In this document: piece after piece, positions 1 through 42,298 of the stretch | Layout of the letters: every line of letters begins with the position of its first letter | Numbering within the stretch: the stretch's first letter is position 1 | Source: Nitrospira sp. | GTDB lineage: Bacteria > UBA10199 > SBBF01 | DNA: 42,298 nucleotides | NCBI GenBank assembly: GCA_005240075.1 | Contig: SBBF01000034.1 | Coordinates: forward strand, 1-42,298 | Reading direction: 5' to 3' | Translations under genes and position numbers: made by a program | Notes under the pieces: generated by a model | Database searches by the model: none | What the model saw: only the letters and a program-made list of their open reading frames with translations | What the model was told of the DNA's origin: nothing

Positions 1-278
1 ATGGGGTTCTCCCCCTTTCCCGCGTTATCAAAATTATGGGAAAAATAAACTTAAAACTCCCCCAAATCGGTTTTAAAACAATGGTTCAGCTCCTCTGGTC
101 TCTGGATATGGCGCCGGCCCCCGCCTCCCACGTTAATTTTTTGCGTTATCTCTGCGTGGCTGACGGTGCCAAAGCCAAAAAAATACTGGGGTTTGTCCCC
201 CGTTTTTCAACCAAGGAGGCATTGCTCAGCTTTGTGGGGGCGGAACGGTTGAGAGAAATCAATCTGATTGAGGCGTAA
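1..278 (+). CDS. C-terminal end of an NAD-dependent epimerase/SDR-type protein (partial)
   Basis: The reading frame is open from the window edge (frame starting at base 3), so the start lies upstream. The last residues contain a segment of the form AKKILGFVPRFSTKEAL, which resembles the C-terminal substrate-binding tail of extended short-chain dehydrogenases/nucleotide-sugar epimerases, where an LG-x-x-P-x-x-S/T-x-x-E-A pattern is usual. The stop codon is followed directly by the ATG of the acyltransferase gene, so the two are co-transcribed and probably work on the same envelope lipid or glycan. The Rossmann domain is not in the window, so the family call rests on the tail alone. Confidence 0.55.
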   Translation, partial: GVLPLSRVIKIMGKINLKLPQIGFKTMVQLLWSLDMAPAPASHVNFLRYLCVADGAKAKKILGFVPRFSTKEALLSFVGAERLREINLIEA

Positions 279-1487
279 ATGATACCAAACGATCCCAACA
301 ACGTGTTGCCGCTTCGTCAATCAAAGAGAGATGTGCGATCAGACAAAAAAGAAACGACTGAATCGTCCGACTTCGCCGAGTTGGCCAAAAAACTGGAAGA
401 CCGGATTAACAATATTGAAACACAGGTGAAAGGGGCGTTCGAACTGCTGGAGCGGGACATTCAAAAAATCCTCAAAGAAAAACCGGTCAAAACCGACGAG
501 AAACTTTTAAGAACAGAACTGGAACAGCTCTCTCAAAACCTGGAAAGCCGTCTTAGCAAAACCTTGTCTCAGTTGACCAACAAGGGAGAGACAAACAAAA
601 AGGAAAAAGAGGCGATTGAATTTATCAAACGGTTAACCACCCAGGTGGTCAAGGTGCTTTCGTTTGACTTTTACAAAAGCGTTATGGGAAGGCTGGGACA
701 GGCGGAATACGAGGAGGAAATCGATCCCTTTGGAATGGATCGGCATTTGGTCGAAAAAATGCGCCCGCTGTTTGATTTTCTCTATCACAAATATTGGAAA
801 GTGACCACAACCGGCATCGATCATATTCCCAACGACGGGAGGGGACTCATTGTCGCCAATCATTCCGGAACGGTTCCGTATGACGGCGCGATGATCAAAA
901 CCGCCATTTTAAACGAACATTCCAAACGGCATGACGCCCGCTTTTTGGTGGAGGATTTTGTCTATCACATGCCGATGCTGGGGACCCTCATGTATCGAAT
1001 CGGTGGAGTACGAGCCTGCCAGGAAAATGCGGAGCGACTTTTAAATGCCGGCCACCTGGTTGTTGTTTTTCCCGAAGGGGTCAAGGGAATCGGCAAATAT
1101 TATTCGGAACGCTACAAACTCCAACGTTTTGGCCGGGGGGGATTTGTCAAACTCTGCATAAAAACACAAACCCCCCTGATACCGGTAGCTGTCGTGGGGG
1201 CTGAGGAAATTCATCCGATTCTTTTCAAATCCAACATCCTGGCCAAAACAATCGGGGTTCCCTATATTCCGATCACCCCCACCTTCCCCTGGCTGGGACT
1301 TTTGGGATGCCTTCCCCTTCCGACAAAATGGAGCATCCATTTCGGCGAACCGACCACTTTTTCCAATTTGGGCCCCGAAGCCCTACAGGATGAATTGCTG
1401 ATTCACAAACTGTCTGAAAAAATCCGTCAGAAAATCCAGTCGATGATTTTTGAATTGTTGAAAAAAAGAAGCTCCGTGTGGGCTTAA
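279..1487 (+). CDS. PlsC-family lysophospholipid/glycerol acyltransferase with coiled-coil N-terminus
   Basis: This 402-residue protein has a charged, Lys/Glu/Leu-rich coiled-coil-like region at about residues 25-120, followed by a PlsC-type acyltransferase domain at about 160-390. The catalytic histidine motif reads NHSGTVPYDGAM near residue 193, a longer-spaced version of the classical H-x4-D, and the FPEG motif occurs near residue 264. Such enzymes move an acyl chain from acyl-CoA or acyl-ACP to a glycerolipid at the inner face of the membrane. The start directly abuts the stop of the SDR-type gene, which supports this ATG. The coiled coil is an addition to the usual roughly 250-residue enzyme. 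The exact acceptor cannot be deduced. Confidence 0.82.
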   Translation: MIPNDPNNVLPLRQSKRDVRSDKKETTESSDFAELAKKLEDRINNIETQVKGAFELLERDIQKILKEKPVKTDEKLLRTELEQLSQNLESRLSKTLSQLTNKGETNKKEKEAIEFIKRLTTQVVKVLSFDFYKSVMGRLGQAEYEEEIDPFGMDRHLVEKMRPLFDFLYHKYWKVTTTGIDHIPNDGRGLIVANHSGTVPYDGAMIKTAILNEHSKRHDARFLVEDFVYHMPMLGTLMYRIGGVRACQENAERLLNAGHLVVVFPEGVKGIGKYYSERYKLQRFGRGGFVKLCIKTQTPLIPVAVVGAEEIHPILFKSNILAKTIGVPYIPITPTFPWLGLLGCLPLPTKWSIHFGEPTTFSNLGPEALQDELLIHKLSEKIRQKIQSMIFELLKKRSSVWA

Positions 1488-1503
1488 TGAACAAGATTTC
1501 AGA

Positions 1504-1548
1504 TTTTCCGTTTGACGGAAATACGGATTTTGTATTATCATAACTTAT
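1504..1548 (+). promoter_or_regulatory. Hairpin and possible sigma-70 promoter before the toxin-antitoxin pair
   Basis: A perfect 7-bp hairpin (TTTCCGT, loop TTG, ACGGAAA) lies at 1505-1521. The same bases contain TTGACG (1512-1517), which could be a -35 box for TATTAT (1533-1538, 15-bp spacer) or TATCAT (1536-1541, 18-bp spacer). A start site downstream of either would be very close to the ATG at 1553, which has no Shine-Dalgarno sequence, so a leaderless or nearly leaderless mRNA is possible. The hairpin could be an operator for the AbrB-like antitoxin. This is tentative. Confidence 0.3.
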
Positions 1549-1552
1549 ATCT

Positions 1553-1852
1553 ATGGCCTCTCAGTTAAAAGCTATCTATTTGGGAAAGCGAAACCAGATA
1601 ACCCTTCCCAAAGAGTTTGTGCCGTCTCATACCGCTTTTTTCGAATGTCAAAAAAAAGCGTCCGGTGAAATCGTTCTTCTCCCCCAGGTTGCTATCCCTG
1701 CCTCCCAGGCCTATTTCTGGACCGCTCGCTGGCAAAAGGGGGAACGGGAAGCTTCAAAACAGATTCGTGCTGGTCGATTGATTAAGACAAAATCGGTCAA
1801 ACATCTTACAGCCTTGATGGATCGCAAACGAAAGAAAATGGTTTCATCGTGA
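1553..1852 (+). CDS. AbrB/MazE-like antitoxin (swapped-hairpin DNA-binding protein)
   Basis: This is a 99-residue protein whose N-terminal half has the AbrB/SpoVT pattern: a short strand, then KRNQITLPKEF, then a hydrophobic strand ending in EIVLLP. In this superfamily that hairpin dimerises and binds DNA. The basic C-terminal half (rich in Lys and Arg) would contact the toxin. Its stop overlaps the GTG start of the next gene in a GTGA tetramer, the usual coupling of antitoxin and toxin genes. Its probable role is to neutralise the RelE-like toxin and repress the operon. No ribosome-binding site is visible before the ATG. Confidence 0.65.
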   Translation: MASQLKAIYLGKRNQITLPKEFVPSHTAFFECQKKASGEIVLLPQVAIPASQAYFWTARWQKGEREASKQIRAGRLIKTKSVKHLTALMDRKRKKMVSS

Positions 1853-2136
1853 TATGTTCCCTGAGACCAACCCCCTATTTTCTTGAACAGGCCACCAAGC
1901 TTCCATTGCCGGCCTACCAGACTCTTCAAGTCAAACTCCATTTTTTAGCTGAAAACCCCAGACATCCTTCTCTCCATACTCACGAAGTCAAGGGGGCCTA
2001 TGGAAATTTTGGGGGAAAGGTTTATGAGGCCTATGTAACCAAGAAGTACCGGTTAACATGGGAATATGGTAGGGAAGATCGAACCATTATCCTCCGTAAT
2101 GTTGACAATCACGATGAATGCCTGAAAAAGGCATAA
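1849..2136 (+). CDS. RelE/YafQ-like mRNA-interferase toxin
   Basis: This 95-residue protein has the size and pattern of the RelE/ParE superfamily: an N-terminal helix region, a central basic stretch (YVTKKYRLTWEY) and a C-terminal strand ending in ILRNVDNHDE, like the xxxGxHDEVY end of YafQ/Txe toxins. Family members cleave mRNA at the ribosome. The GTG start at 1849 overlaps the antitoxin stop by four bases, which fixes the start. The pair lies between a lipid gene and the MopE island and looks like a small acquired module. Confidence 0.65.
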   Translation: MICSLRPTPYFLEQATKLPLPAYQTLQVKLHFLAENPRHPSLHTHEVKGAYGNFGGKVYEAYVTKKYRLTWEYGREDRTIILRNVDNHDECLKKA

Positions 2137-2168
2137 AAAAACCCCCACGAAATTTCGTCGCGGGGGTT
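2134..2168 (-). terminator. Rho-independent terminator of the first MopE gene
   Basis: Read on the minus strand, AACCCCC pairs with GGGGGTT, with an inner ACGAAA/TTTCGT stem and a small bulge, followed directly by a run of T. This is a classic intrinsic terminator about 30 bases after the stop of the gene at 2196-3920. On the plus strand the hairpin lacks a following T-run, so it serves the plus-strand toxin gene poorly. Confidence 0.8.
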
Positions 2169-2195
2169 CCACTCCATCTTTGGATTAAGTTTGGA

Positions 2196-3920
2196 TTAAA
2201 CTGTTTTTTTCCGAACAACTCCCATTCCGGCAAGACCAGACAACATCAAGAGAACCAGAAAACTTAAAGTCTGGCTGTCCGGCCGACGGGTGGTCAGATC
2301 ACAGCCACAACCGGCGCTGGCTGATGAGCCCTCGGGTTCACTAATGTCGCAAATCAGAGTTCCATCCAGATACTCTTCCGATTCGGTGGAAACATCGGTT
2401 CCATCGCAATCATCGTCAGTGTCATTATCGCAAATTTCAATTGCTGATGGATTGATTTCTTCCTTCGTATCATCGCAATCGCCGGCATTTTCCGAAAGGC
2501 CGTCGCCGTCGTCATCCACATTTGGCGAACCGCTGCACCCTTCATCGATTTTGAGATCGCAGTCTTGGTCGATCGCATCCGAGGTGCAGGTTGATACATC
2601 GCTGTCGTCGGTGCAGGAACCGCACAATTCACCCGCACCTGGATAGATGGTCGCATCGGTGTCATCGCAGTCGCCGTCTTCCACGGTTACACCGTCATGG
2701 TCGTTGTCGGTCCCGCAACTGGGGCTTAAGGAACAATCGGAATCGTCGCAATCAATACCCCCATCCCCATCATCGTCCAAAAGATCGTCGCAATCGTTTT
2801 CCGAAACAGGACAGGCATCGGTATTCGCATCACAATCGGAATCCTCACAATCGGTATATCCATCACCATCGTTATCGGTATCGTCATCACAAATCGTTTC
2901 GGTTGTAGTCGCCGCACAAGCACTGTCAGCGGCGCAATCATCGGTGTCGTCGCAATCGGTGTATCCATCGCCATCGTTGTCCAGAGTGTCCGAACAATAA
3001 CCGACTTCCGTGTCGCTGGTGCAAAAATCGGTTGGATCGGTGGCACCGTCGCAGTTGTTGTCGATCCCATCGTCGCAAACCTCAGTAATGCTGGGGTTAA
3101 TATCGACGTTGCTATCATCACAATCGCCGCCGTACGAGGCATAACCAGAGGGTAAAGCACAATCGGTCGTGGTATTGTCATCCAGACCATAACCATCTCC
3201 ATCGGCATCCAGGTAATAGGTGATCGTCGTTAAACCTTCATCAATTGAGCCATCGCAGTCGTTGTCCAGGCCGTCACAAATTTCCAGGTTATCGCAATCA
3301 TCATCCGGTTCGCCGTCTTTTCCACCTTCTACGTCACTTTCAATGGTCACATCGCCAGCGTTTTTTCGGCAATCACTCCAAAAATCCTCTTCCGAAATAC
3401 CGTTTAGTTTGATGGTTAAATTTCTGAAATAGACATCGTATGTTCCCTCTTCACATTCAAAGGGATTGGTGCCTGAATCAAGCCCGGAAGCATCAATCAC
3501 CACATTTCCATAATCCCCAGCCGTTGCGAGCGCCTCAAGATAATCGGCCTCATAGGTCACATCATCCGTACTGGCAATGTCACCTGACCAATTTCCAATG
3601 ACCAGCGTCTTTTTTGCATTGCTCAGAGTGAGAGCGCTTCTGAGAATAATCTCATTCACATCATTCGCGTAACCAGCCTCTTCCGTTGCAAAGATTATCA
3701 CCTGATCAAAATAATCATCATCCCCCGGATCAGAATCAGGAGGGGTGCAGTTGGAACCGGCATCGTTGCTGTAAACTTTACTGATTTTGTATCGAAGACT
3801 CCCGCCATTGGAGCTTGAATCAGATTGAGTGGTGACCAAACAATAGCCAGCCAAAGACTCCGCTATTCCAGCAAACAGCAAGAGTGTCATAACGGTCAGA
3901 GTAAAAATATGTTTTTTCAT
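2196..3920 (-). CDS. MopE-repeat secreted/surface protein with MYXO-CTERM-like tail (copy 1)
   Basis: This 574-residue exported protein begins with a signal peptide (about residues 1-24, MKKHIFTLTVMTLLLFAG). A roughly 190-residue N-terminal domain follows, opening with a GSLRYKI motif similar to the CSLREA-type start of beta-helix surface proteins. The rest consists of at least six Asp/Cys-rich MopE-type repeats of the kind DxDGDGYxxxxxDCDD...ICDDxxDNDCDG, which are thought to bind calcium or other metals. The end has GCGC, a hydrophobic segment and RKK, the layout of MYXO-CTERM sorting tails. The start has a good ribosome-binding site (GGGAG, about 7 bases away). A promoter-like element lies at 3952-3978. 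It is a paralogue of its upstream neighbour. Confidence 0.85.
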   Translation of the reverse strand: MKKHIFTLTVMTLLLFAGIAESLAGYCLVTTQSDSSSNGGSLRYKISKVYSNDAGSNCTPPDSDPGDDDYFDQVIIFATEEAGYANDVNEIILRSALTLSNAKKTLVIGNWSGDIASTDDVTYEADYLEALATAGDYGNVVIDASGLDSGTNPFECEEGTYDVYFRNLTIKLNGISEEDFWSDCRKNAGDVTIESDVEGGKDGEPDDDCDNLEICDGLDNDCDGSIDEGLTTITYYLDADGDGYGLDDNTTTDCALPSGYASYGGDCDDSNVDINPSITEVCDDGIDNNCDGATDPTDFCTSDTEVGYCSDTLDNDGDGYTDCDDTDDCAADSACAATTTETICDDDTDNDGDGYTDCEDSDCDANTDACPVSENDCDDLLDDDGDGGIDCDDSDCSLSPSCGTDNDHDGVTVEDGDCDDTDATIYPGAGELCGSCTDDSDVSTCTSDAIDQDCDLKIDEGCSGSPNVDDDGDGLSENAGDCDDTKEEINPSAIEICDNDTDDDCDGTDVSTESEEYLDGTLICDISEPEGSSASAGCGCDLTTRRPDSQTLSFLVLLMLSGLAGMGVVRKKTV

Positions 3921-3951
3921 TTTATTCTCCCTATTCCCCTTTCTTTAACCT

Positions 3952-3978
3952 TTATCGGCCAAACCAAAAAAAAGTTGC
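3952..3978 (-). promoter_or_regulatory. Regulon promoter element P1 (sigma-28/ECF-like)
   Basis: On the minus strand this reads GCAACTTT, 11 bp, GCCGATAA. It is an exact match to the window's shared element in both half-sites and in spacing. The predicted transcription start is near 3945, about 25 bases before the ATG of the first MopE gene. The -35 half overlaps the stop codon of the neighbouring MopE gene, so the element sits at the gene boundary. Confidence 0.75.
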
Positions 3979-5729
3979 TAAAAATCTGTTTGTCTCCTCC
4001 GGACCCTCAACAAAAAAACCAAAGAAATGGCAACTAAGATGTTGAAGATAAAGACATTTTGAGAAGTTTTGTCTTCTCCATCATTCAACGAACAACCGGA
4101 GCCCCCTTCCAGCATAACGTCAAATTCATCCGGAACCTCCGTTTCCTGGCAGGTGATGGTATCTTCTCCGTCAATGACGTCGTCACAGTTGTTGTCGGTG
4201 CCATCCTCGCAAAGCTCAGTCGCCTCCGGACTGATGGAATCGTTGGAGTCGTCGCAGTCACCGCTGTTATCGGTATAGCCATCCGGCTGATCGCAAGCCT
4301 GGGCCGTGGAAGAATCGCTCCCGTAACCGTCTTCATCGGAGTCAATATACCAGGTGCTCCCCTCATCCGCGGAACCGTCACAATCGTTGTCCACTCCATC
4401 ACCGCAGGTTTCCGTCGCTTCGGGATTAATGGCAGAATCACCATCGTCGCAATCTTCGTTGTTATCGATATAACCTGAGGGGGTTTCGCAAGCCTCAACC
4501 GCCAGCGAACTATCGGCATCCCCATACCCATCGGCGTCACTATCAGGATAATAGATTGTCGGATCGCAGGCACAATCGTCATCGGCATCATCGGACAGCC
4601 CATCACAATCGTTGTCGGCACCGTCATCGCATAGTTCGGCCTCACCGGGGTTGACAGCGGAATCCGCATCATCACAATCCCCACCGGTTGTTACATAGTC
4701 GTCCGGCTGGGCGCACTCTGTGACCGCGGCCGATTCGTCCCCATAACCATCGCCGTCATTGTCGGCATAATAGGTCGACTCGGTCAGGTCTTCATCTGTT
4801 TGACCATCGCAATCATCATCCTTGTCGTTGCAGGTTTCAGTTGCACCGGGGTTGACTGACGCATCGTTGTCATCACAGTCCCCTTCGTCAGTCGTATAGC
4901 CATCGCCGTCGTTGTCTTCTTCTTCCCCATCTTTAGTGTCACTTGTTTGATCAGAGCCATCACAGTCCTGATCAATCCCATCATCAAGAATTTCATCAGC
5001 TCCGGGATAAATACTGGCATCTTCATCATCACAATCCTGGTCATCCACATAGCCATCCTGATCGTTGTCACAATGAGCTGAAGGATCATCAAGCAAATCA
5101 TCCGTTGTTCCCACCACATCGCCATAACAGACATAATTGTCACCGGCATCGTACAGACAATCGATAAAAAGATCGGTTTTGGAAAGGGCGTTTGTTTGAA
5201 CCACCAGATGACGAAAATAAACGTTGCTGCTCCCATCACAGGTAAAGGGATTCTCCCCGCTTGACAGATTGGATTTTCCGTCGATTAAAACCCGTCCATA
5301 ATCGCCGGCCGCATTGATCGCTGTGACATAGGCGCTGTTGGCGGTGTAATCATCGTAAGCGACCGAAGTGGTATCGGCCACAACATCCGGCGCCCAGTTT
5401 CCAATCACAATATTTTTAGAGCTATTTTGAAATTCAATCGGATTATTCAACTCAATGGCATTTACATTGTTGGCATAGCCAGCCTCCGAGGTGGCAAAAA
5501 TGACCACCTGTTCAAAAAAATCGTCATCTCCGGCGCTACTCCCGGAAGAAGGGGGGGTGCAATTGGAACCGCTGCCGGTATGATTGTAGGTTGTTTCTAT
5601 CTTATAACGAAGACTTCCACCATTAGAACCGCTGTCCGATTCGGTCGTTACCAAACAATAACCGGCCAGTGCCTCCAGACTGGCCGTTAATGAGAAACCA
5701 AGAACTGTGAATAACAAAAATCTTTTCAT
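3978..5729 (-). CDS. MopE-repeat secreted/surface protein with hydrophobic, Arg-rich C-terminal tail (copy 2)
   Basis: This is a paralogue of the protein at 2196-3920. A signal peptide (MKRFLLFTVLGFSLTASLEALA) is followed by the same GSLRYKI-type N-terminal domain and then five clear MopE repeats (DNDGDGY...DCDDxDxxxxPxAxExCxDxxDNDCDG). The tail has one Cys, a transmembrane segment and RVRRR, a sorting or anchoring tail. I place the start at 5729 because AAGGGA is well spaced from it; the ATG at 5738 (586 residues) lies inside that ribosome-binding site. Repeats of this type are often found in calcium-binding surface or adhesion proteins, though the actual ligand is not shown here. It is driven by element P2. 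Confidence 0.85.
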   Translation of the reverse strand: MKRFLLFTVLGFSLTASLEALAGYCLVTTESDSGSNGGSLRYKIETTYNHTGSGSNCTPPSSGSSAGDDDFFEQVVIFATSEAGYANNVNAIELNNPIEFQNSSKNIVIGNWAPDVVADTTSVAYDDYTANSAYVTAINAAGDYGRVLIDGKSNLSSGENPFTCDGSSNVYFRHLVVQTNALSKTDLFIDCLYDAGDNYVCYGDVVGTTDDLLDDPSAHCDNDQDGYVDDQDCDDEDASIYPGADEILDDGIDQDCDGSDQTSDTKDGEEEDNDGDGYTTDEGDCDDNDASVNPGATETCNDKDDDCDGQTDEDLTESTYYADNDGDGYGDESAAVTECAQPDDYVTTGGDCDDADSAVNPGEAELCDDGADNDCDGLSDDADDDCACDPTIYYPDSDADGYGDADSSLAVEACETPSGYIDNNEDCDDGDSAINPEATETCGDGVDNDCDGSADEGSTWYIDSDEDGYGSDSSTAQACDQPDGYTDNSGDCDDSNDSISPEATELCEDGTDNNCDDVIDGEDTITCQETEVPDEFDVMLEGGSGCSLNDGEDKTSQNVFIFNILVAISLVFLLRVRRRQTDF

Positions 5730-5751
5730 ATAATCCATCCCTTCATACCGG

Positions 5752-5778
5752 TTATCGGCCGATCTCCAAAAAAGTTGC
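5752..5778 (-). promoter_or_regulatory. Regulon promoter element P2 (sigma-28/ECF-like)
   Basis: The minus strand carries GCAACTTT, 11 bp, GCCGATAA. The predicted start is near 5745, giving a leader of only about 16 bases before the ATG at 5729. It is arranged back to back with element P3 in a 250-bp divergent spacer. Confidence 0.75.
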
Positions 5779-5894
5779 TAAAAATTTCTGATGAAGCGAT
5801 TTTTTTGTAAAGTGGAATGGGGAGACCGGGATGTGGGTTTTTTATAAAAAAGTGTAATAATTACAATAACGTAAAATAAAAAATGCTTTCGGAA

Positions 5895-5921
5895 GCAACT
5901 TTTATGATTTTCTGCCGATAA
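5895..5921 (+). promoter_or_regulatory. Regulon promoter element P3 (sigma-28/ECF-like)
   Basis: The plus strand carries GCAACTTT (5895-5902), an 11-bp spacer and GCCGATAA (5914-5921). It serves the POTRA/barrel gene at 5993. The rest of the 5739-5992 spacer is AT-rich with no gene visible. Confidence 0.75.
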
Positions 5922-5992
5922 TTAAGTGAGAGGAGTTACGGGGACAAAAAGGAGACTAAAGGTTAAACCGGGGTGGAAAACTGGGAGATCTT

Positions 5993-8458
5993 ATGTCTCG
6001 AATTGAAATTAATGGCAAGCGTTACGAGATTCTGGAAACTCCAGAAATCAATCCCGCCACAGGAAAAACGGAAGCTCAGTACGCCCCCATCACCGTTTCA
6101 TCCCCTGACGGCATCACCGGATTAGATATTCAAACCCATGACAGACCCTTTGAAGACGAAGTCTTTTTAAAAGTCGCCGGAAAATATGGCATAGCCCGCT
6201 TTGCCGCTTCCACCGATTTTCCAAAGCTCCCCCCCCATGCCGAAATGATCTTTGTCGACGATAAAAACCAGCAATGGGGAGGAACCGTCGAATATATCAA
6301 TGATGAATCAGAAGACGCTCAATACAAAGCAAGTCTTACTATCGATTTCGGCTATAATACAAACGGAAACTGGACTCCTGTGTCACGCGGATCCGAGGAT
6401 TTGACCAAAATTCGTCGGTTTGTCGCCAAATCGCTCGCCATTCAGGATGGGGTGATTTCAGCAGATGACTATGAAGGTTTCGAGTATGCAATGAATGGGG
6501 TTCTGATGTCACTGGGGAACAAATCATCTCTGGTGATCGGACCGGAAATCGAATTTGACGAGCATAAAGAATTCACTATCCGCTTTAAGATCTCCCCCCA
6601 AGCCAAAAAAATAGAGCCTGAAATTCGCTATGCCTCTCCCAGCGGTGTCGACATGCCCCAATTGATAAAAACCCAGCTTTCGGAGGAAATCGGTGCCTGC
6701 TTTAAGGAACCGGCCTCCTACAACAATCTCGTCAAGGGACTGGCTAAAGTTCGCAAAGAATTTGGAAAAAAAGACTCCTCCTACCTCGTTCAGGTCTGGG
6801 ATCAATCGATGGGGGGAGAGAGTCCGCTAACCCCTGTTTTCAAGCCGGATGGAACGCTGGTCATTCCCGTCAACGTCAAACCCAATTTTAAATCGATGAC
6901 CGTTCATATCCAAAAGTGCAACAACAATGGTGATCCGATCGATGAATTTTCGGTCAATCCAGCCAGCCTGGGAATCAAGCTTCATTATCCGCTCAACGAA
7001 AAAAATTTAGCGCGGAACGCCAAGCTGATTGAGGACTATTACGCCGATCAGCGTTACGTGGTTCAACCGGGCACCAAACAATTTGCAACAGAGGCCAATT
7101 CCGCCCCCATGGTCATTCGGATCATTCCCGCCCCTCAAGAACAGGATATTACTTTTGTCCGGAACGTCGGTCCTGAATTGGACAAAGCGGTTAAAATGTT
7201 TGACGACCCCCAGCATGATTATATCACCAACGCGGCGATCAAAAAGGGATCGGAAGAGTTAACCGCCTGGTACCGAGACAAGGGGTACATCCTTGAAAGT
7301 GATCTGCAGATGACATTTAAAGAAGGAAGACTCACCGTCACCTGCGAGGCGCTTAAACTTGATTCGTTTCAGATTGTGGGAAACGACCCGGAAACCCGGA
7401 AATGGTTGGAAGAAGGAATGAGGGAAGAAATACTAAAGGAATTTCCGACAAAGAAGGGGGATTATATTAATGCCAACGATTTCCAGGAAGCTCTCGCCCA
7501 AATTAAAGCCCGATTTCCCCTAAATATTAACTACGCCGGTCCATCAACCGATCCATCCACCAGCCAGATCATCACCAATGCCGACGGCGAAACCGTTATG
7601 GTTCTGAATCTCTCCCTGATCGGCAATCACGAATTAAAATGGGAAGTGGGAGCCGAAAATACCGGCATGAAAGCAAGTGTGGGTTACACACACACGTCAG
7701 ATAATGGGGTTATTTTCAGCGGTGGGCCTAAAGTAAGCGGCGTTCCCAGTTATACGGAGTTTGGCGCCAACGCCACGTTGGCCAAACCCTGGTTCAACGA
7801 TTCCGGCGCCACCGCCGATGGGCATGGAGGGGTCAGCTGGCTCCCCTGGTTTAATGATTACAATAGCCAATCGGTCGGCGTTGGAATGGCTCAACCGATC
7901 GGCAATCCAAACTCCCCCTGGTCTTTTATTTATGGGATTGATTTTGAACGGATCGCCAGTGAAATCCAAAAACCTGATTTCTGGCTGAAGCCTGGCGCTG
8001 GAATTCGCTACTCCAAAAACGGCTGGATTTTTGAAATCAAGGCAGGGCCCCGTGTGAGCATCAATGGCCATGTATATGCTGAGCTCTCCATCAAGGTCAG
8101 TAAAAAACAATATCTCGGCAAAAAGAAGATGGTTTATTTAAAAGCACAAGCGGAGGCGGTATTGCGCGCAGGGCATAATCCTCAGGACATTACTTCCCTT
8201 TCCATGACCAACCTGGGGCCGTTTCAGGCCTATTTCAAGGCGAAGATGGGGATTCTCTGTCACCTTTTCCCCCTCAATAAACGTCAGGGAAACCCAATGG
8301 GGGAACTGGCTATTGGTCTGGGAGTTGGCTTTACTACCCACAGCATGATCAGCGGCGTCCCCGAAGGGATTGCCGGCATTATGATCGAAGGGCCAATCGA
8401 AGTTTTGGGGGGCGTTGCGGTCAATCCGGTGCTGGGAGTGACTGGGTCGGTGATGTAA
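5993..8458 (+). CDS. POTRA plus beta-barrel-like protein lacking a signal peptide
   Basis: This is an 821-residue protein. The N-terminal half (about 1-385) is of unknown type. At about 390-455 and 456-520 are two POTRA-like units: the first contains AWYRDKGYI, typical of Omp85/BamA POTRA domains, and the second starts LDSFQIVGND. From about 545 to the end, alternating polar and hydrophobic Gly/aromatic-rich strands suggest an Omp85-like barrel. The N-terminus (MSRIEINGKRYEILETPEI) is hydrophilic, and no signal peptide can be added by an upstream start, because the GGGAG ribosome-binding site and the promoter (P3) are just before this ATG. A POTRA-barrel protein without a Sec signal is odd. 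It may be exported by another route, be assembled intracellularly, or only mimic the fold. Confidence 0.6.
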   Translation: MSRIEINGKRYEILETPEINPATGKTEAQYAPITVSSPDGITGLDIQTHDRPFEDEVFLKVAGKYGIARFAASTDFPKLPPHAEMIFVDDKNQQWGGTVEYINDESEDAQYKASLTIDFGYNTNGNWTPVSRGSEDLTKIRRFVAKSLAIQDGVISADDYEGFEYAMNGVLMSLGNKSSLVIGPEIEFDEHKEFTIRFKISPQAKKIEPEIRYASPSGVDMPQLIKTQLSEEIGACFKEPASYNNLVKGLAKVRKEFGKKDSSYLVQVWDQSMGGESPLTPVFKPDGTLVIPVNVKPNFKSMTVHIQKCNNNGDPIDEFSVNPASLGIKLHYPLNEKNLARNAKLIEDYYADQRYVVQPGTKQFATEANSAPMVIRIIPAPQEQDITFVRNVGPELDKAVKMFDDPQHDYITNAAIKKGSEELTAWYRDKGYILESDLQMTFKEGRLTVTCEALKLDSFQIVGNDPETRKWLEEGMREEILKEFPTKKGDYINANDFQEALAQIKARFPLNINYAGPSTDPSTSQIITNADGETVMVLNLSLIGNHELKWEVGAENTGMKASVGYTHTSDNGVIFSGGPKVSGVPSYTEFGANATLAKPWFNDSGATADGHGGVSWLPWFNDYNSQSVGVGMAQPIGNPNSPWSFIYGIDFERIASEIQKPDFWLKPGAGIRYSKNGWIFEIKAGPRVSINGHVYAELSIKVSKKQYLGKKKMVYLKAQAEAVLRAGHNPQDITSLSMTNLGPFQAYFKAKMGILCHLFPLNKRQGNPMGELAIGLGVGFTTHSMISGVPEGIAGIMIEGPIEVLGGVAVNPVLGVTGSVM

Positions 8459-8470
8459 TTATTTCTAAAC

Positions 8471-8581
8471 TCATCTATATCCCCTCCCTATTATAATCCC
8501 CTCCACCGACAGATCTTCATCGATATCCGGCCAGTGGATTCCTGTTCCCAGACCAAGTTGGCTGTGCGATTTGTAATCGTT
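8471..8581 (-). pseudogene. DUF2442 C-terminal remnant
   Basis: In the minus frame ending at the TGA at 8471-8473, the segment GTGIHWPDIDEDLSVEGI can be read, which matches the conserved end of DUF2442 proteins (GIHWPxxDEDLSxEGL). No N-terminal half or start is present upstream; the frame instead runs into the protease gene at 8620. It is a decayed fragment of a DUF2442 gene. Bases 8459-8620 hold nothing else that I recognise. Confidence 0.6.
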
Positions 8582-8619
8582 CTTGCGGGATAAAAAATGA
8601 AATTGGGAACCGCGGGGGA

Positions 8620-9045
8620 CTAACTTTTTTTCATCGGTCCGGTGCAAAGCGGCAAAAGGGGCCTGTCAGGCGACCGGGGATTGGGAAGAAGCTTTTTTTC
8701 AAGGGGGGATACATGCCAGTCCATCTCTTCCAGAGGAACAGCCCCCAGGAGAGGTTCGGCGCCATGGGGAAGCTCAATCACTCTCACCTGACAATTTCTC
8801 CCCTCCACTTGAACCTCAGCCATTCCAAAAACTCGGTAGAGATGCTGTCCTCCATCGGCCATACAAACAGGCACCTCACCGACAAATTCAAGCTTCAAGT
8901 CCTCAATCAAATCAGCAGGCAACGCCAATTCAGCCGCCCCGGTATCAACCAGGGCTTCACAAACAACGTCGATCCCCTGCTTTTCTTTGGGAAGAAAACG
9001 GTTCTGCCAGTTTTTGACTTTCAGCGGAATCCTGAAAACTCCCAT
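8620..9045 (-). CDS. Retropepsin-like (clan AA) aspartic protease
   Basis: This 141-residue protein carries the single-domain retropepsin pattern: ALVDTGAAELALP with the catalytic Asp-Thr-Gly near residue 33, and a later LLGAVPLEEMDW, like the PLLGxxxLExLG segment of bacterial clan AA proteases. Such proteins act as homodimers, each subunit giving one catalytic Asp. There is no signal peptide. The C-terminal tail after residue 115 is Pro/Lys-rich and not conserved-looking. A DUF2442 remnant follows on the same strand. Its role is unknown; in other genomes such genes travel with small toxin-antitoxin-like modules. Confidence 0.7.
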   Translation of the reverse strand: MGVFRIPLKVKNWQNRFLPKEKQGIDVVCEALVDTGAAELALPADLIEDLKLEFVGEVPVCMADGGQHLYRVFGMAEVQVEGRNCQVRVIELPHGAEPLLGAVPLEEMDWHVSPLEKKLLPNPRSPDRPLLPLCTGPMKKS

Positions 9046-9156
9046 AAAATTTTAGACTCACATTACTAACCAATTGATTTTATTAACAAAATTATAATTA
9101 TTTATCTATCAATCTCCGTTAATATCTAATGTATCGAAAAAAAAATAAAAAACCAA

Positions 9157-9183
9157 GCAACTTTTTTTGAATCCTGCCGATAA
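9157..9183 (+). promoter_or_regulatory. Regulon promoter element P4 (sigma-28/ECF-like)
   Basis: The plus strand carries GCAACTTT (9157-9164), 11 bp, GCCGATAA (9176-9183). It lies about 150 bases before the glycine-rich protein gene at 9335, so the leader is long and contains a copy of dispersed repeat A. Confidence 0.72.
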
Positions 9184-9207
9184 TAACCATGAAGCCACCG
9201 ATCGAAG

Positions 9208-9275
9208 AATCTGGCTTTGCCAGTTCTGAGCCCGGGGGCTCCCTTCATCGCGAGTGAAACGAGCGGGAAGGTATA
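9208..9275 (+). repeat. Dispersed intergenic repeat A, copy 1
   Basis: This approximately 68-bp segment contains the stem CTGGC/GCCAG, then TTCATCGCGAG and GAGCGGGAAGGTAT. It is highly similar to the reverse complement of 17626-17698. Here it lies in the leader between promoter element P4 and the gene at 9335. Confidence 0.7.
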
Positions 9276-9334
9276 GTAAAGATAAAACACCGTTGGGGTG
9301 GAAAGTTTTTTTAAATAAATAGGAGGTAATGATT

Positions 9335-11212
9335 ATGTCAGCTTCAACAACATCAGCAACCGGAACAGGGACACCAGCAACATCTGATACTACAGCTTCT
9401 CCCACACCAGCTTCGGCAACACCGGCTTCGGTAACATCAGTCAGTGTGACTCCTGAAGCCTCATTTGGTTTTAACGTTTGGAAAACGGGAGCGGGAGGAC
9501 AGAGCGCTTATTCTGGACCAACGGGATCCGGAGGGGTCAAAGTGGTATGGAAAGATCCTTCCAGGAAGGTTAACCCCTATTTCAGAGCAAGGGTCGTAGG
9601 CGGCGCGGCCTCTAATGATATCGAAAATCAAACTCCTGCGAAAGATGCAGAACGAGTGGAAGTGAGCGACGAATCTTCAAGCGGAGCCGAAGCGGGAGAA
9701 GATCCTTTTGGCAATGATATCAGCGCCGAAAGTGGCGGCGAAAATATCAACAATATTGGTGCCGAAAGAAACACCTTCAACCGTTTTGGCGGCGAGCTGG
9801 AAGGAGGGATCGAACATCGGTTGGCTGACGGCACCAAGGGAACAACCGTGGCTTCTGGTGGAATTTATGGTGAAGCGGGCAAAGCTTTTGGAGTGGCCAA
9901 GGTTAATTCTTACTATGATGGCAGTCAAAACCTGGGAATTTATTTTGGTGCCGGATTGCGCCTTGGTCTTAGCCATATTTTTAAGCCTAAAAAAACAGGG
10001 GGCCTGGAAATATTTATTGGAGGTGAATTGAGCGGTGGTGGTAGAGTGGTCACCTACTCCGTGCCTGGCAATGAAGGGGGAGGAAACCCTGCTGTTGGTG
10101 GCGTCTTTGGTGGGGCTGTTGTTGGCGGAATCCGCTTGGGCCGGAAAGGAACCGGCGCTGCTGATGGAACCCCGAAAGAGGCTCAACCAGGCACTCTAAC
10201 ACAAGCGGACCTGACTAAACTGCAAAAACTGGTCGCTGCGGCCTGGATCAAGGATAGAACCGGTGCTGTGATCAACAGCCCAGGGGCCAGCTATTTTGAA
10301 ATCGATTTCCCTGACACGCAAGATATCAAAGACGCTACAGGAAGAACTATCGATAAAATCACCTTTACCTGGGATCCAACCAAATCGGCCTGGGTAAGCC
10401 AGGTTTATGTGAAGGACAATGCCACCCCTGTAACCGATTCAGGATTCCCGGCTGAACAAAAATCAATTGCCGACATGGTTCAATCGTTGGAACGGGTGAT
10501 TTACAACCTGGTTCTGCTGAATTCAGGCGAGGCAACAAAAACAATCAGTGGCTTGGGAACTTACGAAACCCCCGCTTCTTTTACGGTCTTTAAAGACCAG
10601 GAGGCCCATTTAGGATTTGTCACCTCTCCTACAGCGTATGAGGCGATCATCCGGATTGCCGGACAGGATGTCCATAAGGTGCAAATCCCGGCAGGGAACC
10701 AAAAGACTGAAATTGTAGTCCCCAAGGATAAACTGCCGGCCAGCAATCTAGTCATCGATCGTCCTTTCCCGGCCAGCATCCGGAACAGAAATCAGGGAGG
10801 AGTCGAGTTGGCGTTTGATTACAAAGTTCAATCCGCAGCCCCCCCGGCGCCTCTTTACACCTTCACGGGCATTTCTGGCAACAGCTCTGCCAACGGCAAA
10901 GGAACAGCGTCGATCTCATTTACCGGCACATTGCCTGCTGGTGTCACTGTGGGGGTCACTCCAACCGACCTGATGCCCGGTGATTGGGTAAGTGTGTCAG
11001 GAAACACCATCACCGTGAAATATAATGTTCCGACTGACGGCAAGAGTGTTACCTTGCATGTCTACAGCGGTACAAACGAGCTCTATACCTTTACGGTGAC
11101 GAATAGGAAGAGTGGAACTGCTGGAACTGGAACTGGTGGAACTGTTGGAAGTGGAACTGGAACTGGTGGAACTGCTGGAAGTAGTGGGGGTGGAGGAACA
11201 GGCGGCTGGTAA
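9335..11212 (+). CDS. Glycine-rich, barrel-like protein with Ig-like domain and no signal peptide
   Basis: This protein of about 625 residues begins at the ATG at 9335, which lies 8 bases after a perfect AGGAGG; the ATG at 9329 is too close to it. The first 40 residues are Ser/Thr/Ala/Pro-rich and disordered, not a signal peptide. Residues of about 45-290 alternate Gly with hydrophobic and aromatic residues (IYFGAGLRLGLSHIF, LEIFIGGELSGGG), which looks like outer-membrane beta-strands. Residues of about 500-590 resemble an Ig-like beta-sandwich, and the end is a Gly/Thr-rich repeat (GTGTGG type). No family is recognised. It is driven by P4 and followed after 42 bases by the 366-residue gene, probably one operon. 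It may be a surface or self-assembling structural protein. Confidence 0.6.
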   Translation: MSASTTSATGTGTPATSDTTASPTPASATPASVTSVSVTPEASFGFNVWKTGAGGQSAYSGPTGSGGVKVVWKDPSRKVNPYFRARVVGGAASNDIENQTPAKDAERVEVSDESSSGAEAGEDPFGNDISAESGGENINNIGAERNTFNRFGGELEGGIEHRLADGTKGTTVASGGIYGEAGKAFGVAKVNSYYDGSQNLGIYFGAGLRLGLSHIFKPKKTGGLEIFIGGELSGGGRVVTYSVPGNEGGGNPAVGGVFGGAVVGGIRLGRKGTGAADGTPKEAQPGTLTQADLTKLQKLVAAAWIKDRTGAVINSPGASYFEIDFPDTQDIKDATGRTIDKITFTWDPTKSAWVSQVYVKDNATPVTDSGFPAEQKSIADMVQSLERVIYNLVLLNSGEATKTISGLGTYETPASFTVFKDQEAHLGFVTSPTAYEAIIRIAGQDVHKVQIPAGNQKTEIVVPKDKLPASNLVIDRPFPASIRNRNQGGVELAFDYKVQSAAPPAPLYTFTGISGNSSANGKGTASISFTGTLPAGVTVGVTPTDLMPGDWVSVSGNTITVKYNVPTDGKSVTLHVYSGTNELYTFTVTNRKSGTAGTGTGGTVGSGTGTGGTAGSSGGGGTGGW

Positions 11213-11254
11213 ATCATCAGCTGGAAATTTAATTATTGAAAGGAGAATAAAATC

Positions 11255-12355
11255 ATGCCCACACCTACTCAACCAATTACGACAGCATCCTTCAAGATGG
11301 ATACCATCATGGAAATTGAAGGATTAGGAAAGTATGAAGGCCAGGGTTTTGATGACGGTACTGCTGAAGGAGGTTTTTTTAGGAAACTAGGAGATGCACC
11401 AAACGGTGGAAAAACGGCAGGTCTTTACATATCAGATGACATGGACTGCAGGGCTTATGACCGATTTGCTCAAGGTTTCCATCAGATGCTTAGTCGTAAA
11501 ACAAAAGGATATCTCAACAAACTTCCCGACGATATCGAGCTATTTTATACAGCTATCATGGCAGGTCAGCTCTCTTGCGCACAAAGAGAAGAAGAAGAGG
11601 GTCAAAAAGTGGAAAACGTTTTGATCAAGCGGACTGTTGATTATGATTTAAATGAATACAATAACGACTCTTGTCAACTGGAAGTTAGTACACTCAAGAA
11701 TGGCAACACTCAAATTACCATGCAACTGTCTCCTGAAGGGGATGGCATGAGCGATCCCAATTATTGGGAGGGGCACGGCAATAAATGGATCATAACTGTT
11801 TCAAGAGCCGGAAGAATTGTTGATTTGCAAATTGATACGACAACAGGTTATGCGAAAATCCCTACTAATTATGGAGAAGCACCCCGGGGCATTTTCAGTG
11901 TGGCACAAATTTATGAAGAAGGAAATGTGGGCCCGAGAGGAAGGTCTGAGAACACCTTTACAGGATTAATGTTATCGAATGGAGTCAAGAAGACTCCCGA
12001 AGAAATCTATGACAGACTGAGACAGATTTTGGATGAACTGGTTAAAAGAGAAGGTTTTGAGGGTTGGTATGGACCGGATACACCAAAACTGACAATAGGA
12101 GAAACAACAATTCTTGTTCGCATTCTTTCAAAAATGCCCCCAGCTTCCTCAACACCTTCTGCAGCACCTTCTACCGAACCACCTGCCGCTCCTGTTGCAC
12201 CACACGCTCCTGATACAACTGCTCCCGCAACTGAACCTCCTCCAGCGGCCGCGAGTGAACAACCTGCTCCCCCTCCTCCGCCAGCCGGCAAAGAGCAGAC
12301 GGTCTCCATTGATTTGGGAGATGAAGGGATGCCAGCAGCTCCTGTAGGAGAGTGA
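11255..12355 (+). CDS. Unknown 366-residue protein with Pro/Ala-rich C-terminus
   Basis: The start ATG is preceded by GAAAGGAG at good spacing. There is no signal peptide; the first 15 residues are Pro/Thr-rich. Residues of about 20-290 form an acidic globular region with no family I recognise. Residues of about 292-345 are an Ala/Pro/Thr-rich linker ending in a short acidic tail (VSIDLGDEG). It lies 42 bases after the glycine-rich barrel-like gene and should share its promoter. The shared lack of a Sec signal and the low-complexity ends suggest the two proteins belong to the same system. Function unknown. Confidence 0.55.
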   Translation: MPTPTQPITTASFKMDTIMEIEGLGKYEGQGFDDGTAEGGFFRKLGDAPNGGKTAGLYISDDMDCRAYDRFAQGFHQMLSRKTKGYLNKLPDDIELFYTAIMAGQLSCAQREEEEGQKVENVLIKRTVDYDLNEYNNDSCQLEVSTLKNGNTQITMQLSPEGDGMSDPNYWEGHGNKWIITVSRAGRIVDLQIDTTTGYAKIPTNYGEAPRGIFSVAQIYEEGNVGPRGRSENTFTGLMLSNGVKKTPEEIYDRLRQILDELVKREGFEGWYGPDTPKLTIGETTILVRILSKMPPASSTPSAAPSTEPPAAPVAPHAPDTTAPATEPPPAAASEQPAPPPPPAGKEQTVSIDLGDEGMPAAPVGE

Positions 12356-12418
12356 TTTTACTACATTGTCTATTTTCAAGGGTTGCTGATAATTTCTTTT
12401 CTTGTTAACATTCTGATT

Positions 12419-12658
12419 ATGCCAGAGATATCCCGTTTTTTGGGAATGGTCATTGCCATTTATTACAGAGATCATGGCCCGGCTCATTTTCATGTTAAAT
12501 ATGGCAACCACGAGGCATCCATTGCAATTGAAACCCTGGAAGTTTTGGAGGGTTCTCTCCCTCAAAGGGTTTTCGGACTTGTGCTAGAATGGGCTTTTCA
12601 GCACCGAAAAGAGCTGGGAAAACTGGGTTCTCGCCAAAATGGGGAAACCACTCAATAA
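12419..12658 (+). CDS. DUF4160 family protein
   Basis: This 79-residue protein starts MPEISRFLGMVIAIYYRDH, the conserved opening of DUF4160, followed by the HFHVKYG segment. I choose the ATG at 12419 because family members begin with MPxIS; the in-frame TTG at 12383 would add an unrelated hydrophobic stretch. DUF4160 genes are commonly next to DUF2442 genes, as here (33-base gap), and the pair is often suspected to be a toxin-antitoxin-like module. This role is an inference. Confidence 0.75.
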   Translation: MPEISRFLGMVIAIYYRDHGPAHFHVKYGNHEASIAIETLEVLEGSLPQRVFGLVLEWAFQHRKELGKLGSRQNGETTQ

Positions 12659-12691
12659 AATAGCCCCGTTGATTTAAGAAGGAGGAAAACG

Positions 12692-12967
12692 ATGCACGCT
12701 GTAAAAAAAGTCGAATACCTTAAAGATTACAAACTATGCATCACTTTTGAAGACCGTTCCTGCAAGGAAGTTGATTTGCAAAATTACCTTGACGGGGAAG
12801 TTTTTCAACCCTTGAAAAATCCCGATTATTTCAAGACAGCCAAGGTGCATCCTGAACTGGAAACCATCTATTGGGAGAACGGGGCTGACCTGGCGCCTGA
12901 GTTTCTTTACGAAATAGGAAAAAATTTTGACGAGGGGAAAAAGCTCCGCGAAGGGGGAGTTCGGTAA
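12692..12967 (+). CDS. DUF2442 family protein
   Basis: This 91-residue protein follows the DUF2442 layout: a short N-terminal strand region, LCITFEDRSCKEVDL, a central FQPLKNPDYFKTAKVHPE and IYWENGADLAPEFLYE. The ribosome-binding site GAAGGAGG is near the ATG. It is partner to the DUF4160 gene just upstream. A decayed second DUF2442 fragment lies at 8471-8581, so the family has had more than one copy here. Confidence 0.8.
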   Translation: MHAVKKVEYLKDYKLCITFEDRSCKEVDLQNYLDGEVFQPLKNPDYFKTAKVHPELETIYWENGADLAPEFLYEIGKNFDEGKKLREGGVR

Positions 12968-12996
12968 AGGAGGAAGGGTAGTTTGCAAGATGAATC

Positions 12997-13092
12997 CTAC
13001 ACAAGCATCATCCGCATCGGCTTCAATTCACGGGTAAAAGGGTTTAAAACCAGAGCGAGGCTTTCCAGCGTTGTTGCCCCCAGAAAAGGATG
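12997..13092 (-). pseudogene. C-terminal remnant of a retropepsin-like aspartic protease
   Basis: Directly after the guaA stop and in the same minus frame, the sequence encodes PFLGATTLESLALVLNPF and then RELKP, up to a TAG at 12997-12999. This is the typical end of clan AA aspartic proteases (PLLGxxTLExLGLVxDP). No catalytic Asp-Thr-Gly part remains. It is the mirror of the 8.5-9.0 kb locus, where the protease is intact and DUF2442 is broken. Confidence 0.6.
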
Positions 13093-14628
13093 CTACTCCC
13101 ACTCAATCGTTCCGGGAGGTTTGGAGGTGATGTCGTAGACCACCCGGTTGATTCCTTTCACTTCATTGATGATCCGGTTGGCGATGCGCCCTAGAAGGGG
13201 ATGAGGCAAATCAACCCAGTCGGCGGTCATCCCATCTTCGCTTCTCACAATTCTTAAAGCACACACATGTTCATAGGTTCTCTCGTCCCCCATCACTCCG
13301 ACTGATTTGATTGGTAGAAGCACTGCAAAAGACTGCCATAACTTTTCATACCATCCGGAACCTTTGATTTCTTCCATGACAATCGCATCCGCCTCACGAA
13401 CCAACCTTAATCTTTCAGGAGTGACATCCCCCAAAATCCGGATCGCCAAACCGGGGCCTGGAAAAGGGTGACGATTGATGATCTCATCCGGCATTCCCAG
13501 TTCCCGCCCCACACTTCTCACTTCGTCCTTGAAAAGTTCCCGAAAGGGTTCCAACAGTTTTAAACCCATTGTTTTTGGCAACCCCCCCACATTGTGATGA
13601 CTTTTGATCACAGCCGACGGTCCCTTAAACGAAACACTTTCGATGACGTCCGGATACAAAGTCCCCTGAGCCAGCCACCGGGCTCCTTTTATTTTTTTGG
13701 CCTCCCTTTCAAAAACCTGGATGAAAACTTTTCCAATTATTTTTCGTTTTTCTTCCGGATCGACCACCCCTTTCAAGGCCTTTAAAAAAAGAGAACTCGC
13801 ATCCACATATTTTAATTTAATGTGATAATGACGGCTAAAGAGTTTTTGAACTTTCTCGGCTTCTCCTTTTCGCAAGAGGCCATTATTGATAAAAATGCAG
13901 GTAAGTTGATTGCCTATAGCTTGATGAATCAACACGGCCGCCACACTCGAATCGACCCCCCCAGATAAACCGAGAATCACTCTATCTTTTGATATCTTAT
14001 AATTTATTCTTTTAACTTCATCTTTAATAAATGACCCCATCGACCAATCGGGCAAAGTTCCAGCAATTTTGAACAGAAAATTTTTGAGAATTTGTCTCCC
14101 CTGTTCGGTATGAACCACTTCGGGATGAAACTGGAGGGCAAAAAGTTTTTTCTCCCTGTCTGCGATCGCCGCGATAATTCCATTTGCAGTTTGACCGACA
14201 ATCTGAAAACCGGGAGGGATTTTGCTGATTGAATCGCCATGGCTCATCCAGACCACGGTCGATTCGCTTAAACCTTCCAACAGCAAGGAGGAATGATCGG
14301 TCACATGCAACAGAGCCTGGCCATATTCCCGCTTCAAAGCTTTCACCACTTTCCCCCCCAACAGATGGGCCATGAGTTGAAGGCCGTAACAGATCCCCAA
14401 AACTGGAATTCCCAGTGAAAAAATCTTCTTGTCAATTTTGGGAGAATTCTTGGCCAGAACGCTTGCCGGTCCTCCGGACAGAACAATCGCCTGCGGCGCA
14501 AATGTCTGGATTGATTCAAGGGGCAGTGTGCAGGGATAAATTTCGCAATAAACTTTTTCTTCCCGAATTCGGCGGGCAATGAGCTGGGTGTATTGAGAAC
14601 CAAAATCGAGGATTAAAACCCTGTTCAT
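13093..14628 (-). CDS. guaA: GMP synthase (glutamine-hydrolysing)
   Basis: This 511-residue enzyme has the usual length. It converts XMP to GMP with glutamine and ATP in the cytoplasm. The N-terminal class I amidotransferase domain (about 1-190) has the nucleophile in [12 protein letters not shown] near residue 80 and a catalytic His in FHPEV. The ATP-pyrophosphatase domain has the PP-loop [10 protein letters not shown] near residue 226, and the C-terminal dimerisation domain ends in PPGTIEWE, the conserved terminus. It lies 44 bases downstream of the unknown 395-residue gene and is probably read partly from promoter P5 as well as from the guaB side. Confidence 0.97.
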
Positions 14629-14672
14629 CCTCTATTTCGTATATCAGATCTTTTCTCCTCGTCTATCGGTTT

Positions 14673-15860
14673 TTAGATTTTTGTCCAATAAGCCGCGCGG
14701 CGCCCCAAAGCGCTGACAGCATTGCGTCTCCCCACACTGAATTCGTGAGGACCGGAAGTTCCTGATGGAGACCATCGCTGGGGTTTGCGATTGCCCGATC
14801 CACGACCTCCTCCTCCTCTTTTGGGATCGGGCTCTGTTGTAGCCTCAGCCCGCTCATCCAAATTAACAGCCGGAGGGGGAACCGTTGTTCCCTTTTCCAA
14901 CTGTTGTAAAACCACCCCGGTTACAAAAGCCATGGAGGTAGCGGCCGAGTGAGCGGTCCGATAATCCATGTCCGGTTGTCGTTCCTGAGCTGTTGCATAA
15001 GCCCCAATGGTTTGAGCTGACGCTCCCATTTCGGTTGCAAAGATAACGGTATCTCCCGGTCTCTGTGCCGGAACCGCTCCAAGCCCGATTCCTTGAGGAG
15101 GTGCCATAACCGCCGGCATACTCTGTTGCAGATAAAGGTGGGAAATCGTGTGGTAGACCCCCCCTTCCCCGTAAGGAAAGCGGACAATCACCGACCCATG
15201 TCCAAGTCTCCGACGGAGCTCTCCGGAATCAACAAGAACCTGCAACCCCCGTGCCATCCCGGTATAAAGTCGGGCGATCGGAAAGCTTTGGTTTTCCAAC
15301 CACCATCCCGGATATTCTTTGGCGTTAAAAAAACCCTCAACAACAGGGTCATCCAAAAAGCGCGGGGTAACGGCAACAAACTCGTTCCCACTTCTTTTGA
15401 AACCGGTCTTGACAAAACCGGGAAAAGCAACCTCCAGAACATTCTGGATCGCCCAGTCAGTCGTCATCACCAAACCTCCTGCTTCGACAAAGGGGGCTAA
15501 CAGTCGAGCCTTGTCGGCGGGAAATGCTCCACTGCAATTCACAAAAACAACCCTGGCCTGGGCCAGCAAGTCAGGATTCAAGTCATCAGGATAAACCCTT
15601 TCATGCGCCATCTGGGCCGCTTCCAAAACAAGATGGATATGATCAAATTGCCCATCCACCACCAGCAATTGAGGAGGTTTGATTCTTTCCCAAAGAGCGG
15701 TCCGTTGAGGTCGGGCATCGGCTATTTTTTCACGAAGCAACGTTCCCGACAGAGTGTAGGCTGTCTCCATGCGGGACTCCCCCGGGGCCCCCCTTTCCTC
15801 TTTATAAAGCCTCCCCCCCTGAGCTGGATCAAAAATCCGTCGACCTTGTATTTCTGGCAT
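14673..15860 (-). CDS. Unknown 395-residue protein with a possible class I amidotransferase/ThuA-like fold
   Basis: I place the start at the ATG at 15860, which has AAGGAG seven bases upstream; the longer frame to 15908 would run through the promoter element P5. A central region (about residues 70-240) has alternating strands and helices (QARVVFVNCSGAF, then FVEAGGLVMTTDWA), resembling ThuA or class I amidotransferase-like folds, but no catalytic Cys-His pair is clear. The C-terminal 80 residues are basic and low-complexity (a KRGGGGRGSG stretch). There is no signal peptide. It separates guaB from guaA, which are usually adjacent. Function unknown. Confidence 0.55.
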   Translation of the reverse strand: MPEIQGRRIFDPAQGGRLYKEERGAPGESRMETAYTLSGTLLREKIADARPQRTALWERIKPPQLLVVDGQFDHIHLVLEAAQMAHERVYPDDLNPDLLAQARVVFVNCSGAFPADKARLLAPFVEAGGLVMTTDWAIQNVLEVAFPGFVKTGFKRSGNEFVAVTPRFLDDPVVEGFFNAKEYPGWWLENQSFPIARLYTGMARGLQVLVDSGELRRRLGHGSVIVRFPYGEGGVYHTISHLYLQQSMPAVMAPPQGIGLGAVPAQRPGDTVIFATEMGASAQTIGAYATAQERQPDMDYRTAHSAATSMAFVTGVVLQQLEKGTTVPPPAVNLDERAEATTEPDPKRGGGGRGSGNRKPQRWSPSGTSGPHEFSVGRRNAVSALGRRAAYWTKI

Positions 15861-15891
15861 AACAAGCTCCTTTTCTTGTATTGATAATCCC

Positions 15892-15918
15892 TTTTCGGCA
15901 GGATTCAAAAAAAGTTGC
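15892..15918 (-). promoter_or_regulatory. Regulon promoter element P5 (sigma-28/ECF-like)
   Basis: The minus strand carries GCAACTTT, 11 bp, GCCGAAAA. It has one difference from the other copies in the -10 half and identical spacing. The predicted start is near 15885, about 25 bases before the chosen ATG at 15860. It could also feed guaA downstream. Confidence 0.68.
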
Positions 15919-16015
15919 TAACTTTTAAAAATTATCTGCCCATAATTGTGGGCCCTAAAATTGTACCTGTCTCGACAAAAGTTATACGTTGTAATCTATT
16001 CATGAACGTATAACT

Positions 16016-16165
16016 ATGAATCTTGAATTTCTTCCCCCTCCGTTGTCACTCTCTACGGTGAACTCTTGCAACAACTGGCGGCGATGTAAGCGGAAAGGGT
16101 GATCGCAGATCTTAAAGAAATATTTGTCTCCAAACAGATCAAGGGAAAAAACTATTGGTACCTTA
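16016..16165 (+). pseudogene. Remnant of a nucleotidyltransferase-type gene
   Basis: On the plus strand one frame reads LYGELLQQLAAM, a TAA stop, then [24 protein letters not shown]. This resembles the N-terminal part of GSU2403-like nucleotidyltransferases (LYxELLxxL ... GxFxxKxxKGxxYWY). The likely ATG (16016, MNLEFLPPP) is in another frame. An in-frame stop and a frameshift therefore show decay, and the rest of the gene is missing where guaB begins. Bases 15919-16015 show nothing else. Confidence 0.4.
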
Positions 16166-17623
16166 TCCCAAATTATAATTCGGCGCTTCTTTGGTGATGA
16201 TCACATCATGAACGTGTGATTCTTTAAGGCCGGCTTGTGTAATTCTGACAAATCGTGCTTTTTGATGAACCTCTTCGATCGTGCGGCACCCCATATACCC
16301 CATAGCCGAGCGAATACCCCCCACAATCTGATAAACGCTGTCGGCCAAGGGCCCTTTATAGGGAACCCTCCCCTCAATCCCTTCCGGAACAAATTTAGTT
16401 TCTTCCTCAATGTCGGACTGGAAATAACGCTCTTTCCCCCCCTCCTTCATCGCACCCATCGATCCCATGCCGCGGTAGACCTTGTAACTCCTCCCCTGCA
16501 AAAGAACAACCTCTCCCGGAGCCTCGTCAGTTCCGGCAAAAAGGGAGCCGATCATCACACTATCAGCTCCCGCCGCCAGAGCCTTCACCACATCTCCCGA
16601 GAACTTGATGCCGCCATCCGAAATGAGAGGAACTCCCGCTTTTCGGCAAGGCTCCACGCAATTCTGAATGGCTGTAATCTGGGGGACCCCAATTCCAGTC
16701 ACAATCCGCGTCGTACAAATCGATCCAGGGCCCACTCCCACTTTTACTGCATCGGCCCCCGCTTCAATGAGGCTTAAAGCCGCCTCGGCTGTGGCAATAT
16801 TGCCGGCAATGATTTCAACATCGCTTGATGATTTTTTAATGGCTCTCACAGTATCAGCCACCATCTTCTGATGACCATGCGCGGTATCCACCACCACCAG
16901 ATCGGCTCCCATCTTGATCAACGCTTTAGCCCGTTTCAATCCTTCTTCCCCCACCGACACCGCTCCTCCCACACGCAAGCGCCCCATCGGGTCTTTACTG
17001 GCCAGCGGATATTTTTCCGTCTTCTCAATATCCTTGACGGTAATGAGACCAACCAGATTTTCAAGTTTGTCGACGACCAGCAATTTTTCAATCCGGTTTT
17101 TTTGCAAAAGTTCTTTGGCTTGATCGAGAGTCACTTTGTCGTTGACGGTAACAAGATTTTTACTGGTCATCACTTCCGAAACTTTCTGTCGGGTGTTCTT
17201 CAAAAATCTCAAATCCCGGTTGGTCAGGATCCCAACCAGCCTGTGCCCTTTGGTGACAGGAAAACCGGAAATGCTGTGAAGCTTCATAAGCGATAAAGCT
17301 TCAAGGATTGTCTGATCCGGCTGGAGAGTAATCGGATCCCTCACAATGTAGCTCTCCGATTTTTTGACCTTGGCCACTTCCAAAACCTGATTTTCAATCG
17401 ACATGTTTTTGTGAATGATGCCGATCCCCCCCTGCCGCGCGATGGCAATGGCGGTTTTGGCCTCGGTGACTGTATCCATGGCTGACGAAACCAGAGGAAT
17501 GGCCATCGTGATATGTCGGGTCAACTTCGTCTGTGTGGACACTTCTTTGGGCAGAATTTTGCTTTCAGCGGGAAGCAACAGAACATCATCAAAAGTCAAG
17601 GCTAGCGGGAACTCCTTTTTCAT
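16163..17623 (-). CDS. guaB: Inosine-5'-monophosphate dehydrogenase
   Basis: This 486-residue enzyme oxidises IMP to XMP with NAD+, the first committed step to GMP. It is a TIM barrel with two CBS domains inserted at about residues 90-205. The catalytic loop [13 protein letters not shown] (Cys near 303), the phosphate-binding segment DGGIKFSGD and the flap segment ([10 protein letters not shown]) are all visible. The ribosome-binding site GGGAAGG, 7 bases from the ATG, is the end of dispersed repeat A. guaA follows but is separated by a remnant and the 395-residue gene. Confidence 0.97.
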
Positions 17624-17625
17624 AA

Positions 17626-17698
17626 GATACCTTCCCGCTCGGGCTTTGCCCTCGCGATGAAGGGGGCTTGCGAGCTCAAAACTGGCAAGGCCAGATTT
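17626..17698 (-). repeat. Dispersed intergenic repeat A, copy 2
   Basis: This is a reverse-complement counterpart of 9208-9275, with the same CTGGC/GCCAG stem, the TTCATCGCGAG block and the GAGCGGGAAGGTAT end. It lies directly before guaB, and its end provides the guaB ribosome-binding site. Confidence 0.7.
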
Positions 17699-17774
17699 TT
17701 CGCTCTCTAGCGTTCGAGTTCCTGTGATTATCTATACAAACAGGGGGGCGGGATCAAGCTTTTTGTTATTTTTG

Positions 17775-18296
17775 TTATCCAATTTCAGCAGAGGGAAGAA
17801 TTTTGGCGAGATACGCCACAATATCGCGAACAGAAAGGACACCGCTGACGGAGCCATTGGTCAATATCGGCACATGCCGATAACCCCTGATCGAAAGAAC
17901 GTTCAAGGCATAAGCAATGGAATCGGCCTCGGAGAGCGTTTCAGGATTTTTGGTCATCACATCTGCTACTTTGACCTGACGAGGATTTTTCTTTTTCGCC
18001 ATCACGCGATTCAAAATATCGCGCTCGGTGATAATACCGATTAATTGTCCCCCTTCCCTTACGAGGGCGCAACCGGCTTTTCCCTCGTTCATCTTCACCA
18101 CTGAGTCAAAAACAGTCATCCCCTGATTCACAAAAACAGCAGGGGTCATCGTCAGATTTTTGATCGGATCTTCCAGGACAGATTTTTTCCTGAAGTCCAA
18201 AGCGGCGAGCCCATCGATGCTCATCAGAGACTCAAAACAGCTCTGACAGGTGTCTTCCCCTTGAATATTTTCGGCGCCGCAGGCTGGACATTTCAT
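17775..18296 (-). CDS. CBS-domain protein with N-terminal zinc ribbon
   Basis: This 173-residue protein starts with a zinc ribbon (Cys 3, 6, 17 and 20: MKCPACG and CQSC). It is followed by a tandem CBS pair (about 50-105 and 110-170) with typical IGIITERDIL and VLSVRDIV ends. CBS pairs bind adenine nucleotides and regulate partner proteins. It lies between korB and guaB on the same strand. Another CBS-only protein lies before korA, so the pair may regulate energy metabolism or nucleotide supply; this is an inference. Confidence 0.8.
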   Translation of the reverse strand: MKCPACGAENIQGEDTCQSCFESLMSIDGLAALDFRKKSVLEDPIKNLTMTPAVFVNQGMTVFDSVVKMNEGKAGCALVREGGQLIGIITERDILNRVMAKKKNPRQVKVADVMTKNPETLSEADSIAYALNVLSIRGYRHVPILTNGSVSGVLSVRDIVAYLAKILPSAEIG

Positions 18297-18300
18297 AATA

Positions 18301-18401
18301 TTGGGGCCCCTTCGGCCCGTTTGATGCTACTCGCGTTTTTTACCCCGTGGGATAACATGCATATCCCACGGGGTGAATTTCGGGCCTCAGATGGCCCCAA
18401 A
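18301..18401. repeat. Nested palindromic element
   Basis: An outer inverted repeat (TTGGGGCC ... GGCCCCAA with inner GGCCCG ... CGGGCC) encloses a perfect 13-bp hairpin, ACCCCGTGGGATA/TATCCCACGGGGT (18341-18373), with a 7-base loop. It has no T-run in either direction, so it is not a standard terminator. It may be a REP-like or RNA-processing element in the korB to CBS spacer. Confidence 0.65.
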
Positions 18402-18409
18402 CCCCGCGC

Positions 18410-18492
18410 AAATCACTGGCAAAGTCAGATGATTTGCTTGCCATTCCCGTGCTCAGAACGGGCCAAGCCCGATTCTTCGCCAGAAAGCGTCT
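18410..18492. repeat. Hairpin pair; diverged copy of repeat A
   Basis: The stem CAAATCA/TGATTTG encloses CTGGC...GTCAG. It is followed by GCTCAGAACGGGC-CAA-GCCCG, which parallels GCTCAAAACTGGC-AAG-GCCAG of repeat A copy 2. The stem bases change on both sides (CTGGC/GCCAG to CGGGC/GCCCG), so the hairpin is kept. Confidence 0.4.
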
Positions 18493-18496
18493 GAGT

Positions 18497-19549
18497 TTAC
18501 TCTACCATCCAAGTATCCCCTTCATTCAACAACTTTTGCAATTCCCCCTCCCCTTTTTTGGAAATCGAATCACGCAACTGGGTCTCCATCATCTCCTCAT
18601 AAGTTGGTCTCTCGATTCTCCTAAAAACCCCAAAGGGGACCGGAAATTCAGGCACATTCATGCGGCTTAAAAGATAGGCATAAGCGCTGTCAGGCAGAGA
18701 ATCGTTATGAACAATCAAATCATTCTCCGTAATCCCGTCCTTGCCGATTTCAACAACTTCCAACTGGATCCCGTTCATCCGGATTCCTTTTTTGCCATCC
18801 ATACCAAAACGGATCGGTTGCCCGTTTTTAAGCATAACGCTATGTTCGATTCTGACCGACTTATCATAAACATCCTTGAAGGCATCATCATTAAAAATAA
18901 TGCAATTCTGATAAATCTCCACAAAAGCGGATCCCTTATGTTTGGCCGCCACGGTTAACACCTCCGTCATCATGGCTGGATTGGTGTCAATGGCCCGCGC
19001 CACGAAAGTAGCTTCCGCCCCGATTGCCAGGGAAATGGGGCTGATCGGATAATCAATCGATCCGGCCGGCGTTGATTTGGTAATTTTCCCCCGTTCGGAA
19101 GTGGGGGAATATTGCCCTTTGGTCAGTCCATAAATTCTATTGTTAAAAAGAATGATTTTAAGATCGACATTCCGGCGAAGAGCATGAATTAAATGATTAC
19201 CTCCGATGGAGAGACCATCTCCATCGCCTGTAATCACCCAGACCTGGAGGTCAGGATTTTGCGCCTTGACCCCGGTGGCAATAGCGGGGGCCCGTCCGTG
19301 AATGGTATGAAATCCATAGGTATTGACATAGTAGGGAAAACGACTGGAGCATCCAATCCCGGAAATAAAAACCGATTTCTCCTTGGGAACTCCCAAGGAG
19401 GGGAGAGTTTTTTGCGCCACTGCCAAAATGGAATAATCGCCGCACCCCGGACACCAGCGAACCTCCTGATCCGATACAAAATCCTTGCGTGTAAGAGCCA
19501 TCGGAGAAGAGACTAATTGTTCAGAACCTGGGTTTGTTCGATTCTCCAT
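18497..19549 (-). CDS. korB: 2-oxoacid:ferredoxin oxidoreductase, beta subunit
   Basis: This 350-residue subunit carries the thiamine-diphosphate site: [13 protein letters not shown] near the N-terminus, [20 protein letters not shown] and the Mg/TPP motif [12 protein letters not shown]. With the alpha subunit it decarboxylates 2-oxoglutarate (or another 2-oxoacid) to the acyl-CoA and reduces ferredoxin. The start at 19549 has AAGGAA five bases upstream and lies inside korA, giving a 37-base overlap; an ATG at 19501 is the non-overlapping alternative. The substrate cannot be fixed from sequence alone, but the two-subunit layout fits Kor best. Confidence 0.9.
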
Positions 19550-21414
19550 ATTTTTCCTTCTTCAGCACCTTTCATCTTTTGAGGGAAAAGCTTTAAGGCC
19601 CCATTCACAATTTCCTGAATCGCAAACGGTTTCCCCTGAACCTTGGTGAGACTCTGACAATCGACCAGATAGCGTCCCCTTAACAGAAGGGCCAATTGTC
19701 CCAAATTGAGTTCCGCAACCAAAACTTTGTCAAACCTTTTCAAAACATCCCCCGTGTTTTTGGGAAAAGGATTGAGGTATCTGAAATGGGCGCTTGAAAC
19801 AGAGTAGCCCATGGCCCGGAGCTGATCCACAGCCACGGTGATCGCCCCAAACGTTTCTCCCCATCCCACAATCAATAATTCGCCCGATGAATGACCATGA
19901 ACAGTCAAATCAGGAATATCCTCCGCAATACGAGCCACTTTCTCGGCTCTTAAATGAACCATCCTTTCATGATTGAGAGGGTCGTAACTGACATTCCCTT
20001 TTACCTCTGCTTTTTCCAACCCCCCAATCCGATGCTCCAGGCCAGGAGTTCCCGGTATGGCCCAGGGGCGGGCCAGGGTTCCTTTATCGCGCAGGTAAGG
20101 GAAAAAACCCTCTTTTTGAGTCCAATAATTGACCTGAATGGCCTTCAGTTTTGACAAATCGGGAATCAACCAGGGCTCGGCGCCGTTTGCCAGATAGCCA
20201 TCAGAGAGCAGAATGACAGGCGTCATGTATTTCACCGCCAGCCGGAAGGCCTCATACGCCATGTTAAAACAATCCCCCGGAGTGGCCGGTGCAATGACAG
20301 GAACAGGACTCTCTCCATTCCGTCCAAACAACGCCTGCAAAAGATCCCCCTGCTCGGTTTTCGTTGGAAGCCCCGTGGAAGGCCCTCCCCGTTGCACATC
20401 CAGAATCACAACAGGGAGCTCCGTCATGACCGCCAGGTTGATCGCCTCCGACTTCAGGCAGAGACCCGGACCACTGGTTCCGGTAACCGCCAACCCTCCG
20501 GCAAAGGCTGCCCCAATAGCCGCCCCCATCGCCGCGATTTCATCCTCCGCCTGAAAACATTTGATTCCAAAACTTTTTAATTTGGCAAGTTCGTGCAAGA
20601 TATCTGAGGCGGGGGTGATGGGATAACTGGCATAAAAAAGATGCTTACCCGCCAACTCAGCCGCGGTCACCAAACCCAGAGCTGTTGCTTCATTCCCGGT
20701 TATGTGCCGGTACTTGCCAGGACTTAAACGGGCCCGATCAACATGATAATGAACATCAAAAATCTCGGCGGTTTCCCCGTAATGATAGCCGGCCAAAAGA
20801 GCCTTTTTGTTGGCCTCCCCCATCTGTGGTCTTTTGGCAAATTTTTCTTCAATCCATTTGATGGTCACATCAATCGGACGGTCAAACATCCAGTAGACCA
20901 GCCCCAGGGCAAAAAAGTTTTTACACCGCTCAATCTCTTTTTTGGAAAGACCGGTATCCTCCCCCGCTTTGTTTGTCATCATCGTGATCGGCACTTCATA
21001 AACACGATAGCTGCTCAAACTCCCATCCTTTAAAGGATGAGAGGGATAACCGGCCAGTTTCAGATTTTCATCGGTAAAAGCATCGCTATTAACAACAACA
21101 ATTCCCCCTTTATCAATATCGCCCAGATTTGTTTTGAGCGCGGCTGGATTCATGGCAACTAAAACATTGGGAGCATCGCCCGGTGTATAGATTTCGTGGG
21201 AAGAGAAATGAATTTGATAGCCGGAAACACCCGCCAGTGACCCGGCCGGCGCCCGAATTTCCGCCGGATAATCGGGAAGAGTGCTGATGTCGTTTCCCAA
21301 AACAGCCGACGTTTTGGTAAATTGTGTGCCGGTCAACTGCATCCCGTCGCCTGAATCCCCCGCAAAACGAATAACCACATCCTGCAAATTTTGGCGTTTT
21401 TTAATGTCCATCAT
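19513..21414 (-). CDS. korA: 2-oxoacid:ferredoxin oxidoreductase, fused gamma-alpha subunit
   Basis: This 633-residue protein is the fused form. The gamma domain lies at about 10-195 ([15 protein letters not shown]) and the pyrimidine-binding alpha domain from about 240 to the end ([51 protein letters not shown]). It works with KorB in ferredoxin-linked 2-oxoacid oxidation. A strong GGAGGGGG precedes the ATG, and the upstream CBS gene's TAA directly abuts it, so CBS-korA-korB form an operon. Its presence suggests ferredoxin-dependent metabolism or a reductive TCA-like step. Confidence 0.92.
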
Positions 21415-21885
21415 TTATGCCCCCTCCGGAGCCTGCGGAATTTGATGAGGATTGGGGGGAAGATTATACACTTCGCACGGAAAAAAACTGGCCAGATAAC
21501 GCACCACATCCTTGATATTGATATAGCCGGCCACCTGTCCCCTGAAATCAATCACCGGAAGGTTTCGATAACGTTTTTCTCCCATCAGTTTGATGACAGA
21601 GGCAATGGACTGGTCCATTTTCAAAACCTTGGGGCTGGGACTCATGAATGTTTCAACCGGCCGGGAAAAACCGGCTTCGTCAGGCACTACTTTTCTCAAA
21701 ACATCCCTTTCCGTAAAAATACCAACAATCCCCCCCTTGTCATCAGAAACCAAAGCACACCCCACTTTTTTTTCCTTCATCATCGTCATCACAACACCGG
21801 TGGGCTGGCTCTTTTCGACAAGAAGAGGGGCTCGAATGGGAAGCCGGTCTACCTTGTCCTTCTTGAGAAAACCTTCTATTTTCAT
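21415..21885 (-). CDS. CBS-domain protein preceding korAB
   Basis: This 156-residue protein consists of two CBS domains (about 10-70 and 75-140). It shows the usual VGIFTERDVLRK end of the first domain and VAGYINIKDVVRYLA of the second, with MGEKRYRNLPVID between. It lacks the zinc ribbon of its relative at 17775. Its stop codon directly abuts the korA start, so it is translationally coupled to korAB and may sense adenylate charge for it. The partner is inferred from position only. Confidence 0.8.
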   Translation of the reverse strand: MKIEGFLKKDKVDRLPIRAPLLVEKSQPTGVVMTMMKEKKVGCALVSDDKGGIVGIFTERDVLRKVVPDEAGFSRPVETFMSPSPKVLKMDQSIASVIKLMGEKRYRNLPVIDFRGQVAGYINIKDVVRYLASFFPCEVYNLPPNPHQIPQAPEGA

Positions 21886-21946
21886 GATGTTAAATAAACT
21901 ATGTCACACCGTTTCTTCTCTGTCAATTAATCCATAATGCACTATG

Positions 21947-23074
21947 TCAAAACTCCTTCAAGGCTACAAGGCCGCCGCCGGTAGTCAGAAAAAACGCTGT
22001 TTTGTCCGTTGCCGCCGCATTTCCCAAAAAACCTTTGGAGAGAGCAATCCTTTGAAGAACTTGTCCTTTTTGCGCATCAATCAAAAAAGCCCCCCCGCTC
22101 TCCGATCCAACCAGAAGATACTCTCCCCATTTCCGGGGAGCTGACAATGAACCGGAATAGAAAGGAACAGTCCATCGCTTCCGACCGTTCTTTTTATCAA
22201 ACGAAACCAACTCCCCTTCGGCGCTGGAAAGAATGATTTGATTCCCCTCGATTAAAATATCGGTCCCCCCTCTCACTTCCGCCTGCCAGATCAAATCGCC
22301 GGAAGAGGAACTCAACGCCTGGCAGGTTCCAAAATAACCGACAACATAAAGAACCCCCTGGTCATAAGCAAGAGCAGAATCAATATCCTGAAAGCTGACC
22401 GATTCATCATCCACCAGATTTCTGGACCATAAAACAGAGCCATTTAAAATTGATAACGCGGCCACCTGGCCATCCGCAAAACCGACATAAAGATGATCGC
22501 CAACAACAACAGGGGGGGAATGTCCTCGCATCGTCACCTTCTTATCATACCCTTTCACATAAGTGGCCCATTTGAGAGCCCCATCCTGAATTGACAGAGC
22601 AGAAACCTCCCGACTGGTGCTGACAATATAAACCACTCCTCCCGAAACAGCGGGACGGGATAAAATTTCGTTCCCCGCAAAATAATCCCAAACTTTGTTT
22701 CCGGTTTGCAGATCGAGGGCAAAAACCATCCCCTTGCTGTTGCCAAAAAAAACATAAGAGCCGTCAGTCACCGGTTCCGAATCAATCACCCCGCCGGAAT
22801 CAAACCGCCACATTTCCTTTCCGGTCGCCGCGGAAAGGGAATAAAAAAATCCGGAATGATTGCCGACCAGGATCTGCCCGTCATGATAAAGAGGAGAGGA
22901 GACTTCCGGAATAAACTTGTTGTTGAGGACGCCCGATTTGAGCGAGTGGCTCCACAAACGTTTGGCGATTTTTTGTCCAGTCCCCTGCGGCGCCCTGGGT
23001 TTACTGGCTCCCCAGGAGAGGTTGCCGGCTGACATTAAAAAACAGAAGAGAATAATAAGAAAATTATTTTTCAT
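21947..23074 (-). CDS. PQQ-type beta-propeller protein, BamB-like
   Basis: This is a 375-residue protein with a signal peptide (about residues 1-22, MKNNFLIILFCFLMSAGNLSWG) and at least six PQQ-like blades with repeated W/LSAATGKEMWRF or LQTGNKVWDYF motifs. This is the architecture and length of BamB, which scaffolds the BAM complex. Unlike E. coli BamB it has no lipobox cysteine. The start overlaps the yfgM-like gene by 11 bases. In E. coli yfgM also precedes bamB, which supports the call. Other PQQ propellers are possible. Confidence 0.7.
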   Translation of the reverse strand: MKNNFLIILFCFLMSAGNLSWGASKPRAPQGTGQKIAKRLWSHSLKSGVLNNKFIPEVSSPLYHDGQILVGNHSGFFYSLSAATGKEMWRFDSGGVIDSEPVTDGSYVFFGNSKGMVFALDLQTGNKVWDYFAGNEILSRPAVSGGVVYIVSTSREVSALSIQDGALKWATYVKGYDKKVTMRGHSPPVVVGDHLYVGFADGQVAALSILNGSVLWSRNLVDDESVSFQDIDSALAYDQGVLYVVGYFGTCQALSSSSGDLIWQAEVRGGTDILIEGNQIILSSAEGELVSFDKKNGRKRWTVPFYSGSLSAPRKWGEYLLVGSESGGAFLIDAQKGQVLQRIALSKGFLGNAAATDKTAFFLTTGGGLVALKEF

Positions 23075-23711
23075 TCAACAAAACGATTCGTTGACCGGCT
23101 CTTTTACGAACAGCGGGATCTCTCTCATCAGAAGAATCACCGGCCAAATCTTTAAAGATGATTTGAGCTTCCTCCTTTTTACCGAGGTCTGCCAAAATCT
23201 CCCCTTTCAAAAAAAGAAGGTGGTCATTGAATAGAGAAGATGGATCGGCTCTCTGCTCCAGATAAGCCAAAGCCTCCCCCCCTTTCCCTTGTTCCCAAAG
23301 GAGGCTCGCCCTGTTCCAGACATAAAGAGGCTTCAAAAATGAAGGGATCTTTTTTCCCAACAATTCCAGTTGGGCAAAGGCTTCGGTAGTTTTCCCTTCT
23401 GCCAGATACTCCTGAAAAAGGAACCATCCTGCCAGCCACCCGCTGGCGTCCTGCCCCTCCATTTCTTTAAGAGACTTTTCCGGATTGTCCGATTGGCTCG
23501 TCAGATAAATCTTTTCATTCAGACCCAGAAGGGCCGATTCTTTTTTCTTGCCAGAATAAAAAAAGAACAAACTTCCTGCCAAAACAAAAAAAGCTATCAT
23601 GACCGCCACTATTTTGTGAGCTAGAACGATCCTGACCGCATGATCAACCAGAGAAACAAATTCGTCTGTTTTTTTCTTCCTGCTTCGAGGAAGGCGCATG
23701 TATCGGGACAT
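23064..23711 (-). CDS. YfgM-like membrane-anchored TPR protein
   Basis: This 215-residue protein has a basic cytoplasmic start (PRSRKKK), one transmembrane helix at about 35-55 (VAVMIAFFVLAGSLFFFY) and a helical TPR-like outer domain with LYVWNRASLLWEQGKGGEAL and LADLGKKEEAQIIF. This is the layout of YfgM/UPF0070, an ancillary subunit of the SecYEG translocon. It lies 16 bases after hemA and overlaps the BamB-like gene, as in the yfgM-bamB order of other proteobacteria. Confidence 0.65.
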   Translation of the reverse strand: MSRYMRLPRSRKKKTDEFVSLVDHAVRIVLAHKIVAVMIAFFVLAGSLFFFYSGKKKESALLGLNEKIYLTSQSDNPEKSLKEMEGQDASGWLAGWFLFQEYLAEGKTTEAFAQLELLGKKIPSFLKPLYVWNRASLLWEQGKGGEALAYLEQRADPSSLFNDHLLFLKGEILADLGKKEEAQIIFKDLAGDSSDERDPAVRKRAGQRIVLLNEK

Positions 23712-23727
23712 AATTTTTCACCACATT

Positions 23728-24993
23728 TTATTCTTCATCATCCAACCGAAACAATCTCTTTAAAAAATCTCCCGTACTGATGGACAAGCCGGAAACCTTG
23801 CCCAACTTGAGGGAAACAGCCGGATCATACAATATTTTGTTGACGATCGATTCCGTGCATTTATCAATCGCCTGTTTTTCCTCATCGTTCAAATGACCCA
23901 GTTTTCCAAGCGTTCGGGCAAGTTCCCGGCGGCGAATCGATTCAAATTTTTTTCCCAACAGGGAAAGAACCGGCTCGTGCCCTACCATAGATTCGAAAAA
24001 ACGCAAAACCTCTTTTTCAATGATCTCCTCGGCCTGACGGGATGAAACGATCCTCTCCTCCTGATGAGAACGGCTGATTTGATTCAAATCATCGATGTTA
24101 TAAAGATAGACATTATCAAGCTGACCGACGGCCGGTTCAATATTCCGGGGGACTCCCAAATCAATCAAAAAAATTGGGCGATTTTTTCTCATCTCCATCA
24201 ATGCATCCATTTGCTGACGGGAAATGAGCGGTGTCTCCACCGCGACCGACGAAATCACCAGATCGGCCTCCTCCAGGATTGTTCGCAGATTGTCAAAAGG
24301 AACGGGAATGCCCACTCCCTCTTCGGCCAGCTCCAGCGCTTTTTCGTAAGAACGATTGACGATAAAAATATCCTGGCACCCCTCTTCTTCCAGATAGAAA
24401 ACCACCAATTCCCCAATCTTGCCCGCGCCAATCAAAAGAACCTTTTTATTCTTGAGATCGGCAAAAATCTGTTTGGCCAACCGGACAGCGGCGGAACCCA
24501 CCGATACATTTTTTTCTCCGATCCGGGTTTCTTCCCTGATTTTTTTGGAAACAAAAAGGGCTCTTTCCAGGCAACGGTTCAAATAAATACCGGATGTTTT
24601 GCTGGCCAATGCCTGACGGTAGGCCTGCTTCACTTGTCCCGTAATTTGCGGCTCCCCCACCACCATGGAATCAAGGCTGGAAGCCACCCGGAAGAGATGT
24701 CTTACTGCTTCCCGGTCCGTATAATGATAACAACAGGAATCAAGCGCCGTATCTTCCATACGATGATATCGGGTCAGAAAATGACGGACTTTTTCAACAC
24801 CATCGCCTGTCTGCTCTTGAACCGTATAAACCTCCACGCGGTTGCAGGTTGACAAGATCAGTCCTTCATCTGCTCGGGTCTGGGCCAGCAGAACCCGCAA
24901 AGCCTGTGGAATTTCTTCGCGGCTGAAATTCAACTTCTCCCGAACATCCACCGGCGCTGTTTTGTGATTCAGTCCCACTACAAGATAAGTCAT
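23728..24993 (-). CDS. hemA: Glutamyl-tRNA reductase
   Basis: It reduces glutamyl-tRNA to glutamate-1-semialdehyde with NADPH, the first step of C5 tetrapyrrole synthesis. I choose the ATG at 24993 (421 residues), which overlaps the ccsA-like stop in an ATGA tetramer; this gives the expected start MTYLVVGLNHKTAP and places the catalytic Cys exactly at residue 50 (STCNRVEVY). The NADPH-binding GAGKIGEL and the C-terminal dimerisation helix are present. The longer open frame to 25113 lies inside the neighbouring gene. Confidence 0.95.
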   Translation of the reverse strand: MTYLVVGLNHKTAPVDVREKLNFSREEIPQALRVLLAQTRADEGLILSTCNRVEVYTVQEQTGDGVEKVRHFLTRYHRMEDTALDSCCYHYTDREAVRHLFRVASSLDSMVVGEPQITGQVKQAYRQALASKTSGIYLNRCLERALFVSKKIREETRIGEKNVSVGSAAVRLAKQIFADLKNKKVLLIGAGKIGELVVFYLEEEGCQDIFIVNRSYEKALELAEEGVGIPVPFDNLRTILEEADLVISSVAVETPLISRQQMDALMEMRKNRPIFLIDLGVPRNIEPAVGQLDNVYLYNIDDLNQISRSHQEERIVSSRQAEEIIEKEVLRFFESMVGHEPVLSLLGKKFESIRRRELARTLGKLGHLNDEEKQAIDKCTESIVNKILYDPAVSLKLGKVSGLSISTGDFLKRLFRLDDEE

Positions 24994-25778
24994 GTGTTCC
25001 ATACCACCAATAAAATCAGCCCCAAAAAACCGATGGAGGAAAGAACAATTCCCTTCCGGCCAATCCACCCCTGCGGGACCCTTAAGTTCAAAAAGAGGGC
25101 AAAAAAAGCCCATATCCCGATGGACAACAGCTCTTTCAAATCATTGGTCACGTAAACGCCGAGGGATGATTTGGACCATCCGGCTCCTGCAAAGATTCCC
25201 AGCGTGTAAAAAACAAAAGCGATATACAAGCCACGGTAATGAATGCGATCGAGAGTTTCCAGCGAAGGGAACCGCTCAAAAAAACCCCCGGTTATTTTTT
25301 GTTTGATCCGCGATTCGGCCGCCAAATACAAAATGCCGACAACAAAACTGACCATAAAGAGAGCCAAGCTCATAAAAATAAGAAGGAGATGGGCGAAAGC
25401 CCAGGGATTCTGGAGAACAGCACTCAAATTCCGGTAATCGGCTTGAAGGGTAAGGGAAACGACGTAAAAAACAAGAGCCACTGGTAGAATCACAATGCCG
25501 GTCATCGAAAATTTGTAAAAAAAACAGAGGAGCAAAAAAACAAAAACAATGGTCAAGCTGGTCAACTGAAGGGCGTCAAAACGGCTGATTAAAAAAGGAT
25601 ACCCTTGGCTGATCAGATGAACGACCAGAAAAATCAGGTGAAGAACAAATCCGACAAGCGTTATTCTCAAAGCCAGCGCGGTCAGAGAGCGCTGGTTGAA
25701 GACAAGGCGAAAGCTGAAACTTAATGTCGCCAAAAAATAAATAATCAGGACAATAAAAAAACCGGCGGGATGCATCAT
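24990..25778 (-). CDS. CcsA/HemX-type cytochrome c assembly membrane protein
   Basis: This 262-residue protein has about eight hydrophobic segments and matches the cytochrome c assembly/HemX family in layout, including the PWAFAHLLLIFMSLALF segment, where the heme-binding His lies in such proteins, and WSKSSLGVYV. Set between met8 and hemA it corresponds to HemX, which in some bacteria controls HemA levels, or to a heme-handling CcsA relative. The tryptophan-rich WWD motif of true CcsA is not obvious, so HemX is more likely. Confidence 0.75.
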   Translation of the reverse strand: MMHPAGFFIVLIIYFLATLSFSFRLVFNQRSLTALALRITLVGFVLHLIFLVVHLISQGYPFLISRFDALQLTSLTIVFVFLLLCFFYKFSMTGIVILPVALVFYVVSLTLQADYRNLSAVLQNPWAFAHLLLIFMSLALFMVSFVVGILYLAAESRIKQKITGGFFERFPSLETLDRIHYRGLYIAFVFYTLGIFAGAGWSKSSLGVYVTNDLKELLSIGIWAFFALFLNLRVPQGWIGRKGIVLSSIGFLGLILLVVWNT

Positions 25779-25784
25779 AGGTTT

Positions 25785-26432
25785 TTAGCGTTCGATCAAT
25801 CCCATTTTCTCATCAATCCACCTCTCCGCCTGGGATGCGATTTTGTCCCCCTTAAACCCATGACGGAGTATTTCTCGAAGGGGAGTGAGATCGAGGCGCG
25901 ATAATTTTTCCATGAAAACGGTTTTTCCTTCTTCCAAAAAATGCTTTCTTTTTTTGGCCAAAATCTCCAGCAGCACTTCCATCTCGGGGCCAAATATTTT
26001 TTCAAGTTCTAACCTTACCTGTCGGGCCAGAAAAGGAACACGGCCATCAGTGGAAACAGTCACCATAAAATCACCTCGGGTAATCCGCGAGGGGACCACA
26101 AAATCACACAAATCGGGGGTATCCACCACATTGCACAAAATCTTTCGCCTCCGGCAATGATGAGCCACTTCTTTGTTCACCCGGTTGTCGGATGTGGAGG
26201 CAAAAACCAGAAGCACCCCTCCCAAATCAACTTCCCGAAAAGCTCTCTCCACAAGAACCACCAGCTTTTTTTCCGCCATTTTTTTAAGTTCGGCCGATAG
26301 GACAGGAGCCACCACCGTCACCCGGGCCCCCGATTCCAAAAGTCCCAAAACACGCCGGGTGGCCACCTCTCCTCCCCCGACCACCAGAACCGGCTTTCCA
26401 GAGACATCCAGTTGTATCGGATAATATTTCAC
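25785..26432 (-). CDS. Precorrin-2 dehydrogenase/sirohydrochlorin ferrochelatase (Met8-like)
   Basis: This 215-residue protein has the N-terminal NAD-binding domain of siroheme synthase: MKYYPIQLDVSGKPVLVVGGGEVATRRVLGL, with the GGGxVA loop at about residues 19-24, then VVDTPDLCDFVVPSRI and RGDFMVTVSTDGRVP. It oxidises precorrin-2 and may insert iron to make siroheme (or lead to alternative heme). It heads the heme cluster met8-hemX-hemA, consistent with tetrapyrrole work. Confidence 0.9.
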   Translation of the reverse strand: MKYYPIQLDVSGKPVLVVGGGEVATRRVLGLLESGARVTVVAPVLSAELKKMAEKKLVVLVERAFREVDLGGVLLVFASTSDNRVNKEVAHHCRRRKILCNVVDTPDLCDFVVPSRITRGDFMVTVSTDGRVPFLARQVRLELEKIFGPEMEVLLEILAKKRKHFLEEGKTVFMEKLSRLDLTPLREILRHGFKGDKIASQAERWIDEKMGLIER

Positions 26433-26542
26433 GACTGCCGATATACGGCATCATCCGGGAGGCGTCAAGAGGACGAAAAAATCTTGCATTTTTCCGACAG
26501 GACCATTAACAAAATAAAATCAAGTTTAAGGAGGAAAAAAAT

Positions 26543-26875
26543 ATGGCGAGTAACGCGGTTAAAATAGTGACCGATGCTAATTTTGAACAGGAAGTCCTGA
26601 AATCATCCACACCAACGCTGATCGATTTCTGGGCGGTCTGGTGCGGTCCCTGCCGGGCTTTGGCGCCGGTGATTGATGAACTGGCTGGTGAAAACAGGGG
26701 AAAAATTAATGTCTTTAAATTAAATGTCGACGAAAATCCGGAAACAGCCGCCAAATACGGCATTCGGGGAATTCCCACCCTTCTTTTTTTCAAGAATGGT
26801 CAGGTGGCCCACCAAAGCGTCGGGGTCACCCCCAAGGCTGACTTGCAAAAAATAATTGATAAGGTGATTGTTTAA
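26543..26875 (+). CDS. trxA: Thioredoxin
   Basis: This 110-residue protein has the canonical fold and active site, FWAVWCGPCRALAP, with the redox pair at residues 34 and 37. The cis-proline segment GIPTLLFFKNG is present. It reduces disulfides in the cytoplasm (no signal peptide). AGGAGG is well placed before the ATG. Its stop touches the stop of the convergent alcohol dehydrogenase gene with no intervening base. The 110-bp spacer to met8 (26433-26542) presumably holds both promoters, which I cannot resolve. Confidence 0.95.
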   Translation: MASNAVKIVTDANFEQEVLKSSTPTLIDFWAVWCGPCRALAPVIDELAGENRGKINVFKLNVDENPETAAKYGIRGIPTLLFFKNGQVAHQSVGVTPKADLQKIIDKVIV

Positions 26876-28051
26876 TTAATTTCCTTCCCAGGCTCTCTCT
26901 AAAAAAGGCAAAAGATCTTCTTTGTTTACTTCACGAGGATTGTAAAAACTGGAACCATCTTCCGGAGCCTTTTCGGCAATGTGTAAAAGTTCGGATTGAG
27001 GAACTCCCGCTTCTTTTAAGCTGATCGGCAAACCACAGATTTTGTTGATTCGTAATCGCAGATTCTTAACTTCTTCAATACAAGCAAGAGCTGTCTTTTC
27101 AGGATTTTCTTTTGATGCAATGCCGATGGCCGATGCGAGAGAAGCGATTTCTGCCTCGCGAACTGTCAGATTGTATTCCATGCCGTACGGGAGAAAAATT
27201 CCGTTGGCCGTTCCATGATGAACGCCAAACAAAGCTCCCACCGTGTGGGCAACCGAATGAACAATTCCCACCATCGCATGATTAAAAGCAATCCCCGCTA
27301 GAGTCGCGGCTGTTAATAGATGACTTCGAGCTTCGATGTTTGTTCCATCACGCAAGGCACTTTCAAGAGAAGAAAAAATTAATCGAATCGCCTGAAAAGC
27401 CAAAGCATCGGAAACCGGTCCCCGTTGCACACTCATCACCGATTCAATCGCGTGGGTCAACGCATCCAGAGCGGTGGCTGCCGTTATTTTGGATGGTAGT
27501 CCCAGAATCAACTCCGGATCGAGCACTGTTAACACCGGAAGAAGATGCGAATCAACAAACGACAGTTTTGATTGACTCATCTCGTCCTTGATCACGATCG
27601 CCTCGGTTACTTCGCTCCCCGTCCCGGCGGTTGTCGGAATGGCAATTAAGGGACAAAGATCCTCTGTGATCGTCTGCGCTCCCGAATAATCTTCCACCAG
27701 ATTTCCCCCCAGGCTGAAAAGAATATTCGCCCCCTTGGCGGTATCCAGAACGCTCCCACCGCCAATGGCAATCAGCCCTTCCGCTCCGCTCATTTTGGCC
27801 GCTTCCGAACAGGCCTCAATGACTTTCACGCCGGAATCGGAAGGGACCTCGTTAAAAATACCTACCACTTCCCTCCCCGATTTCTTGATTCCGCTGATAA
27901 TCGGTCCGATCAAACCAAGTGCGGTTAAAACTTTATCGGTAACAATAAAATATTTTTGAACCGGAATGGCTTCCAGTTCGGCGGAAAAATCTTTGGAGAG
28001 TCCTTCTCCAAAAACAATCTTCGTGGGAACAGAGAACTGAAAAAAATTCAT
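26876..28051 (-). CDS. Iron-containing alcohol dehydrogenase
   Basis: This 391-residue enzyme of the Fe-ADH family (group III) starts MNFFQFSVPTKIVFGEG. It has the NAD-binding GGGSVLDTAKG, the IPTTAGTGSEVT motif and the metal-binding histidines in FNHAMVGIVHSVAHTVGALFGVHHG, all complete. It probably interconverts a short alcohol and aldehyde with NAD(H). It is convergent with trxA and stands alone; the substrate is unknown. Confidence 0.92.
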   Translation of the reverse strand: MNFFQFSVPTKIVFGEGLSKDFSAELEAIPVQKYFIVTDKVLTALGLIGPIISGIKKSGREVVGIFNEVPSDSGVKVIEACSEAAKMSGAEGLIAIGGGSVLDTAKGANILFSLGGNLVEDYSGAQTITEDLCPLIAIPTTAGTGSEVTEAIVIKDEMSQSKLSFVDSHLLPVLTVLDPELILGLPSKITAATALDALTHAIESVMSVQRGPVSDALAFQAIRLIFSSLESALRDGTNIEARSHLLTAATLAGIAFNHAMVGIVHSVAHTVGALFGVHHGTANGIFLPYGMEYNLTVREAEIASLASAIGIASKENPEKTALACIEEVKNLRLRINKICGLPISLKEAGVPQSELLHIAEKAPEDGSSFYNPREVNKEDLLPFLERAWEGN

Positions 28052-28107
28052 GGGGACATTTTAGACCGGACATCCTGATAGGCAAGGAAAAAAGGGGATC
28101 AAACGTT

Positions 28108-28254
28108 ATCGGTCAGTGACGGGTCCTGTCCCTCCTTACCCCCAATCGAGGCTTCGATGTCGACCGTTTCTTGAACTAAAGTTGACTGTTTCTTGGCTCC
28201 ATCTGCAGGCGCTCATTGGGGGGCCCCCAGTCGGGCCACCCATCACTGACCGAT
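28108..28254. mobile_element. MITE-like element with 17-bp terminal inverted repeats
   Basis: The ends ATCGGTCAGTGACGGGT (28108-28124) and ACCCATCACTGACCGAT (28238-28254) are inverted copies with one mismatch. They enclose 113 bp that contain the hairpin GGGGGGCCCCC and no gene. The 147-bp size and non-coding content fit a miniature inverted-repeat element. No clear target-site duplication was seen, and only one copy lies in the window. It occupies the spacer between purF and the alcohol dehydrogenase gene. Confidence 0.5.
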
Positions 28255-28277
28255 TGCGATCCAACTTCCTGATATCA

Positions 28278-29678
28278 TCAGTGGAGCCTGGCGGTTAAGA
28301 GCGTGCCGGTCTCCGAACGGATGGTATGGCGGATTTCATCGGCCCCGACCGGGTAGTTGCCAGTAAAACAGGCATCACAAAACCACTCTCCCGGCTTTTG
28401 TTTTTCAAACCAATAAAGAGATTGGGTTGAAAGATAGGCAAGCGTATCAGCCGTTACATATTTTCGGATCGATTCAACATCCTGTTTGGCTGCGATCAAC
28501 TCCTCTCGCCGCGGTGTGTCAATTCCATAAAAACAGGGCCAGGTGGTAGGAGGCGCTGAAATTCTCAAATGAACTTCCTTGGCTCCTGCATCACGAACAA
28601 TCTTGACAATTTTTCTGCTGGTCGTTCCGCGCACAATCGAATCATCGATCAAAATCACCTTCTTCCCCTCCAGCATTTGCTTGACCGCATTCAGTTTGAC
28701 CCGAACTCCAAAGTGGCGGATCGCCTGTTCCGGTTCAATGAAAGTCCTCCCCACATAATGATTGCGGACAAGGGCCATCTGAAATGGAATTCCCGACTCT
28801 TCCGAATAGCCTATCGCCGCCGGCACGCCAGAATCGGGAACCGGCACAATCATGTCCGCCTGAACCGGCGCCTCCTTGGCCAGCATTTGACCAAACCCCT
28901 TCCGGATTTCATAAACGTTGCGGTTAAAAGCAATGCTATCGGGACGGGCAAAGTAGACATACTCAAAAATGCAATGGGCCCTTTTTTGCGGGCCAAAAGG
29001 TTTGAGACTCTTCATCCCGCTTTTGTCGAAAACCACAATCTCTCCCGGCTCAATCTCCCGAATAAATTTTGCTTCCAGCAGGTCCAACGCGCAGGTTTCC
29101 GAGGCCACAACAAAACTGTCATCTTTTTTGCCCAATACCAGAGGCCTGAATCCATACGGATCGCGGGCGGCAATCAAACGGGATTCGGTCAAAAAAACAA
29201 GAGAATAAGCCCCCTTGATTTGGGGAAGGATTTCAACCAATCGGTCGACTAAATCCCTTTTTTTGGAATCGGCCAGCATATGGAGAATCACTTCCGTATC
29301 AATCGTCGATTGAAAAATCGCTCCATGGGCCTCAAATTCAGCGCGCAGTCTTCCTGCATTCACAATATTTCCGTTGTGGGCGACCGAAAGCGAACCGCGG
29401 GAATAATTGATTGTAAAGGGCTGACAGTTTCTTAAAACCGATTCCCCCGTTGTGGAATATCGGACATGACCAATCGCCATTGACCCGGGGAGGCGGTCTA
29501 ATACCTCTTCCGTAAAAATATCGGCCACCAAACCCATCTGGGTATGAGCTACCAGCTTTTGTCCATTGGCCGTGACAATCCCGGCGCTCTCCTGCCCCCG
29601 GTGCTGAAGGGCATAGAGCCCCAGATAAGCCAATTTAGCCGCTTCCGGATGATTATAAATCCCTACGATCCCACACAT
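28278..29678 (-). CDS. purF: Amidophosphoribosyltransferase
   Basis: This 466-residue enzyme makes phosphoribosylamine from PRPP and glutamine, the first step of purine synthesis. The catalytic Cys is residue 2 (MCGIVGIY), with no propeptide. The PRPP-binding motif [14 protein letters not shown] is present. Cysteines in [17 protein letters not shown] and FCDACF match those that hold the [4Fe-4S] cluster in the Bacillus-type enzyme, suggesting an iron-sulfur form. It is the last gene of the purine cluster, separated from purL by a 78-base repeat-bearing spacer. Confidence 0.97.
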
Positions 29679-29700
29679 AATAATGGGGGCTTTACCTCCG

Positions 29701-29757
29701 GCGCCCCCAACCCTCCGTTGGATTCGCTCGGACGGAACAAGTCCGATCCCCGCTTAT
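29701..29757. repeat. Dispersed intergenic repeat B, copy 1
   Basis: This segment fills the purL-purF spacer and has the core GGATTCGCTCG-x-x-CGGAA-x-x-A-x-TCCGA, which is an imperfect hairpin. It is similar to 33298-33354. Confidence 0.6.
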
Positions 29758-31970
29758 TAACAATTGAAGACTCCCCCTGCAAACCCTTTCTCCCATAAGC
29801 GCTTTAGTTCCTTTGCTGACAAATCAATCCACGGGGTTTCATTTTTTCTACCAATCACGATTCTCTCTTTTACAACATGCCCGATCACTTGACAAGGGAC
29901 CCCCTGTTTTTGAGCGAGCGAAACGACTCTCGCTTTCAATTGGGGATCGATGGAACCGATCACCCGACTCTGCCCCTCTCCAAACAAAAGATGATCGGGA
30001 GCAAGTGAATCAGTCAAAGTCACTTCAACCCCAAAAGTCTTTGGCCCAAAGCAACTCTCAAGAAGATTAACCGCCAATCCCCCTTCGCTCAAATCATGGA
30101 GAGAGTTTGCCAGTTTATGGCTCGTTATTTCTCCCAACAGATTCATCAGTCTTTTTTCTTTCTCAAAATCAAGTCGCGGAGGAATTCCCTTAACCATTTC
30201 ATAAATTATTTTAAGATAGGCCGATCCCCCAATTTCAGCGGTATGCTCTCCAAACAACAAAATCAGATCCCCCTCATTTTTGAAAAAAGAATCACAGCGA
30301 TGATCCATCTCTTCCAAAAGCCCCACCATCCCGATGATGGGAGTGGGGTAAATGGAAACACCGTTTGTTTCGTTATAAAAACTGACATTCCCTGAAACAA
30401 CCGGAATGGAAAATTCCAGACAGGCTCTTCTCATCCCCTCAAGGCTCTGCTCAAACTGCCACATGATTTCCGGATTTTCAGGATTTCCAAAATTGAGGCA
30501 ATCGGTCAGAGCCAAAGGACGGGCACCGCTCACCGCTAGATTACGCGCACTTTCAGCAACCGCAATGATCGTTCCCATGACGGGATCAAGATAACAGTAA
30601 CGGCTGTTGCAGTTGGTGGTCAGCGCGATCCCTTTTTTCATACCATGGAGTGAGATGACCGCCGAATCAGAGCCGGGAAGAATCGAACTTTGGGTCATCA
30701 CCTGATGATCGTATTGAGAATAGATCCATTTTTTTGAAGCTATTTCAGGATGTTTAATAATTGTTTTTAAAGTATCACTTAAATTAGGAGGACAGGGGAT
30801 GTTTGTGAGATCGAGAATCTGGTTTGAAACAAAATCTTTTGGCTTTATGCGAGGACGATCGTAAATCGGCGCCTGACCGGCCAGCGGTTTTACAGGAAGC
30901 CGGGCCACCTCTTCCCCATGAAACCGGGCTCTCCAAAATCCGTCATCGGTCACCTGTCCAATCTCCGCGCAATCGAGATCCCATTTTTTCAACACCTCCC
31001 TGATTTTCTCTTCCCCCCCCTTTTTGGCCACCAAGAGCATTCTTTCCTGCGATTCCGACAACAGAATTTCATAAGGGGTCATCCCCTCTTCCCGGACCGG
31101 AATGCGATCCAACTCCAGAAGAAGACCGTTGCCCGCTCGTGCCGCCATTTCCACAGAAGAACTGGTCAGCCCCGCCGCTCCCATATCCTGAATTCCCAAA
31201 ATAACATCGTTCTCCATCAATTCCAGACAGGCCTCCAGAAGAAGTTTTTCGGTAAAAGGATCCCCCACCTGAACGGTTGGTTTTTTGGATTCGGCATTCT
31301 CGTCAAACGAATCAGAAGCCATGGTGGCTCCATGAATTCCGTCGCGTCCGGTTTTGGAACCGATATAGAAAACAGGATTTCCCGGTCCTTTGGCTATCCC
31401 CTTGAAAATTTTTTCATGACGAACAAGCCCTGCCGTCATGGCATTCACCAGAATGTTGCCGTTGTAACATTCATCAAAATAAACTTCTCCCCCGACTGTA
31501 GGAACACCCACGCAATTGCCGTAGTGGGCAATTCCCGCTACAACTCCGTTAACAAGAAAAGGGGTTTTGGGATTTTTGGGAGATCCAAAGCGGAGAGAAT
31601 CGAGAATGGCAAACGGGCGGGCTCCCATGGTGAAAACATCGCGCAAAATCCCCCCGACTCCGGTTGCGGCACCGTTCATCGGTTCAATAAAAGAAGGGTG
31701 ATTGTGCGATTCCATCTTGAACGCCACTCCCCAACCATCGCCAATATCGACGATTCCGGCATTTTCCCCCGGCCCCTGAATCACCTGCGGGCCGGTAGTA
31801 GGAAGGTTTTTCAAGAATTTCCGGGAGCTCTTGTAACTGCAATGTTCCGACCACATGACGGAAAAAACCCCCAATTCCACTAAATTCGGTTCGCGCCCCA
31901 GGATTTGAAGAATCTTTTGGTATTCCTCTTCGTTCAGGTTGTGTTGTTTGAGAATTTCAGAAGTGATCAT
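29757..31970 (-). CDS. purL: Phosphoribosylformylglycinamidine synthase, subunit PurL
   Basis: This 737-residue protein is the small (three-subunit) form of FGAM synthase and uses ammonia delivered by PurQ, with PurS as bridge. The ATP/substrate segments [26 protein letters not shown] and [13 protein letters not shown] are visible near the N-terminus, and two AIRS-type domains follow. It lies after the hicAB module in the purine cluster, 26 bases after hicB. Confidence 0.97.
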
Positions 31971-31996
31971 GCTGTTTAAGGCCCTTTGAGCGTATA

Positions 31997-32329
31997 TTAC
32001 GATACCCCCAACTTGGCACTAGCCAAGCGGTTGAGGCTGACCCCATGTTCAGAAGCCTGGATGGCTAGTTTACGATGAACATCGGGAGGAACACGAACCA
32101 CAAACTTTCCGCTGAAATGCTTCTGAGAGAGGGGTTCTGGAATCTCTTCGCCGCTTTTCTTCATATCCTTGACTACCTGGGAAACAACTCTGCGAATCCC
32201 TTGAAGCGCCAATTCGGGAGTTGTGGAGAGCCAGCTGAGACTGGGAAATTCAACACAAAGCCCCACATATTCTTTGTCTTCATCAGACCAGGTCACACGG
32301 TACGTATAATGATCATTTTTTAAGGGCAT
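31997..32329 (-). CDS. hicB: HicB-family antitoxin
   Basis: This is a 110-residue protein from the ATG at 32329 (preceded by AAAGGAG). The N-terminal part is the HicB partial RNase-H-like fold ([28 protein letters not shown] and ALQGIRRVV). The C-terminal part is a ribbon-helix-helix-like segment ([27 protein letters not shown]). It would neutralise HicA and repress the pair. The upstream in-frame TTG at 32350 is a less likely start. It overlaps hicA's end and is embedded in the purine cluster. Confidence 0.85.
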
Positions 32330-32573
32330 CTTCCATCTCCTTTTTTTCAATAGCCGTTAAAACCTGTTTAACTTGATAAACCTTGGCATGGCCCCTGTCA
32401 TCCTGGATGTTGACACGGGGATCTCCGGACCAAGGGGTTTTATAGACCCTGTGACTGGTCCCCTGTTGCCGGGGAACGCCAAAATAAAAATCACAAACTC
32501 TGCACAAATCCAAAAAACGGACATTTTTGGGATTTTTTTTCATCCCCTCTACCATGTCACCAATTCGGGCCAT
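32313..32573 (-). CDS. hicA: HicA-family toxin
   Basis: This 86-residue protein has the HicA-like dsRBD core with the catalytic His region: RQQGTSHRVYKTPW, then RVNIQDDRGHAKVYQVKQVL. HicA toxins are mRNA-cleaving; the conserved histidine in GTSHRVY would be the active residue. It overlaps hicB by 17 bases, the standard toxin-before-antitoxin order of hicAB. It begins 29 bases after purQ. Confidence 0.8.
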   Translation of the reverse strand: MARIGDMVEGMKKNPKNVRFLDLCRVCDFYFGVPRQQGTSHRVYKTPWSGDPRVNIQDDRGHAKVYQVKQVLTAIEKKEMEDALKK

Positions 32574-32602
32574 TTAATATAGTATCATTATTGATATTAT
32601 AG

Positions 32603-33271
32603 TCAAGAGTGGAGCAACGACTCAAAGATTACCCTTCCATCTGTTCCCCCCAAAAGAGGATCACAAACTCTCTCCGGATGGGGCATCATCCCCAATACCC
32701 GACCATTTTCACTGCAGATGCCAGCAATGTTTTCCAATGATCCATTGGGATTGTCTTCATATTGAAAAACGATTTGATTGTTGTCCTGAAGGCTTTGAAG
32801 ACCAATGGGATCAATAAAATAATTTCCCTCTCCATGGGCGATCGGCATCTGGAGGGTTGTGGCACGATACGCCCCCACGTTGTGTGTGTACGGAATCTGA
32901 GGATTGACCACCTTTAATCTCACCGTATCACAAATAAATCTGAGATTTTTGTTCCGCATCAAAGCGCCTGGCAACAATCCCGTTTCGGTCAAAATCTGGA
33001 ATCCATTGCAAATCCCCAGAACATATCCCCCTTTTTTTGCAAAAGATAAAACCGCATTCATGATCGGCGAGAATTTGGCAATGGCGCCGCAACGGAGATA
33101 ATCCCCATAAGAAAAACCTCCGGGAAGAATAACGACATCCGTATCGCCCAAAAAGGTCTCCTTGTGCCAGACCATCCGGGTTTGAGCTAAAGGAAATGAT
33201 TGGAGGGCAAAGCGGCAGTCTTGATCACAATTGGAACCGGGGAAAACAATAATACTAAATTTCAAACTCAT
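32603..33271 (-). CDS. purQ: Phosphoribosylformylglycinamidine synthase, glutaminase subunit
   Basis: This 222-residue class I amidotransferase supplies ammonia to PurL. It has the N-terminal VFPGSNCDQD, the nucleophile motif LGICNGFQILTE with Cys near residue 90, and the catalytic HPE near the end (MMPHPERV). The 90-base spacer upstream to purS carries repeat B; hicA follows downstream. Confidence 0.97.
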   Translation of the reverse strand: MSLKFSIIVFPGSNCDQDCRFALQSFPLAQTRMVWHKETFLGDTDVVILPGGFSYGDYLRCGAIAKFSPIMNAVLSFAKKGGYVLGICNGFQILTETGLLPGALMRNKNLRFICDTVRLKVVNPQIPYTHNVGAYRATTLQMPIAHGEGNYFIDPIGLQSLQDNNQIVFQYEDNPNGSLENIAGICSENGRVLGMMPHPERVCDPLLGGTDGRVIFESLLHS

Positions 33272-33297
33272 GACTCATCATATCGGGGGATGGCCGC

Positions 33298-33354
33298 AGC
33301 CCCCCCGAACCCCCAGCGGATTCGCTCGCGCGGAATGAATCCGACGCTCGCTAC
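33298..33354. repeat. Dispersed intergenic repeat B, copy 2
   Basis: This segment lies in the purS-purQ spacer, with core CGGATTCGCTCGCGCGG-AATGAATCCG, in which GGATTC and GAATCC form an inverted repeat. It is a counterpart of the copy in the purL-purF spacer. Confidence 0.6.
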
Positions 33355-33361
33355 TCTCGGA

Positions 33362-33607
33362 TTATTCATTTTTCATATCAAAATCATAGTCTTCAATGAC
33401 AAGATTCGCCAGGAGCTTTTCACACATTTCTTTCAGTTTATTGCCGGCTTGATTTTTGTCGATTTCACCCAGTTCCATTTCAAAAAATTTTCCCTGTCTC
33501 ACATCCTTTGCAAAATCATAACCGAGCAGATGAAGAGCGTTCTCAATCGCCTTCCCCTGTGGATCCAGAACCCCTTTTTTTAAAGTCACATAAATACGCG
33601 CTTTCAT
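33362..33607 (-). CDS. purS: Phosphoribosylformylglycinamidine synthase, subunit PurS
   Basis: This 81-residue protein has the PurS layout (KARIYVTLKKGVLDPQG, AIENALHLLGY, GKFFEMEL). It is the small subunit linking PurL and PurQ in the three-subunit FGAM synthase. It overlaps the purC stop in an ATGA tetramer. Confidence 0.95.
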   Translation of the reverse strand: MKARIYVTLKKGVLDPQGKAIENALHLLGYDFAKDVRQGKFFEMELGEIDKNQAGNKLKEMCEKLLANLVIEDYDFDMKNE

Positions 33608-34311
33608 GAGTTCAAGACCTTTTCATAAACGATCTTGTACGCTTCTTCGACCCCCCCCAGATCTCTCCGAAAACGGTCCTTGTCCAGTTTTTCACCCGTC
33701 TTCTTGTCCCAAAGACGGCATCCATCCGGCGTAATTTCATCAGCCAGCAAAAGATCCCCCTTGAATCGTCCGAACTCCAGCTTGAAATCGATCAGGCGAA
33801 TCCCCAGAGAATCAAAAAAACCGACCAGAAAATCATTTACCCGCAAGGAATAGTTCTTGATGTTGATGAGCTCCTGATCGGTGCACCATCCAAAGACCAG
33901 CAGGTGATCTTCGTTGCACTGGGGGTCATGCAGAGAATCATCTTTATAGCAAAATTCCAGAATGGTTCGTTTAAGGGGGGTTCCCTCTTCCATTCCATAC
34001 CGTTTGGCCAAACTCCCCGCCACCACGTTTCGAACGAGCACTTCCACCGGAAGCATTTGCAATTTCTTGACCCCCATTTCCCTGTCGGAGAGCTTTTCAA
34101 CAAAATGATTGGGGATCCGGTTTTGGGACAAAAGTTGGAAAATTTTTGAGGAGATCGCATTGTTCATGATTCCCTTATCAACAATGGTCCCCTTTTTTGT
34201 GTTGTCAAACGCCGTGGCATCGTCTTTATAGTAAAGAATCAAATGATCCGGGTCGTCAGTTGAATAGATGATTTTGGCTTTCCCCTCATAAATTTTTTCT
34301 TTTTTCTGCAT
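33604..34311 (-). CDS. purC: SAICAR synthase
   Basis: This 235-residue enzyme joins aspartate to CAIR with ATP. It shows IYEGKAKIIYSTDD at the N-terminus, the conserved LPVEVLVRNVVAGS segment, IDFKLEFGRFKGDLLLADEITPDGCRLWD, and the usual length. It begins 11 bases after purB and overlaps purS, in line with a single operon. Confidence 0.97.
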   Translation of the reverse strand: MQKKEKIYEGKAKIIYSTDDPDHLILYYKDDATAFDNTKKGTIVDKGIMNNAISSKIFQLLSQNRIPNHFVEKLSDREMGVKKLQMLPVEVLVRNVVAGSLAKRYGMEEGTPLKRTILEFCYKDDSLHDPQCNEDHLLVFGWCTDQELINIKNYSLRVNDFLVGFFDSLGIRLIDFKLEFGRFKGDLLLADEITPDGCRLWDKKTGEKLDKDRFRRDLGGVEEAYKIVYEKVLNS

Positions 34312-34322
34312 TTTTCATCCTC

Positions 34323-35615
34323 TCAGTTAAAAACCCTGTTAAAGATAGCATCCACATGCTTAAAATAATCCCCGATCGTAAACAGCGGTTCCAGTTCTTT
34401 GGCGCTCAAATGCCTGGTAATCTGGGAATCTTTTTTCAAGGTTTCCAGAAAATCAACTCCTTCCTCCCAAACTTTCATGGCACTTCGCTGGACCATTTTG
34501 TAGGCATCCTCCCGGGCAACCCCTTTTTCAGTTAGGGCAAGCAAAATGCGCTGAGAGAAAAAAAGCCCCCTCATTTTTTCCAGATTGGCCTGCATCTGAT
34601 CAGGATGGACAACCAGGGACTCAATAATGCGTAACATTCTTTGGAGCATGAAATCGAGAAGAATCGTGGCATCCGGACCGATAACCCGCTCGGCGGAGCT
34701 GTGTGAAATGTCCCGCTCGTGCCACAGAGGGGTATTCTCCATCGCTGTCAACGCATGCCCCCGCAAAAGACGGGCCAGACCGCACAAGTTTTCGCTCAAG
34801 ACCGGATTCTTTTTGTGGGGCATGGCGGAGGAGCCCTTTTGCCCCTCGGAGAAAAATTCCTCCACCTCCAGGACTTCGGTTCTTTGAAGATGCCGTATTT
34901 CAGTCGCCATTTTTTCCAGAGTCGCTCCTATCAAAGAAAGAGTGGTAAAAAAATGGGCATGACGATCCCGGCTGATAATCTGTGTGGAAATCGGATCCAC
35001 TTTGAGTTTCAATTTTTGACAAACATACGCCTCCACTTCAGGAGGAACCAGGGCAAAGGTGCCCACCGCCCCGGAAATTTTTCCGACAGCGATCTGTTCG
35101 ACCGCCTCACAAAGACGCTTCCTGTTTCTCTTCATTTCTTCATACCACGAAGCCAGTTTGAGCCCAAAGGTGATTGGTTCGGCATGAATGCCATGCGTTC
35201 GTCCGATCTGCATGGTGTCCTTGAATTCATGAGCCCGCAATTTCAAGACCGACAGAAGACGATCAATGTCTTTCAACAAAATTTCAGAAGCTTGGGATAG
35301 CTGGACCGCAAAAGAGGTGTCGAGCACATCCGACGAGGTCATTCCCTTGTGCAAATAGCGGGCTTCCCCTCCCACAAATTCGGCAACGGAAGTGAGAAAG
35401 GCTATCACATCATGTTTGAGTTCTTTTTCGAGAAGATCGATCCGATCCTTGTTGAACTTGGCTCTCCCGCGGATGGTTCTCACCACTTCAGGAGGGACCT
35501 GACCCAGTTTGGACCAGGCTTCCAGGGCCAAAAGTTCAATGTCCAGCCAGATTTTAAACCTGTTTTCCGCTTCCCAAATTCGGGTCATTTCAGGCAGGCT
35601 ATACCGTGGAATCAT
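34323..35615 (-). CDS. purB: Adenylosuccinate lyase
   Basis: This 430-residue enzyme of the fumarase/aspartase superfamily splits SAICAR and adenylosuccinate. The signature GSSAMPHKKNP is visible at about 264-274, with IGRTHGIHAEPITFG and TSSDVLDT upstream. It is the first gene of the purine cluster, preceded by only 49 bases to the lamin-tail gene's end. No purine riboswitch is seen there. Confidence 0.96.
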   Translation of the reverse strand: MIPRYSLPEMTRIWEAENRFKIWLDIELLALEAWSKLGQVPPEVVRTIRGRAKFNKDRIDLLEKELKHDVIAFLTSVAEFVGGEARYLHKGMTSSDVLDTSFAVQLSQASEILLKDIDRLLSVLKLRAHEFKDTMQIGRTHGIHAEPITFGLKLASWYEEMKRNRKRLCEAVEQIAVGKISGAVGTFALVPPEVEAYVCQKLKLKVDPISTQIISRDRHAHFFTTLSLIGATLEKMATEIRHLQRTEVLEVEEFFSEGQKGSSAMPHKKNPVLSENLCGLARLLRGHALTAMENTPLWHERDISHSSAERVIGPDATILLDFMLQRMLRIIESLVVHPDQMQANLEKMRGLFFSQRILLALTEKGVAREDAYKMVQRSAMKVWEEGVDFLETLKKDSQITRHLSAKELEPLFTIGDYFKHVDAIFNRVFN

Positions 35616-35664
35616 GCAAGATTCCTATATCTTGGCTCTTTTTTTTGTGCAAGATGAAAGAATT

Positions 35665-37212
35665 TTAGAACCCGATCGTTGCCTCCCCCATCATCCAGCC
35701 GTCATCGGTCAACTGATAGGATTCATTCTCCAGGCTGTCGGCATTGGCGTCTTCGACAACCAGTTCGTCGATCAGCGCATCAACTTGATCATAGAGCTTT
35801 AAAGTCGTCGTATTTTTCAAATCCCCTTCGGGATTTCCCAGAACCAGAAATTCATCCGGCTGGAATTCGGTGTCAGTCAACCATTCGGTGGCATCGGTCC
35901 CATCGATCATCTCCACCCGCCAACCGGTCAAATCGACCGTTTCATCCCTCCCGTTTGCGATTTCAATCCACTCATCGGTTGTCCCCACAGTTCCCGAACC
36001 AGGATACGCATCGAAAGCAATTCCATTCCCCCCCTCCGTATCGCCCCAATCCTGTTGGGGATCGGTGACAACTTCTGTAAAGTGAATGTCATTCGAAATG
36101 ATTTCGAGAGCGGTTTCTGATTCTCCCGTTTCTTCCGCAGGTTCCTCCTCCCGGGATGCTTCAACAAGTGGAGTCACCTCCCCCGATCCAGGTGAGGGAA
36201 CGGTATTGATTACAAAATCGTTTAAATTGTTCTGGGTATCCTGATAATTAACGCGAGACAAACTCTGCCCCGCCTCACATCCAACAGCAGGCTCTCCTTC
36301 ATAAAGAAAATTCCCCTGGAGATCCTCATTCCCCCATCCGTCTCCATAACCAACCACATCGATCAGATCGCCCGCTGGGGTTAATAACTGGATGCTATCG
36401 GGGCCATTTTGCGGATCAAAATTATCCAGCAGATCGGCATTCAGGACATCGGTTTCATCTGAACTGCCGGTTTTCAAATCGGCAATAACCAGCAATCCGT
36501 TGTCATGAAGAAAAGTTGATTCCGGCAGAACAATCTCATCTGTCGCCTCCCCATCATCACCGTTGACAAAACGAATGATATATCCGCTGACATCCGCAGA
36601 GGGAGAACCATACAGTTCAATAAACAGATTCCCGTCGGTGTCTGATTCGGCATCGTCATAATAAATCTCGTTGATGAGAAGAAAAGCGGGAGCCAATTCC
36701 CCTTCTTCAGAAGAAACGGAAGAACTGACTTCCCCCTGAAGGGTGAACCGGCTTACAAAATAGGTGGGGTTCGAATCAGGGATTTGATTGAGCGGTATGT
36801 GATCAGGAGTCTGAATGCGAGAGGTCAACACAACGTAGTAGCTCGCCAGGGCATCCAGTTTCTCCGTGGGGTTCCAGGAAACAAGAGTTGAATCGGCAGA
36901 AAAAGAATAGGATCCGTTCAGAGAAACCAACTCTTCATCGTCAATTTTATCCGCAAGATCGCCTGTTGAAAGGGAGCGCAAATCCTCCTGAACCATTTCA
37001 GCCGGCACAATCAGAAAACTCTTTTCATGGACAGTTGAGGAATCAATGGGGAGAGACAAGGCTGCCTGAATTGTTGTCAACTCCTCCACCAACTCCCCAT
37101 CGCTCGGCGTCACCCAGACAACGGAGGGTTGAGTGAGGTGTTTTGTCGAGTTTGAAAAGAGCGGAGAACATCCCCAAAAAACTGCAACTATCATTATAAG
37201 AACGATTTTCAT
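35665..37212 (-). CDS. Lipoprotein with two lamin-tail domains
   Basis: This 515-residue protein starts at the ATG at 37212, which overlaps the preceding gene's TGA as ATGA. The signal peptide ends in a lipobox-like VFWGC with Cys at residue 15. The first part (about 30-155) resembles a beta-sandwich (bacterial Ig-like). Two lamin-tail (LTD) domains follow: about 170-320 (LINEIYYDDAESDTDGNLFIELYGS...YIIRFVNG) and about 370-480 (IHFTEVVTD...DEWIEIANG...DLTGWRVEM). LTD proteins of this kind are common on surfaces or in secreted enzymes. The function is unknown. Confidence 0.75.
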   Translation of the reverse strand: MKIVLIMIVAVFWGCSPLFSNSTKHLTQPSVVWVTPSDGELVEELTTIQAALSLPIDSSTVHEKSFLIVPAEMVQEDLRSLSTGDLADKIDDEELVSLNGSYSFSADSTLVSWNPTEKLDALASYYVVLTSRIQTPDHIPLNQIPDSNPTYFVSRFTLQGEVSSSVSSEEGELAPAFLLINEIYYDDAESDTDGNLFIELYGSPSADVSGYIIRFVNGDDGEATDEIVLPESTFLHDNGLLVIADLKTGSSDETDVLNADLLDNFDPQNGPDSIQLLTPAGDLIDVVGYGDGWGNEDLQGNFLYEGEPAVGCEAGQSLSRVNYQDTQNNLNDFVINTVPSPGSGEVTPLVEASREEEPAEETGESETALEIISNDIHFTEVVTDPQQDWGDTEGGNGIAFDAYPGSGTVGTTDEWIEIANGRDETVDLTGWRVEMIDGTDATEWLTDTEFQPDEFLVLGNPEGDLKNTTTLKLYDQVDALIDELVVEDANADSLENESYQLTDDGWMMGEATIGF

Positions 37213-37838
37213 TTCTTCCTCCACCATCGCGAATGGAAATGTCCTTCGGTCCAGGCATCCAACTGGTCGGTCAAAACAGAAATTTGTTCATAGATCAGAA
37301 ACGCCTGGGAGGACGCTCCCCCTTTGACCAGCAAATACTGAGCCAACAATTCACGCCGTTTGGAATAGATTTTGAAAAGATAATCAGACAACTGAAGACG
37401 GCTTTTAAAAAGTTCCCGGACCTCGCCGGAAACATCAAGTGTCTTGGGAGAAAAAACCAGTTCGTCCAGCGACCAAACGGCGCGAACGCGAAAAACATCC
37501 CCTTCGACAGCCGATTCATCCAGATCAGTTTCGCTGGGGCCGATGGTCACGTTGTCGCTGGAGACAGAGATATTATCTGAAATGGAGAGAGAGTCGGTCT
37601 GCCGCAAGGTACGGTCATAGCCAAACGACAGTGCGGGAAGCCAGGGGGCCTTGCGCGACCTCCTTTCCCATTGATCCACATTTTTTAAGTCAAGTTTTTC
37701 AATGTGAGCGGCTATTTTGATGATTTCAGAAAAATCAGGTTCGTCTGACAGATTTTTTTCCAATTGAGAAGAAAGAGACGTGTCCCCATAGACGATGGGA
37801 GATAACAAAACCAGGATAAGAAAACAAACGTATCGCAT
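37209..37838 (-). CDS. Exported protein of unknown function
   Basis: I place the start at the ATG at 37838 (209 residues), which gives a typical signal peptide (MRYVCFLILVLLSPIVYG) with an N-terminal Arg; the longer frame begins with a polar stretch. After cleavage comes an amphipathic helical region, then a stretch with WLPALSFGYDRTLRQTDS, similar to the start of an outer-membrane-protein-like strand region, and a C-terminal helical part. It overlaps the lamin-tail lipoprotein gene by four bases, so the two are probably partners. The family is not recognised. Confidence 0.6.
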   Translation of the reverse strand: MRYVCFLILVLLSPIVYGDTSLSSQLEKNLSDEPDFSEIIKIAAHIEKLDLKNVDQWERRSRKAPWLPALSFGYDRTLRQTDSLSISDNISVSSDNVTIGPSETDLDESAVEGDVFRVRAVWSLDELVFSPKTLDVSGEVRELFKSRLQLSDYLFKIYSKRRELLAQYLLVKGGASSQAFLIYEQISVLTDQLDAWTEGHFHSRWWRKK

Positions 37839-38033
37839 AATGAAGTCCCCATCCCCTTGATGCAAGTTGTGTGCCAAAAAGAGATGATTTTATTTTTCGG
37901 ATAGTTAGTGTTTAGAAAGCGAGACAGGAGTTTTTGTGGAACCTTAAACCGACCGAAAATCGAACTCTCTCAACTTCAAAATCAAAATAAACTGGCAGGA
38001 AGTCGTGGCACTATTTTTGCATCTGTCAGCATC

Positions 38034-39068
38034 ATGGGATTTAAGGATCAAGGTTTTTTTATTTTGCTCATTTTTTTTCTGTCTATTTCCTGTCAGGGAG
38101 TCATTCATTCCACCAGTTCAGGGGATGAGTTTTCTGATTCTTCAACATCAGAAACTGAGAATATCGGAGACACCCTAACTCTGGTTGCGATTGATGTGGG
38201 GCAAGGGGACAGCACCTTGATTGTCACCCCCACCGGTCAAACAATTTTGATCGACGGGGGCCCTCTGGAATCGGGAAAAAATCAGGTTCTTCCTTTATTG
38301 GCCCAGCTTGGAATCTACCATATCGATGCCCTTTTTGTTTCCCACTATGATGGAGATCATATCGGTGGCATTCCGGAAATTGTGGCGGGATATGATCAAG
38401 AGCTGGGAACGTCGGATGATTTGTTGCCGGATCATGTTTATGACCGGGGAGGGGACAAAAAAGGAGAGGATGAATTGTTTGAAGATTATTTAACGGCTGT
38501 CGGCAATAAAAGAATTGTGATGGGTGCAGGAGAATCAATCCTATTTGATGGAGGGTTGACGATTGATTGTCTGATCATCAACGGTCAAACGACTAAAGGG
38601 GCATTGGAGATTGCCGATGATGATGAAAATGCTCACAGTATGGGGCTCCTGATTTCTTACGGCTCCTTTCGTTATTTCACGGCAGGAGATCTTCCTGGCG
38701 GTGGGTTTTCGGGGGATGAACAAACGACAGATCTTGAAAGCCTCGTGGCGCCGTTAGTGGGAAGCGTGGATGTTGTGCATGTGAATCATCATGGAAGCAA
38801 CACGTCATCTAACGAATTTTTTATGAACAGTTTAAATCCCACCGTCGCGCTGATATCAACCGGTGATGATAACGGCTATGGTCATCCCCATGCTGATCTG
38901 TTGAACCGCCTGAATGAATCGGGAGCAGAAATTTATCTGACCGAGGAAGGTTCGGGAGGGTTTCTCCCCTCATCTCATATTTTAAATGATTCGATCTTTA
39001 TCTTTGTGGAAACTGATGGAAACTACACCGTCAACGGGGATTTGTATCAAAGTCCGCAACAAAATTGA
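38034..39068 (+). CDS. ComEC-like metallo-beta-lactamase-fold lipoprotein
   Basis: From the ATG at 38034 this is a 344-residue protein with a lipobox (LSISC, Cys at residue 20) after a hydrophobic segment; the longer frame from 37908 lacks this logic. The metallo-beta-lactamase domain carries DVGQGDSTLI, IDGG, the metal motif SHYDGDH (about 104-110) and HHGSNTSSNE. This is the soluble domain type seen in ComEC and its secreted relatives, with possible nuclease or hydrolase activity. The lipobox suggests it is anchored at the outer or inner membrane surface. Confidence 0.8.
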   Translation: MGFKDQGFFILLIFFLSISCQGVIHSTSSGDEFSDSSTSETENIGDTLTLVAIDVGQGDSTLIVTPTGQTILIDGGPLESGKNQVLPLLAQLGIYHIDALFVSHYDGDHIGGIPEIVAGYDQELGTSDDLLPDHVYDRGGDKKGEDELFEDYLTAVGNKRIVMGAGESILFDGGLTIDCLIINGQTTKGALEIADDDENAHSMGLLISYGSFRYFTAGDLPGGGFSGDEQTTDLESLVAPLVGSVDVVHVNHHGSNTSSNEFFMNSLNPTVALISTGDDNGYGHPHADLLNRLNESGAEIYLTEEGSGGFLPSSHILNDSIFIFVETDGNYTVNGDLYQSPQQN

Positions 39069-39082
39069 CCTGGTTCTGAAAA
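39057..39082 (+). repeat. 26-bp direct repeat, copy 1
   Basis: It is identical over 26 bases to 41428-41453. It overlaps the stop codon region of the ComEC-like gene and is followed by a GGTTCT/AGAACC hairpin. Confidence 0.7.
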
Positions 39083-39219
39083 AAAGAACCGCCGGCCTTG
39101 CCAATCTGATACTTTAGCCCTCCCGCAATTTTTTTCAAAAAAAACACAACTCTCGATGTCCGATAGCCGAAAACCATTCCAGCAGTACGGGGTTTAACTT
39201 CTTACAAAGGAAGGCAGGT

Positions 39220-39768
39220 ATGCCAGATCAGCAGTTTCTCATTCCAGCAGAGCAAGTTGAACAAACCATACTTCTCATTCGCGGGCATCGGGTCATGCTC
39301 GATGCCGACTTGGCCAGACTTTATGGCGTTACAACAGGGGCCTTGAATCAGGCCGTCAAAAGGAACCAGGAGCGCTTTCCACCCGACTTTATGTTTACCC
39401 TTACGGCTGAAGAGAAAGGCGAGGTTATCACAATTTGTTATCACCTCCGGCAGTTGAAATTCTCCCCGGCCCTCCCGAAGGCCTTTACCGAACATGGTGC
39501 CGTCATGCTCGCCAACGTGTTAAAGAGTCGGCGGGCCATACAAGCTAGTATCGTGGTCGTACGGGCTTTCATTCATCTGAGGAACCTTTTAACCACGAAT
39601 AAAAAGTTGGCCCTCAAATTGGCCGAACACGATAAACGGCTGGGCACTCACGATACGGCAATTAGGTCCCTGTTCCAGACAATCAGACGTTTAGAAAAAG
39701 ACGATATCCGAAAAAAGCGAAGAAAGATCGGCTTTAAGGTCTGTAATAGTTCAGGACATATGTCATGA
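39220..39768 (+). CDS. ORF6N-domain protein
   Basis: This 182-residue protein carries the ORF6N domain (about 14-100): ILLIRGHRVMLDADLARLYGV, NQAVKRNQERFPPDF and AFTEHGAVMLANVLKS. These domains are common on phages and mobile elements and are thought to bind DNA. The C-terminus is a basic coiled-coil-like helix. AAGGAAGG precedes the ATG at 39220. It is flanked by the 26-bp direct repeat, consistent with acquired DNA. Confidence 0.85.
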   Translation: MPDQQFLIPAEQVEQTILLIRGHRVMLDADLARLYGVTTGALNQAVKRNQERFPPDFMFTLTAEEKGEVITICYHLRQLKFSPALPKAFTEHGAVMLANVLKSRRAIQASIVVVRAFIHLRNLLTTNKKLALKLAEHDKRLGTHDTAIRSLFQTIRRLEKDDIRKKRRKIGFKVCNSSGHMS

Positions 39769-39977
39769 CTCTCTACAACATATGTCCCGATGAGGAAGTC
39801 AGGAAATTTGTTTTTCCGTCAGAACTTTGACTGACCGTCATATCAAAATGATAAAAAAATCAAAATGGGGGCTATTTTTGGATCGTTTGTTTCGTGATTG
39901 AAAAACGCAAATCAAAGAATCCTATTCAAATTCAGTAGATTACTTGGGATAAAATTTTTAGACTCGAATCTAACGGT

Positions 39978-39994
39978 TTGGCATGGATCTTGCT
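39978..39994 (+). promoter_or_regulatory. Candidate sigma-54 promoter
   Basis: The sequence TTGGCATGGATCTTGCT matches the consensus YTGGCAY-R-N4-TTGCW at the key bases: GG and GC are ten bases apart as required. It lies about 100 bases before the Cys-rich exported protein. No enhancer site was identified. The rest of the 39769-40091 spacer shows no gene. Confidence 0.6.
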
Positions 39995-40091
39995 TTATAA
40001 AATCAATCTAAGGACCTGAGGATTGTTTGTCTCCTGCGGGAAAACATCAAAAATCAGGTTGATTAAACAAAATGAACAAGGAGGAAAAATA

Positions 40092-40496
40092 ATGAAAAAA
40101 ATAATTTTAGGAATTGGCATTGCAGTTTTTGTTTTGTTGACATCGGTTTTGCTTAACAGCTCACAGGCTGTGGAAAGATCAGTTAAGACTGATTTAGAGT
40201 CAATAAAACCAACCACTGCAACTTCCACTCCCGTTGTTAGAAAAATGGAGTCTGGGAGTTGTGAGAGTAATACTAAAGCTGTTAACGAGGCCGAAGAGTG
40301 CTGTATGGATCAGTCAGATGCCGATACCACCTGCGCTTTTGACAGCAAAACTATGGAGACAGAGTTCGAGGGTGTGGGAGGGAAATCTACATATACGATA
40401 TACGATTGTCTCATGATGTGTGTCTGTATGACAAATTCAGGCAGTAAAATGGTAACTGATGTCATAGCGGAGCACGAAGTGTCGCAATGTTGGTGA
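40092..40496 (+). CDS. Cysteine-rich exported protein
   Basis: This is a 134-residue protein. The ATG at 40092 follows AAGGAGG. A signal peptide (MKKIILGIGIAVFVLLTSVLLN) ends near residue 26 (SQA). The mature part has eight cysteines (SGSC, EECC, TTC, YDC, MMC, VC, SQC), an even number that would suit disulfides, plus Glu and Thr-rich spacers. No family is recognised. It is controlled by a sigma-54-like promoter. It may be a periplasmic or secreted small protein. Confidence 0.65.
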   Translation: MKKIILGIGIAVFVLLTSVLLNSSQAVERSVKTDLESIKPTTATSTPVVRKMESGSCESNTKAVNEAEECCMDQSDADTTCAFDSKTMETEFEGVGGKSTYTIYDCLMMCVCMTNSGSKMVTDVIAEHEVSQCW

Positions 40497-40522
40497 TGGT
40501 TCTTTTGGTTGCCAAGCAAGAA

Positions 40523-41248
40523 TCACTTGCATAGAAAGATGTCCTCCGGATAGTCATCCAGCGGGTTGGTGCCTGCAAGGCTATCCCTGTTCATGATGAG
40601 TAGAGCAGCCCCCCTGACGTTGTCAGGGTCCATTATGCGGGCTTCACGACAGAGCTTGGCGTAATAATCAACGGCTGTTTGATCGCTTATAAATTCGTCG
40701 AGCGCTTCCTGAACTCTTATTCTCGCTTCTTCGGCAATTTTAAAATTTTTCTCCTCTTTGGGAACGTTAAACTGCTTTCTTGAAAAGTCCTTTTCTTCAG
40801 ATCTGTCTGGAACATCTGGAGTACATTGAAAAAATAAACTATCCCGCTCCAAGCCGCTAATGACATCCCGATTCGACCGTAAATAAAACGACAAACTCAT
40901 TAAAAAATCCAACGCCACTTGGGCATCTTCTTCCGTCACTTCGCCATCAGTATTGGAGCAGACATCTGGTTCGGGCTCCAGTGGCCTGTTAAAGGGGGGG
41001 CATTCGCCAAAATAAAGCGTTTGAGGTGTGAGGTGTGAGTAAGCGGCAATGCCGAGCATTTCCATCCATTCCGAACAGGACAATTCCACGCCAAAAATGT
41101 CAAACAACTCTGAATCATCAATAAAATGGTCGGCATTCTGGTCCAACAGATCCACGACTGCCGCAAAACCATCGGGGCTCAACTCCAGGACGGGCTGAAA
41201 TTCTTGACATAAATCACTGACTGCAACAGAAGTTAAAGGGGGCGCCAT
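40523..41248 (-). CDS. EF-hand-containing protein in the P-element regulon
   Basis: This 241-residue protein has a canonical EF-hand loop at residues 36-47 (DQNADHFIDDSE) and a second, imperfect dockerin/EF-like stretch near 94-107 (DVCSNTDGEVTEED). The C-terminal half is helical with no recognised family. There is no signal peptide. Its start lies in the last of three identical 25-bp units, each carrying AAAAGGA and an ATG, and its promoter is P6. Calcium binding is likely for the first loop; the function is unknown. Confidence 0.6.
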   Translation of the reverse strand: MAPPLTSVAVSDLCQEFQPVLELSPDGFAAVVDLLDQNADHFIDDSELFDIFGVELSCSEWMEMLGIAAYSHLTPQTLYFGECPPFNRPLEPEPDVCSNTDGEVTEEDAQVALDFLMSLSFYLRSNRDVISGLERDSLFFQCTPDVPDRSEEKDFSRKQFNVPKEEKNFKIAEEARIRVQEALDEFISDQTAVDYYAKLCREARIMDPDNVRGAALLIMNRDSLAGTNPLDDYPEDIFLCK

Positions 41249-41318
41249 AGTTTTTGTCTATTCCTTTTGCCATAGTTTTTGTCTATTCCTTTTGCCATAG
41301 TTTTTGTCTATTCCTTTT
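41245..41318 (-). repeat. Three tandem 25-bp units carrying the ribosome-binding site and start codon
   Basis: On the minus strand the unit contains AAAAGGAATAGACAAAAACT followed by ATG and is repeated three times with exact period 25. The ATGs lie at 41298, 41273 and 41248. The upstream ones open reading frames of 21 and 19 codons in the other two frames, overlapping the start of the EF-hand gene. Confidence 0.85.
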
Positions 41319-41328
41319 ATACTCCCTA

Positions 41329-41355
41329 TTATCGGCATTTGTAAAAAAAAGTTTC
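41329..41355 (-). promoter_or_regulatory. Regulon promoter element P6 (sigma-28/ECF-like)
   Basis: The minus strand carries GAAACTTT, 11 bp, GCCGATAA. It has one mismatch to GCAACTTT and identical spacing. The predicted start is near 41322, just upstream of the tandem ribosome-binding-site units. Confidence 0.65.
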
Positions 41356-41427
41356 GTCAAAAAATATTTTTTTATTGAATCACTTATTTAACAGTCATTC
41401 CCGTATGTTACAATAACAAACCGTCTT

Positions 41428-41453
41428 CAACAAAATTGACCTGGTTCTGAAAA
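41428..41453 (+). repeat. 26-bp direct repeat, copy 2
   Basis: It is identical to 39057-39082 over 26 bases. The hairpin that follows copy 1 is not preserved here. The two copies bracket the ORF6N, Cys-rich and EF-hand genes. Confidence 0.7.
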
Positions 41454-41502
41454 TAGGATAACGTTTCTTTTCTTCCAAACCCTTTTAAAAGGAGCCTATT
41501 TT

Positions 41503-41931
41503 ATGAAAAAAATTGTTATTTCATTTTTTGTGCTACTGACCTTTGGTTATTCTCAGGCCAACGCCCTGGAATGCAAGGACCCAGCAAAAACCCCTCTGGC
41601 TGTCGGCCAGAAAGTGGTGGCCACTTGGCAGGGAAACAATTGGTGGACTGCCAACATTACAGCCATCAAGGGAGAATACATTGAAGTCAAATACAGCGAT
41701 AACACCACCGGCATCAAAAAACAAAACGAAGTGGTCGCCCATCCAGAACTTCTTTATGCAGGAGGGATTGTCCCCTGTTTGAAAGTGGGAGAGAAGGTAG
41801 TATCGGTATGGCAGGGAAACAGCTGGTGGACAGCAACCATAGACAAGTTAACGGAGGATATCGCCGAAATCACTTACTCTGACGGCGAAAAAGGGATTCA
41901 CAAGTTGAATGAGATGGTGCATCTGCCATGA
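41503..41931 (+). CDS. Exported protein with two Tudor/SH3-like domains
   Basis: This 142-residue protein begins with a signal peptide (MKKIVISFFVLLTFGYSQANA, about 21 residues). Two similar units follow (about 30-80 and 95-142), each with VGQKVVATWQGNNWWTANI or VGEKVVSVWQGNSWWTATI, then an acidic/Lys strand. This resembles Tudor, agenet or SH3-like barrels, which bind peptides or RNA/DNA. The tandem, exported form is unusual. AAAAGGAG is well spaced before the ATG. The function is unknown. Confidence 0.65.
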   Translation: MKKIVISFFVLLTFGYSQANALECKDPAKTPLAVGQKVVATWQGNNWWTANITAIKGEYIEVKYSDNTTGIKKQNEVVAHPELLYAGGIVPCLKVGEKVVSVWQGNSWWTATIDKLTEDIAEITYSDGEKGIHKLNEMVHLP

Positions 41932-41937
41932 TTTGGG

Positions 41938-42026
41938 TGCCCGGGGCCGGACTCGAACCGGCACGGAGCGGTTAAGGCTCCACAGGATTTTAAGTCCTGG
42001 GTGTCTACCAATTCCACCACCCGGGC
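41938..42026 (-). tRNA. tRNA-Leu (anticodon UAA)
   Basis: The 89-base tRNA on the minus strand has the acceptor stem GCCCGGG/CCCGGGC, a D-arm with GGTAGAC, the anticodon loop CTTAAAA in the stem CAGGA/TCCTG, the long variable arm GGAGC...GCTCC typical of class II Leu tRNA, and GGTTCGAGTCC. The anticodon TAA reads UUA and makes it Leu. The CCA end is not encoded (ACCC follows the acceptor). Confidence 0.95.
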
Positions 42027-42041
42027 GTTGGAGGGGGGAAC

Positions 42042-42298
42042 TCACGGTTTTATTTTCATCAGGCCAAAAACCGAACTCAAATCGTCTTCCGTCATCGTCA
42101 ACCCCGCTCCCATAAACCAATCGGGGTCCTGATCGTTGCTGATAAAATCATCCAGCCCTCCCAGAAAAAAAATGTTTTTGGTCACATGAACCTGCCCCAT
42201 CGCCTTCAAGTGGGGCTTCTCCCCCCTTTTGGTTTCAAAATCAAACGCTGAAAATTTCACCCCCACCGGCCCGTAATCATAATCAACCCCCACCCCTC
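42042..42298 (-). CDS. C-terminal end of an MCE/MlaD-type protein (partial)
   Basis: The minus frame is open to the window edge. The last residues (HVTKNIFFLGGLDDFISNDQDP and WFMGAGLTMTEDDLSSVFG) resemble the C-terminal barrel-like segment found after the MCE domain in deltaproteobacterial MlaD-family proteins. The MCE domain itself lies beyond the edge, so the assignment is moderate. It lies 15 bases upstream of the tRNA gene on the same strand. Confidence 0.5.
   Translation of the reverse strand, partial: GVGVDYDYGPVGVKFSAFDFETKRGEKPHLKAMGQVHVTKNIFFLGGLDDFISNDQDPDWFMGAGLTMTEDDLSSVFGLMKIKP

What the first reader, a model, noticed from the sequence alone, without database searches (positions are those of the whole stretch)
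5993..12355. Barrel-like and structural proteins with no signal peptide, controlled by the same promoter element
The 821-residue POTRA/barrel-like protein and the roughly 625-residue glycine-rich barrel-like protein would be expected to carry Sec signals, yet their well-supported starts (strong ribosome-binding sites) give hydrophilic N-termini. The companion 366-residue protein and the 395-residue protein at 14673 also lack signals. The first 40 residues of several are disordered and Ser/Thr/Pro-rich, as in type III (flagellar) substrates. With a sigma-28-like promoter, export through the flagellar or a related type III machine, or assembly of an intracellular barrel-based structure, becomes a testable idea.
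Basis: inference. Interest (0 to 1): 0.75.

Follow-up and report, generated by a model that had tools for sequence, protein, structure and literature searches.

The report
Injectisome sigma-28 regulon, signal-less Omp85-like protein
An uncultured bacterium carries, inside its type III (injection machine) gene cluster, a flagellar-type sigma factor whose matching promoter stands in front of about 40 genes, including an Omp85-like membrane protein with no secretion signal, so these proteins are good candidates for cargo of the injection machine.

Summary
The 821-aa protein has no possible Sec signal (only 11 hydrophilic codons of frame upstream; both relatives lack one too). It has POTRA domains, all its significant fold matches are Omp85/BamA proteins, and its C-terminus is barrel-like; the genome's true BamA does have a signal. 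The 625/627-aa protein is weakly barrel-like; the 366- and 395-aa proteins are not.

The promoter is real: GCAACTTT-N11-GCCGATAA has the sigma-28 spacing and -10. It occurs 45 times genome-wide (0 in the reversed control); 41 copies lie within 270 nt upstream of a gene (12.8% by chance). The genome has no detected flagellin; both FHIPEP proteins are SctV-type; its only FliA-family sigma lies in an injectisome-type operon, with clear orthologues in 42 of 46 class genomes.

Best reading: a type III-linked sigma-28 regulon whose signal-less members are candidate injected proteins. Export is inferred, not shown. Against it: 22% of regulon proteins have Sec-like starts (same as background), no SctC secretin was found, N-terminal Ser/Pro enrichment is modest, and one relative (G004) has many promoter copies without a detected orthologue of this sigma. 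The regulon also holds a full eukaryotic-type acetyl-CoA carboxylase.

The parts
5894..5922 (+). sigma-28-type promoter element, exact match, 70 nt before the 821-aa gene
5993..8458 (+). 821-aa signal-less Omp85-like protein: N-terminal region about 1-190, POTRA-like array about 209-545, barrel-like C-terminus about 546-821
7424..7549 (+). Pfam POTRA hit, residues 478-519
9156..9184 (+). sigma-28-type promoter element, exact match, 150 nt before the ATG at 9335
9335..11212 (+). 625-aa (627 from 9329) signal-less, Ser/Thr/Pro-rich N-terminus, probable eight-strand barrel-like segment 35-269; paralogue L064:13307-14968 also carries the exact promoter
11255..12355 (+). 366-aa signal-less protein with Pro-rich C-terminus, probably co-transcribed with the 625-aa gene; no Pfam family, not barrel-like
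15891..15919 (-). sigma-28-type promoter element, two mismatches, 30 nt before the 395-aa gene
14673..15860 (-). 395-aa signal-less protein, no Pfam family, not barrel-like
5751..5779 (-). sigma-28-type promoter element, two mismatches, divergent from the one at 5894
3978..5738 (-). 586-aa protein with MopE metal-binding repeats and a Sec-like signal: a regulon member that is not type III-like
3951..3979 (-). sigma-28-type promoter element, two mismatches
2196..3920 (-). 574-aa MopE-repeat protein with a Sec-like signal
41328..41356 (-). sigma-28-type promoter element, two mismatches
40523..41248 (-). 241-aa signal-less protein with EF-hand-like motifs, 79 nt after the promoter

Best explanation
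The machine is built from other promoters; sigma-28 then switches on cargo genes, as FliA does for flagellin, perhaps after export of an anti-sigma factor (not identified). The signal-less proteins at 5993, 9335, 11255 and 14673 are proposed type III substrates. The 821-aa one is an Omp85-like POTRA-barrel protein that would leave the cell unfolded through the type III channel and act outside, most simply by inserting into a membrane of a target cell. Shown: promoter, regulon size, the sigma and its type III location, no detected flagellin, no Sec signals, POTRA/Omp85-like fold. Inferred: that this sigma reads this promoter, that the proteins are exported, that they reach another cell, and what they do there.
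For: 45 promoter copies, 0 in the reversed control; 41/45 within 270 nt upstream of a same-strand ORF against 12.8% by chance; same -10 and spacing as the sigma-28 consensus TAAAGTTT-n11-GCCGATAA. The only FliA/WhiG-family sigma found is followed by FliG-like, SctL, SctN and SctO genes; clear orthologues in 42 of 46 class genomes, in the same operon position. SctV-type FHIPEP, no flagellin. G006, G009 and G012 have one SctV-like FHIPEP and one sigma but 20, 68 and 48 promoter copies. The 904-aa homologue in G006 keeps the promoter with one mismatch 91 nt upstream and also lacks a signal. Regulon proteins are long and, where signal-less, Ser/Pro-rich and Lys/Arg-poor at the N-terminus. The 821-aa family occurs in 2 of 46 class genomes. 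The genome's own BamA has a Sec signal.
Against: Sec-like starts are as common in the regulon as in background (9/41 against 88/407). N-terminal enrichment is not significant in G009/G012. No SctC secretin: the two secretins found score as GspD and PilQ. G004 has 42 promoter copies but no detected orthologue of this sigma, only a distant flagellar-type one; G008, G013, G014 and G018 have the sigma but 6-13 copies. A dnaG-like gene lies behind one copy. Barrel models have low confidence. No export experiment.
Confidence: 0.55

Rival explanations
1. The sigma-28 regulon is a general late or life-stage regulon (surface proteins, enzymes, unknowns), and its signal-less members, including the 821-aa protein, stay inside the producing cell or form an unknown intracellular structure.
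For: Mixed content: Sec-signalled MopE and LysM proteins, an acetyl-CoA carboxylase, metallophosphatases; Sec-like rate equals background.
Against: POTRA plus barrel proteins have no known cytoplasmic role; the sigma is encoded in the type III operon class-wide; N-terminal Ser/Pro enrichment in this genome.
Confidence: 0.27
2. The four proteins are exported, but by another route that needs no N-terminal Sec signal (type I, type VI or another system).
For: Glycine-rich C-terminus of the 625-aa protein would suit type I export; other exporters were not searched for.
Against: No type I, VI or IX signature in their Pfam scans; co-regulation points to the type III sigma.
Confidence: 0.1
3. The element is read by a different sigma or regulator, and its link with the type III operon is coincidental.
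For: No copy of the element in the apparatus contigs examined; G004 has many copies without a detected orthologue of this sigma.
Against: Same -10 and spacing as the sigma-28 consensus; only one FliA-family sigma in this genome, the others being RpoD-, RpoH- and ECF-like.
Confidence: 0.1
4. The start of the 821-aa protein is mis-called and a Sec signal lies upstream.
For: Omp85 proteins normally carry Sec signals, as this genome's BamA does.
Against: Only 11 hydrophilic codons of open frame upstream; the same in two homologues from another genome.
Confidence: 0.02

Closest known systems
Flagellar FliA (sigma-28) late-gene regulon with FlgM export checkpoint
   Same: FliA/WhiG-family sigma; same -10 GCCGATAA and same N11 spacing; targets separate from apparatus genes
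   Different: -35 is GCAACTTT instead of TAAAGTTT; the sigma sits in an injectisome-type operon; no flagellin; targets are mostly large unknown proteins; no FlgM identified
Chlamydia trachomatis sigma-28 and type III system
   Same: An organism with a type III system and a FliA-type sigma; a flagellum-like sigma-28/anti-sigma secretion checkpoint has been speculated there (PMC10597470)
   Different: That paper speaks of two genes regulated by chlamydial sigma-28 (hctB, tsp); here about 40 genes, and the sigma gene lies inside the type III operon
HrpL regulon of Pseudomonas syringae
   Same: A sigma factor with its own promoter box drives a type III effector regulon that also holds non-effector genes (PMC3879358 and PMC4544800, abstracts)
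   Different: HrpL is an ECF sigma (from memory) and also drives the apparatus genes; here it is FliA-family and no copy was found at the apparatus contigs examined
Secretin-less Myxo NF-T3SS / Myxococcus needleless T3SS*
   Same: Injectisome-type sorting platform and export apparatus without a recognised secretin (PMC3459982, PMC12075869)
   Different: Here an SctI-like gene lies next to the sigma gene, and a second SctV contig has translocator-like genes
Omp85 / BamA superfamily
   Same: POTRA domains plus C-terminal barrel-like segment; all significant fold matches are Omp85
   Different: No signal peptide, about 190 extra N-terminal residues, barrel segment of only about 275 residues, no Omp85-barrel Pfam or BamA NCBIfam hit

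Membership tests
Omp85 superfamily (821-aa protein) | POTRA domains | tested here: met
   Pfam PF07244 E=3.9e-5 over its cut-off; POTRA-only structures among the significant Foldseek hits. The two homologues gave no POTRA hit in Pfam.
Omp85 superfamily (821-aa protein) | C-terminal 16-strand Omp85 barrel | tested here: inconclusive
   Strand alternation z=3.8, but pLDDT below 50 there, no PF01103 match to this gene in the genome search, and no RGF-type motif seen by eye
Omp85 superfamily (821-aa protein) | Sec signal peptide (bacterial members) | tested here: not met
   the true BamA of this genome has one
FliA/WhiG sigma factor (C94) | FliA/WhiG family model | tested here: inconclusive
   Best family TIGR02479, E=5.7e-41, but 140.7 bits against a cut-off of 189.6
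Sigma-28 promoter | -10 GCCGATAA and N11 spacing | tested here: met
Sigma-28 promoter | -35 TAAAGTTT | tested here: not met
   GCAACTTT, 5 of 8 positions the same
Injectisome (NF-T3SS) | SctV rather than FlhA | tested here: met
   Two copies over the SctV cut-off and under the FlhA cut-off
Injectisome (NF-T3SS) | SctJ, SctL, SctN, SctR, SctT | tested here: met
   SctJ, SctL and SctN in the own genome; SctR (over its cut-off) and SctT/FliR (under both) in relatives
Injectisome (NF-T3SS) | SctC secretin | tested here: not met
   Two secretins in the own genome, best as GspD (over its cut-off) and PilQ (just under); both far under the SctC cut-off
Injectisome (NF-T3SS) | SctI inner rod | tested here: inconclusive
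   Family next to the sigma gene in relatives; one member matches PF17001 at E=0.007, under the cut-off
Type III effector (window proteins) | No Sec signal, type III-like N-terminus | tested here: inconclusive
   No Sec signals; composition statistics support it only modestly; no dedicated predictor available
Type III effector (window proteins) | Type III-dependent export | not testable with these tools
   Needs an experiment

The most novel reading that the evidence does not exclude
An injectisome with its own built-in sigma-28 that times a regulon of about 40 genes, conserved across much of a bacterial class, and delivers among others an Omp85-type barrel protein that inserts into a membrane of another cell: a type III-delivered membrane-protein insertase or pore.
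Probability: 0.3. Interest if true: 0.92.

Novelty: new variant of a known kind. Interest (0 to 1): 0.72.

Why it matters
It gives a sequence handle (a 29-bp promoter) for listing candidate cargo of a little-studied type III system in an uncultured class. It ties a flagellar-type sigma directly to an injectisome operon, making testable the idea, so far speculative in Chlamydia (PMC10597470), that an injectisome can use the flagellar sigma-28 checkpoint. A signal-less Omp85-like protein would be an unusual cargo, and the eukaryotic-type acetyl-CoA carboxylase in the same regulon hints at dealings with eukaryotic cells.

Tried and rejected
Flagellar export: rejected for this genome, no flagellin and no FlhA-type FHIPEP. 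Mis-called start: rejected, no upstream frame in three homologues. Barrel nature of the 366- and 395-aa proteins: not supported. Promoter in the apparatus contigs examined (L081, L082, L083, L087): no copy with 4 or fewer mismatches. Anti-sigma factor: small ORFs of about 90-125 aa lie just upstream of the sigma gene in several relatives but look divergent and were not assigned; in the own genome that stretch of C94 shows no clear ORF. RNA family in the 150-nt leader of the 625-aa gene: none in Rfam, fold z only -1.8. Profile search of solved structures: BamA was the top hit for the 821-aa family but at E=0.18; nothing for the 625-aa family. The whole genome was not available as a file, so gene statistics use the contigs around the promoters plus a few others, called with a simple ORF caller of my own; its start choices are approximate. 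N-terminal composition in G009/G012: same direction, not significant. Literature: only open-access papers were searched.
Full report
Observation. The four ORFs and their starts are as described. The 821-aa protein cannot hide a Sec signal: the frame upstream holds 11 hydrophilic codons, and two homologues (904 and 898 aa, 28% identity) in genome G006, identified as Deltaproteobacteria bacterium RIFCSPHIGHO2_02_FULL_40_28, also begin hydrophilic with no room upstream. The genome's true BamA (L220, NCBIfam BamA 650 bits) has an evident hydrophobic signal, so the contrast holds within one genome.

Fold. Pfam finds a POTRA domain at residues 478-519. AlphaFold2 with only three sequences gives low confidence overall (pLDDT 39.6), but POTRA-like units at about 209-379 reach block means of up to 74. 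Foldseek on this weak model returns 32 PDB matches at E<=0.001, all Omp85/BamA/Toc75 (best 1.2e-6), with low TM-scores because domain placement is not resolved. Residues 546-821 show alternating hydrophobicity (z=3.8; relatives 3.6 and 3.7; BamA barrel 2.3; GuaA -1.8). I call it Omp85-like; the barrel is probable, not proven. The 625-aa protein has eight long predicted strands in a pLDDT-35 model, z=2.0 (paralogue 4.0), and no significant fold match. The 366- and 395-aa proteins are not barrel-like.

Promoter. AGCAACTTTT-N9-TGCCGATAAT occurs 45 times in the 1.96-Mb genome with up to 3 mismatches and 0 times when read backwards. Written as GCAACTTT-N11-GCCGATAA it has the spacing and -10 of the E. 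coli sigma-28 consensus TAAAGTTT-n11-GCCGATAA. 41 of 45 copies lie within 270 nt upstream of a same-strand ORF; random positions do so 12.8% of the time. The window holds 6 copies against 1 expected (p=5e-4). So the shared element is a genome-wide regulon, and it recurs across the class: 20-68 copies in G001-G006, G009, G010 and G012, 6-15 in G007, G008, G013, G014 and G018, reversed control 0-1.

Which machine. There is no flagellin hit. Two FHIPEP proteins score as SctV, not FlhA. The sigma70 region-4 search gave RpoD-, RpoH- and ECF-like factors and one FliA/WhiG-family sigma, on contig C94, followed by FliG-like, FliH/SctL, FliI/SctN and FliJ/SctO genes. Clear orthologues of this sigma (52-69% identity) occur in 42 of 46 class genomes, the own included; the four without are G004, G023, G024 and G040. 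In the relatives' loci the sigma lies between SctJ plus a 150-aa gene and an SctI-like gene followed by sorting-platform and export genes. Some relatives (G004, G007, G010, G028) have a further FHIPEP of higher, flagellar-like score with a second, distant sigma nearby. G006, G009 and G012 have one SctV-like FHIPEP and one sigma only, yet 20, 68 and 48 promoter copies. So the regulon goes with the type III sigma. That this sigma reads this promoter is an inference from family and co-occurrence; G004 (42 copies, no detected orthologue) and G008, G013, G014, G018 (sigma present, few copies) do not fit neatly.

Cargo. For 41 first genes the median length is 574 aa against 301 in background (p=5e-5). 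Among those without Sec-like starts, Ser+Thr+Pro in residues 2-31 is 25.5% against 18.2% (p=0.002) and Lys+Arg 8.5% against 13.6% (p=9e-5). The excess of N-terminus over protein body is significant in this genome (p=0.002-0.02) but not in G009/G012 (p=0.10-0.34). Sec-like starts are 22% in both regulon and background, so the regulon also serves Sec-exported proteins. Of 30 regulon proteins scanned outside the window, 20 had no Pfam domain; the others include a eukaryotic-type acetyl-CoA carboxylase (ACC_central E=3e-134; 1703 bits to ACC1 chains), an acyltransferase, two metallophosphatase-like proteins, an AAA protein and a ChaN-like protein. The 821-aa family is found in 2 of 46 class genomes, a patchy pattern typical of cargo genes, and the 904-aa homologue keeps the promoter with one mismatch.

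Mechanism. Most likely the type III machine is made from other promoters (no copy of the element in the apparatus contigs examined), and the sigma then switches on cargo. The 821-aa protein would pass the type III channel unfolded and fold in a membrane beyond the cell. Open points: the outer-membrane exit (no SctC found; compare the Myxococcus needleless T3SS*), the anti-sigma, the target cell, and what the carboxylase and the others do. The class is probably GTDB UBA10199 (from memory, not tested); no held paper combines that name with type III secretion.

Verdict. Known kinds (sigma-28 late regulon, effector regulon, Omp85 fold) are combined in a way I did not find described in the papers searched; hence 'new variant of a known kind'.

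Noticed in passing
L068:1-7137 - (G000 contig C29): Regulon gene (promoter 50 nt upstream, two mismatches) for a signal-less protein of at least 2379 aa that is a full eukaryotic-type multidomain acetyl-CoA carboxylase, closest in the PDB to ACC1 chains.
   Followed up: partly
L083:549-1322 + and loci L164-L177: A FliA/WhiG-family sigma is embedded in the type III operon in nearly all genomes of the class, next to an SctI-like gene.
   Followed up: yes
L082:2021-13669 (G000 contig C56): Second SctV copy with coiled-coil, translocator-like genes nearby (one SseD-like, E=4e-6); SctV copies of similar score occur in G001, G003, G005 and G007.
   Followed up: partly
window 5993-8458 residues about 151-160; window 40523-41248; L037, L039, L191, L201, L204: EF-hand-like motif (DGxI-S/D-xxE) over-represented in regulon proteins: 11 of 86 against 7 of 407 background proteins (p=3e-5; motif chosen after seeing the proteins).
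   Followed up: partly
window 2196-5738: Two MopE-repeat proteins with Sec-like signals share the promoter; similar signal-bearing starts (A.YCxVTS...) occur behind the promoter in G009 and G012 (L191, L207, L214), so a Sec-exported family seems to be a conserved part of the regulon.
   Followed up: partly
window 12383-12967: Adjacent DUF4160 and DUF2442 genes after the cluster, a small pair that might be a toxin-antitoxin-like module.
   Followed up: no
window 8620-9045: Retropepsin-like aspartyl protease gene (PF13975, E=1.3e-6) on the minus strand between the 821- and 625-aa genes.
   Followed up: no
L062:15560-17317 -: A dnaG-like primase gene (by eye) lies 22 nt behind a two-mismatch copy of the promoter; either a chance copy or a housekeeping member of the regulon.
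   Followed up: no
L007, L012, L014, L015, L019: Several promoter copies lie about 90-130 nt from contig ends, as if repeated promoter or leader sequence broke the assembly.
   Followed up: no
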